64,000 nucleotides of DNA from Enterobacter cancerogenus (GTDB lineage Bacteria > Pseudomonadota > Gammaproteobacteria > Enterobacterales > Enterobacteriaceae), in the NCBI RefSeq assembly GCF_019047785.1, contig NZ_CP077290.1:4526001-4590000 (forward strand), written 5' to 3'. Numbering within the stretch: the first letter of the stretch is position 1; every line of letters begins with the position of its first letter. Position numbers and translations under genes: made by a program. Shown here piece after piece: positions 1 to 64,000 of this stretch. The notes below the pieces were generated by a model. That model was not told the origin of the DNA. It did no database searches and saw only the letters and a program-made list of their open reading frames with translations.

Positions 1-1563
1 GAAGTTCTCGACCTCAATTTTCCAGATAGCCTCCATACCCAGTTCAGGATACGCCACGCACTCAAGGCTTTTGATGCTGTTTTGCGCCAGCACCGCCGCC
101 GGGCCGCCGATGCTGCCCAGGTAGAACCCGCCGTGCTGGTGGCAGGCATCCGTCACCTGCTGGCTGCGGTTGCCTTTTGCCAGCATGATCATGCTCGCGC
201 CGTGGGATTGCAGTAAATCCACATACGAGTCCATACGGCCTGCGGTCGTTGGTCCAAGCGAGCCTGACGCGTAGCCTTCCGGCGTTTTGGCCGGGCCCGC
301 GTAATAGATCGGGTGATCTTTCACGTACTGCGGCAGTTCTTCACCCTTGTCGAGCAGCTCTTTCAGCTTCGCGTGGGCGATGTCGCGCGCCACGATAATG
401 GTGCCGCTCAGCGACAGGCGGGTTGAAACCGGGTGAGCCGAGAGCTGCGCGAGGATCTCAGCCATCGGCTTGTTCAGATCGATGCTGACCACGTCGCCTT
501 CACCCTGCTGGCGCAGCGATTCAGGAATATACTGGCCCGGATTATGTTCCAGCTTCTCGATCCAAATCCCGTCGCGGTTGATTTTCGCCTTGATGTTGCG
601 ATCTGCCGAACAGGAAACGCCCATGCCGATCGGGCAGGATGCGCCGTGGCGCGGCAGGCGGATCACGCGGATATCGTGGGCGAAGTATTTCCCGCCGAAC
701 TGCGCGCCAAGGCCGAGGTTTTGGGCTTCCTGAAGCAGTTCCTGTTCAAGCTGCACGTCGCGGAACGCCTGACCGTGCGCGTTCCCTTCGACAGGCAGAC
801 CGTCGTAGTAGCGGGTTGAGGCCAGTTTGACGGTTTTCAGCGTGCTTTCCGCCGACGTGCCGCCAATCACGAACGCAATATGGTAAGGCGGGCAGGCCGC
901 CGTGCCCAGGGTCCGCATTTTCTCAACCAGGTAGTTTTTCAGCTTCGCCGGGGTAATCAGCGCCTTGGTTTCCTGATAAAGATAGGTTTTGTTGGCTGAA
1001 CCGCCGCCTTTCGCCATGCACAGGAATTTATACTCGTCGCCATCGACGCTATACAGATCGATCTGCGCTGGCAGGTTGGTGCCGGTGTTGACCTCCTGAT
1101 ACATATCCAGCGCCGCGTTCTGGGAATAGCGCAGGTTGTCCTCGATGTAGGTGTTGTAGACGCCCTGGCTCAGCGCGGCTTCATCGCCGCCTTCGGTCCA
1201 CACGCGCTGGCCTTTTTTCCCCATGATGATGGCGGTGCCGGTGTCCTGACAGGTTGGCAGCACGCCTTTGGCCGCGATTTCAGAGTTGCGCAGGAACTGC
1301 AGGGCGACGTATTTGTCGTTTTCGCTGGCCTCAGGGTCGTTAAGAATGGCCGCGACCTGCCGCTGGTGCGACGGACGCAGCATGAACGCGGCATCGTGGA
1401 AGGCGTGTTGCGCCAGCAGCGTAAGCGCCTGCGGCTCAACTTTCAGGATCTCCTGACCCTCAAAGTCGGCCACGGAGACATACTCTTTGGTCAGCAGATA
1501 GTATTCGGTGTCGTCGTGAGACAGCGGGAAGGGGTTTTGGTACACAAAGGGCTTATTCGACAT
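1..1563 (-). CDS. fumB: Class I fumarate hydratase (FumA/FumB type), C-terminus cut off by window edge
   Basis: Oxygen-sensitive [4Fe-4S] fumarase interconverting fumarate and L-malate in the cytoplasm. The 521 codons present read as a near full-length FumA/FumB protein (family ~548 aa); about 27 C-terminal residues lie left of base 1. The start is the ATG at 1563, giving [10 protein letters not shown]. Cys105 in [10 protein letters not shown] matches the first cluster ligand of E. coli FumA, and the KGGGSANKT segment is also present. It lies downstream of the dicarboxylate transporter on the same strand and beside a fumarate reductase, so a role like anaerobic FumB (malate to fumarate) is inferred. 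FumA and FumB cannot be separated by sequence alone; the symbol rests on context. Confidence 0.93.
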
Positions 1564-1589
1564 ACTCAACTCCAAAATCTGTTTTTGAC

Positions 1590-1672
1590 TGATGGCGCTT
1601 CGCTTATCAGGCCTACAACATCAAAGCATGATGAGAACGGGTAGGCCCGGTAACCTTGCGCCACCGGGCATT
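1590..1672. repeat. REP/BIME-like palindromic repeat pair
   Basis: Two imperfect palindromes of the enterobacterial REP kind lie between the transporter stop and the fumarase start: one around GATGGCGCTTCGCTTATC and one around GCCCGGTAACCTTGCGCC. Similar units occur at 6591 and 33509. Such elements lie between or after genes and may stabilise mRNA ends. Boundaries are approximate. Confidence 0.6.
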
Positions 1673-1676
1673 GTTC

Positions 1677-3185
1677 TTAGAACATCATGGACATCCACGG
1701 ATAGCCAATCAGCAGCAGGGCCGCCAGGAAGATGGCACCGAAGATGGTGCCCAGACGCCAGTAGTCTTTAGTTGGCAGGTAGCCGCTACCGTAGTAAATC
1801 GGGCTTGGACCCGTACCGTAAGGGGTAATGATCCCCATCACGCCCAGGGAAGTGACCATCAGCAGGACAAACACTTCCATATTCATGCCCGGGATGGTGG
1901 AGGCGATAGTCAGCATTGCAGGCAGCAGCGCCGTGGTGTGCGCGGTGGTGCTGGCAAACAGATAGTGCAGCAGGTAGAACGCCAGCAGCAGAACAATGGT
2001 TGCCACGCCCGGTGAAATACCGCTCATCAGCATGCCGCCTTCTTTGCCCAGCCAGCTGATAAAGCCGGTAGAGGAGAGGCCATCTGCCAGCGCCACCAGG
2101 GTAGCGAACCAGACGAAGGTATTCCATGCCGCTTTGTTGCCGGTGATGTCGTTCCACTCCAGCACGCCTGTCCACAGCATCAGGCCGACGATTAACAGAG
2201 CCGCCATGGCCGGTTCAATCCACGCCGCCGCGAAGATCCACATCATCAGCGCACAGCAGACGAACACCAGCAGCAGGATTTCGTTGCGCGACAGTTTGCC
2301 CAGTTTTTCCAGTTCACGGGTCGCCCACAGCGGCACTTCGTTGTTCACTTTCACTTCTGGCGGGTAGAACCAGTAGGCCAGCAGCGGCATGGTCAGGATC
2401 AGCAAGATACCCAGCGGCAGGAAGGCGAGGAACCAGGTTCCCCAGGAGATATCAATACCCACCGTACTTTTCACCAGGGCCAGCGCCAGCAGGTTGGGTG
2501 CCAGCGCGGAAAGGAACATGGAACTGGTGATACAGGCCGCAGTAATGGCAACCCACATCAGGTACGAGCCGATCTTGCGCGCGCTCGGGTCATTTGGTTT
2601 TGAACCGTACAGCGGTGGCAGGTTGGCGATAATCGGGTAGATGGTCCCGCCGCTGCGCGCGGTATTGGACGGCGTGAACGGGGCCAGCAGCAGGTCTGCG
2701 AAGGTAATGGCGTAACCGAGCGTCAGGCTGCGGCGGCCAAGATACTTCACCAGAATCAGCGCCAGACGGCGGCCAAAGCGGGTTTTGTCGTAGCCCGCGG
2801 CGAACATAAAGGCGCCAAAAATCAGCCACACGGTAGAGTTACCAAACCCGCTCACCGCCCACTTAAAGGAGGCACCCGCCAGTTTGAATTTCGTGTCCGC
2901 CAGCTGTTCCGGACTGAACAGTACCCACTGGCTGCAGAGCGCAATCGCCACTACGCCAGTCAGGCCAATAACCGCGCCCGGCAGGGGCTCGAAGATTAAC
3001 CCGACAATCACGCCGACGAAGATGGCGAAGTAGTGCCAGGCATAAGGAGGCAACCCGTCAGGGACGGGAACAAACAGCAGAAGTATGGCGACCACGATCG
3101 GCAGCGCCATCATCAGCAGACGTTTTGCCTTTCCGTCAGATGCTTTACTCGCCGCAGGAGGCGTTACAGCAGTTTTTGTATTCAT
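1677..3185 (-). CDS. DASS-family dicarboxylate transporter (TtdT/CitT-like)
   Basis: A 502-residue, very hydrophobic inner-membrane protein of the divalent anion:sodium symporter (DASS) family, close to the L-tartrate/succinate and citrate/succinate antiporters TtdT and CitT. The first SNT signature is at residues ~172-175 (TPSNTARSGG), and the second half carries TTAHTTALLPAM and TPYGTGPSP. The N-terminal ~20 residues are polar. It precedes the fumarase gene in the same orientation with a REP element between, so both may share the divergent promoter region. From context it probably imports fumarate, malate or tartrate in exchange for succinate. Substrate is inferred, so no symbol is given. 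Confidence 0.85.
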   Translation of the reverse strand: MNTKTAVTPPAASKASDGKAKRLLMMALPIVVAILLLFVPVPDGLPPYAWHYFAIFVGVIVGLIFEPLPGAVIGLTGVVAIALCSQWVLFSPEQLADTKFKLAGASFKWAVSGFGNSTVWLIFGAFMFAAGYDKTRFGRRLALILVKYLGRRSLTLGYAITFADLLLAPFTPSNTARSGGTIYPIIANLPPLYGSKPNDPSARKIGSYLMWVAITAACITSSMFLSALAPNLLALALVKSTVGIDISWGTWFLAFLPLGILLILTMPLLAYWFYPPEVKVNNEVPLWATRELEKLGKLSRNEILLLVFVCCALMMWIFAAAWIEPAMAALLIVGLMLWTGVLEWNDITGNKAAWNTFVWFATLVALADGLSSTGFISWLGKEGGMLMSGISPGVATIVLLLAFYLLHYLFASTTAHTTALLPAMLTIASTIPGMNMEVFVLLMVTSLGVMGIITPYGTGPSPIYYGSGYLPTKDYWRLGTIFGAIFLAALLLIGYPWMSMMF

Positions 3186-3793
3186 AGTGTCACGTCTTAA
3201 GTTGTAAAAAATTCGGCTCAGGGTGAATACACACTTCCGCGTTCTTTTAAGGGTTCGCTTTTTTTAGTTATTTAAGGTGCGGTTTGTCTATTCAGTAATA
3301 GCGATTTAACGCATTTCTGAATGCGCTAAATTAAAAAATGATGATATTTATATATTGCGCCTTTAGAGTCCAATTCTATTGATCGCGATCAAATAAATAG
3401 AATTGAGGGAGTATTTTTAAACTTTTTAAAATAACCACTCCGGCTTATGTGGGTATTATGGGTTTTTGAGACTAAATTTATCATATTGATAACAATCTTA
3501 TGTGTGGTGTGGGTTTATGTTATTAATTTTAATGTATTTTTATTGGTTGTGGGGTAATGGTAAGGCCATTTGTCGATTAACATGTTTTAAATAATTGTGA
3601 ATTACTGAAACATTGTTACTAACACCAATGTATTACGAATGTTATTTCAGGGATTAAATAGTTTTATAACTAACGTAATAGCTTTAGAAACTAAAAAAAT
3701 CTTTATATTAGTATTATGACATCGGCATAAAAAAACGAAATAAAACCGCGCCCGATAACGAATTCTTAATTTCTAAAGTTTGGAGTTTTTATT
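3186..3793. promoter_or_regulatory. 608-base AT-rich divergent promoter region of the fumarate module
   Basis: No credible gene is present. The region separates the transporter/fumarase pair (minus) from the fumarate reductase (plus) and is much richer in A+T than its neighbours. It contains a perfect FNR-type site at 3379-3392 and a weaker look-alike TTGAT-N4-ATCTT at 3486-3499. A ribosome site (GGAG) lies 9 bases before the reductase ATG. Its length and composition suggest several regulators, including the adjacent DcuR, but no DcuR site could be assigned by eye. Confidence 0.6.
3371..3405. promoter_or_regulatory. FNR box inside a longer inverted repeat
   Basis: Bases 3379-3392 read TTGATCGCGATCAA, an exact match to the FNR consensus TTGAT-N4-ATCAA. 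It is flanked by the inverted arms CAATTCTATT (3371-3380) and AATAGAATTG (3396-3405). The site could serve either or both divergent transcription units. Binding is inferred from consensus only. Confidence 0.75.
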
Positions 3794-6574
3794 ATGAACA
3801 CTAACGAACGCATGTTGAGTCCTTTCACTCTGCCGAATGGTACCGAACTGAAAAACCGTTTGTTAATGGCGCCAATGACCACCTGCACCGGCTATTACGA
3901 TGGTTCCGTGACCAGCGAGCTGGTGGAGTACTACCGGGCGCGGTCAGGAAGCATCGGCACAATCATCGTTGAGTGCTGTTTTGTCGACGATCTGGGCCTC
4001 GCTTTCCCCGGCGCGATTGGTATCGATAACGACGAAAAAATTGCCGGGCTGGCAAAAATTGCGGAGGCCATCAAATCCAAAGGCTCCAGAGCGTTACTGC
4101 AGATCTACCACGGCGGCCGCATGGTCGACCCGAAGCTGATTGGTGGCCGCACGCCGGTTGGGCCGAGCGCTGTTGCCGCGCCGCGTGAGGGGGCCGCAAC
4201 GCCGGTTGCCCTGACCACCGAAGAAGTGGAAGGGATGATCGTTAAGTTTGGCGACGCGGTGCGTCGCGCGATTCAGGCCGGCTTTGACGGCGTCGAGATC
4301 CACGGTGCCAACACCTACCTGATTCAGCAGTTCTATTCCCCTAACTCTAACCAGCGTGACGACGAGTGGGGCGGCAGCCGCGATAAGCGCGCCAGATTCC
4401 CGCTGGCGGTGCTGGACATCACCCATAAAATGGTGCGCCAGTACGCGGACGATGCTTTCATCATTGGCTACCGTTTCTCACCCGAAGAGATGGAAGTGCC
4501 CGGGATCCGCTTCGACGACACCCTGTACCTGCTGGAAAAACTGGCGGCGCGCGGCGTGGATTACCTGCACTTCTCCGTCGGCGCAACCCTGCGTCCGTCC
4601 ATCGTGGATACCAAGGATCCAACGCCGCTTATCGAAAAATATCTCGCGATGCGCTCTGACACCCTGGCTCAGGTGCCGGTGATGGGCGTGGGTGGCGTGG
4701 TGAACGCGTCTGACGTCAATGAAGCGCTGGACCACGGCTACGATCTGATTGCCGTAGGCCGTGCGACCATCGCCTACCCGGACTGGACCGACCGCATTGC
4801 CGCGGGCGAAAACCTTGAGCTGTTTATGGACAGCACACAGCGTGAAGCGTTGAACATCCCGGAACCGCTGTGGCGTTTCTCGCTGGTCGAAGCCATGATC
4901 CGCGACATGAGCATGGGCGAATCCAAATTCAAACCGGGCACGTTTGTTGAGAAAGTCCAGGATGACACCAACGAGCTGGTAATCAACGTTAGCCTGGAGA
5001 CCGACCGCATTGCCGATATCGAACTGGCTTCCGGCCCGGAGGATAACGTTGAGTTTGTCACCAGCTTCGAAGAGATCCGCACCCGCATCCTTGATGCTAA
5101 CACCCCGCACGTCGATGCCATTACCGGCGCGACAAGCCAGAGCGAAGCGGTGAAAAAAGCCGTTTCCAAAGCGATGCTGAAATCCAGTAAAGCGCTGGCG
5201 GCAGAGGAGGGGGCGGACCCGAACGAAATCAAATCTTTTGATGTTGTCGTGATCGGCAGCGGCGGTGCGGGGCTGGCAGCGGCCATTCAGGCCCACGATG
5301 AAGGCGCGAGCGTGCTGATCGTCGAGAAAATGCCGACCATTGGCGGTAATACCATCAAAGCCTCCGCCGGGATGAACGCGGCAGAAACCCGCTTCCAGCG
5401 TGTAAAAGGGATCCAGGACAGCAAAGCGCTGTTCTACAAGGAGACCCTGAAAGGCGGCGGCAACAAGAACAACCCGGAACTGCTGCATCGCTTCGTTGAG
5501 AACGCGCCTGAGGCCATCGAATGGCTGGCAACACGCGGTATCATGCTGAACGACATCACTACCACCGGCGGGATGAGCATCGACCGCACCCACCGTCCAA
5601 AAGACGGCTCCGCGGTGGGGGGCTATCTGATCAGCGGCCTGGTGCGCAATATCAACAAACGCAATATCGACGTGATGCTCGACACCTCCGTCAGCGACAT
5701 CCTGTTTGAAAACGGTGAAGTGACCGGCGTACGGCTGACCACCGAAGAGAACGAAACCTTCACCGTCGATGCGAAAAGCGTCATTGTGGCGACCGGCGGC
5801 TTTAGCGCAAACAGCCAGATGGTGGTCAAATACCGTCCTGACCTCGACGGGTTTGTGACCACAAACCATAAAGGGGCCACCGGCGGCGGCATCGCCCTGC
5901 TGGAACGTATTGGCGCGGGCACCGTGGATATGGGTGAAATTCAGATCCACCCAACCGTTGAGCAGAACACCTCGTACCTGATTTCTGAATCCATTCGCGG
6001 TGGTGGGGCGATTCTGGTAAGCCAGCAGGGTAACCGCTTCTTCAATGAAATGGAGACCCGCGATAAAGTCTCCGCGCAGATTATTGCCCTGCCGGAGAAA
6101 TACGCTTACATCGTCTTTGACGAGCATGTTCGTACCAAAAACAAAGCGGCGGATGAGTATATTGCCAAAGGCTTTGTCACCAGCGCCAGCTCACCTGAGG
6201 CGCTGGCCGAGAAGCTGGGAATGAACAGCGAGGCCTTCCTGACGACGCTGGCGCGTTACAACGGCTTTGTTGAAAAACAGCATGACGATGATTTTGGCCG
6301 GACCACCGCGCTGCGTGCGCCAATCAACGAAGGGCCGTTCTACGCCATTCAGATTGCACCGGGGGTGCACCACACCATGGGCGGCGTGACCATTAACACC
6401 GAAACCTGCGTACTGGATACTCACCACAACGTGCTGCCGGGCGCGTTTGCCGCGGGTGAAGTGGTCGGCGGGATCCACGGGGGTAACCGTATCGGCGGTA
6501 ACGCCGTGGCAGATATCATTATTTTTGGTACCCTTGCCGGACATCAGGCGGCGATGCGCGCGAAAAATGCCTAA
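3794..6574 (+). CDS. Soluble multiflavin fumarate reductase: OYE-like, FMN-binding and FAD-binding domains
   Basis: A 926-residue protein with no signal peptide. Residues ~5-350 form an Old Yellow Enzyme-type FMN barrel (HGANTYLIQQF at 170). Residues ~375-460 are an FMN_bind domain carrying the flavinylation motif DAITGATS at 441-448, where Thr447 would be covalently flavinylated. Residues ~480-926 are a fumarate reductase/succinate dehydrogenase FAD domain with dinucleotide fold GSGGAG at 488 and the C-terminal HGGNRIGGNAVAD. This architecture matches the cytoplasmic NADH:fumarate reductase described in Klebsiella pneumoniae, in which NADH reduces the OYE part and fumarate is reduced at FAD. 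The ApbE gene that would attach FMN follows directly. Other 2-enoate substrates cannot be excluded. Confidence 0.88.
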   Translation: MNTNERMLSPFTLPNGTELKNRLLMAPMTTCTGYYDGSVTSELVEYYRARSGSIGTIIVECCFVDDLGLAFPGAIGIDNDEKIAGLAKIAEAIKSKGSRALLQIYHGGRMVDPKLIGGRTPVGPSAVAAPREGAATPVALTTEEVEGMIVKFGDAVRRAIQAGFDGVEIHGANTYLIQQFYSPNSNQRDDEWGGSRDKRARFPLAVLDITHKMVRQYADDAFIIGYRFSPEEMEVPGIRFDDTLYLLEKLAARGVDYLHFSVGATLRPSIVDTKDPTPLIEKYLAMRSDTLAQVPVMGVGGVVNASDVNEALDHGYDLIAVGRATIAYPDWTDRIAAGENLELFMDSTQREALNIPEPLWRFSLVEAMIRDMSMGESKFKPGTFVEKVQDDTNELVINVSLETDRIADIELASGPEDNVEFVTSFEEIRTRILDANTPHVDAITGATSQSEAVKKAVSKAMLKSSKALAAEEGADPNEIKSFDVVVIGSGGAGLAAAIQAHDEGASVLIVEKMPTIGGNTIKASAGMNAAETRFQRVKGIQDSKALFYKETLKGGGNKNNPELLHRFVENAPEAIEWLATRGIMLNDITTTGGMSIDRTHRPKDGSAVGGYLISGLVRNINKRNIDVMLDTSVSDILFENGEVTGVRLTTEENETFTVDAKSVIVATGGFSANSQMVVKYRPDLDGFVTTNHKGATGGGIALLERIGAGTVDMGEIQIHPTVEQNTSYLISESIRGGGAILVSQQGNRFFNEMETRDKVSAQIIALPEKYAYIVFDEHVRTKNKAADEYIAKGFVTSASSPEALAEKLGMNSEAFLTTLARYNGFVEKQHDDDFGRTTALRAPINEGPFYAIQIAPGVHHTMGGVTINTETCVLDTHHNVLPGAFAAGEVVGGIHGGNRIGGNAVADIIIFGTLAGHQAAMRAKNA

Positions 6575-6590
6575 GTTATCTGTGTTGCAG

Positions 6591-6617
6591 GCCGGATAAG
6601 CGCAGCGCCATCCGGCA
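6591..6617. repeat. REP element
   Basis: GCCGGATAAG followed by CGCAGCGCCATCCGGCA is a near-consensus REP palindrome. It lies 17 bases after the reductase stop and before the ApbE gene and may form a hairpin in the shared transcript. Confidence 0.75.
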
Positions 6618-6667
6618 TTTTCCCCGGCAGCGCAGTGCTTGCCGGGGCGACATCGAGGAGACATGCT

Positions 6668-7630
6668 ATGCCCGACGGCCATCGCGTCTACAGCTATTCC
6701 GCCGTTCTGATGGGGTCACCCATCCTCCTGAAACTCTTCTCCCATGACGAAGCGCTCGCCTCCCGCGTTTTTCGCCTGATCCGCCACTATGAAGATCTGT
6801 TTACCGTCAACCGCGCTCAGTCAGAGGTGATGGCGATCAATCATGCTGCCGGCCAACATCCGGTTACCGTTAGCCGCCCGGTGTTTGAGCTGATCCGCTG
6901 TGCGCGGGCGGCAAGCCTGCTGAAAAACAGCGCGTTCAACCTCGCGATTGGTCCCCTGGTCAAGCGCTGGAAGATCGGCTTTAAGGGCGACAGCGTACCG
7001 CCTGCCGATGATATTGCCGCGCTGCTGGCCATCACCCGCCCGCAAGAGGTGGTGCTCGATGAAACTGACTCCAGCGTATTTCTGACCAAAGCCGGAATGG
7101 AGATCGACCTGGGAGCCATTGCCAAGGGCTACATTGCCGATCGCGTACGTGATTATCTGCAAAAAGAGGGCGCGGAACGGGGGTTGATTAACCTCGGCGG
7201 CAATATCCAGACGCTCGGCTCGCCGGAGGGGGGCTGGAGCGTGGGGCTGAAAAAACCGTTCAGTACCGATGCACTGATTGGTGCCATTGTGGTGGAGAAC
7301 CGGTCAGTGGTGACTTCAGGAACTTACGAACGCTATTTTGAACAAAACGGCAAACGCTATCACCACATTCTTGACCCGCGTACCGGCTACCCGCTGGACA
7401 ACGCGCTGGACAGCGTCACCGTGGTGTCGAAAGATTCCCTGGATGGCGATCTCTGGACCACGCTGTTATACGGGATGGGCGCAGAAAAAGGCTGCGAGGC
7501 GCTGCGTGCGCGCCCGGACATTGAGGCCATCTTTGTGACCAAAAGCAAAGACGTGGTGATCTCATCGATGCACCACTTCCGCTTCACCTTACTGGATAAC
7601 GCCTACCGCGTTACTGACAATACTGTTTAA
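6668..7630 (+). CDS. apbE: FAD:protein FMN transferase (ApbE family, cytoplasmic)
   Basis: A 320-residue ApbE-family enzyme that transfers FMN from FAD to the threonine of a DxxTGAT motif, here most likely Thr447 of the preceding reductase. Family motifs include DLGAIAKGYIAD, TSGTYERYF and HHILDPRTGYP. It lacks the signal peptide and lipobox of the periplasmic ApbE serving RNF/NQR, which fits a cytoplasmic client. The ATG at 6668 is chosen because GAGGAG lies 7 bases upstream; an upstream in-frame start at 6635 has no such site. It is co-oriented with the reductase with only a REP between them, so an operon is likely. Confidence 0.9.
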   Translation: MPDGHRVYSYSAVLMGSPILLKLFSHDEALASRVFRLIRHYEDLFTVNRAQSEVMAINHAAGQHPVTVSRPVFELIRCARAASLLKNSAFNLAIGPLVKRWKIGFKGDSVPPADDIAALLAITRPQEVVLDETDSSVFLTKAGMEIDLGAIAKGYIADRVRDYLQKEGAERGLINLGGNIQTLGSPEGGWSVGLKKPFSTDALIGAIVVENRSVVTSGTYERYFEQNGKRYHHILDPRTGYPLDNALDSVTVVSKDSLDGDLWTTLLYGMGAEKGCEALRARPDIEAIFVTKSKDVVISSMHHFRFTLLDNAYRVTDNTV

Positions 7631-8330
7631 GCAGCCCGATCTGTTCGGGTTGCAGACGGTAGCGATAAACCGGACGCCCGGTCGCACCGTAATGAATACT
7701 GGTGAACAGGATGTTGATCTGCGCCAGCCAAATCAGATACTTGCGGCAGGACACGCGGGAAATATTGACCGCGTTGGCCAGATCGTCGGTGGAGAACTCC
7801 ATCTCGGGATGTTCGTCAATCCACTGGCAAATGGTGCGCAGCGTTTGCGGCGTCAGCCCCTTCGGCAATTTTTTACTGTCCGCCAGCTCAGGCGCGCCGC
7901 CATGCAGCAGCCTGTCCACATCCGCCTGCTCATAGTACTGATGTGAACCCATCAGGTTGTGCTTCGCCTTCCAGCCGTTCAACGCCTCTTCAAAGCGCGG
8001 GAACTGGAACGGTTTGATCAGGTAATCGACCACGCCGTAATGCATGGAGGTCTGAATGGTGGCGGCATCGGACGCGGAAGAGATCATAATCACGTCAATC
8101 GGGCGGCCGGACGCGCGGATCACGGGCAGCAGATCCAGGCCGTTATCCTGCTGCATATAGACGTCGAGCAGCACCAGATCGACAGGCTGGTCGGGATTGT
8201 TGATGATGGCCTCGGCCTGGTTGAGCGTGGAGGCGACGCCGCAGCAGCTAAACCCGTCAACACGATTGACATACAGACGGTTGAGGTCGGCTACCATGGC
8301 GTCATCATCGACAATTAATACATTTATCAC
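7611..8330 (-). CDS. dcuR: DcuR-type response regulator of C4-dicarboxylate sensing
   Basis: A 239-residue CitB/DcuR-family response regulator, the same length as E. coli DcuR and similar throughout. The receiver domain has the DDD acidic pocket at 8-10, the phosphoacceptor Asp56 (LLDVYMQ) and the conserved Lys in YLIKPF. The C-terminus is the DcuR-type helix-turn-helix (VNISRVSCRKYLIWL). The start overlaps the end of dcuS by 4 bases, so the two are co-translated. Its 3' end overlaps the convergent apbE by 20 bases. In E. coli DcuR activates fumarate respiration and C4-dicarboxylate transport genes; here the neighbours are the obvious targets. Confidence 0.92.
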   Translation of the reverse strand: MINVLIVDDDAMVADLNRLYVNRVDGFSCCGVASTLNQAEAIINNPDQPVDLVLLDVYMQQDNGLDLLPVIRASGRPIDVIMISSASDAATIQTSMHYGVVDYLIKPFQFPRFEEALNGWKAKHNLMGSHQYYEQADVDRLLHGGAPELADSKKLPKGLTPQTLRTICQWIDEHPEMEFSTDDLANAVNISRVSCRKYLIWLAQINILFTSIHYGATGRPVYRYRLQPEQIGLLKQYCQ

Positions 8331-9943
8331 GCGATATTCCTCTCGCTATCCCAGGGGATGTGAACAAAAAATTGAGTAAATACGCCCGGCTCAGACTCGA
8401 CGGTAATGTCACCGCCCAGATTCTGGATCTGCTGGCGTGCAAGGAATAGCCCAACGCCGCGGTTTTCACCTTTCGTTGAGTACCCTTTGGTAAAAACGTC
8501 CTCCAGATGGAGGGGATCGATACCGGGACCGTCGTCGCTGACTTCACAGCTTAGCCAGCTGCTCTGATAGTGCAATAAAAGGCCAATCTCGCCCTCAGGC
8601 TGATCGTGCATGGCATCCAGCGCGTTTTCAATCAGGTTGCCGAGCACGGTGACCAGCACCGCGGCCTGTTCTTCGTTAGCCGTATCGGGCAGGTGACAGT
8701 CTTCGGCCAGCGTCAGGGTAACCCCGGCCTCCTTGGCGCGATTGATTTTGCCAAACAGGAAGCCCGCAATGACCGGTGATTTGATTTTGCGCTGGATCGC
8801 GCCGATATCGGTCTGGTAATTATTCGCGGTCTGGAGGATATACTCCTCCAGCTTGTCATAGCGTTTCATGTGCAGCAGGCCCAGGATCACGTGCAGCTTG
8901 TTCATAAACTCATGGGTATGGGCGCGCAGGGCGTCCACGTAGTTCACCATGCCGTCGATACGCTGCATGAGCTGGCTGACCTCTGTTTTATCACGGAACG
9001 TGCTGATCGCACCGATAACCCGGTTCTGGCTTTTCACCGGCACCATGTTACACAGCAGAAGCCTGCCGTTGCAGCCGATCTCCCGATCCTGACGCGCCAC
9101 GCCGGTTTTCGCCACCTCGCGCAGGCTTGCCAGCAGCGGTTCGCTGGCGTTCTCCGACTGTTGGCCCGACGGCAACAGCAAAATTTCTCGCGCGGCGTGG
9201 TTCACCATCGTCACGCGACCATGGGTATCCACCGCGATAACCCCTTCGCGCAGCGACTGAAGCATCGCCTGCCGCTGTTCAAACAGGGCCGAAATTTCAT
9301 ACGGCTCCAGCCCAAACAGGATCCGTTTCAGCACCCGGACCAGGCCCCAGATCGCCAGCGAACTCATTAATATGCTGAACAGGATCGTCCAGACCGCGTT
9401 CAGCCTTCCGCGCGTGATCTGATCTTCCACCTTTTTCAGGGAGATCCCCACGATCACCACGCCAATCTGATCGTGCTGGTTATCGTAGATGGGGGTAAAC
9501 ACGCGCAGCGCTTCGGCGAGCGCGCCCCGGTTGACGGAGACGTTCTCTTTCCCCTCCAGCGCGGGCGTCAGATCGTCACCAATAAAATGCAGCCCCAGCA
9601 GCGCTTCGTTTGGGTGAGAGTAGCGGATACCGCGCATATCGGTCACAACGGTGAACAGCAGATCGTTGCGCCGGGTGACGGCCTGCGCGATAGGCTGAAT
9701 AATATTATCCTGAGGCGATGCCATTAAACCGCGCCGGACGTCCGGGCTGTCGGCAAAGGTGCGCGCAATGCCGAGGGCGGTGTCTTTGACATCGTCTCGC
9801 GTGGCGCGGGTGATTTGCATGGAGTAGAGCGCAAATACCAGCAGCAGAACGGAGCCGATGATGGCGCATACCATGAGCGTGACCAGAGTGTAGAGTTTCA
9901 TCGGACGCCTGCGCGTCGGAGAAAGTTGCTGCAAATCGCTCAT
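8327..9943 (-). CDS. dcuS: DcuS-type sensor histidine kinase for C4-dicarboxylates
   Basis: A 538-residue membrane kinase: transmembrane helix at ~17-40, periplasmic PAS-like sensor to ~175, second helix ~182-205, cytoplasmic PAS ~220-320, then a kinase core with His344 in HEFMNKLHVILGLLH and the ATP-lid DDGPGID. Fumarate-contact residues known from E. coli DcuS are conserved as Arg107, His110 (IRYSHP) and Arg147 (LRVFTP). The ATG at 9943 is chosen because GGAG lies just upstream and because it gives these residues their E. coli numbers; an in-frame start 39 bases upstream is less likely. It phosphorylates DcuR, whose gene overlaps. Confidence 0.92.
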   Translation of the reverse strand: MSDLQQLSPTRRRPMKLYTLVTLMVCAIIGSVLLLVFALYSMQITRATRDDVKDTALGIARTFADSPDVRRGLMASPQDNIIQPIAQAVTRRNDLLFTVVTDMRGIRYSHPNEALLGLHFIGDDLTPALEGKENVSVNRGALAEALRVFTPIYDNQHDQIGVVIVGISLKKVEDQITRGRLNAVWTILFSILMSSLAIWGLVRVLKRILFGLEPYEISALFEQRQAMLQSLREGVIAVDTHGRVTMVNHAAREILLLPSGQQSENASEPLLASLREVAKTGVARQDREIGCNGRLLLCNMVPVKSQNRVIGAISTFRDKTEVSQLMQRIDGMVNYVDALRAHTHEFMNKLHVILGLLHMKRYDKLEEYILQTANNYQTDIGAIQRKIKSPVIAGFLFGKINRAKEAGVTLTLAEDCHLPDTANEEQAAVLVTVLGNLIENALDAMHDQPEGEIGLLLHYQSSWLSCEVSDDGPGIDPLHLEDVFTKGYSTKGENRGVGLFLARQQIQNLGGDITVESEPGVFTQFFVHIPWDSERNIA

Positions 9944-10064
9944 TACCGCTCCGCGATGATCGAGAAAGGGGGTAATTATCACCGATGACGGGCATTTCTT
10001 AAAGCCGTGTAAATCTGGCCGTTGCGCCGCTTTCGTGACCCTCCTCGCAGGTCATCCATATAAA

Positions 10065-10078
10065 ACACTTTATAGTGT
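10065..10078. promoter_or_regulatory. Short palindrome upstream of the MurQ-like gene, possible operator
   Basis: ACACTTTATAGTGT is a 5+5 inverted repeat (ACACT/AGTGT) about 28 bases before the start codon. Its place between a likely promoter and the ribosome site (AAGGAGG) suggests an operator, but no regulator gene adjoins it. Confidence 0.35.
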
Positions 10079-10106
10079 GTGGGAACTCATAATAAGGAGG
10101 CTGTTT

Positions 10107-10970
10107 ATGAGCATTATGCTTACCGGTTCGGTCAAGGAAAGACGGCACGCCAGCACGATGAATATCGACCGGTTGTCCACGCTGGACATGCTGAACGTCA
10201 TTCACCAGGATGATGCCCACATTTCACAAGCCATTACTCCCTTTTTACCTCTCATTGCCCGCGTGGTCGATAACGCCGCCGCCACGCTAAGCCATGGCGG
10301 TCGCCTGGTGATCGTGGGCGCTGGCCCTTCCGGGCGGATAGCGGAACAGGCGGCGGCGGAGTATGCGCCGGGTAAACACCCTGTCCTTGCCATCACGGCG
10401 GGAGAGGAGGCCAACAGCTATGAGCAGGGCGTGGCCGATCTTCAGGCGATCAACTTCGGCGAGCATGACATGATGCTGGCCCTCACCGTCAGCGGCAAAA
10501 CGCCCTGGGTCTGGGGGGCAATGCGCCACGCCTGGTCGCTGGGGGCTGTTGTCGCGGTTATTACGGGCGACGCCCAAAGCGAAGCTGCGCAGCTGGCAAG
10601 CATGGTGATCGCCCCTGAACTGGGTCCGGACGTGGTGGCCGGGTATGGCAATACCAAAGCCGGAATTGCCCAAAAGATGATCCTCAATCAGGTGACGACC
10701 GGGTTAGCCGTTCGTACCGGGCGGGTCTACAGCAATCTGCGCGTTGATATCGAGGCGAAAAATACCCGATGGGCGGAGCGGCAAATCGCCATTGTGATGG
10801 CGGCGGCGGGCTGCACCAGGGCGGTGGCGAAAGCCGCACTGGAGGGCGGTAACCAGAATTGCAAAACGGCGGTCTTAATGGTGCTGACAGGGCTGGATGC
10901 CTGGCAGGCGCACGAACTGCTGGCGCAAAATAACGGGTTTATACGGGTGGCGTTGCAGGAAGCGCCATAA
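10107..10970 (+). CDS. SIS-domain protein related to N-acetylmuramic acid 6-phosphate etherase (MurQ-like)
   Basis: A 287-residue protein that aligns along its length with MurQ, which cleaves the lactyl ether of MurNAc-6-phosphate. Matching parts are DRLSTLDMLNVIH near residue 21, the sugar-phosphate loop GAGPSGRIAE at 71, and the C-terminal GIAQKMILNQVTTG and ALEGGNQNCKTAVLM. Glu85 may correspond to catalytic Glu83 of E. coli MurQ. The segment around the second catalytic residue (Glu114) is about ten residues shorter and the glutamate-rich AVEGAED stretch is absent. Start: AAGGAGG lies 7 bases before the ATG at 10107. No phosphotransferase permease or RpiR/MurR regulator adjoins it. Substrate unknown; a different sugar-phosphate reaction is possible. 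Confidence 0.75.
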   Translation: MSIMLTGSVKERRHASTMNIDRLSTLDMLNVIHQDDAHISQAITPFLPLIARVVDNAAATLSHGGRLVIVGAGPSGRIAEQAAAEYAPGKHPVLAITAGEEANSYEQGVADLQAINFGEHDMMLALTVSGKTPWVWGAMRHAWSLGAVVAVITGDAQSEAAQLASMVIAPELGPDVVAGYGNTKAGIAQKMILNQVTTGLAVRTGRVYSNLRVDIEAKNTRWAERQIAIVMAAAGCTRAVAKAALEGGNQNCKTAVLMVLTGLDAWQAHELLAQNNGFIRVALQEAP

Positions 10971-10997
10971 CAAAAAAAGCCCGCATACGCGGGCTTT
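10971..10997. terminator. Bidirectional Rho-independent terminator
   Basis: GCCCGC (10979-10984) and GCGGGC (10989-10994) form a 6-bp stem, with an A-run on one side and TTTAT on the other. It can end both the MurQ-like gene (plus) and the convergent porin gene (minus). Confidence 0.85.
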
Positions 10998-11011
10998 ATC
11001 ATTTATCAGGA

Positions 11012-12175
11012 TTAGAATTGATAGGTCATGCCAACGCCAACGATGTCGTCGGTAGCAATGCCGTTGCGAGTATAGAACGCGTCATCTTCGTCCAGCAGGT
11101 TGATTTTGTAATCAGCGTAGGTGGAGAAGTTCTTATTGAAGCTGTAGGTCATGCCCAGGTCAACGTAGTTCACCAGATCCACATCGCCATACTGACCCTG
11201 TGGATTACCTGCTGTACCCGGATAAGTCATGTCTTTACCCTTGGAGTAAACCCATGCCAGGGATGGACGCAGGCCGAAGTCGAACTGATACTGTGCGACG
11301 GCTTCAAAGTTCTGGGTCTGATCCGCAATACCGGTGTCGCCGTATGGGGTCATGTTGCGCGTTTCCGCGTACATCATCGCCAGGTAGACATTGTTTGCGT
11401 CGTATTTCGCGCCAACGGTCCAGGCTTCAGCACGTTCGCCGCCCGCAATGCGAGCGCTGTAACGTTTACCGTATGCTTCCTGCTGGTTGGTACGGTCGGA
11501 AGAAGAGTAGGCCGCACCCAGGCTCAGGCCTTCGAGATCGCCCGCGAAGTCATAAGAGGTAGACATGCCGTAGCCGTCGCCGTTCTGGAAGCGAACGTCA
11601 TTGTGGCCATTTTTCGTGCCTTCCTGGTCTTCTTCGGCGTTAGCGCCTTCGTTCGCACCCTGATACTGCAGCGCAAAGTTCAGGCCATCAACCAATCCGA
11701 AGAAATCATTGTTACGGTAGGTTGCAAGGCCGTTGGCACGGCCAACCATGAAGTTATCGGTCCAGGTGTAGGAATCACCACCGAATACCGGCAGCATATC
11801 GGTCCAGGCTTCAACGTCATACACCACGCCATAATTACGGCCATAGTCGAATGAACCGTATTCGCCATATTTCAGACCGGCATACGCCAGACGGTTATAA
11901 GATTTATTAGCGCCTTCAGTGTCGTTGGCGAAGATCTTATATTCCCACTGGCCGTAACCGGTCAGGTCGTTAGTGATCTGCGTTTCGCCTTTGAAACCCA
12001 CCTGGATGTAGGTTTCGTCACCATCATCGCCTGGGTTATCAGAGAAGGTATGACGCGCGTCGACTTTGCCGTACAGGTCAACTTTGTTGCCGTTCTTGTT
12101 GTACATTTCAGCCGCGTTTGCTGCGCCTGCCATTAATAAGGCGGGTACCAGAATTGCCAGAACTTTTCTTTTCAT
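11012..12175 (-). CDS. General porin, OmpC/OmpF family (OmpS1/YedS-type by position)
   Basis: A 387-residue trimeric outer-membrane porin. A signal peptide of ~21 residues ends [10 protein letters not shown] before [10 protein letters not shown]. The mature part is a 16-strand barrel, with the L3 constriction segment [11 protein letters not shown] and the terminal Phe (GVGMTYQF) needed for assembly. Its location next to yedJ-dcm matches Salmonella ompS1 and the broken E. coli yedS, and unlike yedS it is intact. The 5' region is AT-rich, as expected for a silenced or environmentally controlled porin. It ends at the shared terminator at 10971. Confidence 0.9.
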
Positions 12176-12541
12176 TATATATTCCCTTTAAAGATAATTT
12201 ATATGAATATATGTAATCACTCTCCGCAATTACAGGGTCGATACTATTCTAAGGATTGTTTTTTTGGTTCAAAAATAAATGTAATTAATCTGGTATAAAT
12301 ATTACAAAATATTTCTATTTATCTCTTTATTTTTCATATGAATGCATTTCCTTGCTGTATAAGGCCTAATTATTATTAAGTATTTCTATTTTGTATTATT
12401 CGGGATGTTTAATTTTTGATGCTTATATATTCCATACGCCTTCAGGTAATAAATGGATAAGGGGTAAGGTGTACCTCGTAAGGGAAGGGTGATGGTTGCA
12501 GGGAAAATTGCTATGGTTAGCGTTTAAAAAAGGATAAGACC
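12176..12541. promoter_or_regulatory. AT-rich intergenic region between the porin and yedJ
   Basis: This 366-base stretch has no plausible gene. It is very AT-rich, especially 12245-12420, which is typical of an H-NS-bound porin promoter. It should hold the divergent promoters of the porin (minus) and yedJ (plus). No OmpR box could be assigned with confidence by eye. Confidence 0.45.
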
Positions 12542-13237
12542 ATGGAACTTGCACCCTGGCAGCGCCGCTTCGAAGCGTGGCTGACCAAAAACCACACGTC
12601 GGATGACGCCGCCCATGATATGTCGCACTTTCGCCGCGTCTGGATGACGGCACAAAAACTGATGGCGGGCCAGCCGGTCAATCCGCTGGTGGTCCTCACC
12701 GCATGCTATTTTCATGACATTGTCAGCCTGCCGAAAAATCATCCTGAACGCGGCCAGTCGTCGCAGCTGGCGGCACGTAAAACGCGGGAGATTCTGCAGC
12801 GCGATTTCCCGGACTTCCCGGCGCAGCATTACGCCGCCGTGGAACATGCTATCGAAGCGCACAGCTTCAGCGCCGGGATTGCGCCGCAAAGCCTGGAGGC
12901 AAAAATCGTTCAGGATGCTGACCGGCTGGAAGCATTAGGAGCCATTGGCCTGGCGCGCGTCTTTGCGGTCTCCGGCGCGCTGGGCGCGGCACTCTTTAAT
13001 CCAGAGGACCCTTTCGCCGAAGCCCGAACCTTAGATGACAAAGCCTGGGCGCTCGATCACTTCCAGACCAAGCTGCTCCGTTTACCTGACACAATGCAAA
13101 CCGCAGCCGGGCGCGAATTCGCGCGGCATAACGCCGATTTCCTGATAGATTTTATGGCGAAACTCAGCGCTGAACTGCAGGGTGATTGCCTGGGGCGTGA
13201 TAGCCAGGTGCAGAACCGCTTCCGTCGCAGTTTGTGA
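12542..13237 (+). CDS. yedJ: HD-domain phosphohydrolase YedJ
   Basis: A 231-residue cytoplasmic HD-superfamily protein. Metal-binding signatures are visible: [10 protein letters not shown] near residue 23, CYFHDIVS near 57 and [16 protein letters not shown] near 123. Such proteins hydrolyse phosphate esters or nucleotides, but the substrate of YedJ is not established. It directly precedes dcm, as in E. coli. The ATG at 12542 is preceded by AAAGGAT. Confidence 0.9.
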
Positions 13238-13286
13238 TCCTGAACTGTGGTAATCTGTTCCCCGTCTTTATTGTCCGGTTAAAATA

Positions 13287-14720
13287 ATGCAGGAAAATCA
13301 ATTCGTCACTGAGCCCGCGCCCGAGCGGGTTGAGAAATCAACGGCAGCGGTGCAGGCGTTACTGCGCCAGCTGCTGGATATCTATGATGCAAAAACCCTG
13401 GCAAACCAGCTGGAGAACCACGGCGGGAGCCACTGGAGCCCGGCAATCGTTAAAAGACTGCTCATCAGCGACCGGGCAGGCCAGCGCCTGAGCGACGATG
13501 AGTTCCGCTACCTGCAAAATTTGCTCCCGCGTCCCTCTGCCGCGCACCCGAACTATGCGTTCCGCTTTATCGATCTCTTTGCGGGCATCGGCGGCATTCG
13601 CCACGGTTTTGAAGCGATTGGCGGCCAGTGCGTGTTTACCAGCGAGTGGAATAAACATGCGGTGCGCACCTACAAAGCCAACTGGTATTGCGATCCAGAC
13701 GAACATCATTTCAATGCGGATATCCGCGACGTGACCCTGAGCCATAAAAGCGGCGTGACCGATGAAGAGGCCGCCCACCATATTCGCCAGGCTATCCCGG
13801 CGCACGATGTGCTGCTGGCGGGCTTTCCGTGTCAGCCTTTTTCTTTGGCAGGGGTCTCGAAAAAGAACGCACTGGGGCGCGCCCACGGTTTCGCCTGTGA
13901 TACTCAGGGAACGCTGTTTTTCGACGTGGTACGCATTATTGACGCCCGCCGCCCGGCTATTTTTGTGCTGGAAAACGTCAAGAATTTGAAAAGCCACGAC
14001 GGCGGGAAAACCTTCCGCATCATCATGCAAACCCTGGACGAACTGGGCTATGACGTGGCGGATTCGAAGGACATGGGGGCCGACGACCCGAAAATTATCG
14101 ACGGCAAACATTTCCTGCCGCAGCACCGCGAGCGTATTGTGCTGGTGGGCTTCCGCCGCGATCTCAACCTGATGGGGGATTTCACGCTGCGCAATCTTCC
14201 CGCCCTCTATCCGGCTCGTCGTCCCACCATTGCGGACCTGCTGGAACCCGCCGTGGACGCAAAATTTATTCTGACCCCGGTGCTGTGGAAATATTTGTAC
14301 CGCTATGCCAAAAAACATCAGGCCAAGGGTAACGGCTTTGGTTTTGGCATGGTGAATCCGAACGATCCGCACAGCGTTACCCGGACGTTATCGGCGCGCT
14401 ATTACAAAGACGGTGCCGAGATCCTTATCGACAGAGGCTGGGATAAAGCGCTGGGAGAAAAAGATTTCGACGATCCGATCAACCAGCAGCACCGCCCGCG
14501 TCGCCTGACCCCGCGTGAATGTGCCCGTCTGATGGGGTTTGAAACGCCACAGGGCTACAGTTTCCGCATTCCTGTGTCGGACACCCAGGCCTATCGTCAG
14601 TTCGGCAATTCAGTGGTCGTCCCGGCGTTTGCTGCGGTCGCGAAGCTGCTGCTTCCTCGTATTCAGCAGGCCGTTGCGCGACGTCAGAGCGAGGCCGTCA
14701 ATGACGGATGTTCACAATAA
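13287..14720 (+). CDS. dcm: DNA cytosine-5 methyltransferase Dcm
   Basis: A 477-residue 5-methylcytosine transferase expected to modify the inner C of CCWGG. After an N-terminal ~95-residue extension, motif I is [13 protein letters not shown] (~92), motif [13 protein letters not shown] with catalytic Cys182, motif [15 protein letters not shown], motif [14 protein letters not shown], and motifs IX-X near the C-terminus (FGNSVVVPA). It is an orphan methylase with no restriction enzyme nearby. The vsr start lies inside its last 20 bases, so repair and methylation are coupled in expression. Confidence 0.96.
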
Positions 14721-15204
14721 GGCCACCCGCAGTAAAAACATGCGGGCCATCGGCACGCGTGATACCGCCATTGAAAAACGGCTGGCCGGCCTGCTGACCG
14801 AGGCTGGCTTCGATTTTCGCGTGCAGGACGCGGCGCTTCCCGGGCGTCCTGATTTCGTTATCGCTGATTACACGTGCATCATTTTTACCCACGGCTGTTT
14901 CTGGCATCACCACGACTGTTATCTGTTTAAAGTCCCGGCCACGCGGACTGACTTCTGGCTGGATAAAATCGGCAAGAACGTGTTGCGCGATCGGCGCGAT
15001 ACCGCCGCGCTTATCGCGCAGGGCTGGCGGGTATTGGTGGTCTGGGAGTGTGCGCTGCGCGGCAGGTTGAAGCTGAAGGATGCGGAGCTGAGCGAACGGC
15101 TGGAAGAGTGGATCTGCGGCGGCGGTCAGGCCGCGCAGATCGATACCCAGGGGATCCGCCCGCTTACGGTTTCTCCCCCTCACACGCCACGACCACCGGC
15201 TTAG
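14701..15204 (+). CDS. vsr: Very short patch repair endonuclease Vsr
   Basis: A 167-residue endonuclease that nicks 5' to the T of T:G mismatches left by deamination at Dcm sites. The family signatures [11 protein letters not shown] (catalytic Asp region) and [12 protein letters not shown] (zinc and catalytic His) are present, followed by [11 protein letters not shown]. The ATG at 14701 overlaps dcm by 20 bases in another frame, as in E. coli. Its 3' end overlaps the convergent yedA by 41 bases. Confidence 0.95.
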
Positions 15205-16078
15205 CGGGCAGCAGGTATTTACCCAGCGTCACCAGCACCACGGCAAACACGATGACACCCAGCGCCAGCCACTCGATGGTGGACAGCGTTTCGCCGCCAA
15301 AACCGGTTCCCAGCAGCACCGCAACCACCGGGTTCACATAGGCATAGCTGGTGGCGACGGCGGGGGAGACGTTGCGGATCAGGAACATATAGGCGTTGAT
15401 CGCAATAATGGAGCCGAAAAGCGCCAGATAACCCACGGCAAGGAAGCCCGAAAGCGGCGGCATCGCCGTCAGCTTCTCGCCGGTTAACAGCGAGGCGATA
15501 AGCAGCACAATGCCTGCCGCCAGCATCTCAATGGCCCCTGCCATCATCCCGGTCGGCAGCGCAATGCGCGAGCCGTACACGGACCCAAACGCCCAGCTCA
15601 TCGAGCCGATCAGAATAATCACCGCGCCCCATGGGTTGCCGCTCAGGTTGCCGCCGCTGTTCAGCATCACGATCCCGGCAAGCCCAATAGCAATGCCCAG
15701 CCACTCCAGCTTGCGGGTACGAATGCCAAACAGGCGGCTAAAGCAGAGCGTAAACAGCGGCACGGTCGCCACAACTACCGCCGCAATGCCGGAGGGTACG
15801 TTACGGTGTTCCGCAATGGTGACGAACCCATTGCCCACCGCCAGAAGCAGTAAGCCAATCAGGGCGGCGTTGAGCATTGGGCGCAGCGGTGGAAGCTTGT
15901 GGCCGCGCAGCAGCAGAAAGGCCAACAGCAGAACGCCAGCCGACAGGAAACGAACGCCGGCCATCAGCAGCGGCGGCCAGCTTTCGACGCCAATTCGAAT
16001 CACAAAATAGGTGGAACCCCAGATGATATACAGCGAAAAAAGCGCCCCAATGAGCGGTAATAAGTGCCGGAAACGCAT
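15164..16078 (-). CDS. yedA: EamA-family metabolite exporter YedA
   Basis: A 304-residue inner-membrane protein of the drug/metabolite transporter superfamily. About ten transmembrane helices form two EamA repeats (~10-145 and ~155-295), each with its glycine-rich signature. The first is IIWGSTYFVIRIGVESWPP and the second starts GSMSWAFGSVYGSR. It is homologous to E. coli YedA by sequence and by position between vsr and yedI. Its substrate is unknown; amino-acid or metabolite export is the family role. Confidence 0.9.
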   Translation of the reverse strand: MRFRHLLPLIGALFSLYIIWGSTYFVIRIGVESWPPLLMAGVRFLSAGVLLLAFLLLRGHKLPPLRPMLNAALIGLLLLAVGNGFVTIAEHRNVPSGIAAVVVATVPLFTLCFSRLFGIRTRKLEWLGIAIGLAGIVMLNSGGNLSGNPWGAVIILIGSMSWAFGSVYGSRIALPTGMMAGAIEMLAAGIVLLIASLLTGEKLTAMPPLSGFLAVGYLALFGSIIAINAYMFLIRNVSPAVATSYAYVNPVVAVLLGTGFGGETLSTIEWLALGVIVFAVVLVTLGKYLLPAKPVVVACEGEKP

Positions 16079-16256
16079 AATCCCTCACGACGAAATAAAA
16101 AGTTCGCTCATAGTAAACGCCAAAACTATCCCGCAGGCGAGCGCTTTAATTGTGTTGTAGATGTGAAATAATTGTTGACTTGAAGTGCCTGTTTCAGGGT
16201 TTTCGCTTTTGCTCCATACTATTTACTTAATTACCAAAAAAAGAAGGATAGAAATT

Positions 16257-17168
16257 TTGGCAGGAAGTAGCTTATTAACATTGCTGGACGATATCGCCAC
16301 CTTGCTGGATGACATTTCGGTCATGGGAAAACTGGCAGCGAAAAAGACGGCCGGCGTGCTGGGAGATGATTTATCGCTAAATGCCCAGCAGGTCAGCGGG
16401 GTCAGGGCGAACCGGGAGCTGCCCGTCGTATGGGGCGTGGCGAAGGGATCTTTTCTCAACAAGGTTATTCTTGTGCCGCTGGCGCTGTTGATCAGCGCAT
16501 TTATCCCCTGGGCGATCACGCCGCTGCTGATGATTGGCGGCGCTTTTCTCTGTTTCGAAGGGGCAGAAAAAATACTGCACTCTTTTGCATCGCGTAAAGA
16601 GAACGACACGCCGGAGGTGCGCCAGCAGCGTCTGGAGGCTCTGGCCGCGCAGGATCCGAAAACCTTCGAGCGCGATAAGGTAAAAGGCGCTATCCGTACC
16701 GACTTCATTCTGTCGGCGGAAATTGTGGCGATCACCCTCGGGATTGTCTCCGACGCGCCGCTGCTCAATCAGGTGCTTATCCTGTCCGGCATCGCTATCC
16801 TGGTGACGGTGGGCGTGTATGGCCTGGTGGGGCTTATCGTGAAGCTGGATGACATTGGCTACTGGCTTGAAGAGAAGTCGAGCGCGGTCGCGAGAGGCAT
16901 TGGTAAAGGCCTGCTGGTGCTTGCGCCCTGGCTGATGAAAAGCCTGTCCATTGTGGGTACCCTGGCGATGTTCCTCGTCGGCGGCGGGATCGTGGTCCAC
17001 GGTATTGCGCCGCTGCACCATGCGATCGAGCATTTTGCGTCAGCGCAGGGGTCACTCGTGGCGACCATACTGCCTACGCTGCTTAACCTGGTTATCGGGT
17101 TTATCATTGGCGTCGTTGTGGTTCTTGTGGTTAAGATGGTGGGCAAAGTGCGCGGCACCTCGCATTAA
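16257..17168 (+). CDS. yedI: DUF808 family inner-membrane protein YedI
   Basis: A 303-residue membrane protein nearly identical in pattern to E. coli YedI (DUF808). It starts with a TTG codon ([14 protein letters not shown]), with AGAAGGA 9 bases upstream; the upstream ATG at 16185 has no ribosome site. Four or more helices follow ~85-120, ~170-220, ~240-270 and ~275-300. Molecular function is unknown. Confidence 0.9.
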
Positions 17169-17245
17169 TTGTTACGCCCGCCAGGATGCAAAAAGGCCGG
17201 TCCTCGTCTAAATTGAAACAGTTTCACCCTGATAAGGAGGCGGGT

Positions 17246-17428
17246 ATGGTCTTTTTGGTCAGTGATGAAGTTAAGCCTAAAAATGGCGGCCCGCGCATGA
17301 TTGTCACCGGGTATTCCAGCGGAATGGTGGAGTGTCGATGGCATGATGGTTACGGCATTAAGCGGGAGGCGTTTCGTGAAGACGAGCTTCTCCCCGGTGA
17401 CCGACGCCAGCAGCGCGATAAGGCTTGA
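17246..17428 (+). CDS. yodC: YodC, DUF2158 family small protein
   Basis: A 60-residue protein with the DUF2158 pattern: V-x-D-EVKPKNGGPRMIV, MVECRWHDG and EAFREDELLP. It resembles a small SH3-like barrel; function is unknown. AAGGAGG lies 5 bases before the ATG. Its position between yedI and dgcQ is as in E. coli. Confidence 0.9.
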   Translation: MVFLVSDEVKPKNGGPRMIVTGYSSGMVECRWHDGYGIKREAFREDELLPGDRRQQRDKA

Positions 17429-17434
17429 TCACGT

Positions 17435-17460
17435 AACGCCCGGCCTGGCCGGGCGTTTTT
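17435..17460 (+). terminator. Rho-independent terminator after yodC
   Basis: An 8-bp stem CGCCCGGC (17437-17444) / GCCGGGCG (17448-17455) with a 3-base loop is followed by TTTTT. Confidence 0.9.
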
Positions 17461-17506
17461 ACTGGGCTTAATGTAGTAGATAAAGAGTGGCAATCAGGGA
17501 GTGTGT

Positions 17507-19207
17507 GTGCAACGCGATACCTTTGTTGTAAGACGGTCTTTTCTGCACGGGTTACGCACGCGTAGCAATCCAGGCCTGATTGTAAATGTCTGTTTTCTGG
17601 TGGTACTGATCTTTTCTACGCTGCTGACGTGGCGTGAGGTGGTGGTGCTGGAGGAGGCGTATGTCTCAAGCCAGCGAAACCATCTGGAAATCGTGGCGAA
17701 TGCGCTGGACCGGCAGCTGCAGTTTAGCGTGGATAAGCTGCTTTTTTTTCGCAAAAGCATGAACGAGGCGCTGAGCACCCCGCTGGCGTTTGGCGTTCTG
17801 CAGGATGCCGTTTCGCGCTTTAACGCACTGCGGACAAAACCCTTCTGGCAACTGGCCGTCGATAAATCCCGAACCTTGCCCGTGAACGGCGTCTCCGACG
17901 TTTTTGTTGAAAAAACCACGCTGCTGAACCGGGATAACGCGTTGCTTGACCATGAAATCTCGGCCGCGCTTGAGGTGGGGTATTTACTGCGCCTGGCCTC
18001 CTCTTCATCCCACCGGGAATCGCGGGCGATGTACGTTTCCCGCGCCGGATTCTGGCTCGCCACCGACGCACCGGCGAAAACCACAGACGCCATTTCTCGT
18101 TACTACGCGTTCGTGACCCAGCCGTGGTTCACCGGGCAGTCCGAACGCGAAAACCGCGCGGGCGCAGTGCGCTGGTTTTACGCTTCTACCCCGTCAGCCG
18201 TCGAGCCACACTCTACGATCACCGCCAGCGTGCCGGTCTACCACGATCGCTACTGGTATGGCGTCATTGCCCTGGAATTTACCCAGGCAACCCTGCGGCG
18301 TTTGCTGATGGAGGCGGTAGATGACCGCACGGAAGGGGAGTATCAGCTGTACGACACCCGCCTTACGCTGATTGCCTCCTCTGAGCTTTCGTCAGCCACC
18401 GTTAATCAGTTCGACGCCGCCGAGCTTGCGCAGATTGCGAAGGCGATTGAGGGCGATACGGAAGGGGGGCTGCGCATGGGCAGCCGCTATGTGAGCTGGG
18501 TCAGGCTGGGACATTTCGACGGCGTAATGCTGCGGGTCCACACGCTTGATGAAGGCGTGCGTGGCGAATTCGGCAGCATCAGTATCGTGCTGGCGCTCCT
18601 GTGGGCGCTGTTCAGCGCCATGCTGCTGATCTCCTGGCTGCTTATCCGGCGGATGGTCAGCAACATGTATACCCTTCAGCACTCATTGCAGTGGCAGGCC
18701 TGGCATGACCCGCTGACCCGGCTCCACAACCGCGGAGCGCTGTTTGAGCGTGCCAACAGGCTCGCCAGAGAGTGTCAGGCGCAGTCCCGGCCATTTTCGG
18801 TTATCCAGATCGATCTTGACCACTTCAAGGACATTAATGACCGCTTCGGGCATCAGGCCGGGGATAAAGTGCTCTCTCACGCCGCAGGGCTGATTGCGGG
18901 CGGATTGCGGCCCTGCGACGTCGCCGGGCGCGTGGGCGGGGAAGAGTTCTGCGTGGTACTGCCAGGTCTTGCCCTTCCGCAAGCGGCCGCCATTGCCGAG
19001 CGCATTCGCTCGCGCATCGACAGCAAAGAGATCCTGTTGAAAAAGAGTACGACGCTGCGCATCAGCGCCTCGTTTGGCGTGAGCTGCGCCCACGAGAAGG
19101 GGAACTACAATTTTGATCAGCTGCAGTCAATCGCCGACCTGCGCCTTTACCAGGCGAAACAGCGGGGACGCAATCAGGTGGTGTGGCAGGATCACGACAA
19201 GAAGTGA
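17507..19207 (+). CDS. dgcQ: Membrane-bound diguanylate cyclase DgcQ (YedQ)
   Basis: Makes cyclic di-GMP from two GTP. Of ~566 residues, an N-terminal helix at ~20-45 and a second at ~365-385 flank a large periplasmic CHASE7-type sensor. The C-terminal GGDEF domain (~405-560) has [18 protein letters not shown] and an intact GGEEF signature (RVGGEEFCV), so it should be active. Two in-frame GTG starts exist at 17501 and 17507; 17507 is preferred because AGGGAG sits at a normal distance. In E. coli DgcQ affects cellulose production and motility. The 3' end overlaps convergent yedP by 16 bases. Confidence 0.92.
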
Positions 19208-19992
19208 TCCAGCCCCTCGCGCCAGCCTTCCGGGCCCGCGTGTTGCGTATGATAAACCCGCTCCGGCGAGTCGTTCACAAGCGTAATGCCCTGGCGGTTA
19301 ATGCCTTTAATGACCACCGCATAATCAACGTTTTCCAGCAGCGGGGCGTCATTGGGGCCATCCCCGAGGCCTAACGTCGTGGGTTCGATATTCTCATGCT
19401 GGCGGTACTGCTCAACCAGCCAGCGGGCCGCCACGTCTTTACCGCAGCGAACGTCCAGGACGTGCCAGAAGCGTGCCCCCTGCACCAGCTTAAGGCCGTG
19501 CTGGGCCAGTTCTTCTTCAAATTGCGCCATCTGTGCGTCGCTGTCGCGCCAGATTAAGGTCACGGACGCCTCATGCTTGCAGGCGAGGGTGGCGCGAAGC
19601 CGGGTAAGCCCCGTCCATTCGCCAATGGTCTGAACATCCACATCGTCAAACGTCGTGAATTTGTATTGCCTGCTGGCACGTATCCGGGCAAGACACTGCG
19701 CTATGTCCTGGTGCGCCATTCCGCTGAGGCTTCGCGAGGTGTCTTCCCAGCGAACGTCAGGCTGAATAACCGCGCCGTTTTCGGCAATGAACGGCAGGCC
19801 ATCCAGACCCAACTCTTGCTGGATGTCCGCCATCTCTGCGGCGGTCTTGCTGCTGCACAGAACCACGGGGATTTGACGGTCGCGCAGCGTCTCCAGCCAT
19901 GGCTTTGCAGGCTGCCAGTCATAGGTGTGAATATCGAGGAGTGTTCCATCCAGATCGGTGATGATGACCAGCGTCTCCTGCAGTGAAATCAT
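19192..19992 (-). CDS. yedP: HAD phosphatase YedP, mannosyl-3-phosphoglycerate phosphatase type
   Basis: A 266-residue HAD-superfamily hydrolase. The nucleophile motif is [11 protein letters not shown] (Asp15/Asp17 region), motif II is [11 protein letters not shown], and motif IV is [14 protein letters not shown]. It belongs to the Cof/mannosyl-3-phosphoglycerate phosphatase subgroup. No mannosyl-3-phosphoglycerate synthase is visible, so the physiological substrate is uncertain. Confidence 0.9.
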
Positions 19993-20190
19993 AACTACTC
20001 CTGATTAAAAGTGGATGGCGCTCTAAGAATTTTCCTAAAAAAATTCTGAAAATGCGTGCGTTTTTTTGGAACCGATCCCGGGCAAGCCACGGAACATGCT
20101 AGTTGTACACTCATAACGTAAATGTACAGCCCTGTGATGGCATATTCCGTATGAGAATATATCCTTGTCATGCTAATACGTTAAGGATAG

Positions 20191-20838
<648 letters not shown>

Positions 20839-20879
20839 CGCGGCGTCGGGCAACGCGCCCGACTTTGCTGCTTTAACGC

Positions 20880-20905
20880 AAAAATCTCTGGCCAGGCCAG
20901 AGATC
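20880..20905 (-). terminator. Terminator of rcsA
   Basis: A 10-bp stem ATCTCTGGCC (20885-20894) / GGCCAGAGAT (20896-20905) is followed on the minus strand by TTTTT. It lies ~30 bases after the rcsA stop. Confidence 0.75.
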
Positions 20906-20936
20906 GAAGGTAGGGTACAGTAGATGTTGAAAGGGG

Positions 20937-21560
20937 TTAGCGCATATTGACGAAAATTCCGTTTGTCACATTATCCGTCAGGCGTACGACGTGATAGATC
21001 ACTTGCTTATTATGCGTTTTAATCTTCCTTTTAATATTTCCCTTATGTGACGAAACGGTTTTGGCTTTGATATTCATCTGGTCTGAGATTTGAATTGTCC
21101 CTTGCCCAGCCATCCACATTCTTAACATGCTCGATTCAGTTCTGCTTAATGAAAGCGTGGGTAAGTTAACCGCGCCTACATCTTTTACTTCTTTATTCAA
21201 ATAGTCACCCAAAATGTCATCCAGCGACTCGGGTTTAATTGACTTAGAACTGATCAATAAATTTTTTCGAACCAACAAATATTCGTCGAAGTGAATATTC
21301 GCGATCGCCATAAAAACAATAAACAGAGTCTTAGGATGCTGATTAATGATTAGCTTAATTTTCTGACTGTTGGCTGGATCGTGTATGAAACAGTCCTCAT
21401 TAATAAACACCACGCCGGGCCTGTGTTGGTCACAAGCGGCTGCAAGGTCGTCAACGGTGTGTGCATCGTTGATGTCTCTCTTTCTTACCCCTCTGCTCGC
21501 CAGATACCCGGTTAACCCTAGCCGGGTGTAACTGCATAAATCCATAATGATCGTTGACAT
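20937..21560 (-). CDS. rcsA: Colanic-acid regulator RcsA
   Basis: A 207-residue LuxR-type coactivator that binds DNA with phosphorylated RcsB to raise capsule synthesis and lower motility. The N-terminal half is a receiver-like fold without phosphorylation signatures; the C-terminal HTH (~138-200) includes [15 protein letters not shown] and [19 protein letters not shown]. It is closely similar to E. coli RcsA. It lies beside the flagellar fliR end, as in E. coli. RcsA is a known Lon substrate. Confidence 0.96.
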
Positions 21561-21816
21561 GGCATACCCTCACTCAATGCGTAACGATAATTCACCATCT
21601 GCCTGAGAGCTCATAAACAGCCATACGGGATGGAAAAAACGTAATAAAACCTGTGAGCATCACAAAGACTTTCAGGCGGACTCACTATCCCGTAAAGTTA
21701 CGTATAATTTGCCAGGAATCTTCTTAAAGTAAAGTAAATATTAAGTATTGTGAGGTGGTTAGAAACAATTAAGCCGCGTCAGATATATCCTGGTAGATGT
21801 TTTTCGAGTTTTATTT

Positions 21817-21830
21817 TAGGAATATCCTCA
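21817..21830 (-). promoter_or_regulatory. Putative RcsAB box upstream of rcsA
   Basis: On the minus strand the site reads TGAGGATATTCCTA, 12 of 14 matches to the RcsAB consensus TAAGAATATTCCTA. It is ~257 bases before the rcsA start, consistent with the long rcsA leader of E. coli and with autoactivation. It also lies 27 bases beyond the end of fliR. Confidence 0.6.
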
Positions 21831-21856
21831 GAAAGACATTGCGGTTAGGCGGGTTA

Positions 21857-22642
21857 TTACTTTCGTGGCAATTCGCTGACAATATCCGCTAACAGGTTGA
21901 ATAGTTCGCTGAATAAATGTTCGCAGAACGGAGCGATAAGTGGCATTAGCAATGACATTAATAAAATACCAACGGTCAGGGTCACCGGAAAACCAATCAC
22001 AAATACGGAGAGCTGCGGGGCCATTCTGTTGAGTAACCCCAGCGAAAGGTTGACGGTCAGCAGCAGGGTGATGATCGGCAGCGCCAGCATCAGCCCGTTA
22101 AGGAAGATCAGGCCCGCTGCCCGCGTGAGCGCCAGAAACGCGTTGCTGTTGACGGGATTATCGCCTATCGGCAGCGTGTGAAAGGTGTCGACCAGCATGG
22201 AGATCAACCATAGATGGCCGTTGAAGGTGAGGAACAGCAGCATCGCCAGCATATCGATAATGCGCGCCAGCACCGGCATATTCAGATGGGAGCCGGGGTC
22301 GATGAAGGTCGCGAAAGAGAGCCCCATTTGCAGGCCAATCAGCTCACCGGCGGTACGCACGGCGGCAAACGCCAACTGCATGGTAAACCCGACGGCCACG
22401 CCAATCATGATCTGCTGCAGCGCCACCCAGACCGCTTTTGCGGAAAAAATCGGGATATCAACCGGCGGCAGCGAAGGGGCAATGATAATGGTGATAATAA
22501 TGCCCAGCCCGACCTTTACGCGCTTGGGAATGGTGCGTTCGCTGAGGATAGGGGCGGTGGAAATCAGCGCCAGAACGCGCAGCATCGGCCAAAAATAGAG
22601 GCCAAGCCACTGCATCCACTGGTCGCTGGTAAAGTGCAGCAT
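21857..22642 (-). CDS. fliR: Flagellar export gate protein FliR
   Basis: A 261-residue polytopic membrane protein of the flagellar type III export gate, which assembles with FliP and FliQ into the helical core. About six hydrophobic segments span the protein. It is the last gene of the minus-strand fliLMNOPQR group and is 7 bases from fliQ, so it is co-translated with it. Confidence 0.96.
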
Positions 22643-22649
22643 CCTGTTA

Positions 22650-22919
22650 TCAGCCGATGATGTAGGGAAGGTTGGTAAACAGGGTGCGCATGTAATCCAG
22701 CAGCAGATTCAGCATCCACGGCCCGGCCACGATGATCGCCACAAATACCGCGATGATTTTTGGGATGAAGGACAGCGTCATTTCGTTAATCTGCGTCGCG
22801 GCCTGCAGGATACTGATGACCAGACCGGTGACCAGCGCTACCAGCAGCAGCGGCGCGGCTACGGCAATCGCCACGCGCATTGCCTCCGTGCCCATCATCA
22901 TGACCGATTCTGGCGTCAT
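22650..22919 (-). CDS. fliQ: Flagellar export gate protein FliQ
   Basis: An 89-residue protein with two transmembrane helices (~15-40 and ~50-75), part of the FliPQR export core. The ATG at 22919 gives [15 protein letters not shown], matching the family length (89 aa). The upstream extension to 23018 runs into fliP and is rejected. Confidence 0.95.
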
Positions 22920-22929
22920 TGCGCGATCC

Positions 22930-23667
22930 TCAACTGTAGAAACTTTGCGCGAGTGAACTGACCAGCAGCTGCCAGCCGTCGACCAGGACAAAAAGCATGA
23001 TTTTGAAGGGCAGGGCAATGGTAGCGGGGGGAACCATCATCATACCCAGCGCCATCAGCACGCTGGCGATCACCAGGTCGATGATCAGGAACGGAATGAA
23101 GATCGTAAAGCCAATCTGGAATGCCGTTTTCAGCTCGCTGGTCACGTAGGCCGGCAGCAGAATGCGCATTGGAACGGCTTCCGGCCCCTGCAATTCGCCG
23201 GTGTTGGCCAGGCGGGCGAACAGCGCCAGATCCGCTTCACGCGTCTGGCGCAGCATAAATTCGCGCAATGGCTGAGCGCCTTTTTCCAGCGCGACCTCCA
23301 TCGAGATCTTATCTTCGCTGAACGGCTGATAGGCGTCGGTATAAATTTTATCGATCACCGGCGACATAATGAAAAAAGTCAGGAACAGCGCCAGCCCGAG
23401 CAGCACCTGGTTAGGCGGTGCGGACGGCGTGCCGAGGGCGTTTCGCAGCAGACCAAAGACGATGATGATTCGGGTGAAGCTGGTCATCATCAGCAGGATT
23501 GCAGGAATAAACGTCAGCGAGGTGATAAACACCAGCGTCTGCACCGGCAGGGACCAGCTTTGTCCGCCACCCACCATCGGGGTGGAGATCAGGCCCGGCA
23601 GCTGGGCGTAAACGGCAGGGGCAAACAGGCCAAGGCCAGCAAGCGTAAGGGATAACAAACGGCGCAT
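22930..23667 (-). CDS. fliP: Flagellar export gate protein FliP
   Basis: A 245-residue export-gate subunit with a cleavable N-terminal signal peptide (cleavage near AVYAQLPG, residue ~21), as in E. coli FliP. Four membrane helices and the conserved [16 protein letters not shown] segment follow. The start overlaps the fliO stop by one base. Confidence 0.96.
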
Positions 23668-24041
23668 CAGGATCTCCCGGAACGCTTAAGCAAACTCTTC
23701 ATGATGGACTGAAAATCCGCCGGGGCGTCTGTCGTCACGTCATCTGCGACGGACGCAGGAGGCAGTTTATGGAGCACGTTGATCGTCGTGGCGGTCACGC
23801 CAAGAACCAGGCGCGCATCTTCAACGTCAACAATGACCACGCGCTCGCGTGGCCCAAGCGTGGTGCTGGCACTGACCTTCAGACCGCGCCCGGCGGCGGT
23901 TTTACCCGCCACGCCAAAGCGCTTTGCCAGCCATGCGGCAATAAGAATAAAGGCAATAATACCGAACAGGGCGCCGCTCACCTGAAGCAGCGGCGAACCC
24001 GGTACCGCTGAGGGTTGGGATACTGTTGCCTGGGTTTTCAT
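23667..24041 (-). CDS. fliO: Flagellar export assembly protein FliO
   Basis: A 124-residue bitopic protein with one helix at ~22-42 and a cytoplasmic tail. FliO helps FliP oligomerise. Sequence conservation is low, as usual for FliO, and the call rests on its place between fliN and fliP and its topology ([19 protein letters not shown]). Confidence 0.92.
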
Positions 24042-24043
24042 CG

Positions 24044-24457
24044 TTAGCGGCTCAGACGACGCATACGTTCGGACGGGGTAATGATGTCGGTAATACGCAC
24101 GCCGTATTTATCCGCCACGACCACCACTTCCCCCTGGGCAATCAGATAACCGTTAATCAGAATATCCAGCGGCTCGCCGGCCAGGCCGTCAAGGGCAACA
24201 ACCGAACCCTGCGTCAGGCGCAGCAGCTCTTTAATGGTCATCCGGGTGCGTCCCAGCTCCACGGTCAGTTTGACCGGGATATCCATGATCAGGTCGATAT
24301 CCTGCAGCGTACCGCTGACATCACCGCCGCCTAACTGCTGGAACACGGCATCCGCCGCGCTTTTGCCCGGGGTGGTTTTTTGCTCGTTCAACGCATCAGC
24401 CCACAGATCGTCCAGTGCTCCGCTGTTTTCATCGGACGGATTGTTCATGTCACTCAT
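24044..24457 (-). CDS. fliN: Flagellar switch protein FliN
   Basis: A 137-residue C-ring component with the SpoA/SURF1-like domain in the C-terminal half (DIPVKLTVELGRTRMTIKELL, then YLIAQGEVVVVADKYGVRI). It cooperates with FliM and FliG in torque switching and takes part in export. It overlaps fliM by 4 bases and is 2 bases from fliO. Confidence 0.96.
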   Translation of the reverse strand: MSDMNNPSDENSGALDDLWADALNEQKTTPGKSAADAVFQQLGGGDVSGTLQDIDLIMDIPVKLTVELGRTRMTIKELLRLTQGSVVALDGLAGEPLDILINGYLIAQGEVVVVADKYGVRITDIITPSERMRRLSR

Positions 24458-25458
24458 TTGGGCTGTTCCTCATTCAGCGAATTCAAAATCGGGTTGATCA
24501 AGTGCTCAACGCGTAGCGCATACTGGCCGTTTATCGTGCCGTACTGGCTTGTCAGCACGGGTACGCCATCCACATGGGCAATAATGCGGTCGGGTTTGTC
24601 TATCGGCAGAACATCGCCGGGTTGTAATTTCAGGATCTGGGATAAGCGCATCGACACGTCGGCGAAGTTAGCCACCAGCTCCAGCTGCGAATGCTGAACC
24701 TGACGCACCAGATTTTCGCGCCAGTTCTGATCTTCATGGCGTGAGTTTTCCAGCGGCGGGTTGACCAGCAGCTCGCGAAGCGGCTCGATCATGCTGAACG
24801 GCAGGCAGATATTGAACTCGCCGGTCAGGTTGCCAATTTCCACATGGAACGGGGTATTCACCACGATATCGTTCGGCGAGGTGGTGATGTTGGTGAACTT
24901 CACCTGCATCTCCGAACGCACGTACTCCACTTCCAGCGGGTTAATCGCTTTCCACGCGTCGCTGTAGGATTCCAGCGCCAGCTTCAGCATGCGGTTGATT
25001 ACGCGCTGCTCGGTGTGGGTAAATTCACGACCTTCCACCTTCGTCGGGAAGCGGCCATCGCCGCCAAACAGGTTATCAACCGCGATAAACACCAGGCTTG
25101 GCGAAAACACCACCAGACCGGTACCGCGCAGCGGCTTGAGGTGGATCAGGTTAAGGTTGGTCGGCACCGGCAGGTTGCGGGCAAACTCATGATAGGGCTG
25201 AATGCGGATCGCGCCGACGGTGATGTCCGGGCTACGACGCAGCAGGTTAAACAGCCCCATACGGAACTGACGCGCAAAACGTTCGTTGATGATCTCCAGC
25301 GCCTGAAGACGCTCGCGCACCACGCGACGCTGGGTATTCGGGTCGTAGGGACGAATGTTATCGTCACCGGCCAGACCCGGCTTTGGCTCATCGTTTTTAT
25401 CGCTATCGCCGTTAAGCAGCGCGTCGATTTCTGCCTGAGAAAGAATGCTATCGCCCAT
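24454..25458 (-). CDS. fliM: Flagellar switch protein FliM
   Basis: A 334-residue C-ring protein. The N-terminal CheY-binding peptide is MGDSILSQAEIDALLNG, followed by the middle CheC-like domain (~45-230) and a C-terminal SpoA domain similar to FliN. The ATG at 25458 is fixed by the CheY-binding motif; the longer frame overlaps fliL and is rejected. It begins 4 bases after the fliL stop. Confidence 0.96.
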   Translation of the reverse strand: MGDSILSQAEIDALLNGDSDKNDEPKPGLAGDDNIRPYDPNTQRRVVRERLQALEIINERFARQFRMGLFNLLRRSPDITVGAIRIQPYHEFARNLPVPTNLNLIHLKPLRGTGLVVFSPSLVFIAVDNLFGGDGRFPTKVEGREFTHTEQRVINRMLKLALESYSDAWKAINPLEVEYVRSEMQVKFTNITTSPNDIVVNTPFHVEIGNLTGEFNICLPFSMIEPLRELLVNPPLENSRHEDQNWRENLVRQVQHSQLELVANFADVSMRLSQILKLQPGDVLPIDKPDRIIAHVDGVPVLTSQYGTINGQYALRVEHLINPILNSLNEEQPK

Positions 25459-25462
25459 GTCG

Positions 25463-25933
25463 TTACCGCAAAATGAAAGCTGTATACAGAACGTCGGTGA
25501 CTTCCTGCTTGGGTTGACCATGGACCAGCGGTGTCGCCAGCGTCTGCTTGATGGCATCGACCAGCTTTTGCTTGCCGTCATCGGAGGCCAGCGCCGAGGC
25601 GTCCTGACGCGAGAACAGCAGCAGCAGGCGGCTGCGCACTTCAGGCAGATAATCGTTGAGACGGGCGCGCGTGGCTTCGTCTTTCAGGCGCAGCGTAATG
25701 CCGATGTACAGCACGCGGTCCGCATCGCCCAGGTTCACGGTAAACGTATCCAGCGGGAAGAAGACCGGGGCCGGTGGCGGCGGTGCTTCTGCTTTGGCGG
25801 CAGCGCCGGTCGGTTCCTGCTGCATACGCCAGTAACTGTAGCCTGCGGTGGCGCAGGCGGCGAGCGTGATCAACACCAGCAGCGGGATCCAGATGGAACG
25901 CTTACTTTTTTTGGTGATAGCGGAGTCAGTCAT
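25463..25933 (-). CDS. fliL: Flagellar basal-body-associated protein FliL
   Basis: A 156-residue single-span inner-membrane protein: positive N-terminus ([10 protein letters not shown]), helix at ~15-35, a proline-rich linker APPPPAPVF, and a periplasmic FliL domain. It associates with stators and the basal body. As first gene of fliLMNOPQR it has ~106 bases upstream before fliK. Confidence 0.95.
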
Positions 25934-26039
25934 CTGATACGAGCTTCCTGTTTCGGTACAGCTTAATACGGTGATTATCCCGTGTCCGGCTTAGGTCAAA
26001 GCGTGGAAAAGACGGGGATAATCACGTTACCTCTGGCGT

Positions 26040-27266
26040 TTAGGCGAAGATGTCTACCGCGCCGTTACCGCGCGCGGCGGATTGCAGGGACGCGGGAGCA
26101 ATAAGCAGGTCGTCACCCTCTTCATTGAAGCCCCCCTGCTGGCCGGAGCGGGAGGCATGCTGTTGCTGCTCAGAGGAAGACTGTTGCTGCCCGGCAAAAC
26201 TCTCGCTGCTGACGCTGCTCTGGGAAAGCTGAATGCCGTTTTCAGCGAGCTGGGTGCGCAGCATTGGCAGTGCGGCTTCCAGCGCCGCGCGAACGTGGCT
26301 GTGCGGCGACACCAGCTGCAGCTGCGCCTGGTTATCATCGAGCTTAAGGGAAATCTGTACCTGACCGAGATCTTCCGGATGCAGACGCAGCTCAGCTGAC
26401 TGTTGTCCCTGCTTCGTGAACAGCGTGATGTGCTGGCTCAGCGTTTGCTGCCATTCCGGTGTACCGAGCGGCTGGCTCAACACCGGGGCCGTCGCAACGG
26501 TTGCCGCAGGCTGTGAAGGCGCAAGGGTGCTCACCATTGGCGCAAGCGTGGCGGTTGGCGCGGTGGCGGTAGACGTCGAGGCTGCCGCGATATCCTGTTT
26601 CTCCGCTACGCCGTTCGCGACCGGCGCGACGGGCACAGAGGCGTCAGCGCCTTGCGCGAGGGGCTGGTATGGCGAGGCGGTTTTGCCCTCATCGCGACCC
26701 GGCAGGTCAGCGGCCAACGCGTGCCGCCCGGCAGTGGACGGCGTCAGGGCGGCGGAGGGAAGGGACGCGCGGGCGCTCAGGCCTTCGGCGCTCTTCGGTT
26801 GCGCGGCGACCGCTGTCTGCTGGTGCGGCAGCATGGCCATTAACGCGCTAAGCCCGGCCAGCTCCTCGTCAGTGAGCGAGGTTTTCGTCTCTTCTTTCGC
26901 TGCCGCCGTGGTTAACGACTTCAGCGCGTCACCGTGGGCCGCAGGCGCAAGACCGGCCACCAGGGTTTGCAGCGCGGTAGCGTGCGGCGCGTCCTCCTCG
27001 ACCAGAGTCTCCTGGCGGGCAAGAAGGTCGGCAAGTTTTGCCTGTAGCGGGGTGTTATCCCCTTTCGCCGCGGCTTTCGACAGCGTGCTGCCGGCGGCTT
27101 TCAGGTCTGCCAGGGTTAGCGGCGCATCTTTGCCCTGACCGCCGGTTTCCGTCAGCGCGCCCGCCAGCAGGGAGAGAAAATCCTGTGCACCCTCGGTGCC
27201 TTTCCCCGTCTGCGTGCCGCCTGACAGGTCGCTGTCGGTCATCAGCAGTTGTTGCAGTGTGATCAT
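26040..27266 (-). CDS. fliK: Flagellar hook-length control protein FliK
   Basis: A 408-residue secreted ruler and specificity-switch protein. The N-terminal ~270 residues are rich in Ala, Thr, Pro and Ser as in other FliK molecules; the C-terminal switch domain includes [17 protein letters not shown] at ~298. A glutamine- and serine-rich tail follows. It overlaps fliJ by 4 bases. Confidence 0.94.
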
Positions 27267-27706
27267 TCCGGTTTCCTCATTGATGCGCGCTGGGCAAACT
27301 CATCCATTTTTTTCTGATCCAGACGGTTCTCCGCCAGGGTCGATGCGGCGATCTGCCGGTCCTGTAAGGTCTGCCAGGCCTGCAGTCGTTGTTTTTTCTC
27401 GCGCCAGAAGTTGAGCGCGATGTCGACTTTTTCCGTCCACTGAAAAAGCTGCTGACGATGCTGTTCAATCGCTTTTTCCAGGGTCTGAATAAACTGCTGG
27501 TAGTTGATCCAGCGCTGGCTGCCGATGCCCTGCGTCATGTCGGTATTAAGGTTGGTGCGATACTCGTGCTGATAGTCGATTAACATCTTCAACTGTTCTT
27601 CAGCCTGCTGACATCCGCGCCGCATTGCGCCAAGCTGCAGTGCGGCATCATCAACTTCTTTTTCAGCCAGATCTTTTAGCGTTGATAACGCGCTGTTTTG
27701 CGCCAT
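27263..27706 (-). CDS. fliJ: Flagellar export chaperone FliJ
   Basis: A 147-residue, charged, almost wholly helical coiled-coil protein that links the FliI ATPase ring to the FlhA gate. Its length matches E. coli FliJ. Position between fliI and fliK in the fliFGHIJK operon supports the call. Confidence 0.95.
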
Positions 27707-27727
27707 GACCTTCGCCCTCCACCTGTG

Positions 27728-29097
27728 TTACACCTGCGGGAAAATCAGCTCCAGAGCCTGAAGCGAGTCTTCCCAGTCGGCGCGTTCAAAAATACCTTGT
27801 TGCAGAAACGCCTCCAGCTGCGGCCAGAGGGTAATCGCTTTATCGAGCATCGGGTCGCTGCCTTTGGCATACGCCCCGACGCTGACCAGATCGCGGTTAC
27901 GCTGGAAGCTGGAGAGCAGTTGTTTGAAGTTACGCACGCGGGCGTAGTGCTTCTCGGTTATCAGGGCCGTCATTGCACGGCTGATGGATGCTTCAATATC
28001 AATAGCCGGATAGTGCCCGGCTTCGGCGAGACGGCGCGATAACACAATGTGGCCGTCGAGGATCGCGCGCGCGGAGTCGGCAATCGGATCCTGCTGGTCA
28101 TCGCCTTCGGTCAGCACCGTATAAAACGCGGTAATCGAGCCACCGCCCGTAATTCCGTTCCCCGCGCGTTCAACCAGCGCGGGCAGTTTGGCAAACACCG
28201 AGGGCGGATAGCCCTTGGTCGCCGGGGGTTCACCGATGGCCAGCGCGATTTCACGCTGCGCCATGGCATAACGGGTTAAGGAGTCCATGATCAGCAGGAC
28301 GTGCTGCCCGCGGTCGCGAAAATCTTCTGCAATGCGGGTGGCATATGCGGCACCCTGCATACGCAGCAGCGGGGAGACATCCGCCGGGGCGGCAATCACC
28401 ACCGAGCGCGCGCGGCCCTCTGCGCCGAGGATGTTCTCGATGAAGTCTTTGACCTCGCGACCACGTTCGCCAATCAGGCCCACCACGATCACGTCGGCCT
28501 GGGTATAGCGCGCCATCATGCCGAGCAGGACCGATTTCCCCACGCCGGAACCGGCGAACAGCCCCATACGCTGACCGCGACCGACGGTCAGCAGGGCGTT
28601 GATGGGGCGAACGCCCGTATCGAGAACATGTTCAATGGCGGTACGTTGCAGGGGGTTAAACGGCTGGGTGATCAGCGCGCCAGTTTCCGTGGTATCCGGT
28701 GAGGGCAGGCCGTCGAGCGGTTTGCCGCCGCCGTCCAGCACGCGGCCCAGCAGCGCCGGGCCAAGCGGCAGCTGTTTGCCGCTCTGTAATCCGTCGCCGC
28801 TCATATTTTTGGCGTAAACCCGCGCACCGGGCAGAATGCCTTCCACCTCTTCAAGCGGCATCAGGAACAGGCGCTGGCCGTTGAAGCCGACCACTTCGCT
28901 TTCGACCTCACGCATCTCCGGCCCGTCCTGACGCTCAATCACGCAGGTGGCACCGAGCGGAAGCTGCAGGCCCGTTGCCTCAAGCACCAGTCCGGTGGCG
29001 CGCGTTAAGCGGCCATAGCGACGCACCGAGGGGAGTTGCGTAATCTTTGTCTCGAAGTTATCGAGCGTGTTCAGCCAGCGGGTGAGGCGTGCGGTCA

Positions 29098-29098
<1 letters not shown>
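27728..29098 (-). CDS. fliI: Flagellum-specific ATPase FliI
   Basis: A 456-residue hexameric ATPase homologous to F1-beta. Walker A is [17 protein letters not shown], Walker B lies at [16 protein letters not shown], and the catalytic glutamate lies in [13 protein letters not shown]. It energises unloading of export substrates with FliH and FliJ. The ATG at 29098 (MTARLTRWL) overlaps the fliH stop as ATGA; the ten extra upstream codons are rejected. Confidence 0.97.
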
Positions 29099-32468
<3,370 letters not shown>

Positions 32469-32696
32469 TGCGCACCTCTTAAATCCTGGTGGTTTACGTT
32501 ATTCGTGTAGAGAAACAAAACTGACTCCCGGGTCGGCAAACACGACAAAAGTTCCATATTGATGGCACTGCCATTATTTGATGATTCGGGATTTTCTATG
32601 CGTCAAATAACCTGGTTTTTTCACGTTATTTACCGCCATTATCTTATTGACAAGCTGTTAGTCTTGACCCCGTAAAAAACCATCCAGGGGAGAGTC
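32469..32696. promoter_or_regulatory. fliF-fliE divergent promoter region
   Basis: This 228-base region separates the two class II transcription units fliF (minus) and fliE (plus), an FlhDC-controlled arrangement in E. coli. The fliE start at 32697 has AGGGGAGAG just upstream. I could not assign FlhDC boxes with confidence. Confidence 0.5.
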
Positions 32697-33011
32697 ATGG
32701 CTATTCAGGGCATTGAAGGGGTACTCAGTCAGCTGCAGGCGACGGCGGTGTCGGCACGCAGTCAGAACGTGGCGGAACAACAGCCGGGCATCAGTTTTGC
32801 GGGGCAACTGCACGCCGCGCTTGACCGCATCAGCGAGACCCAGACGGCGGCGCGTACCCAGGCCGAGAAATTTAGCCTCGGCGAACCGGGCGTGGCGCTG
32901 AACGATGTGATGACCGATTTGCAAAAAGCATCGGTCTCCCTGCAGATGGGGATCCAGGTGCGTAACAAGCTGATCTCGGCCTATCAGGACATCATGTCGA
33001 TGCAGGTGTAG
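32697..33011 (+). CDS. fliE: Flagellar hook-basal body protein FliE
   Basis: A 104-residue protein connecting the MS ring to the rod, homologous to E. coli FliE in length and sequence ([20 protein letters not shown]-terminal [17 protein letters not shown]). It is monocistronic, divergent from fliF. Confidence 0.96.
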
Positions 33012-33083
33012 CACCAACGCATCTTACGCTGGCGGCCTCAACACTTTAATGCCACAATATTTTTTTCTTCGCACGCGGGAAAG

Positions 33084-33500
33084 ATGATGAAAAAAATAGC
33101 ATTTGCTGGCGCACTGCTGGCGTTGACCGGATGTGTACAGGTCGAGAATTACCAGGACGTGATTAAGCATCCTGCTCCGGCGCAGCTGACGGGGTACTGG
33201 CAGTCAAAAGGGCCGCAAAGCAGCATGGTAAGCCCGGAGGCGATTGCCACGCTGGTGGTGACGCAGGAGGGCGATACGCTGGATTGCCGCCAGTGGCAGC
33301 GCGTTCTGGCGGTGCCGGGCAAACTGATGCTCCATTCGGATGACTACTATAATGTGACCCAAAAGCGCGATGTGTATCCGCTTGAGCTTGACGATGGCGT
33401 GCTGGAGTATGACGGCATGGAGCTTCACCGGGTTGACCGTCCAACGGTCGAGTGCGCTGATTTCCTCAGCAAACATCCGCTGGAGAGTCAGCTTCCTTAG
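33084..33500 (+). CDS. yedD: Lipoprotein YedD
   Basis: A 138-residue predicted lipoprotein. The signal peptide ends in the lipobox LALTGC, with Cys17 as the acylated residue. The rest resembles E. coli YedD, a lipoprotein of unknown function encoded in the flagellar region. Two adjacent ATG codons (33084, 33087) are possible starts. Confidence 0.88.
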   Translation: MMKKIAFAGALLALTGCVQVENYQDVIKHPAPAQLTGYWQSKGPQSSMVSPEAIATLVVTQEGDTLDCRQWQRVLAVPGKLMLHSDDYYNVTQKRDVYPLELDDGVLEYDGMELHRVDRPTVECADFLSKHPLESQLP

Positions 33501-33508
33501 TGTTTTTA

Positions 33509-33577
33509 GCCGGGTGGCGGCTGCGCCTTACCCGGCCCACAAAACCCTGGCCCGGAAGGTCTTAGCGCCACCCGGCA
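33509..33577. repeat. REP/BIME pair between yedD and amyA
   Basis: Two palindromic units in opposite orientation: GCCGGGTGGCGGCTGCGCC... to 33537 and a second to GCGCCACCCGGC ending 33577. This is the usual BIME layout at a convergent gene junction. Confidence 0.7.
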
Positions 33578-33583
33578 AAGTAT

Positions 33584-35071
33584 TTACAACGCGTCCTCAA
33601 TCACCCACACGCTGACGCTTCCGCCATTGCAGGTAAAGGTGCCTTCGCCATCCGCTGCGGTAGTCACTGTCTCTTCCCGGTTGCCAAGAAAATCACGCCA
33701 GGTTTTGTTGCCGTAGTTCTCGCCAAGGCAGATCGTCTTCTCGCCGTCATCGCCATTTGAAAGGACCACCACGCAGCCGGGGTCGTCTTCGGTTCCACTG
33801 CGGCTAAACGCAATGCAGTTGGGGTGATCGAAGAACAGGGTTTGTACCCCGTGCGCAAAACGCTGGCGGGCGAGGATCAACTCGTGAAGCTGTTCAATGA
33901 CCGGCATCTCAATGTGATACGTCTCGCCGTCACCGCCGGTGTCGTCGTAGGTCGCACCGAACAAATCGGGATAGAACACGCTCGGCACGCCGTTCTCGCG
34001 CAGCAGAATAAGCGCATACGCCAGCGGTTTGAACCAGGCTTCTACCGGCGCTTCCAGCGCCTGCAGCGGCTGGGTGTCGTGGTTAGCCACCAGCGTGACG
34101 GCGTGGAACGGGTCCGTTTCAACCAGGGTGCCGGTAAAGATCTGGCTCATGTCGTAGTCGCGGCCCATGCGCGACGCTTCGTGGAAATTCATCTGCAGCG
34201 GGGCGTCGAACAGCATGGTTTTGCCTTCGACCTGATCGATATAGTTCTTCAGCGCGTCGACGTCGTGTGACCAGTATTCTGCCACCACGAACAGCGGTTT
34301 TTCCGACACTTCCTGAACGTGTTCAATCCACTCTTTATAGAACCAGGCGGGGATGTGCTTAACCGCATCCAGACGGAAGCCATCGCACTGCGTCTGTTCC
34401 ATCACCCAGCGTGCCCAGTATTTGATCTCTTCGGTAACGGCACGATTGCGAAAATCGATGTTTTCGCCCATCAGGTAGTCGAAATTACCCATCTCATTAT
34501 CGACCTGATCGTTCCAGCCATCGCCGGTGTAATCGTTAACGATTTTAAAGATGCCGTCTTCGTTGGGGTTTTCGATATGGTCGATGCCGCTGAAACATTT
34601 ATAGTCCCAGACGAACTGCGAATACTGCCCCGCGCGAACGGGGAAGCTGTAGCGGGTCCAGGCCTCACACTCGATGATTTCATCGTCAATCTGCGTACGA
34701 TCCTCCTGATTTACGCGCTGCACGCGAACAGGCTCTTTCTCGTCTGCCCCCATTTTGTGGTTAACCACCACGTCCAGCAGCACCGCAATGTCGTTGCTTT
34801 TCAGGGCGCTGATGGCCTCAAGCAGCTGGGCCTTGTCACCATATTTCGTGGCCACGCTGCCTTTCTGGTCAAACTCGCCAAGGTCGAACAGATCATACGA
34901 GTCGTAGCCCACGGAATAGCCGCCGGATGCGCCTTTATACGCCGGAGGCAGCCAGACCATATTGATGCCAATTTCATTCAGATTTGGGGCTAACGCCGTG
35001 ACCTCGGGCCATAACTCGCCGCCAGTAGGGTAGTACCAGTGAAAACATTGTAACAGGGTGGGGTTTTTCAT
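33584..35071 (-). CDS. amyA: Cytoplasmic alpha-amylase AmyA
   Basis: A 495-residue GH13 amylase without a signal peptide, equal in length to E. coli AmyA. Visible family regions are [11 protein letters not shown] (region I), GFRLDAVKH with the nucleophile Asp (II), VVAEYW with the acid/base Glu (III) and LVANHDTQP (IV). It hydrolyses internal alpha-1,4-glucans and maltodextrins. Its place between fliT and yedD is conserved in enterobacteria although it has no flagellar role. Confidence 0.96.
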
Positions 35072-35123
35072 CGTCCGTGCTCCAGAAGCCGTTTGGCTGA
35101 CTTCTGGAGTATGGATGAAGAAA

Positions 35124-35498
35124 TCATAATTGTGTGTCGCGGGTCAAACTTTCCGGATAAAGAATATTCCCTGATAGCTTTCCATAGGTTGATGTTATGG
35201 ATTGCTGTTTGCCTGTCTGGCCGATGAGATTGCGCAGTTCATCCATTCGGGACTGAAGCAGTGATTTAAGTTCATTCTCATTTTCGAGGATCTTTTTCAA
35301 CAGGAAACGCGCTTGCTCTACTTGAGCAGGAGGGCACGACGTAATGGGATTACTGGAAATACTTTCCACCAGTTGAACGTAATGCATCTCTTGCTCAATG
35401 AGCTCATCCCACTTACCGGTATGAGCAAGATTTAGCATCGCTATGCTTTGAGCATGTAAAGCGTGCCAGTGACTAAGCGCTGCGCTGGGAATATTCAT
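35124..35498 (-). CDS. fliT: Flagellar chaperone and FlhDC inhibitor FliT
   Basis: A 124-residue helical chaperone for the cap protein FliD that also inhibits FlhDC. The conserved part is [16 protein letters not shown]. The ATG at 35498 ([11 protein letters not shown]) lies 5 bases from the fliS stop; the longer frame runs into fliS. It is more divergent from E. coli FliT than its neighbours are. Confidence 0.92.
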
Positions 35499-35503
35499 CA
35501 AAA

Positions 35504-35908
35504 TTATCCTGAGATAGAGGACGCATTGGGGCCAATTTGCTTCCACGCATCCGCAATATTGTTTAACAGGTTTTCAACCTCAACAATTGCCTCAACGTCG
35601 TTATGCAAATTCGCAATTAATAACCGCCGAACCATATATTCATATAAAGACGCCAGATTATCTGACAGTTCTCCCCCCGCCTCCATGTTCAGCGCTGCTT
35701 TCAATCCGTTGTCGATGATATTGATTGCTTTTGAAAGCGCCAGGCCTTTCTCTGCAAGCTGTCCTGCATCAAGAAACAAGCGCGCTCGGACAAGGGCGCT
35801 GTGCGCCCCATCGAAGAGCATGACAATCAACTGGTGAGGGCTGGCATTCATCACCGCGCTTTCCACTCCTATATTTTGATAGGACTGGACACCAGAGGTG
35901 TTATACAT
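35504..35908 (-). CDS. fliS: Flagellin export chaperone FliS
   Basis: A 134-residue helical chaperone that binds the C-terminus of flagellin. Conserved segments include SPHQLIVMLFDGAHSALVRA and LSDNLASLYEYMVRRL. It lies between fliD and fliT in the sigma-28 operon fliDST. Confidence 0.96.
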   Translation of the reverse strand: MYNTSGVQSYQNIGVESAVMNASPHQLIVMLFDGAHSALVRARLFLDAGQLAEKGLALSKAINIIDNGLKAALNMEAGGELSDNLASLYEYMVRRLLIANLHNDVEAIVEVENLLNNIADAWKQIGPNASSISG

Positions 35909-35922
35909 ACTTACTCCTGTAT

Positions 35923-37347
35923 TTATGATGATTTCGTGAACTGCTGAGTCAGATAGTTCGCCGTATTGGTCATTTTCGTCATCAGTACGTCCAGCTGGGT
36001 AAACTGGGTTTTGTATCGCGCCATCGTTGCATCGATAGACGCTTCCATATCATCGTAGCGCTCACTCAGACTCTTAAGTGTTTTATTGATACCGTCTTTG
36101 GCATTCTGGATGACCCCGGTTTTACCGGCGCTGGTACTCAGCATAGAATCCAGCGTGCTGCTCATTTGGGTGGCGAGCCCGGTGGTTTTTCCGTCGCCGA
36201 TAAAGTATTGCTGCACGCCGCCAGGGTTGTCTGTAAGTGCTTTTTTCAGTTTATCACTGTCAATTTTCAGGTTACCCATGGTGCCATCGCTACCTTTCGC
36301 CGGGTCCTGAGTAATACCTAACTGCGCCATAATCTGTACGGAGCCGCTCTGAACATCCGTCAACATGCTACGCAGCTGCGCCTGGATCCCACGGACATTA
36401 CCGTCACCCACTAACGCCCCGTTGCTGGCAGACTGATCTTCACCCGCTTCTACAGCCACATATTTGGTAACGCTGTTGATGGTGGACTGCAGCGAGTTAT
36501 ACGCCGTTACCCAGTCAGAGATTGCTTTCTGGTTTGCATCGGTTGCACGGGTAATATCCAGCGTTTCGTCTGCTTTACTCTCCGCTTTGACCGTAAAGGT
36601 CACACCCGGCAGCGCATCCGAAATCGTGTTGCTCTGACGCTCGATGGTAATGTCATTCACCACCAGGACGGCGTTTTGCGCTTTCGTCTGTACGGTCAGT
36701 GCACCCGTAGCGCTTGCAGAGTCATAACCGATCGCAGCCTGTAAGGTATCGTCGCCGGTGACATTAATGCTCATCTGGCCGTCGGTACCCGTTGATTTCG
36801 ACGTCAGCATCAGACGGTAGTCGCCATCTTTAGCTTTGATGACGCTGGCGGTGACGTTGCCGTTCGCTTTGTTAATCGCGCTGGCGATACCGCTCAGGGA
36901 CGTGTCTGCGTCAGAGAGCTCAACTTCCAGCGGCTTTTTCGTACCAGGCTGGGTAATCGTAATGGTACGTTTAGCCCCCGTTACTTCACCCAATTTTTCA
37001 GTATTACTGGAAATAGAGCCGCTGGTCAGGACCTGCGCTTTGGCCATTTGGTTCACGTTGACCGTAAACGTGCCGGTAGACGCTTCGGTCGAGGTTGTCG
37101 CGGTAAACGCGGTATTCGTACTGCTGACAGACGTGGAGTTCCAGGTCGCAGGTTTAGCCAGCGCAGCCGTCGCAGTTTGCAGATTTGTCATGGCGCTCTG
37201 CAGCTTACCGTACGCACTTAATTGCGCGTTATAGGTCGTCTGCTGGGTTGTAATGGTTTTCAGCTTCGTTCTTTCTGCTGTATCTAACTGATTATACAAA
37301 TCCCCGAGTCCTGCAGAACCTATCCCGAGGTTAGTGATAGTAGCCAT
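35923..37347 (-). CDS. fliD: Flagellar filament cap protein FliD
   Basis: A 474-residue filament cap. Conserved coiled-coil ends (N-terminal GLGDLYNQLDTAERTKL, C-terminal QFTQLDVLMTKMTNTANYL) flank the variable, Thr/Ser/Ala-rich exposed domains. It helps flagellin fold at the tip. A sigma-28 promoter lies 39 bases upstream (37386-37412). Confidence 0.96.
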   Translation of the reverse strand: MATITNLGIGSAGLGDLYNQLDTAERTKLKTITTQQTTYNAQLSAYGKLQSAMTNLQTATAALAKPATWNSTSVSSTNTAFTATTSTEASTGTFTVNVNQMAKAQVLTSGSISSNTEKLGEVTGAKRTITITQPGTKKPLEVELSDADTSLSGIASAINKANGNVTASVIKAKDGDYRLMLTSKSTGTDGQMSINVTGDDTLQAAIGYDSASATGALTVQTKAQNAVLVVNDITIERQSNTISDALPGVTFTVKAESKADETLDITRATDANQKAISDWVTAYNSLQSTINSVTKYVAVEAGEDQSASNGALVGDGNVRGIQAQLRSMLTDVQSGSVQIMAQLGITQDPAKGSDGTMGNLKIDSDKLKKALTDNPGGVQQYFIGDGKTTGLATQMSSTLDSMLSTSAGKTGVIQNAKDGINKTLKSLSERYDDMEASIDATMARYKTQFTQLDVLMTKMTNTANYLTQQFTKSS

Positions 37348-37385
37348 AACTGTTTTCCTTAAATGCGTTGGTAGATCAGGACTCT

Positions 37386-37412
37386 TTATCGGCGCATTGG
37401 TGGAAAAGTTTA
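37386..37412 (-). promoter_or_regulatory. Sigma-28 (FliA) promoter of fliDST
   Basis: On the minus strand the site reads TAAACTTT - 11 bases - GCCGATAA, with a perfect -10 and correct spacing for the FliA consensus TAAAGTTT-N11-GCCGATAA. Confidence 0.9.
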
Positions 37413-37637
37413 CGCCAGAGACAAAAAAATAATCCCTGGAATAGCCACCAGAGGCGTGGGCTAATAGCTGGATTACACCTTGCGGTAAATAAAAGGGCTA
37501 CTTACGGCCATGAAAGAGAAGCCGTAAATAAGCACTGACAGGAGAGGGGATTTGCTTTTGGGAGGCGTCACTGTAAAGCAGGTTTGATAAATAATTGCTT
37601 ATAAATCAATAAAATGATTTTTTTTCTAAATTGATTC
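37413..37637. other. Intergenic stretch between the divergent fliD and fliC promoters
   Basis: No gene seen. The 390-base gap between fliD and fliC holds the two sigma-28 promoters at its ends; this middle part has short palindromes such as CTTACGGCC-N11-GCCGTAAAT but nothing assignable. Confidence 0.4.
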
Positions 37638-37664
37638 TAAAGTCTTTTTGGGACGCGTCGATAA
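37638..37664 (+). promoter_or_regulatory. Sigma-28 (FliA) promoter of fliC
   Basis: TAAAGTCT - 11 bases - GTCGATAA matches the FliA consensus with two mismatches. It lies ~74 bases before the fliC ATG, leaving a leader of about 60 bases. Confidence 0.9.
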
Positions 37665-37737
37665 CCTTGATGACGGTGAGAGACGCCGTGAGTGTTAGGC
37701 ACCGAAACCTAAACCCATTTTTGAAGGAATTAAAATT

Positions 37738-38649
37738 ATGGCAGTTATCAATACTAACCTGTTGTCCCTGACTACTCAGAACAACCTGAACAAATCTCAG
37801 TCTTCCCTGGGAACTGCGATCGAGCGTCTGTCCTCTGGTCTGCGTATCAACAGCGCGAAAGATGACGCTGCTGGCCAGGCGATTGCCAACCGTATGACTG
37901 CACAAGTTAAAGGTCTGACTCAGGCAGCACGTAACGCAAACGACGGTATCTCTGTTGCACAGACTACTGAAGGCGCACTGAACGAAATCAACACCAACTT
38001 ACAGCGTATCCGTGAACTGACCGTACAGGCTCAGAACGGTACTAACTCTGCGGATGACCTGGTTTCCATCAACAACGAAGTTGTTGACCGTATGAAAGAG
38101 ATCAACCGTGTTGCTGGCCAGACTAGCTTCAACGGCGTGAAGGTACTGTCTACCGCTCAGACGCTGAACATCCAGGTTGGCGCGAACGATTCCGAAACTA
38201 TCGGCATCTCCCTGAAGAAAATTGACTCTTCTACCCTGTTCGCTGGCAACGCCAAAATGTCTGGTATCACCGAAGGTACCACCGGTAAAGGTTCCGTTGG
38301 TATCCTGGCATCTTACTCTGCAGGTACTGCTGCAAGCGGCGCGACTGCTGCTACCGCTGCAACTGCAACCGTTGCTTCTGGCCTGCTGGCTGAAATCGAC
38401 AAAGCGATCTCTGACGTTGACTCCCTGCGTTCAAGCCTGGGTGCGAGCCAGAACCGTTTCGAATCTACCGTTAACAACCTGAACAGCACCGTGACCAACA
38501 TCACCGCTGCGAAGAGCCGCATTGAAGATGCTGACTACGCGACCGAAGTATCCAACATGAGCCGCGCACAGATCCTGCAGCAGGCGGGTACTTCTGTACT
38601 GTCTCAGGCTAACCAGGTTCCTCAGACCGTTCTGTCCCTGCTGCGTTAA
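37738..38649 (+). CDS. fliC: Flagellin FliC, short form
   Basis: The major filament subunit, 303 residues. The conserved D0/D1 ends are intact ([20 protein letters not shown] at the start, [18 protein letters not shown] at the end), but the surface D2/D3 region is reduced to roughly 60 residues rich in Ala, Thr, Ser and Gly ([18 protein letters not shown]). E. coli K-12 flagellin is ~498 residues. Codon choice is biased as in highly expressed genes. A strong terminator follows, then a putative flagellin-modifying enzyme. Ser and Thr in the short exposed part are candidate glycosylation sites. Confidence 0.97.
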
Positions 38650-38681
38650 TCGCTCAGTTACAATCTGTCTAATTAAGCTAA

Positions 38682-38717
38682 AAAATAACGGGTATTTCAC
38701 CCGTTATTTTTTTTTGT
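38682..38717 (+). terminator. Strong terminator after fliC
   Basis: A 12-bp stem AAAATAACGGGT / ACCCGTTATTTT (38682-38710) is followed by a long T-run. Confidence 0.93.
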
Positions 38718-38777
38718 GCTTTTTATACTGAATGCCCAATCTCAGCCAGACGGTTAAACCTGGATTAATGTGCTTTT

Positions 38778-41700
38778 ATGAAAAAATCACCCGCCAAGTC
38801 TTTTCAGAACAGTGAGCAACCCATTGATCATTCGATCAAAGAAAAAATGCGTCTTGCTGTTGAATGGCTGTCTACTCAGCCAGAAAAATCACTCAATGTA
38901 GCTAACGAATTACTCGTTGAAAACGCTACTAACTACCTGCTCTGGGTTATTGCTGCACGCGCACATCAGAGGTTGGGACAGTTTTTCCAGGCTGGCGAAT
39001 GCGTTGATAAAGCGCTTAAAATTGATTCAAATAACGTTGAAGCCATCTACGCGAAATCGGACCTTTTATATCGCAGCGACCGTTTAGCAGAAGCAGAAGA
39101 ATATCTGTCCACGGCGATTCATCAGGTTGAAAAAAACGCGGCCAATCCGCTGCGACTTCTTCTTGCTACGGTCTTACAGAAATCGAAAAAATATGAAGAG
39201 GCGCAGGCGCTTTATAAGCAGTTAACCGCTGAAATGCCAGGTAACTGGCTCTACTGGAATAACCTGGGGATGGTCCAACAAGACCTGAGCCAGTTCAACG
39301 AGATGGATGAGGCGTACCAGCACAGCTGTGAAGTCTCAAAAGATAACCCTACGCCCTATTTTAACCGTATCGTTGGTGCGCACTATAATCCGGAGCGCAG
39401 CGCCGAAGACATTCTTAAACTGTGTAAAAGCTGGCAGGAAAATTTCCCCCCGCGCTCGGTTAAGCGTGCGGTTGCCAAAAATAAAGCACCAGACAAGTGC
39501 CTGCGTATTGGTCTTGTCTCGGATGGCTTGCGCTTGCATCCGGTCGGGCAGATGATTGTGATGGGGCTGGAGCACATTCCCGCCTCACAGATTGAATTCT
39601 ACGCCTACAGCACCAACTACCAGGAAGATCACCTGACTCACCGCTTAAAGCGCATGTGTGCCAGCTGGCGGGTCGTGGAGCATATTGGCGCTGCTGAGCT
39701 TGATAAGATTGTCCGCGAAGACGAGATTGATATTCTGTTCGACCTCTGCGGCTATAACGCCAACAGCCGTATGCAAACCTTCCAGCTGCAGCCCGCGCCG
39801 ATTCAAATCAAGTGGGTAGGGGGGTTAATCAGCAGCACCGGGCTGGCCGGCATGGACTACCTGCTCAGCGACGCCATCGAAACGCCTGAATGGGCGGACT
39901 CGCTGTATACCGAAAAGTTGATCCGTATGCCGGATGACTATATTTGCTACGATCCGCCGTTCTACCTCCCGGCGGTGAGCGAAATGCCGGTTAAAACCAA
40001 AGGCTACTTCACCTTCGGCTGTTTTAATAACGCCTCTAAAATCAATGATTTTTTATTAAACCAGTGGGCGGTGCTATTGCACAGCGTGCCGGATTCCAGG
40101 CTGTTCCTGAAAAGCTTCAACTTTGATAACGAGAACTTAAAAGAGCGTGTATTGACGACCCTGGAAGGCCACGGTATCGCGCGCGAACGCGTGCGTATCG
40201 AAGGGATGGCACCGCATCAGGAGCTACTGGCCTGCTATAACGAGGTTGATATTGCCCTCGATCCCTGGCCGTACTCCGGTGGGCTGACCACCTGTGAAGC
40301 CCTGGCGATGGGCGTGCCTGTCGTGACCTTGCCGGGCCCAACCTTTGCGGGGCGTCACTCCGCCTCTCACCTGGTTAACGCGGGCCTGCAGGAACTGGTG
40401 GCCAGCGACTGGCAGAACTTTATTGATATTACCGTCGGCCTGACTCAGGACCTCAACAGCCTGGAGATTATCCGCGGCAACATGCGCGAGATTTTACTGG
40501 CCTCGCCGGTATGCGACGGCCAGCGCTTTGCGAAACATTTCTCGCAGGCAATGCGCGCCGTCTGGCAGCGTTACTGTGAAGGTAAAAAACCCGAAGCGCT
40601 GACCCTGCGCTGCGACGAGGCGCCTTATTTCCTGGATGATAACCAGCCGGTCGAACTGAAGATGCCGGCAGAGGTTGACGTTGCCGCGAGGCGAATCGAA
40701 AGTGAAGACTTCTCCTTCGCACTGGCGGGTAAGGTCATCACCATGGACTTTGGCGGCAGCTTCACAACGGGTAAGAAATTTATCAGCCTGACCGAGCTGG
40801 ATTCATTCTTCTTTATCATTATGGATACCCTCGGGGTCGTCGAAGACAAACACCTGCCGCCGCGCAAAAAATCGATGCAGCACATCAAACTGCACACCTT
40901 AGGCAACGGCGAACTCACGCCGGTGTATATGTGTTTGGATAATCGGCTGAGCAGTACGCTAAAACCTCTGAACACGATGAACGCCGCTGGCGCAGAAGTT
41001 CTCGTCGAGCTGAAATCTCAGTCATCGCAGCTTGATAATATTCATGGGCTGGAAAAGGTCGATCTGTTGGTGCTGGACAACAAATTCGATCTGGCACCCG
41101 TCTTCCAGTATGGGTCGCGCATTCTGCAAGAGTGTCTGACCGTCGAAGTCAAAATTACCTTTGCGAATACTCATCAGGGCCAGATGTCCCTGGACGCGAT
41201 TGGCAGCGTACTCGCGCACTCCGGCTTTAACTTCCACAGCTTTACGGACGTTGAGTACGGTGCGCCAAAAGTCTTTGCTAACGCTGAGCCTCTGGCCTCA
41301 ACGCAGATGGTGTCGGCTAAAGCGATATTTATTCCGGGCGAGCACAGGCTGTGCAATCTCAGTAGTGCGCAGCATGAAAAATTAGCCTTTATTATGCATG
41401 TGGTTTATGGCCTGCATGACGTTGCGGCCACGCTGTTGCAGGCGCACTCGTCCGGGCGTGCAGAGGCTTATATTAATGAGATTTTATTTCCCCACCAGCT
41501 CACTACTGCAAAACAGCGGAAACACGGTTTACCGCAAAAGCTTGTTGTCAGCTTAACCTCCTGGCATAAGCGTTTTGCTACGCTGCAATACACCCTTCAA
41601 CGTTTATTGAAACAGACCGTTAAAGCGGATCGTATTATTTTGTGGCTTGCCGAGTCGGAGCGCCATCTCGTTCCAGAAAACGTCCTTGCCTTTGCGTCGA

Positions 41701-42950
41701 AGGGTATTGAGATAAAATATTGCGACGATATTCGCTCTTACAAGAAAATTGTCCCGACGTTAATTGAGGAACCGAATGCCTTCATCGTGACGGCCGATGA
41801 TGATTTAGCCTATCAGCCGCAATGGCTGGAAAAACTTATTGCCGGTTGGGATGGGGATTATAAAACGGTGGTTGCGCACCGGGCACATAAAATCCGTCTT
41901 GGCAGCGATAACACCCCCATTCCTTATAAAGAGTGGAAATGGAATTACTCCGTCACCACGGATCTTTCTAACCTCATTTTCCCGACCACGGGATTCGGTG
42001 CGCTTTATCCACCAAAATGCTTCCATGCTGATGTGCTCAAAAAAGAGATTTTTGAGAAATTAGCGCCTGGCGCTGACGATGTCTGGCTGTTCTGGATGTG
42101 TCGTATGAACGGAGTGAAATTTAACGTTGTTCCTGAACATATGGAATCCGAGGAATGGAAAGGAACCTCAGAAGATGGTCTGTGGCAAACTAACCTGCTG
42201 CAGGGTGAGAACGACAAGTATATTAAGAACATGATTGCCCATTATGGCTTTGCGCCGGAGGCGAAAGCGGTTATCGATCGTTCTGCGACGAAGTCCGATG
42301 ATAACCGCGACTCTCAGAAAGAATCCCTGGCCTTCCGTCAGTCGGGCCAGTACTGGGACGATCGTTACCGCTTAAAAGGCAACTCCGGAGCGGGCTCTTA
42401 TGGTCGCCTGGCTGACTTTAAGGCCGAGGTTATTAACGCGTTCGTGAAAGAGGAGCAGGTGAGTTCTGTGATGGAGTTCGGCTGCGGTGATGGTAACCAG
42501 TTGTCTCTCGCTGACTATCCTCGCTATACGGGTTTTGATGTTTCTGACCATGCGATACAGCTCTGCCGGAATCGGTTTAGCAACGACCCGACAAAAGATT
42601 TTTATCCGGTAGGTGACTGGACAGGGCAGCAGGCAGAATTAACCCTCTCCCTGGACGTGATTTATCATCTTATTGAAGATGAAATTTTTGAAAAGTATAT
42701 GCAGACGCTTTTCTCTGCGGCATCGAGATTTGTCATCGTTTATGCCTCGAACAATGAGGAATATAACGTTTCTATCTCGAAATATGCCCAGCACGTGTAT
42801 CATCGAAAATTCACGGATTGGGTCTTGAAAAACAGAGGCGAATCCTGGGAGTTACATAAGTACATACCTAATAAATATCAGTTTGATGCTAACGATCAAA
42901 ACAATACGTCGTTTGCTGATTTCTATATTTTCCGTCGAGTTGATAGCTAA
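38778..42950 (+). CDS. Giant multidomain glycosyltransferase/methyltransferase, probable flagellin-modifying protein
   Basis: A 1390-residue cytoplasmic protein with at least four parts: TPR-like helical repeats (~20-195); a GT41/SPINDLY-type O-GlcNAc-transferase-like domain (~240-600; LRLHPVG at 251, GYFTFGCFNNASKIN at 409, GGLTTCEALAMGVPVVTLPG at 501); a middle region (~645-900) vaguely like FkbM-type proteins; a GT-A-like glycosyltransferase (~918-1135; TADDDL at 1005); and a C-terminal SAM-dependent methyltransferase (~1185-1390; EFGCGDG at 1233). It lies just after fliC and before fliA, where enterobacterial flagellin glycosylation genes are found. The N-terminal TPR plus GT41 could glycosylate Ser/Thr of FliC, with the other domains extending or methylating the glycan. 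That role is inferred. The 128-base gap after fliC contains the fliC terminator. Confidence 0.8.
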   Translation: MKKSPAKSFQNSEQPIDHSIKEKMRLAVEWLSTQPEKSLNVANELLVENATNYLLWVIAARAHQRLGQFFQAGECVDKALKIDSNNVEAIYAKSDLLYRSDRLAEAEEYLSTAIHQVEKNAANPLRLLLATVLQKSKKYEEAQALYKQLTAEMPGNWLYWNNLGMVQQDLSQFNEMDEAYQHSCEVSKDNPTPYFNRIVGAHYNPERSAEDILKLCKSWQENFPPRSVKRAVAKNKAPDKCLRIGLVSDGLRLHPVGQMIVMGLEHIPASQIEFYAYSTNYQEDHLTHRLKRMCASWRVVEHIGAAELDKIVREDEIDILFDLCGYNANSRMQTFQLQPAPIQIKWVGGLISSTGLAGMDYLLSDAIETPEWADSLYTEKLIRMPDDYICYDPPFYLPAVSEMPVKTKGYFTFGCFNNASKINDFLLNQWAVLLHSVPDSRLFLKSFNFDNENLKERVLTTLEGHGIARERVRIEGMAPHQELLACYNEVDIALDPWPYSGGLTTCEALAMGVPVVTLPGPTFAGRHSASHLVNAGLQELVASDWQNFIDITVGLTQDLNSLEIIRGNMREILLASPVCDGQRFAKHFSQAMRAVWQRYCEGKKPEALTLRCDEAPYFLDDNQPVELKMPAEVDVAARRIESEDFSFALAGKVITMDFGGSFTTGKKFISLTELDSFFFIIMDTLGVVEDKHLPPRKKSMQHIKLHTLGNGELTPVYMCLDNRLSSTLKPLNTMNAAGAEVLVELKSQSSQLDNIHGLEKVDLLVLDNKFDLAPVFQYGSRILQECLTVEVKITFANTHQGQMSLDAIGSVLAHSGFNFHSFTDVEYGAPKVFANAEPLASTQMVSAKAIFIPGEHRLCNLSSAQHEKLAFIMHVVYGLHDVAATLLQAHSSGRAEAYINEILFPHQLTTAKQRKHGLPQKLVVSLTSWHKRFATLQYTLQRLLKQTVKADRIILWLAESERHLVPENVLAFASKGIEIKYCDDIRSYKKIVPTLIEEPNAFIVTADDDLAYQPQWLEKLIAGWDGDYKTVVAHRAHKIRLGSDNTPIPYKEWKWNYSVTTDLSNLIFPTTGFGALYPPKCFHADVLKKEIFEKLAPGADDVWLFWMCRMNGVKFNVVPEHMESEEWKGTSEDGLWQTNLLQGENDKYIKNMIAHYGFAPEAKAVIDRSATKSDDNRDSQKESLAFRQSGQYWDDRYRLKGNSGAGSYGRLADFKAEVINAFVKEEQVSSVMEFGCGDGNQLSLADYPRYTGFDVSDHAIQLCRNRFSNDPTKDFYPVGDWTGQQAELTLSLDVIYHLIEDEIFEKYMQTLFSAASRFVIVYASNNEEYNVSISKYAQHVYHRKFTDWVLKNRGESWELHKYIPNKYQFDANDQNNTSFADFYIFRRVDS

Positions 42951-43283
42951 GACGGGGTGTTAGCGCATTTACCAGGCCTGTTAAATGCGCTGCAATGTGT
43001 TTTGAGCGTTCCTGGCGTGCAGCGAAAATCTGCACGCGAAGGACACACTATTTCGTTCGGGTCAGACGGAACGGCTTGAGTTTTAGTCCTGCTCATATGC
43101 TGCCATGTTTTATGTTAATGGCAATTTAACCCCCGCTTTTTTAGATGGTTAGCCCCGAATTGTCTGGCGCTTACCCTGGCGTTAGCCAAATAACCCACTT
43201 TTTGTTCCCTTATTCACCCGATTAAAACCCCTCCAGAATCGGATAATCATGCCGATAACTCAACTAACGCAGGGCTGTTTATC
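42951..43283. promoter_or_regulatory. fliA upstream region with a candidate sigma-28 -10 element
   Basis: No gene is visible in these 333 bases. GCCGATAA at 43253-43260 is a perfect FliA -10 element, but the -35 at the right spacing (TCCAGAAT) is poor. In E. coli fliA has both a FlhDC-dependent and a FliA-dependent promoter. FlhDC boxes were not resolved. Confidence 0.45.
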
Positions 43284-44003
43284 GTGAATTCACTCTATAC
43301 CGCTGAAGGTGTAATGGATAAACACTCGCTGTGGCAGCGTTATGTCCCGCTGGTGCGTCACGAAGCATTGCGCCTCCAGGTGCGGTTGCCGGCGAGCGTG
43401 GAACTGGACGATCTGCTACAGGCGGGCGGTATCGGGTTATTAAATGCAGTTGACCGATACGACGCTCTGCAAGGAACGGCATTTACGACTTACGCAGTTC
43501 AGCGTATTCGTGGTGCGATGCTGGACGAGTTGCGCAGCCGCGATTGGGTGCCGCGCAGCGTTCGCCGCAACGCGCGCGAAGTGGCTCATGCAATGGGACA
43601 GCTGGAACAGGAACTGGGGCGCAACGCGACGGAAACGGAAGTGGCGGAGCGTCTGGGGATTGCTGTTGAAGACTATCGTCAGATGTTGCTCGATACCAAT
43701 AATAGCCAACTCTTCTCTTACGATGAGTGGCGCGAAGAGCATGGCGACAGTATCGAGCTGGTGACGGATGAGCATCAGCAAGAAAACCCGTTACACCATT
43801 TAATGGAAGGTAACTTACGCCAGCGCGTGATGGAAGCGATTGAAGCGTTACCAGAACGTGAACAGCTGGTGTTGACCCTTTATTACCAGGAAGAGCTTAA
43901 TCTCAAGGAGATTGGCGCGGTGCTGGAAGTAGGGGAGTCGCGGGTTAGCCAGCTGCACAGCCAGGCCATAAAACGCTTACGGACAAAACTGGGTAAGTTG
44001 TAG
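43284..44003 (+). CDS. fliA: Flagellar sigma factor FliA (sigma-28)
   Basis: A 239-residue sigma-70-family factor for class III flagellar promoters. Region 2 includes LDDLLQAGGIGLLNAVDRYD and FTTYAVQRIRGAMLDELRS; region 4 is the C-terminal LNLKEIGAVLEVGESRVSQLHSQ helix-turn-helix. The start is a GTG at 43284; an ATG at 43314 (MDKHSLWQRY) is an alternative. It should drive the fliC and fliD promoters seen here and is inhibited by FlgM. Confidence 0.96.
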   Translation: MNSLYTAEGVMDKHSLWQRYVPLVRHEALRLQVRLPASVELDDLLQAGGIGLLNAVDRYDALQGTAFTTYAVQRIRGAMLDELRSRDWVPRSVRRNAREVAHAMGQLEQELGRNATETEVAERLGIAVEDYRQMLLDTNNSQLFSYDEWREEHGDSIELVTDEHQQENPLHHLMEGNLRQRVMEAIEALPEREQLVLTLYYQEELNLKEIGAVLEVGESRVSQLHSQAIKRLRTKLGKL

Positions 44004-44056
44004 GTGATTCATTCACCTGAAAATGCCGCACAACGTATTGACAACCAGGAGTTATC

Positions 44057-44608
44057 ATGACGGTGCAGCACGCTAAAAGACGGCCTCTAAGCCGCTACCT
44101 GAAAGACTTTAAACACAGCCAGACGCATTGCGCCCACTGTAACAAGCTACTCGACCGTATCACGCTGGTACGTCGCGGTGAAATCGTGAATAAAATTGCG
44201 ATCTCTCGCCTCGATACCTTACTGGATGAAGCCGCCTGGCGCGAAGAGCAAAAAGAGTGGGTAGCGCTTTGCCGTTTCTGTGGCGATCTCCATTGCAAAG
44301 AGCAAAGCGACTTCTTTGATATCATCGGCTTCAAACAGTTCCTGTTTGAGCAGACCGAGATGAGCCACGGCACCGTGCGTGAATATGTGGTGCGCCTGCG
44401 CCGTCTTGGTCAGCATCTCACTCTGCAGAACCTTTCCCCTGATCTGCTGAAGACCGGTTATCTGGATGAGAATCTGGAGCCATGGTTACCTGCCACCAGC
44501 ACCAACAACTACCGCATTGCGCTGCGCAAGTACGCGCAATATAAGGTACAAATGCCGGTGGCGTTACAGCAGAAAGTCCACGCCGAGACAACTTCTGATA
44601 TATATTAA
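44057..44608 (+). CDS. fliZ: FlhDC antagonist FliZ
   Basis: A 183-residue DNA-binding regulator that competes with sigma-S at its promoters in E. coli. The N-terminus has a CxxC and a further Cys pair (CAHCNKLL, CRFCGDLHC); the middle (~95-170) resembles the N-terminal SAM-like fold of tyrosine recombinases. It follows fliA by 53 bases, likely in one transcript. Confidence 0.95.
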   Translation: MTVQHAKRRPLSRYLKDFKHSQTHCAHCNKLLDRITLVRRGEIVNKIAISRLDTLLDEAAWREEQKEWVALCRFCGDLHCKEQSDFFDIIGFKQFLFEQTEMSHGTVREYVVRLRRLGQHLTLQNLSPDLLKTGYLDENLEPWLPATSTNNYRIALRKYAQYKVQMPVALQQKVHAETTSDIY

Positions 44609-44627
44609 AAATGAATAAGATGTAGCG

Positions 44628-44656
44628 CAGTCGCCTTTGACCTTGCAGGCGATTTC
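44628..44656 (+). terminator. Possible weak terminator after fliZ
   Basis: TCGCCT (44631-44636) and AGGCGA (44647-44652) can pair, followed by TTTCT. Short stem and weak T-run. Confidence 0.4.
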
Positions 44657-44694
44657 TCTACACTACTCAAAAATTCCACTGTATCGGGGTATAT

Positions 44695-46588
<1,894 letters not shown>

Positions 46589-46609
46589 AAATCAGGTCGA
46601 AAAATAATA

Positions 46610-47278
46610 ATGCAAGAAAGTATTCAACTGGTTATTGATTCACTGCCCTTTCTGCTGAAGGGGGCGGTGTTTACCCTCCAGCTCAGCATCGGCGGGATGT
46701 TCTTCGGCCTGGTGCTCGGGTTTGTGCTGGCATTGATGCGCATGTCTCATGTCCTGCCGATTCGCTGGCTGGCACGGTTCTACATCTCCGTGTTTCGCGG
46801 TACGCCGCTTATCGCGCAGCTGTTTATGATTTACTACGGTTTGCCCCAGTTCGGCATCGAGCTTGATCCGATCCCCGCAGCGATGATTGGCCTGTCGCTT
46901 AACACCGCGGCATACACCTCCGAAACCCTGCGGGCGGCCATCTCGTCCATCGATAAAGGACAGTGGGAAGCCGCTGCCAGTATCGGGATGACGCCCTGGC
47001 AGACGCTGCGAAGGGCGATCCTGCCGCAGGCGGCGCGGGTGGCCTTGCCTCCGCTCAGCAACAGTTTTATCAGCCTGGTGAAAGATACTTCGCTTGCCGC
47101 GACGATCCAGGTGCCGGAACTGTTTCGTCAGGCGCAGCTCATCACGTCGCGCACGCTGGAGGTCTTCACCATGTATCTTGCGGCATCGCTGATTTACTGG
47201 GTGATGGCGACCGTGCTCTCCGCGCTGCAGAACTACTTTGAAAACCAGCTTAACCGCCAGGAGCGAGATCCGAAATGA
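46610..47278 (+). CDS. tcyL: Cystine ABC transporter permease TcyL
   Basis: A 222-residue polar amino-acid permease (HisMQ family) with about five helices and the EAA loop EAAASIGMTPWQTLRRAILPQ region near 120-140. It partners with TcyN and TcyJ. Its stop overlaps the tcyN start by 4 bases. Confidence 0.95.
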   Translation: MQESIQLVIDSLPFLLKGAVFTLQLSIGGMFFGLVLGFVLALMRMSHVLPIRWLARFYISVFRGTPLIAQLFMIYYGLPQFGIELDPIPAAMIGLSLNTAAYTSETLRAAISSIDKGQWEAAASIGMTPWQTLRRAILPQAARVALPPLSNSFISLVKDTSLAATIQVPELFRQAQLITSRTLEVFTMYLAASLIYWVMATVLSALQNYFENQLNRQERDPK

Positions 47279-48027
47279 GTGCTATCGACGTTAAAAACCT
47301 GGTGAAAAAATTCCACGGTCAGACGGTGCTTCATGGCATCGACCTGGAAGTGGAGGAGGGTGAAGTGGTGGCGATCGTCGGCCCCAGCGGTTCAGGGAAA
47401 ACCACGCTGTTGCGCAGTATTAATTTACTCGAACAGCCGGAAGGGGGGACGATCCGCGTGGGTGATATCACCATCGATACCGGGAAATCTTTTGCGCAGC
47501 AGAAAGGGTTGATCCGCCGTTTGCGACAGCATGTGGGTTTTGTGTTTCAAAGCTTCAATCTTTTCCCGCACCGCACGGTGCTGGAGAACATCATTGAAGG
47601 CCCGGTCATTGTGAAGGGCGAGCCGAAGGAAGAAGCCATAGCCCGCGCGCGTGAGCTGCTGGCAAAAGTGGGGCTGGCAGGAAAAGAGACCAGCTACCCG
47701 CGACGTTTGTCCGGCGGGCAACAGCAGCGCGTGGCCATTGCCCGTGCGCTGGCGATGCGCCCTGAGGTAATATTATTTGACGAACCTACTTCCGCGCTTG
47801 ACCCGGAGCTGGTGGGTGAAGTGTTGAATACTATCCGTCAGCTTGCGCAAGAGAAGCGCACAATGGTGATCGTTACGCATGAAATGAGTTTTGCGCGCGA
47901 CGTAGCCGACCGGGCCATCTTTATGGATCAGGGCCGCATCGTTGAGCAGGGGCCAGCTAAGCGCTTATTTGCTGACCCTCAGCAGCCGCGAACCCGGCAG
48001 TTCCTGGAAAAGTTCCTCATGCAGTAG
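47275..48027 (+). CDS. tcyN: Cystine ABC transporter ATPase TcyN
   Basis: A 250-residue ABC ATPase. Walker A is GPSGSGKTTLLRS (~36), the signature is LSGGQQQRVAIARAL (~145), and Walker B is VILFDEPTSALDP (~165). It powers TcyJLN cystine uptake, and a hairpin at 48039 follows. Confidence 0.95.
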   Translation: MSAIDVKNLVKKFHGQTVLHGIDLEVEEGEVVAIVGPSGSGKTTLLRSINLLEQPEGGTIRVGDITIDTGKSFAQQKGLIRRLRQHVGFVFQSFNLFPHRTVLENIIEGPVIVKGEPKEEAIARARELLAKVGLAGKETSYPRRLSGGQQQRVAIARALAMRPEVILFDEPTSALDPELVGEVLNTIRQLAQEKRTMVIVTHEMSFARDVADRAIFMDQGRIVEQGPAKRLFADPQQPRTRQFLEKFLMQ

Positions 48028-48038
48028 CATATTGCACT

Positions 48039-48073
48039 AATTTGCTCCAGAATTTTCCGCTGGAGCAAATTAT
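48039..48073. terminator. Stem-loop after tcyN, likely terminator
   Basis: A 12-bp stem AATTTGCTCCAG (48039-48050) / CTGGAGCAAATT (48060-48071). The T-run is weak in the plus direction, so efficiency is uncertain. Confidence 0.6.
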
Positions 48074-48248
48074 TCTCCACTGACCTCTCCCGGCAAACTT
48101 TTTTATACCATTCAGTTCGGTTAAACCGTATTAAAGCTGAAGGTAATTGCGAATTTGCCGATATTTTGCAGTTATAAATAAGATTTATGTGGTAGTTTAT
48201 ATTCACCATAAGAATGATTATCTTTATCAGGGGCTTCATTAAGTAAGT

Positions 48249-48971
48249 ATGAGGGATTCAGACTTTTTCACGTGGCGACGGAAATGCTTCCTTCGCTTTC
48301 AGGAGTTGACCTGTGCTGACGAGGTTTATCAAGAACTTCAGCAGCAAACACAGGCGCTCGAATTTGATTACTTCTCACTCTGCGTTCGACATCCGGTGCC
48401 GTTTACGCGCCCGAAGATTTCTGTACATTCCAGTTATCCCGATCGGTGGATGGCGCAATATAAGTCTGAGAATTATTTCGCGGTCGATCCGGTGCTTAAA
48501 CCGGAGAACTTTATCCAGGGCCATTTACCCTGGACCGATGAATTATTCGCGGATGCCCAGGAATTATGGGGCGGGGCGCAGGACCACGGCATTCGCAAAG
48601 GCATAACGCAATGTCTGATGCTGCCGAATCATGCGCTCGGGTTCCTTTCGGTCTCCCGAACCAGCCTGCGCGAAAATGCGATCCACCATGAAGAGATCGA
48701 GCTGCGGCTGCAAATGCTGGTGCAAATGGCGCTGACGTCGTTGCTGAGGTTCGAACATGAGACGGTCATGCCGCCCGAAATGAAATTCAGTAAGCGCGAG
48801 CGTGAAATCCTGAAGTGGACAGCGGAAGGTAAAACCTCGGCGGAAATAGCCATCATTCTCTCGATTTCGGAGAACACGGTTAATTTCCATCAAAAGAATA
48901 TGCAGAAGAAATTCAACGCGCCGAACAAAACGCAGATTGCTTGCTACGCGGCGGCGACAGGACTGATTTGA
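48249..48971 (+). CDS. sdiA: LuxR-type quorum-sensing regulator SdiA
   Basis: A 240-residue orphan LuxR homologue that responds to N-acyl-homoserine lactones made by other species. The N-terminal ligand domain (~10-160) retains SENYFAVDPVLKPENF and LPWTDELFADAQELW; the C-terminal HTH includes REREILKWTAEGKTSAEIA and LSISENTVNFHQKNMQKKF. No luxI homologue is nearby. The ATG at 48249 has only a weak ribosome site. Confidence 0.95.
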   Translation: MRDSDFFTWRRKCFLRFQELTCADEVYQELQQQTQALEFDYFSLCVRHPVPFTRPKISVHSSYPDRWMAQYKSENYFAVDPVLKPENFIQGHLPWTDELFADAQELWGGAQDHGIRKGITQCLMLPNHALGFLSVSRTSLRENAIHHEEIELRLQMLVQMALTSLLRFEHETVMPPEMKFSKREREILKWTAEGKTSAEIAIILSISENTVNFHQKNMQKKFNAPNKTQIACYAAATGLI

Positions 48972-49002
48972 CTGAAAAAACGTTCTGCGTGGCAGACAAG
49001 AC

Positions 49003-49036
49003 AACGGCTGAATGCTTTGCATCCAGCCGTTTTTTA
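49003..49036 (+). terminator. Terminator after sdiA
   Basis: An 8-bp stem AACGGCTG (49003-49010) / CAGCCGTT (49024-49031) with an inner ATGC/GCAT pair is followed by TTTTT. It lies between convergent sdiA and yecF. Confidence 0.85.
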
Positions 49037-49261
49037 TTACTGACGGTAAGCCTGTTTGATCTGCTTAACCGTATTGGCAAACACCTCTGACTCTGCCTGA
49101 TCTTCCATCTGCGCGATCTGTTTTTCCATTTTAATGATCACACGTCCCGCGTCCGCCTGACCCATGGCCTGTAGCATAAGCGTCAGCAGCGATTTCAGAC
49201 AGTTTACTTCCTGTGCCAGTTCCTGGTTATTCTCCGCAGTGGCAAATTCAGGTGTGCTCAT
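49037..49261 (-). CDS. yecF: YecF, DUF2594 family small protein
   Basis: A 74-residue acidic helical protein ([21 protein letters not shown]) homologous to E. coli YecF. Function is unknown. Its position between sdiA and uvrY is conserved. Confidence 0.9.
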
Positions 49262-49728
49262 TTATTTTCCTCAATATAAAACAGCGCGCGAGCGCGACGA
49301 TGAAAGTTATGGCGCCGGAGTATATCACAAGCTGAGACAAAAAAAGCAGTGGTTGTTTTTTGTACTTTTCCGCATTTTGTTTATTTGCGTAAACAGAACG
49401 TCGCAGTAATCTGGCCATCCGCGTAAGACAATTAATTGTTTAGCGCCGGTTCGACTGTCGTTAATTGTTGTTACAAAAAGTTAAGAACTGTTTTTGGGCG
49501 AAAGTTATTAACGAATTTTTTGTAACCTTTTGAATACAGATGCTCAAAAATAGTCGTAAAAGCCCATTCCATGCGGGTTCGCTTTCCACGTGCTGTACAA
49601 GCTAATTTCCAAAAACGAGAGCGTAATCGAATAGCCGCTTTTTTAACGATTTAATCTTGCGAGGAAAACCGTTAATATAAAGGCAATAAGCAGTCAGTAG
49701 CGTTATCCCTATTCTGGAGACATTTCCT
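49262..49728. promoter_or_regulatory. Intergenic region upstream of uvrY
   Basis: These 467 bases have no credible gene. They contain the yecF promoter (minus) and the uvrY-uvrC-pgsA promoters (plus). The region is AT-rich, notably 49420-49560. Confidence 0.4.
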
Positions 49729-50385
49729 TTGATCAACGTCCTTCTTGTTGATGACCACGAACTGGTGCGCGCAGGGATACGACGCATTCTTGAAGATATA
49801 AAAGGCATCAAAGTGGCCGGTGAGGCCTGCTGTGGCGAAGACGCGGTAAAATGGTGCCGCGCTAACTCGGCAGACGTTGTGCTGATGGATATGAACATGC
49901 CCGGTATCGGTGGGCTTGAGGCCACGCGCAAAATTGCCCGCACCTTTGTTGATACCAAAGTCATCATGCTGACCGTGCATACGGAAAATCCGCTTCCTGC
50001 CAAAGTGATGCAGGCGGGAGCTGCCGGATACCTGAGTAAAGGCGCCGCACCTCAGGAAGTTGTCAATGCTATCCGTTCTGTTTATGCCGGGCAGCGTTAC
50101 ATCGCGTCGGACATTGCACAACAAATGGCGTTGAGTCAGATTGAACCGGAAAAAACGGCATCGCCCTTTGCCTGTTTGTCTGAGCGCGAATTGCAGATTA
50201 TGCTAATGATCACTAAAGGTCAGAAGGTGAATGAGATTTCCGAGCAACTGAATCTCAGCCCGAAAACGGTCAACAGCTACCGCTATAGAATGTTCAGTAA
50301 ACTGAACATTCATGGTGATGTCGAATTGACTCACCTGGCCATTCGTCATGGTCTGTGCAATGCGGAGTCGTTAGTAAGTCAGTGA
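49729..50385 (+). CDS. uvrY: Response regulator UvrY (SirA/GacA type)
   Basis: A 218-residue regulator phosphorylated by BarA that turns on the Csr small RNAs. The receiver has DDH near the start, Asp54 in [10 protein letters not shown] and Lys in YLSKGAAP; the LuxR-type HTH is [21 protein letters not shown]. The start is TTG at 49729, as in E. coli in position, with CTGGAGA upstream. It overlaps the uvrC start (GTGA). Confidence 0.96.
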
Positions 50386-52214
50386 ATGAAGCGTTCGATT
50401 CAAAATCATTTCTAAAAACCGTTACGAGCCAGCCTGGCGTCTATCGTATGTATGACGCTGGCGGCACGGTTATCTATGTGGGTAAGGCAAAAGACCTCAA
50501 AAAACGCCTTTCCAGCTACTTTCGAAGCAATCTTGCCTCCCGTAAGACCGAAGCGCTGGTCGCATTAATACACAATATTGATGTCACCGTGACCCATACG
50601 GAGACCGAAGCGCTGCTGCTTGAACACAACTACATTAAGCTTTATCAGCCGCGCTATAACGTCCTGCTGCGCGATGATAAGTCCTATCCGTTTATCTTCC
50701 TGAGCGGAGACACTCACCCACGTCTGGCGATGCACCGTGGTGCCAAACATGCGAAGGGTGAATATTTTGGGCCATTCCCTAACGGCTATGCGGTGCGCGA
50801 AACGCTGGCACTGCTGCAAAAAATCTTCCCTATCCGCCAGTGTGAGAACAGCGTCTACCGTAACCGTTCGCGCCCGTGCCTGCAGTACCAGATTGGTCGC
50901 TGCCTGGGGCCGTGCGTTGAGGGGCTGGTCAGTGAAGAAGAGTATGCCCAGCAGGTTGAATACGTACGTCTGTTTTTAGCCGGGAAGGACGATCAGGTTC
51001 TGACGCAGCTTATTGCGCGCATGGAAAAAGCCAGCGGCGCGCTGGAGTTTGAAGAGGCGGGGCGCATCCGCGATCAAATTCAGGCCGTTCGCCGCGTCAC
51101 CGAGAAACAGTTTGTCTCCAACACCGGTGACGATCTCGACGTGATTGGCGTTGCTTATGATGCCGGTCTGGCCTGCGTGCATGTGCTCTTTATTCGTCAG
51201 GGTAAAGTGCTGGGCAGCCGAAGCTATTTCCCGAAGGTACCGGGCGGTACAGAGATGGGGGAAGTGGTCGAAACGTTTGTTGGTCAGTTCTACCTGCAGG
51301 GAAGTCAGATGCGAACGCTGCCCTCGGAGATCCTGCTCGACTTTAACCTGGACGATAAAACGCTGCTCTCAGAGTCGCTTTCCAGTCTCGCCGGACGTCG
51401 GGTTAACGTTCAGACCAGGCCGCGCGGCGACCGTGCGCGTTATCTGAAGCTCGCCCGAACCAATGCGGCCACCGCCCTGACGACCAAACTTTCTCAGCAG
51501 TCGACGGTTCATCAGCGTTTAACCGCGCTGGCGACGCAGTTGAAGCTGCCGGAAATCAAACGTATGGAGTGCTTCGACATCAGTCATACGATGGGTGAAC
51601 AGACGGTCGCCTCCTGCGTAGTATTCGATGCTAATGGTCCGCTGCGGGCAGAGTATCGCCGCTATAATATCACCGGGATCACCCCGGGCGATGACTATGC
51701 GGCGATGAACCAGGTACTGCGTCGGCGCTACGGCAAAGCCATCGAAGAGAGCAAAATCCCGGACGTTATTCTGATCGACGGCGGGAAAGGGCAGCTCGGC
51801 CAGGCGAAGGCGGTATTTGAATCGCTCGATGTGGAGTGGGACAAAAACCATCCGCTGCTGTTGGGCGTGGCGAAAGGGGCGGACCGCAAAGCCGGGCTGG
51901 AGACGCTGTTCTTTGAGCCAGAAGGTGAAGGTTTCAGCCTGCCGCCGGATTCCCCTGCGCTGCACGTGATCCAGCATATCCGCGATGAATCACACGATCA
52001 CGCGATCAGCGGGCACCGTAAGAAAAGAGCGAAGGTTAAAAACACCAGTACCCTTGAAACCATTGAGGGCGTTGGGCCAAAGCGTCGCCAGATGCTGCTG
52101 AAGTATATGGGCGGATTGCAAGGATTACTCAATGCCAGCATGGAAGAAATTGCAAAAGTGCCGGGTATTTCGCAAGGGCTGGCAGAAAAGATCTACTACT
52201 CGTTGAAACATTGA
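50382..52214 (+). CDS. uvrC: Excinuclease ABC subunit C (UvrC)
   Basis: A 610-residue endonuclease that makes both incisions in nucleotide excision repair with UvrAB. The N-terminal GIY-YIG domain begins [20 protein letters not shown], a UVR motif lies near 210, the C-terminal RNase H-like nuclease contains [12 protein letters not shown] and [14 protein letters not shown], and a helix-hairpin-helix pair ends the protein ([18 protein letters not shown]). The GTG at 50382 is preferred because it overlaps the uvrY stop and gives the E. coli-like N-terminus; an ATG at 50355 lies inside uvrY. Confidence 0.96.
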
Positions 52215-52270
52215 GGGCTCTGTAGCAACATAGAGCTAAATTTTACTGACAACAGACAGTTACCGTCATT

Positions 52271-52819
52271 ATGCGATTTAATATCCCTACGTTGCTCACC
52301 CTTTTTCGCGTCGTACTTATCCCATTCTTTGTGCTGGCATTTTACCTGCCGGTGGTATGGGCACCTTTTGCCTGTGCGCTCATCTTCCTCGTGGCGGCGG
52401 TCACGGACTGGTTTGACGGTTATCTGGCGCGTCGCTGGAACCAGAGCACGCGGTTTGGCGCCTTCCTCGATCCGGTCGCCGATAAAGTAATGGTTGCAAT
52501 CGCGATGGTGCTGGTGGCTGAGCATTATCACACCTGGTGGGTAACGCTGCCGGCGGCAACAATGATTGGCCGGGAGATCATCATCTCCGCGCTGCGCGAG
52601 TGGATGGCGGAGTTGGGTAAACGCAGCAGCGTGGCGGTCTCCTGGATCGGTAAAGTCAAAACCACCGCACAAATGGCTGCGCTGGTATGGATGCTGTGGC
52701 GTCCAAACGCCTGGGTTGAGTGGGCAGGAATCGGTCTGCTGTGGGTTGCAGCTGTGCTGACGCTGTGGTCGATGCTGCAATATCTGAACGCTGCACGCGG
52801 TGATTTGCTTGAACAGTGA
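52271..52819 (+). CDS. pgsA: Phosphatidylglycerophosphate synthase PgsA
   Basis: A 182-residue inner-membrane CDP-alcohol phosphatidyltransferase that makes phosphatidylglycerol phosphate from CDP-diacylglycerol and glycerol 3-phosphate. The family signature D-x2-DG-x2-AR...G-x3-D-x3-D is complete ([11 protein letters not shown], then [10 protein letters not shown]). It follows uvrC and precedes the tRNA cluster, as in E. coli. Confidence 0.96.
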
Positions 52820-52868
52820 TCGTTTCGGCGCAATTTTCAGCAAACGATCCTGAGATGCAAAAATAACG

Positions 52869-52896
52869 TTGACTCACCACGTCATATCAGTAGAAT
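52869..52896 (+). promoter_or_regulatory. Probable sigma-70 promoter of the glyW-cysT-leuZ tRNAs
   Basis: TTGACT (52869-52874) and TAGAAT (52891-52896) are spaced by 16 bases, about 70 bases before tRNA-Gly. GC-rich bases after the -10 resemble a stringent discriminator. Confidence 0.65.
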
Positions 52897-52970
52897 GCAA
52901 CGCATCGAACGGCGGCACGGTTTGCCGGACGATAATGAAATCAAGGGGTTAGATATCAACTTGATGACAT

Positions 52971-53046
<76 letters not shown>

Positions 53047-53097
53047 GATAAAATGCATCGGCAATCGCGGGTGCAGGTCGAAAGACAGAAGATTTAC

Positions 53098-53171
53098 GGC
53101 GCGTTAGCAAAGCGGTTATGTAGCGGATTGCAAATCCGTCTAGTCCGGTTCGACTCCGGAACGCGCCTCCA
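53098..53171 (+). tRNA. cysT: tRNA-Cys (GCA)
   Basis: A 74-base cloverleaf ending in TCCA. The acceptor stem is GGCGCGT / ACGCGCC, the anticodon GCA is at 53130-53132, and GGTTCGACTCC forms the T-arm. Confidence 0.97.
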
Positions 53172-53182
53172 CTTTCTTCCCT

Positions 53183-53269
53183 GGCCGGATGGTGGAATCG
53201 GTAGACACAAGGGATTTAAAATCCCTCGGCGTTCGCGCTGTGTGGGTTCAAGTCCCACTCCGGCTACCA
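53183..53269 (+). tRNA. leuZ: tRNA-Leu (TAA), prophage insertion target
   Basis: An 87-base class II tRNA with a long variable arm and encoded ACCA. The acceptor stem is GGCCGGA / TCCGGCT (G-U first pair), the anticodon TAA is at 53217-53219. A phage integrase gene begins ~127 bases downstream facing it, so the tRNA 3' end probably contains the attachment core. Confidence 0.96.
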
Positions 53270-53290
53270 TGGGAAAAGTAGAATAAAATC
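53235..53290. other. Presumed prophage left attachment site region
   Basis: Inferred from the tRNA-Leu gene followed directly by a tyrosine recombinase and prophage genes. The exact core cannot be set without the right junction outside the window; the T-arm through CCA of tRNA-Leu is the usual core for this type of integrase. Confidence 0.4.
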
Positions 53291-53311
53291 AATGATAAGC
53301 AGTGTCGTATA

Positions 53312-53334
53312 AACCACCGAAAGGTGGTTTTTTA
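53312..53334 (+). terminator. Terminator of the tRNA operon
   Basis: A 7-bp stem AACCACC / GGTGGTT with a GAAA loop (53312-53329) is followed by TTTTT. Confidence 0.88.
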
Positions 53335-53344
53335 TTGTCTATTT

Positions 53345-53373
53345 TTCGCCATTCGCCATTGTTTCGCCATTCG
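53345..53373. repeat. Three direct repeats beside the integrase gene, candidate Int arm sites
   Basis: TTCGCCATT occurs at 53345, 53352 and 53363, all in the same orientation, between the tRNA terminator and the integrase stop. Arm-type binding sites of tyrosine integrases are typically short direct repeats beside the core; identity here is inferred. Confidence 0.5.
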
Positions 53374-53395
53374 ACTTCACCAGATAAAGAGGGCA

Positions 53396-54406
53396 TTACT
53401 GCCCTCCAACCACCGGCACTACAGATATTTTGCGGTTATATCTTGCAGTCTGCGAAGCATTTTTGTGGCCTGAAATTTCCTGTTTCTCATGCAGCGTTCC
53501 TTCCAGATCAGATATCCCTTTAGCTTTCAGATCATGGAACGTGAAGTTAAATTCGAGCTCAGAAAATTTTTCTGCAGCTAACTTTTTCGCCTTCATCCAC
53601 TGAGAGTTAAATGCATCTCGTGTGTAACGAGAACCTGACTGCTGGTGGATCACGTACAGGCTTACCATGCCGCTAGCTAACGGAAGGGAATCAGCCAGGG
53701 TGATCGCATTTGCCAGGCGTACTGTCCACGCTTTAATTTGACTAACTGCCGTCTTGCTTTGCTGAATTAGAATACCTTCATCAAGAATTTGACTCTTTTT
53801 AAGATCCAGGATGTCACCCTGACGTGCACAGCATAAATAGGCCAATTCCATAGCAATCTTCACCGGTACCGAAGAAACGCTGAATAGTGCATCATATTCT
53901 TTGTCCGTGACGTAACGTGTGCGCGCCTGCTCCTTAAACTGCTTCACACCCTGGCATGGATTCATCTTCACTTTGCCACGCTCATATGCCCACCTGAACA
54001 CTCTCGACATAAACGCTTTCTCTCGGTTCGCCTGAACCCTGCTCTTAACTCCTCTCTTATCCATATACTTTCTGATGTGCTCCGGCTTGATATTTTCTGG
54101 TTTCATCTTTCCGAAAACAACATTTACCTTCGAACCATATTTCCGGTAATCCTTTCTGGTTTCTGTTGCCAGTTCATGAAAGTCACCAGAGTTAAAAAAC
54201 TCTTCGCAAAGTGCGTGGAAGTTGGAACCAACCTTGATATCGTTGATGAAGTTTTCATAGGCTGCCCATACCTGAGACTTAGTGAGATCGTGGTTGCACA
54301 ATCTTACTGTTCTTCCGTCAGGCGTTCTGAACTCATAGGCTGACTTGCCCCGGCGAACGCGGGGCGGCATCCAGTTATCATCTGGGTTTTTGCGGATTCT
54401 GGGCAT
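53396..54406 (-). CDS. int: Phage integrase, tyrosine recombinase
   Basis: A 336-residue site-specific recombinase. The N-terminal ~170 residues contain the arm- and core-binding parts; the catalytic domain shows Arg in LAYLCCARQGDIL, a HDLKAKG segment replacing the usual H-x-x-R box, HKNASQTARYNR with the Tyr nucleophile near the C-terminus, and GH in EISGHKN. It integrates and excises the prophage at tRNA-Leu. It overlaps the upstream DUF4224 gene by one base and points toward attL. Confidence 0.92.
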   Translation of the reverse strand: MPRIRKNPDDNWMPPRVRRGKSAYEFRTPDGRTVRLCNHDLTKSQVWAAYENFINDIKVGSNFHALCEEFFNSGDFHELATETRKDYRKYGSKVNVVFGKMKPENIKPEHIRKYMDKRGVKSRVQANREKAFMSRVFRWAYERGKVKMNPCQGVKQFKEQARTRYVTDKEYDALFSVSSVPVKIAMELAYLCCARQGDILDLKKSQILDEGILIQQSKTAVSQIKAWTVRLANAITLADSLPLASGMVSLYVIHQQSGSRYTRDAFNSQWMKAKKLAAEKFSELEFNFTFHDLKAKGISDLEGTLHEKQEISGHKNASQTARYNRKISVVPVVGGQ

Positions 54407-54633
54407 TACATGTCCTTAAAGTTTGGTTCTTCTTCCTCTGGATTGTTTACTACCAGCTTGAGGCCTGCAGGGTTGGTTACATGATCCCATGTGGTGCCTG
54501 GCCTGCCGTCTTTACGTGGCACGAAAAATACACCACTTTCTTTCAGCGCTCGGCACTGAAGGGAAGGGCGACGATAACCAGTAAGCTGATAGAGGTCATC
54601 AGGGGTAAGAAAACGTTGGCTTTGTCCGCTCAT
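54406..54633 (-). CDS. DUF4224 family protein, integrase-linked small protein
   Basis: A 75-residue protein with the DUF4224 pattern (FLTPDDLYQLTGYRRPSLQCRALKE as LTPDDLYQLTGYRRPS). Such proteins are usually encoded directly before phage integrases and may act as excisionase-like DNA-binding factors; that role is inferred. The ATG at 54633 has TGGAGA ~9 bases upstream; an in-frame GTG at 54648 is the alternative. Its stop overlaps the int start. Confidence 0.8.
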   Translation of the reverse strand: MSGQSQRFLTPDDLYQLTGYRRPSLQCRALKESGVFFVPRKDGRPGTTWDHVTNPAGLKLVVNNPEEEEPNFKDM

Positions 54634-54666
54634 CGTATAGTTCTCCACTCAACCGGCTGCACCCGG

Positions 54667-54936
54667 TTATCTCTTATAGAAAATGCATGATGAACAACCA
54701 CCACGGAGGCCATCATTGCAGGTACGACATCTGTTCGTTTCGGTGTAATAAAGCTGGTGGGCCATCTCTTTAGGTATGAGTACCGGCATCGGCACACGGA
54801 TAACCAGCCTGCGGAGTTCGGCTATTTCGTCTGCCTGCTCCATGACTCTGTCGTACAGGTCCGATGCTTCACCTTTCCACCAGACTACGTCGGCTTTAAG
54901 GCGGCGCAGGCGCCGCTGTTTGAGTTTACTCACCAT
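54667..54936 (-). CDS. Phage early protein with Cys-rich C-terminus, unknown function
   Basis: An 89-residue protein, not recognised. The N-terminus is strongly basic (SKLKQRRLRRLKADVVWW), the middle is a helical segment, and the C-terminus has a CxxC...CxxC pair (CRTCNDGLRGGCSSC) that could bind zinc. The ATG at 54936 overlaps the stop of the preceding 26-codon gene (ATGGTGA), suggesting translational coupling. Confidence 0.65.
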   Translation of the reverse strand: MVSKLKQRRLRRLKADVVWWKGEASDLYDRVMEQADEIAELRRLVIRVPMPVLIPKEMAHQLYYTETNRCRTCNDGLRGGCSSCIFYKR

Positions 54937-55010
54937 GGCAGCCACCCCATTTGCTGAAGTGCGCAGATTGCCAGCAGCACGAACATCACGAAGTCGAATG
55001 GGTTAGGCAT
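54930..55010 (-). CDS. Tiny hydrophobic phage protein (26 aa)
   Basis: A 26-codon ORF, MPNPFDFVMFVLLAICALQQ then MGWLPW, with one probable membrane helix. It fills the gap between two phage genes: its start overlaps the end of the ASCH gene by 8 bases and its stop overlaps the next start by 7. AGGGTG lies ~8 bases upstream. The overlap pattern supports translation. Function unknown. Confidence 0.6.
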   Translation of the reverse strand: MPNPFDFVMFVLLAICALQQMGWLPW

Positions 55011-55305
55011 GGATGTTCACCCTGATGGCAAAGACCTTCACCGGGTCGGGGCCGAAGTGCGGATGTGTTATCACCTTCACCTCGTAACCGTCATACGGGA
55101 TGTCGATGCGCTTGCTCGCGTCCCCGCGTTTTGGATAGCCGCGGGTAATAATCAGGCGGTCAAAGCGCCGCGGTAATTGCTGGTTATGGCCATGCGATAG
55201 CCTGCGGCACCAGTACGGATTTACCAGTCGGTACTCTTCGGTTTTCTCACCAGACTTCATCTGGTCGAAGTATTCACCGTTAACAGCCAGTTGCAGGTTA
55301 GCCAT
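55003..55305 (-). CDS. ASCH-domain phage protein
   Basis: A 100-residue protein with ASCH/PUA-like features: LAVNGEYFDQMKSGEKTEEYR at the N-terminus, FDRLIITRGYPKRGD in the middle and VKVFAIRV at the end. ASCH domains are thought to bind RNA or modified nucleotides. It is common in lambdoid early regions; its role is unknown. It overlaps both neighbours by 8 bases. Confidence 0.75.
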   Translation of the reverse strand: MANLQLAVNGEYFDQMKSGEKTEEYRLVNPYWCRRLSHGHNQQLPRRFDRLIITRGYPKRGDASKRIDIPYDGYEVKVITHPHFGPDPVKVFAIRVNIHA

Positions 55306-55960
55306 TCTTCACCTCCTGCTGCGGTGCTGCTGGCAGTGGCATCCAGTGGGTTACCTCTTCAACTCCCTCTCCTGGCTTAACTGTTACGTCACCTCTTCGA
55401 AACGTACTACCTGTATAGCGAGCTGAACAGATTAAAGGTTCAATCAGCGGGCTATCAAAGTTCACAGATATAAGCACATTCTGGCCTTTATCTGGCATCC
55501 GCTCACTGCAAGCTACCCAACCATCCGGCATCACCGGAGAGTTGCCATCTGCACCCTGAAGCATGGCGGCGCGGACGGTTCTGGCAATGCGTTCGCGCAG
55601 CTGCTGCGTGCCGTGGTACTCAACAGCGATGTCGCGCAGCTCATTTACCAGCTCACGAATCTGGTGGTCTTTCACAGATACCGGCGCTGGCGTGGCGGAG
55701 TAATAATACTCGTCCTCAATTCCCTCAACGGGTTTTGAGAAGCCGATAAAATTACCGTAATGCCAAGGATAAGGGCCGTATGGCTCAACGGTCACCCGAC
55801 GCCAGCGGTGAATGGCAGGCTCAGCTTCGAGCGATGCCAGCGCCAGCTTCATCGCAGCGAGCGCCTTGGCCGCGTCTTCGTTTACTGCGCCTGGCACAGC
55901 ATCGCGCTCTTCTTCAAGCTCCGCGATTGTCTTCCGAAGCCATTCTTTGGTTAATGTCAT
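55298..55960 (-). CDS. DUF551-domain phage protein
   Basis: A 220-residue protein. The C-terminal ~75 residues carry the DUF551 pattern (WVACSERMPDKGQNVLI and VTHWMPLPAAP), which is widespread in lambdoid early operons. The N-terminal half is a helical coiled-coil-like region (EWLRKTIAELEEERDAV, LRDIAVEYHGTQQLRER). Function unknown. Confidence 0.8.
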   Translation of the reverse strand: MTLTKEWLRKTIAELEEERDAVPGAVNEDAAKALAAMKLALASLEAEPAIHRWRRVTVEPYGPYPWHYGNFIGFSKPVEGIEDEYYYSATPAPVSVKDHQIRELVNELRDIAVEYHGTQQLRERIARTVRAAMLQGADGNSPVMPDGWVACSERMPDKGQNVLISVNFDSPLIEPLICSARYTGSTFRRGDVTVKPGEGVEEVTHWMPLPAAPQQEVKNG

Positions 55961-55963
55961 GGA

Positions 55964-56143
55964 TTAGTCCTCACCTTTGAATTCCCGTTCGTGGCCATTC
56001 TTTTTGAGCATGCGGTCAATCAGGTCAATATTTTTCGACCACGCCTTGTCTGACTCTTCCTCACCGCAGCCGACCATCGATGCGCAGTCATCGGTTAGGC
56101 GCTTAATTGCTTCGAGCTGCGCAGGAGTGACATCAAGCTTCAT
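55964..56143 (-). CDS. Small phage protein, unknown function
   Basis: A 59-residue charged protein (MKLDVTPAQLEAIKRLTDD). No family is recognised. The ATG at 56143 has AGGAGAG six bases upstream. It belongs to the compact leftward operon, 3 bases from the next gene. Confidence 0.6.
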   Translation of the reverse strand: MKLDVTPAQLEAIKRLTDDCASMVGCGEEESDKAWSKNIDLIDRMLKKNGHEREFKGED

Positions 56144-56145
56144 GC

Positions 56146-56616
56146 TCACTCTCCTTTACCGGCTGCGGCGGCGAACGCCTGAAGCAACACGCTTTCACAG
56201 TGAACCACTGCGCTGTTATATCCAGCACCAAACATGTATGGGTGTTTTTTGCCGTCGCTCTTGTTGCCTAAATCTTCCATTGGAATTGGGTCAAATTTTA
56301 CAGATTTAGCGATGGCCTCCAGCTCGGCCACGCGCTTCTCTGCGGCTTCCAGCTTTTCTTCAGCCTCTTTCAGCTTCTTTTGCATAAGATCGTGACCGTC
56401 CACGATTTTGCATACTTCACGCTGTAGAGTTTCCTCAGACCTCTCCAGCGCTTCACGGAATACGCGCATACTGACCACTTTCTGAGGAAGCTCTCTGACG
56501 TAATGCAGTGGTGTGAAGAGTTCACGACGAGCCATACGAGCGGCTACGATGAGCAGGATGTTTCCTGACTCGCGCACTGATTCAGCAGTCAAATCTTGTT
56601 TGTCAATGTTTCTCAT
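56146..56616 (-). CDS. Phage coiled-coil protein, unknown function
   Basis: A 156-residue protein with a long heptad-rich helix at ~60-110 (QKKLKEAEEKLEAAEKRVAE). The C-terminal third resembles the tail of ead/Ea22-like early proteins (MFGAGYNSAVVHCESVLLQAF). Its start overlaps the previous gene by 4 bases. Confidence 0.65.
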   Translation of the reverse strand: MRNIDKQDLTAESVRESGNILLIVAARMARRELFTPLHYVRELPQKVVSMRVFREALERSEETLQREVCKIVDGHDLMQKKLKEAEEKLEAAEKRVAELEAIAKSVKFDPIPMEDLGNKSDGKKHPYMFGAGYNSAVVHCESVLLQAFAAAAGKGE

Positions 56617-56825
56617 TGGGCGGCCTCCCAGCAGATTTGGACTGCGTAGCTACTTTTAACGCGGCGAACTTTTCCCTCCACCTCTAGCTTCTTCAGGCGG
56701 CGCAGTATGCATGCGGTATCAAGAGGCCAGTATTTTCGGCGGAGAACGTTGGTCACAACGTAGGTCATGCATCGACCATGCGCTGTCAGTGCCTGAATAA
56801 TTTCTTCGTCGGTTGGTTTGCTCAT
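56613..56825 (-). CDS. Small phage protein with winged-helix-like fold
   Basis: A 70-residue protein whose pattern (DEEIIQALTAHGRCMTYVV, then RRLKKLEVEGKVRRVKSSY) fits a winged helix: three helices followed by a beta-wing. It probably binds nucleic acid. No specific family is recognised. Confidence 0.6.
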   Translation of the reverse strand: MSKPTDEEIIQALTAHGRCMTYVVTNVLRRKYWPLDTACILRRLKKLEVEGKVRRVKSSYAVQICWEAAQ

Positions 56826-57442
56826 GACTGCACTCCTTTGCGAAGCTGAAGTGCATAGATTTCCATAGCGTCAATTGCCGCGACAATCCCATCACCTTCT
56901 CGCTCATCCCAGGTTTGTTTCTGTATCTCGGCTGAGCACATATCAACAGCCTGCGCCCGCACTTCAGCCAGGTAGGCATCGGTGGCCTGGGTTCGTTTAA
57001 GCTTGAGAATCTCGAACGCCTCGACCATTGCCAGCTCAGGCATACCGTCATCCATGAGTTGCTCAGCTTTCTCGATAGCTTCAAACATCGAGGCGCTATG
57101 CGGATTAGGACTCCAGTCCTTCAGCCCCGCATTCTCCGCAGCCAGCGCCGTGCATCTGGCTTCAAGTACGGCATAGTCTTCGTATCTAACAAACTTGCCT
57201 TCATTATCTTCACAGGCAATTCCGTTAGGACTAATCCAGTAACGGGCTATGCTCATGCTGGTTTCAGGTATTTTTGCAGCATGATTGCGAACCTTGCGCA
57301 ACTCCAGAACGGCAACCTGAACTGCATAAGCGAACATAGCGGTAGGGCGATCACCCGATTTTTCACTATCGCGTTGCATATTCACTGCAACAGTCATGAG
57401 TTCATCCAGCTGTTCGCCGGTCATAAATTTATTGGCTGTCAT
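56822..57442 (-). CDS. Phage early protein of unknown function
   Basis: A 206-residue, mostly helical acidic protein (MTANKFMTGEQLDELMTVAV). A region near 70-110 (GKFVRYEDYAVLEARCTALAAE) resembles ead/Ea22-type modular early proteins. The ATG at 57442 lies 14 bases inside the end of the parB-like gene; the longer frame to 57517 is rejected as it overlaps more and lacks a ribosome site. Confidence 0.6.
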   Translation of the reverse strand: MTANKFMTGEQLDELMTVAVNMQRDSEKSGDRPTAMFAYAVQVAVLELRKVRNHAAKIPETSMSIARYWISPNGIACEDNEGKFVRYEDYAVLEARCTALAAENAGLKDWSPNPHSASMFEAIEKAEQLMDDGMPELAMVEAFEILKLKRTQATDAYLAEVRAQAVDMCSAEIQKQTWDEREGDGIVAAIDAMEIYALQLRKGVQS

Positions 57443-58451
57443 GATTATTTTCCTGCTGCAGTTTGTGTTGCTTAACGAAGTGGGCAACAGCCTTTGACCG
57501 GCTGGTGACGATCCCATTCAGGATGACGTTCTTGCCGCGATAGATTTGAGCGGTACCGATCTCAATTCCTTCCAGTTTCACGAAAAGCGTTTTTCCTACC
57601 ACCTCTGTTTCAGGCACTGGCTGTGACAGGCGGTATGTTTCACGCGCTTCCGCTATTGCTTTGTGCTCGTCCATAATGGCCAGCGCTTCAGCAAGGGCAG
57701 TTCCTTCAAGCGTGAAAACACCTTCATCACTGATCGTGGCCTGAGCCATAAGCTCAACGAACCGGCGCGCGTTCTTTACGCTGAGTTCAGGAGCGATAGA
57801 ACTGCGGGTAACTTTCGTTTTCCCTTGGGCTGCCGCTACAGCCTTATCGTGCTGGAGAACTTTTCCGGCCTGTTCGCCATACTCCATGACGCGATCGACT
57901 GCGACATCGACTGACACCGCACCGGATTTAACTTCCTGTTGAACGTCATGGTTCGCCGTGCTCAGAAGCAGCAACTTCTCTACCGTGGCCACTGACTTAT
58001 TGACCAGTTTTGCGATCTCGCTGGTGGTCTGGTTGAAGGCGTTATGCAGCTCCTGAATAACTGCAGCCTGTTCCATATCGGAGAGCGGCAGCTGGTTATT
58101 ACTGGTCATGATGCGCGCCAGGCGCTGCACATCGTTACCGTTGAACGGCATGATGTGTATGCGGTCTACTGGCTTGCCAGCTTCAGCACAGCGCGCATAG
58201 CAGCGGCGACGGCGGTGACCTTCAACAACCCAAACACCACCTTCATCACGCGCGATAACTTCAATCGGTGGAACTGATCCGCCGTTCATCAGATAGTTGA
58301 ACAGGTCATTATCAGCCTGGCGGGTGCGTTCATCGTCTTCACGCTTGTTGAAACCTTCACGAACGTGGATATCGGAAAGAGCGATAAACATCCCGGTATC
58401 GGTGCGCTTAATTACACCGGCCTTGGTCATTTGCTTGAATGAGTTAGCCAT
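57429..58451 (-). CDS. Phage ParB-like nuclease/partition domain protein
   Basis: A 340-residue protein of the ParB/RepB/Spo0J group. Residues ~25-115 are the ParB N-terminal (CTPase/nuclease-like) domain with the GHRRRRCYARC box at ~76; residues ~120-185 are a KorB/ParB-type HTH (TTSEIAKLVNKSVATVEKL). The C-terminal ~130 residues are variable. No ParA partner or parS cluster is seen, so it is more likely a transcription or DNA-binding factor of the phage than a partition protein. It overlaps its neighbours by 1 and 14 bases. Confidence 0.8.
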   Translation of the reverse strand: MANSFKQMTKAGVIKRTDTGMFIALSDIHVREGFNKREDDERTRQADNDLFNYLMNGGSVPPIEVIARDEGGVWVVEGHRRRRCYARCAEAGKPVDRIHIMPFNGNDVQRLARIMTSNNQLPLSDMEQAAVIQELHNAFNQTTSEIAKLVNKSVATVEKLLLLSTANHDVQQEVKSGAVSVDVAVDRVMEYGEQAGKVLQHDKAVAAAQGKTKVTRSSIAPELSVKNARRFVELMAQATISDEGVFTLEGTALAEALAIMDEHKAIAEARETYRLSQPVPETEVVGKTLFVKLEGIEIGTAQIYRGKNVILNGIVTSRSKAVAHFVKQHKLQQENNHDSQ

Positions 58452-58810
58452 TAGAGAGTGACCTCATTATTCAGGGAAATGACGACACGAGGCAGCTCAC
58501 GGAGTTCTCGCTGAGCTTCCAGTAGGTGCATGTTGGTAGGCGTTTTGGTGTGGCGCTCTTCGATGCGATCGCACTCTTTGGCCCAGTAGGTAACATCCTC
58601 ACGCAGGGTGGCGTTCTGCTCAGCAAGTTCCTTACGCTGCGCCATCGCTTCACAGAGCGCGACGCTGGTAACATCAAGGCGTGTAGCCAGTTCGTTAACC
58701 ATCCAGCAGTAAGCGGCAGGGAGGAGAGGGGCGGCCTTACGAGCTGCGTCGATAAGCTGCTCTCTGGTCATGCGTGGTTGTAACTCGGTGACGTTCTGTG
58801 TGTTCGTCAT
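58451..58810 (-). CDS. Phage early protein, unknown function
   Basis: A 119-residue protein with a conserved-looking start region (PRMTREQLIDAARKAAPLL) and a coiled coil at ~65-100 (KELAEQNATLREDVTYWAKE). The ATG at 58810 follows CGGAGA by ~8 bases. The frame is open a further 48 codons to a GTG at 58954 without a good ribosome site. It overlaps the parB-like gene as TAATG. Confidence 0.6.
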   Translation of the reverse strand: MTNTQNVTELQPRMTREQLIDAARKAAPLLPAAYCWMVNELATRLDVTSVALCEAMAQRKELAEQNATLREDVTYWAKECDRIEERHTKTPTNMHLLEAQRELRELPRVVISLNNEVTL

Positions 58811-59584
58811 GGATAGTTTCTCCGTGTTATAAGCGCTCTGCACAGCGCTGATTTTTGGTTGCACGAATCCCTCGCCGGGTGGCGACAAAAAATAAAGGGG
58901 TTTCGTTTTAGTAAGCACCCTACCTGGGCACTTAGTGAAACGGGCGGCTGCCACCGCCAGTTAGCTTCTCCACAATTGGGAGCGCGCTCTCCTGAGATTG
59001 ATTTAACGACCGAGGCCTCTCAAGGAACCGGCTGAACGCGCTTTCAGTTGTGTAAAAGGGGCGGTCGACATTAAGGACATTCACAACTGCCGACCGCCAA
59101 GACTACACACAGCATCTGGTACAGCTACTACGGGTTACCACGCTGGCTACGTGATTTGGTTGTGGTGGCCGGGAACTCGCCGACATCGTTTCTTGTTACT
59201 CCACTTGTGTCCCGACACATCGGTGCCTGCTTTCACCACAACGTTAAGAGCACTAAATGATGTTTCTAACAGCTATCGATTGGGCATCACGTATCGCATT
59301 TCGATCTGGTGTGCTTATTCACAGATAGTGCTCTCATCGTTGCATCCTCGTCTGTTCCGAGGTGTCACACCTGATCGCCACGCTGGTGAAGCGTTTCTGG
59401 CTGTCGTACTCGCCTGGCTTGCACATTCCGGCTATCCGCTGGATCTGGATATGTCTTGCAAGGAATCCCCGGACCGCTGCGGCACATGTGCCATATGCCG
59501 TACTGCAACTGCTGCCTGTCTTTTCACCACATTAGGCTCGGTGGTATTCTTGGAGTTCTCACACAACCAAGAAGGGTAATGCTC
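58811..59584. other. Non-coding stretch of the prophage early region with hairpins
   Basis: No convincing gene in ~770 bases. On the minus strand, downstream of the pL-like promoter, a perfect 8-bp stem GGCGGTCG / CGACCGCC (59060-59067 and 59091-59098) encloses a 23-base loop, and a 5-bp stem GGCGG/CCGCC lies at 58943-58958. The loop contains CAGTTGT, complementary to ACAACTG just downstream at 59044-59050. The layout resembles leader RNAs that control phage immunity (C4 or P4 CI type), but identity is not established. Confidence 0.4.
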
Positions 59585-60031
59585 ATGATTAACGGATTTG
59601 GTCACCTATACTCCGCAACGGAGCAGCACATTGCAAAAATCAGAGAAATCAAAACCATCGGTTTTGTTGACTCTAACGAATTATCCAAAGTAACCAATCG
59701 CGCCGTTCAACTATGCGTCCTCGACTTATTGCTTGCTGCACATCGCAATAAGCATGAGACCACGATTAACAAACTCCCCGGCGCTAAAGCTCTCCACCAC
59801 AAACTTCTTCAGAAATATAACTGGCCACTGTCAGAGATTCGGGCGATGAGCCTTTCAGATGTTTTTATCGCACTTCATGATGAACTATCACTCGAATCTC
59901 TTGAGGGTCAAGCTAAAAGCTACTTTTCTACAATGATTGCAGGGAGATACCCAATTACCTTTACTGATTTTATCGATGATGAGTGGGATCCTGATCTGGC
60001 CGAAAAACTTCTATTCGACTCTGCGCAGTAG
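59585..60031 (+). CDS. Prophage gene of unknown function transcribed against the early operon
   Basis: A 148-residue protein (MINGFGHLYSATEQHIAKIR), not recognised; mainly helical, with DEWDPDLAEKLLF near the end. AGAAGGG lies 9 bases before the ATG at 59585; an in-frame ATG at 59579 is too close. It is more AT-rich than its neighbours and runs opposite to the leftward operon, overlapping the 3' end of the converging gene by 62 bases. This is the usual placement of lysogen-expressed accessory genes, for example exclusion or conversion functions; that is inference only. Confidence 0.6.
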   Translation: MINGFGHLYSATEQHIAKIREIKTIGFVDSNELSKVTNRAVQLCVLDLLLAAHRNKHETTINKLPGAKALHHKLLQKYNWPLSEIRAMSLSDVFIALHDELSLESLEGQAKSYFSTMIAGRYPITFTDFIDDEWDPDLAEKLLFDSAQ

Positions 60032-60260
60032 CCTCTTCAATTTGTGCATTCAGGGTAGATAATTGTTTTTCAATTTCGGCTTTAGTGAGAACCAGACTCT
60101 GAAGCCGCCTTACTGCCTCAACCTTTTTCTCCATCCATCCAAAGATCTGCTCATCAGACATTCCACTTGCGTCGATAACTGGCTCTTTTTCGGTTGCCCC
60201 TAACTTCTGATAAATGAATCCAGCCTTTAAGCTAACTACACCCTTTGATTGCTCGCTCAT
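59970..60260 (-). CDS. First leftward early gene of the prophage, unknown function
   Basis: A 96-residue protein with a coiled coil at ~45-80 (KVEAVRRLQSLVLTKAEIEK). It sits right after the pL-like promoter and operators (60296-60338), the position of antiterminator N in lambda, but has no arginine-rich N-terminus, so N function is not supported. It converges on the plus-strand gene and overlaps it by 62 bases. Confidence 0.6.
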   Translation of the reverse strand: MSEQSKGVVSLKAGFIYQKLGATEKEPVIDASGMSDEQIFGWMEKKVEAVRRLQSLVLTKAEIEKQLSTLNAQIEEATAQSRIEVFRPDQDPTHHR

Positions 60261-60295
60261 GTTGCTTACTCACAATGTTCGCTGTCGTTGGAATA

Positions 60296-60338
60296 AATAT
60301 AGCTACTTTAAGTAGATGAAATCAACTACAAAAAGTAG
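60296..60338 (-). promoter_or_regulatory. Leftward early promoter with two CI-type operators
   Basis: On the minus strand TTGATT and TATATT are separated by 18 bases. Operators CTACTTTAAGTAG (60303-60315, a perfect palindrome) and CTACAAAAAGTAG (60326-60338) lie within and beside it, with centres 23 bases apart, as in the right pair at 61151-61186. Confidence 0.78.
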
Positions 60339-60387
60339 AAAAAGTGAATATTATGTAGCTTGTAGGGGTATCCTCATGAATTTTAGG

Positions 60388-60413
60388 CGAAAAAAAACCG
60401 GCTTTCGCCGGTT
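60388..60413 (-). terminator. Terminator of the cI gene
   Basis: A 7-bp stem AACCGGC (60396-60402) / GCCGGTT (60407-60413) with TTTC loop; on the minus strand it is followed by a T-run. It lies 16 bases after the repressor stop. Confidence 0.9.
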
Positions 60414-60428
60414 GTGAACATGTTCGCT

Positions 60429-61112
60429 TTAACCAAATTCAACCATTTTTAATGGTAAACATCTGATTAGCTTTCCAAAAATATAGACTTCGTTCATTTC
60501 ATGTTCTTCTATGAAGAAGGGAGGGTAGTGCTCGTTATCAGAGAGTACTGCCAAACGTCTCCCCTTAACCTTCTGAAGCCGTTTAACAAAAGTGCTGTCT
60601 TCAAAGTTGAAAACATAAACGCCATCTCCGCTAAACCGTTCAATGCGGCTATCAATGAACAATAAATCTTTTGGGCATAGCGTGGGCATCATGCTATCGC
60701 CGTCAACGTTGATCATGACAATGCCATCGAGAGTTCTTCGCCCGAATAATTCGTAAATCCGTTCTTCGGGGATCTCGATTGAACTAACTATCGTTGGGAA
60801 AGGTTGGTTAATAAAACCTGAACCAGCTGACGCATGAACATCCAATTGCTCAATTCTTACGGTCCCCGGTGGAGGCAGGTCCCCACCGTTAACTGGAACT
60901 CCGTAATCAAGGTAAGCCGGGGAGACCGCAAGCCTTTCAGCAATCCGAATCATCTTTTCGTCTCTAGGCTTTGCTGTGCCAAGAGTATAGCGCCGCGCCA
61001 TCTCGTATGAGACACCACTGAACTCTGACAATTCTTTTACTCCAATAGATTTCTCTTGGAGAGACTTATTTAGCCTGTCGGCAAAGTCTTTGTATTTAGC
61101 ATCTTCCACCAT
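60429..61112 (-). CDS. cI: CI-type phage repressor with LexA-like self-cleaving domain
   Basis: A 227-residue repressor. The N-terminal HTH (~10-65; IGVKELSEFSGVSYEMARRY) binds operators; the C-terminal S24 domain has the cleavage dipeptide Ala-Gly in ASAGSGF (~94), catalytic Ser in GDSMMPTL (~148) and Lys in STFVKRLQ (~187). DNA damage should therefore cause RecA-stimulated cleavage and induction. The ATG at 61112 (MVEDAKYKDF) is chosen for typical family length; an ATG at 61148 is an alternative. It is divergent from the cro-like gene. Confidence 0.92.
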   Translation of the reverse strand: MVEDAKYKDFADRLNKSLQEKSIGVKELSEFSGVSYEMARRYTLGTAKPRDEKMIRIAERLAVSPAYLDYGVPVNGGDLPPPGTVRIEQLDVHASAGSGFINQPFPTIVSSIEIPEERIYELFGRRTLDGIVMINVDGDSMMPTLCPKDLLFIDSRIERFSGDGVYVFNFEDSTFVKRLQKVKGRRLAVLSDNEHYPPFFIEEHEMNEVYIFGKLIRCLPLKMVEFG

Positions 61113-61150
61113 AAGTAGAAGATTAAGCGCACAAGACATAGTTGTCATTT

Positions 61151-61189
61151 CTATTTTAAGTTGCGAATAAATGCTACTATAAGTAGTAT
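61151..61189 (+). promoter_or_regulatory. Rightward early promoter with two CI-type operators
   Basis: TTGCGA (61161-61166) and TAGTAT (61184-61189), 17 bases apart, form the promoter of the cro-like gene. Operators CTATTTTAAGTTG (61151-61163) and CTACTATAAGTAG (61174-61186) have centres 23 bases apart, the same spacing as at the left promoter. A third weaker site CCACCATAAGTAG (61106-61118) overlaps the chosen cI start codon. Confidence 0.8.
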
Positions 61190-61217
61190 TGGTTGGTGCT
61201 TAACTATAGGAGACAAC

Positions 61218-61475
61218 ATGACACCTCATTTTAAGAATGTGACCGCCAAAGCTGTGAAGGCGGTGGGATCAATTTCAGAAGTATCAAGAAGATTCGAATT
61301 CCAATCAGTTCAATCAGTTGCTAATTGGATAGCCAAAAATAGAGTGCCATCAGAAAGGGTTATCCAGTTGTGTCAGTGGGGAGGTTGGACGGTAACACCC
61401 CATCAGCTTCGACCTGATATCTACCCTAATCAAAATGACGGGTTGCCAACAGTTGAGAACAATACACAACTCTAA
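61218..61475 (+). CDS. Cro/YdaS-type phage regulator
   Basis: An 85-residue helix-turn-helix protein of the YdaS/Cro group (KAVKAVGSISEVSRRFEF, SVANWIAKNRVPSERVIQL). It occupies the cro position opposite cI and should repress the cI promoter in the lytic state. AGGAGA lies ~6 bases before the ATG at 61218. Confidence 0.85.
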   Translation: MTPHFKNVTAKAVKAVGSISEVSRRFEFQSVQSVANWIAKNRVPSERVIQLCQWGGWTVTPHQLRPDIYPNQNDGLPTVENNTQL

Positions 61476-61506
61476 GTTGTAAATTAACTACCAAAGGAAA
61501 AACAAC

Positions 61507-61977
61507 ATGGTAGAGCCAAGCCTGAAAGAAGTAGTTAAAGCGATGTGCAAAACGTACCCAGGAGGCCGCGAGGCTATGGCCGGTGCTCTTGGCATGTCAG
61601 TAACGCAGTTCAACAACAACCTGTACGAGAAGAACGGCTGCCGCTTCTTTGAAGTGAACGAGCTGGAGGCCATGGAAGACATCTCGAATACGTCCCTCCT
61701 GGCAGATTACTTTGCCCGTCGTCGTGGTGCGCTGCTGGTGGACGTTCCTCAACTTGAAGACCTTGATCGTGTCGACCTGTTTGATCGTGCCATGAGAACG
61801 TCAGCAGCGCGTGGACGTGTTGATACCGTGATCCAGAGAGCTCTCGAAGATGGAGTAATCGAAAGTCATGAAGCTGAAGAAATCAATGAATATCACCGCC
61901 GTCATCTGGCAGCGCGTGAAGAAGAGATCCGCGCGATTGTCGCGCTATTTAGCCGTAAGAAAAGCCAAAAAAAGTGA
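61507..61977 (+). CDS. YmfL-like phage regulatory protein (CII position)
   Basis: A 156-residue protein resembling YmfL of prophage e14. The N-terminal half contains an HTH-like region (YPGGREAMAGALGMSVTQFN) and CRFFEVNELEAMEDIS; the C-terminal half is a charged helix (AAREEEIRAIVALFSRKKSQ). It lies just after the cro-like gene, the place of CII-type activators. Activator function is inferred. Confidence 0.82.
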   Translation: MVEPSLKEVVKAMCKTYPGGREAMAGALGMSVTQFNNNLYEKNGCRFFEVNELEAMEDISNTSLLADYFARRRGALLVDVPQLEDLDRVDLFDRAMRTSAARGRVDTVIQRALEDGVIESHEAEEINEYHRRHLAAREEEIRAIVALFSRKKSQKK

Positions 61978-62005
61978 CGCCCGCGAGTGTGCAGCTCCGG
62001 GCGTC
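61976..62005 (+). other. Strong hairpin at the end of the YmfL-like gene
   Basis: GACGCCCG (61976-61983) and CGGGCGTC (61998-62005) form a perfect 8-bp stem overlapping the stop codon. No T-run follows, so it is not an obvious terminator. It may protect or regulate the transcript. Confidence 0.55.
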
Positions 62006-62038
62006 GTGGCGTGTCGTATTCAGTGGAGAAACTAACGC

Positions 62039-62377
62039 ATGAACAGTTTAAACCGATTGAGACCAGCGAAGCAATTCAGATGCCTTCCACTGGTGGGAAA
62101 AGATTCCCCGTTCGGCTATGTGGAGAGATTAAACAACCAGGCGGATCAGAACAACTACCAGCCTGAGAACGCGATGGTAGAGGCATTTGCACTGATGAAC
62201 GAGAAGGGGCGTGAGGAATGGCTGAAGTTGACCGGCGATTCAGAGACCACAGAGGCATCACCGTCCACGTCATCAGGTGGGAGCCCGAGACTCGACGCGT
62301 TATATACCTTCGCGAAGGGTACGATCATGAGTGCTTCAGCCCTCTTGAGCAATTCCAGCGTAAATTTACAGAGTTAA
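62039..62377 (+). CDS. Possible phage protein overlapping the DUF4222 gene
   Basis: An ORF of 112 codons with GGAG 11 bases before its ATG. The part NAMVEAFALMNEKGREEWLKL looks like a genuine amphipathic helix, but the last ~50 codons overlap the better-supported DUF4222 gene in another frame. A third frame (GTG 62011 to TGA 62166, 51 codons) also reads plausibly (QMPSTGGKRFPVRLCGEI). Which frame is translated is unresolved. Confidence 0.4.
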   Translation: MNSLNRLRPAKQFRCLPLVGKDSPFGYVERLNNQADQNNYQPENAMVEAFALMNEKGREEWLKLTGDSETTEASPSTSSGGSPRLDALYTFAKGTIMSASALLSNSSVNLQS

Positions 62378-62430
62378 AGGACGACCATGAGCCTGTTGAT
62401 GCCATCCCGGCCGATAGTGATAAACCCTGA
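62218..62430 (+). CDS. DUF4222 phage protein
   Basis: A 70-residue protein with the DUF4222 pattern: RRFRDHRGITVHVIRWEPE, VIYLREGYDHECFSPL and QFQRKFTEL. It is found in early regions of enterobacterial prophages; function unknown. TGAGGA lies just before the ATG, and its end overlaps the next gene by 44 bases. Confidence 0.8.
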   Translation: MAEVDRRFRDHRGITVHVIRWEPETRRVIYLREGYDHECFSPLEQFQRKFTELKDDHEPVDAIPADSDKP

Positions 62431-63328
62431 CCTTGCGTACAGCATTGGCCTGAACGAGGCCATTGCGTTGCAGCAGGTTAACTACTGGCTTAAAGAAACC
62501 ACCTCCGGACTGGAGCGTGACGGCGTGCGCTGGATTTACAACACCAACGAGCAGTGGCTGGAGCAGTTCCCATTCTGGTCTGAGTCTACGCTGAAGCGCA
62601 CATTCACCCGCCTGAAGAACCTTGGCGTGCTCAAAGTTGAGCAACTGAACAAGTCTCAGCGCGACATGACGAACTACTACACGATCAACTATGAAAGCGA
62701 GCTTTTAGATGAGGTCAAAGTGACCAAATCGAAGAGTTCAAAATGCACTCTTCCATCAGGTCAAAATGAACTGATGGAAGAGGTCAAAGTGGAACGCTCC
62801 ATCGGTTCAAAACGAACCGCTCTCATCAGGTCAAATTGCACTGATGTTCTTACAGAGAATACAACAGAGATTACTACAGATATTAAAACCCCTTCTTGTC
62901 CGGTTGCGTCGCAACCAGACGACAGCGATCCGGCAATTCGTGTCTTATCCCACTTCAACGAGGTTACTGGTTCGTCATACGGGAAGGGGGGGCGCAACAA
63001 AACCGTTTTAGGATATATCAGGGGAAGACTTTCCGAGGACTACAGCGCTGAAGACCTGATGCTTGTGGTGGACTACCTCACAGCAAAATGGGCTGATGAT
63101 CCAAAAATGGATGATTACCTTCGCCCGAGCACTCTCTTTGGACCAGAAAATTGCGTTGAGTATTTTGACAAGGCTCAGAAATGGCAAAAGCGCGGCAGGC
63201 CTGCGTGTGTCAAAGGACGCTGGCAACTCAGCGGTGGCTCTGACCCTAACTTTAAAGCCAACTTTCAGAACGTTGATTACAGCGTTCCAGCCAACTCAGG
63301 TTTTCGTGTTTCCGGAGGTACTCAATGA
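62387..63328 (+). CDS. Phage replication-region protein (Phg_2220_C-type C-terminus)
   Basis: A 313-residue protein. The N-terminal ~110 residues form a winged-helix-type domain (SIGLNEAIALQQVNYWL, TLKRTFTRLKNLGVLK). A low-complexity linker with repeated E-V-K-V and S-K segments follows. The C-terminal ~110 residues (LSHFNEVTGSSYGKGGRNK, LRPSTLFGPENCVEYFDKA) match the conserved phage C-terminal domain found in replication initiators. It likely recruits replication factors to the phage origin. It overlaps the next gene by 4 bases. Confidence 0.82.
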   Translation: MSLLMPSRPIVINPDLAYSIGLNEAIALQQVNYWLKETTSGLERDGVRWIYNTNEQWLEQFPFWSESTLKRTFTRLKNLGVLKVEQLNKSQRDMTNYYTINYESELLDEVKVTKSKSSKCTLPSGQNELMEEVKVERSIGSKRTALIRSNCTDVLTENTTEITTDIKTPSCPVASQPDDSDPAIRVLSHFNEVTGSSYGKGGRNKTVLGYIRGRLSEDYSAEDLMLVVDYLTAKWADDPKMDDYLRPSTLFGPENCVEYFDKAQKWQKRGRPACVKGRWQLSGGSDPNFKANFQNVDYSVPANSGFRVSGGTQ

Positions 63329-63819
63329 GCTTTCTGAAAACAATCCAGCTGTTCGTGGCCAATAACCCTGGACTGACGAACAAAGAGATCGCCGCAGCAC
63401 TGCCGGAGTACGAATTACACAGCGTGCAGCGTGCGGTATGCCGCCTGGTCATGCTTAACCGCGCTGAGCGCAAAGGCGAACGCCACAACTTCCGTTACTA
63501 CGCAAAAGCGCCGGTTGGTCCAATCGGGCCGATTGTCCCGCGCTACCCGGTAGAAAAAGCTGAAATAGCTCCTGAGCCAAAGCAGGAAACCATACCAAAC
63601 CCTGCTGTCGTTGCATTGATGGATAAGGCTAAAGAACTTTCCGACAAAGGCCTGTTCCTGCGTGCCGCAACCGTTCTGATGGAAGCATTCAATCGATCAA
63701 AGAACGAAACTAAGCGAGCCAAAATTCTCAAGGAGCGTAAGCGCTGCCTAAGTATGGCGCCGAGGGTTAAAACCACCGGCGATGATTGGTGTCTGGCTGG
63801 CCGAGCGAGGAACGTTTGA
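63325..63819 (+). CDS. Phage DNA-binding protein with PerC-like C-terminal region
   Basis: A 164-residue protein. The N-terminus is a winged helix (NNPGLTNKEIAAALPEYEL, VQRAVCRLVMLNRAERKG). A Pro-rich linker follows, then a PerC-family segment (DKAKELSDKGLFLRAATVLM, ending KRCLSMA). PerC proteins are transcription activators in enteropathogens and have many phage homologues. Target genes are unknown. Confidence 0.75.
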   Translation: MSFLKTIQLFVANNPGLTNKEIAAALPEYELHSVQRAVCRLVMLNRAERKGERHNFRYYAKAPVGPIGPIVPRYPVEKAEIAPEPKQETIPNPAVVALMDKAKELSDKGLFLRAATVLMEAFNRSKNETKRAKILKERKRCLSMAPRVKTTGDDWCLAGRARNV

Positions 63820-64000
63820 TGATCCACTTCCACGGAGGACCAATCACGCCTGATACGTGCGCACTGAAAGCCTGGAAAGGTCGCCATGCGTTCATCAGCT
63901 TCGCTAACCCTGGGCAACTTAAGCTTGCCAGTGAGGTAACTCAATCTTTCGCACTTGATAACGGAGCGTTCAGCTTCTGGGATAAGGGCCAGCCTGTTAA
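63819..64000 (+). CDS. Phage protein, cut off by the right edge
   Basis: The first ~60 codons of a gene beginning MIHFHGGPITPDTCALKAWK, with an ATG overlapping the previous stop (TGATG). The pattern HAFISFANPGQLKLA ... FALDNGAFSFW resembles a family of conserved lambdoid phage proteins of unknown function located after the replication genes. The frame stays open to base 64000. Confidence 0.75.
   Translation, partial: MIHFHGGPITPDTCALKAWKGRHAFISFANPGQLKLASEVTQSFALDNGAFSFWDKGQPV

Follow-up and report, generated by a model that had tools for sequence, protein, structure and literature searches.

The question raised by this locus is what a single very long gene, inserted between fliC and fliA, could do for the flagellum of its host. 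In the 64,000-nucleotide stretch of Enterobacter cancerogenus DNA analysed here (the window), which comes from a genome consisting of a single 4.82-Mb contig, an amylase-like gene, fliT, fliS, fliD and fliC (37738..38649, + strand; 303 aa, its identity backed by Flagellin_N and Flagellin_C matches) lie to the left, and fliA (43284..44003, +), the right boundary of the insertion site, is followed by fliZ and cystine-transport-type genes, the names being read from the translations. In between, the ORF listing gives one uninterrupted frame of 1390 aa with an ATG start (38778..42950, +) and no second frame of 100 aa or more on the + strand, and the gene is as real as the first-pass annotation had taken it to be. 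A chance ORF or an annotation artefact is ruled out by close full-length relatives, among them P0001, a 1390-aa cluster named from Enterobacter cloacae that groups 137 sequences and is 92% identical. NCBIfam has no name for the enzyme, every match being under cut-off, and the GC content along the gene (46-55%), the same as or slightly under that of its surroundings, is not telling. Our answer, to which we give a probability of about two in three, is that the gene encodes a modular TPR-GT41-pseudoFkbM-GT-A-methyltransferase enzyme acting on flagellin, in which one five-part chain would add a first sugar, then a second sugar, and then a methyl group.

The N-terminal portion (38778..39422, +; residues ~1-215) is a TPR domain, as first proposed, with TPR_2, TPR_8 and TPR_19 passing the Pfam cut-off in the whole protein. 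By analogy with FlmG it likely binds flagellin, and it would hold the cytoplasmic protein before export. Next comes a SPINDLY-like GT41 domain (39450..40613, +; residues 225-612), matched by PF13844 in the whole protein with an E-value of 7e-40 and 137 bits against a cut-off of 25. In the printed alignment its H254, N417, K421 and Y499 face H495, N661, K665 and Y744 of the Arabidopsis SPINDLY protein (AtSPY), the active-site Lys (K665) and His (H495) being kept as K421 and H254; of the 117 core proteins among the homologues listed, 109 have FNN..K and 115 have HPVG. This domain would add the first sugar to Ser/Thr residues in the short centre of FliC (20 Ser/Thr in 75 residues), and we consider fucose or another small hexose a more likely substrate than GlcNAc.

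The middle domain (40695..41492, +; residues 640-905), which had been left as a region of uncertain type with FkbM on the list of profiles to check, can now be identified as a degenerate FkbM-type pseudo-methyltransferase. When isolated (~640-905) it matched no Pfam family, FkbM included, at E-values up to 1, and the link required profile-profile comparison, sequence profiles and structure then agreeing on FkbM ancestry and fold. No profile link was obtained to the P0011-like FkbM tails (31 rows; Prob 1.2), so the assignment rests on the P0040-like tails and on structure. The domain shares fold and ancestry with the FkbM family (PF05050; solved example 2py6), but the Glu of the family's KIDxxGxE motif is found in 0 of 142 middle-domain rows and the Gly in 2 of 142, while the two groups of C-terminal FkbM tails keep a motif of this type in 30 of 31 and 6 of 7 rows. 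At the sequence level, these comparisons show descent from the FkbM family with loss of KIDxxGxE. Given that loss, the domain has probably ceased to act as a methyltransferase and would rather serve as a scaffold or docking piece. In P0040, P0041 and P0076 the middle domain is followed by an FkbM copy bearing KIDxxGxE, as expected if the first copy had quit that job.

The last two domains are weaker in the whole protein, where Glycos_transf_2 gave an E-value of 9.5e-5 (22.8 bits, cut-off 23.3) and Methyltransf_23 one of 5e-5 (23.5 bits, cut-off 27). The GT-A glycosyltransferase domain (41520..42257, +; residues 915-1160) passes for PF00535 when isolated, with 28.6 bits against 23.3, and has the DxD-type motif (DDD at 1007-1009) and the GT-A fold, which upholds the second glycosyltransferase originally proposed; it would attach the second sugar. 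The class I SAM methyltransferase domain (42309..42947, +; residues 1178-1390), likewise anticipated, carries motif I (EFGCGDGN from residue 1233) and the class I fold and reaches 27 bits against a cut-off of 27 when isolated; it would cap the glycan. The domain search that had been suggested as a check therefore gave a clear pass for GT41, a pass for GT2 in the isolated domain and a methyltransferase score right at the cut-off, but Pfam FkbM was silent on the middle piece. The best structural match of the terminal domain is NodS, a methyltransferase of the Nod-factor aminosugar. Stand-alone relatives of this domain (69-70%) in two congeners adjoin a double glycosyltransferase gene, which is of 763 aa in G016 and runs off the end of the locus in G042. 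The G016 stretch contains flgD, flgA, fliI, fliH, fliG and fliF-type genes, as read from the translations, and by this reading is a flag-2 locus, the variable region of which is rich in such genes according to the available portion of a 2020 paper (PMC6993521).

A glycosyltransferase gene inserted between fliC and fliA is what is expected of a flagellin glycosylation island, but sugar-biosynthesis genes are absent and the insert is one gene. The claim that one protein carries the whole pathway was therefore overstated, and donor sugars would be drawn from house pools. The source genome has one gmd gene scoring over the family cut-off, which is compatible with a GDP-fucose route without being decisive. 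A strong terminator-like hairpin (38680..38712, +) sits 3′ of fliC, and a scan with the sigma-28 consensus listed no sigma-28-like promoter before the enzyme gene at up to 3 mismatches (38225-39007), whereas such sites occur before fliC (1 mismatch) and fliD (0 mismatches).

We examined 30 related loci from named genomes and the fliC-fliA interval of 59 congeners (fliA being found in 60 of 61 genomes, the window's included). The core including the middle domain is shared by 117 of the 120 homologues listed (418 were found), so the single-chain multi-enzyme, at first expected to be unusual, is not unique. It is whole in 23 of the 30 loci, from Siccibacter, Halomonas and relatives, Bordetella, Achromobacter, Zobellella, Oceanimonas and others, and in all 23 a flagellin frame lies 30-215 bp away, measured between open frames; of the seven loci lacking the middle domain, three have a flagellin match and four none. 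Among the congeners the interval is empty in 24, holds a FliB-sized gene in 12, GT41 with other frames in 16, GT41 alone in two and something else in five. The window's core recurs in G028 (RIT714) alone, and so does a near-identical flagellin (94% identity to the window's, against 53-74% for the other 58). FliC is the likely acceptor, its allele having been inherited along with the enzyme gene in G028.

Flagellin length also varies with the insert, the species being related and the counts therefore not independent: FliC has 325-600 aa in 24 of 24 congeners with an empty interval and, where the insert is 1 kb or longer, 274-303 aa in 30 of 34 (162, 318, 338 and 375 aa in the others), a tally that leaves out a genome whose gap is 781 bp and whose FliC has 459 aa. 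The pattern looks as though the outer domain of flagellin had given way to surface modification. That the whole family goes with a short flagellin was rejected, since this holds in the genus but flagellins at many other loci often have 370-560 aa. In two congeners (L067:5889-9224, L109:924-4391) a methyltransferase and a methyltransferase-regulatory domain stand ahead of GT41, and GT41-methyltransferase fusions, as judged from these domain matches, therefore exist in both orders. In two others the site is occupied by very long genes (L112:6849-10487 and L113; 1211 aa with 1129 or 612 aa), the one tested being GT2-type. Six GT41 matches follow one another in a 3769-aa open frame of a Geobacteraceae MAG (L057:3073-14379); Bordetella ansorpii has a 1762-aa frame with GT41, GT2, GT-A, the middle domain and the methyltransferase (L045:9518-14803), and Larsenimonas suaedae three tandem flagellin matches ahead of the GT41 gene (L053 ~6488-9600).

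What follows the core varies. Sorted by tail, 139 cores are followed by another ~200-aa domain without Pfam match in 63 cases (resembling the methyltransferase-like protein 3cvo; E 2e-15, one member tested), by GT-A and FkbM in 30, by GT-A and the window's methyltransferase in 23, by FkbM in five, by a GT56-type domain in four (L040, L044, L047 and L049, two tested, none with an FkbM seed match), by a sulfotransferase in two (both tested), by GT2 in two (one tested) and by another glycosyltransferase-like domain in one; the six with nothing and the three with GT-A only may be cut contigs. The sulfotransferase matches (PF13469; L038:12560-13351 and L050:8895-9611; E 1e-28 and 7e-31) occupy the tail slot, suggesting sulfated flagellin glycans, and the GT56-type tails (4-alpha-L-fucosyltransferase family) were matched at L047:12542-13735 and L040:12500-14668 (E 2e-16 and 7e-16). 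On a FastTree tree of GT41 plus the middle domain (34 of 136 inner branches with support under 80; four of 142 core frames excluded, L001 and L002 as duplicates and P0022 and P0101 as short), at least 47 changes of tail type are needed, compared with a possible minimum of nine and an average of 68.4 for shuffles, which indicates that tails are in part inherited and often exchanged. The number is 39 on the 130 rows left when the "nothing" and "GT-A only" tails are removed, and when only starred branches are counted the three largest tail groups still have to change 23, 16 and 13 times. On this tree the post-core part is shown to vary among relatives beyond what shared descent allows.

One such exchange can be followed between the window and G028. 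Their TPR, GT41 and middle domains are 79-92% identical, and identity is 75% at residues 906-980 and 83% at 981-1040 before falling to 58%, 53% and 22%. Past residue ~1040 G028 instead resembles P0011, which comes from Enterobacter hormaechei and ends in an FkbM tail, at identities of 87%, 70% and 75%; the closing 230 residues of the window's protein match P0008 at 69% identity. Since DNA similarity between the window and G028 is visible up to 42124 (residue ~1116), the break lies inside the GT-A domain, after the DDD motif, and the segment from ~residue 1041 to the C-terminus (41898..42950, +) is of other origin than in the closest congener. By these identities the pair represents one tail-exchange event, and exchange of one cassette could give a strain a different flagellar glycan. 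A bolder model, which we put forward tentatively as one that may well prove wrong, is that the TPR-GT41-pseudoFkbM core is a chassis, its dead methyltransferase docking and handing the first sugar to whichever enzyme is plugged in, and that strains would swap the C-terminal cassette in one recombination, together with a matching flagellin allele, and so rewrite their flagellar surface chemistry.

The identity of the first sugar is where our reading departs from the O-GlcNAc-transferase-like label first given to the domain, which was right as to GT41 membership but too specific. That GT41 is a true O-GlcNAc transferase using UDP-GlcNAc, with the remaining mechanism unchanged, has family membership in its favour, and the SPINDLY/COG3914 domain was read that way in 2016, with wider specificity allowed, in the part of the paper available (PMC4875605). 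We nevertheless find it unlikely: the small Cys917 that leaves room for GlcNAc in human OGT is replaced here by Tyr499, as by Tyr744 in SPINDLY, PYSGG occupies this position in all 117 core proteins among the homologues listed, and the sequence lies farther from human OGT than from plant SPINDLY and TtOGT. Among relatives of solved structure TtOGT is the closest, and according to the SPINDLY paper it had no O-GlcNAc activity in vitro. About as improbable, in our view, is a middle domain that is still active with altered chemistry or is a SAM sensor. The Asp and Gly of motif I and the acidic residue of motif II are for the most part retained, and the domain persists in nearly all of the listed homologues, but the loss of KIDxxGxE and the further motif-bearing copy in three proteins speak against it.

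The terminal methyltransferase might also modify flagellin itself, on a lysine or the N-terminal amine, rather than the glycan. Methylation of flagellin lysines is a frequent feature of this site, where both FliB-sized genes tested of the 12 match the FliB model above cut-off, and the protein N-methyltransferases NTMT1/NRMT are among the structural matches of the domain. However, the best of these matches is NodS, other tails include sulfotransferase and glycosyltransferase domains, and the stand-alone relative in G016 adjoins glycosyltransferases in a locus that includes a FliB-like gene of its own (65.9 bits against a cut-off of 85), all of which makes protein methylation somewhat less probable still than the two preceding alternatives. 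Finally, the site could be merely an insertion hot spot and the enzyme could target something besides flagellin, inserts unrelated to flagellin ornamentation having been recorded there in the available part of De Maayer and Cowan (PMC4875605). With flagellin adjacent in every whole-core locus and the flagellin allele co-inherited in G028, we regard this as very improbable.

Several known systems resemble the proposed one. As far as the available text of De Maayer and Cowan (2016; PMC4875605) goes, GT41 enzymes occupy the fliC-fliA site in 198 strains and are suggested to be O-GlcNAc transferases, nearly all carry a methyltransferase domain, and one-protein islands are admitted, so that GT41-methyltransferase fusions have been on record since then. 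The window's enzyme shares the site, the SPINDLY-type GT41 and the methyltransferase with these enzymes, but that text does not give the middle domain, the same-chain second transferase or the tail exchange, and two congener proteins have the methyltransferase ahead of GT41, the reverse of the order here. In the accessible portion of a study of Dickeya dadantii (PMC6637903), the fliA-fliC cluster likewise combines an OGT-type enzyme, a second sugar transferase and a methyltransferase, but as separate genes with predicted sugar-modifying enzymes that the insert lacks; flagellin mass was shown experimentally to depend on both transferase genes (32170, 31034 and 28890 Da), from which its authors propose multiple disaccharides, and motility was unaffected. 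FlmG of Caulobacter crescentus also joins an N-terminal TPR part, shown to bind flagellins, to a C-terminal GT-B transferase with flagellin targets, but it has 596 aa and a pseudaminic acid donor, and the part of the source available (PMC7591256) names no FkbM-like, GT-A or methyltransferase part. Arabidopsis SPINDLY (7y4i, 8dtf), a protein O-fucosyltransferase, has TPR and GT41 and the essential Lys, His and donor-pocket Tyr in common with the window's enzyme, but its Ser496 and Thr748 are Pro and Leu here and it is without the extra C-terminal domains.

A search of the open-licence literature found no account of a pseudo-FkbM core, a same-chain second transferase or tail exchange; as far as found, these are the new part, the site, the GT41 enzymes and the methyltransferase fusions being already known. 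Our data give an identity to a domain missed by Pfam that is common to more than 100 listed flagellin-locus glycosyltransferases, and they place on a single testable polypeptide a pathway that generally takes several genes. Cassette exchange with a mapped break offers a concrete mechanism by which close relatives could wear different flagellar glycans.
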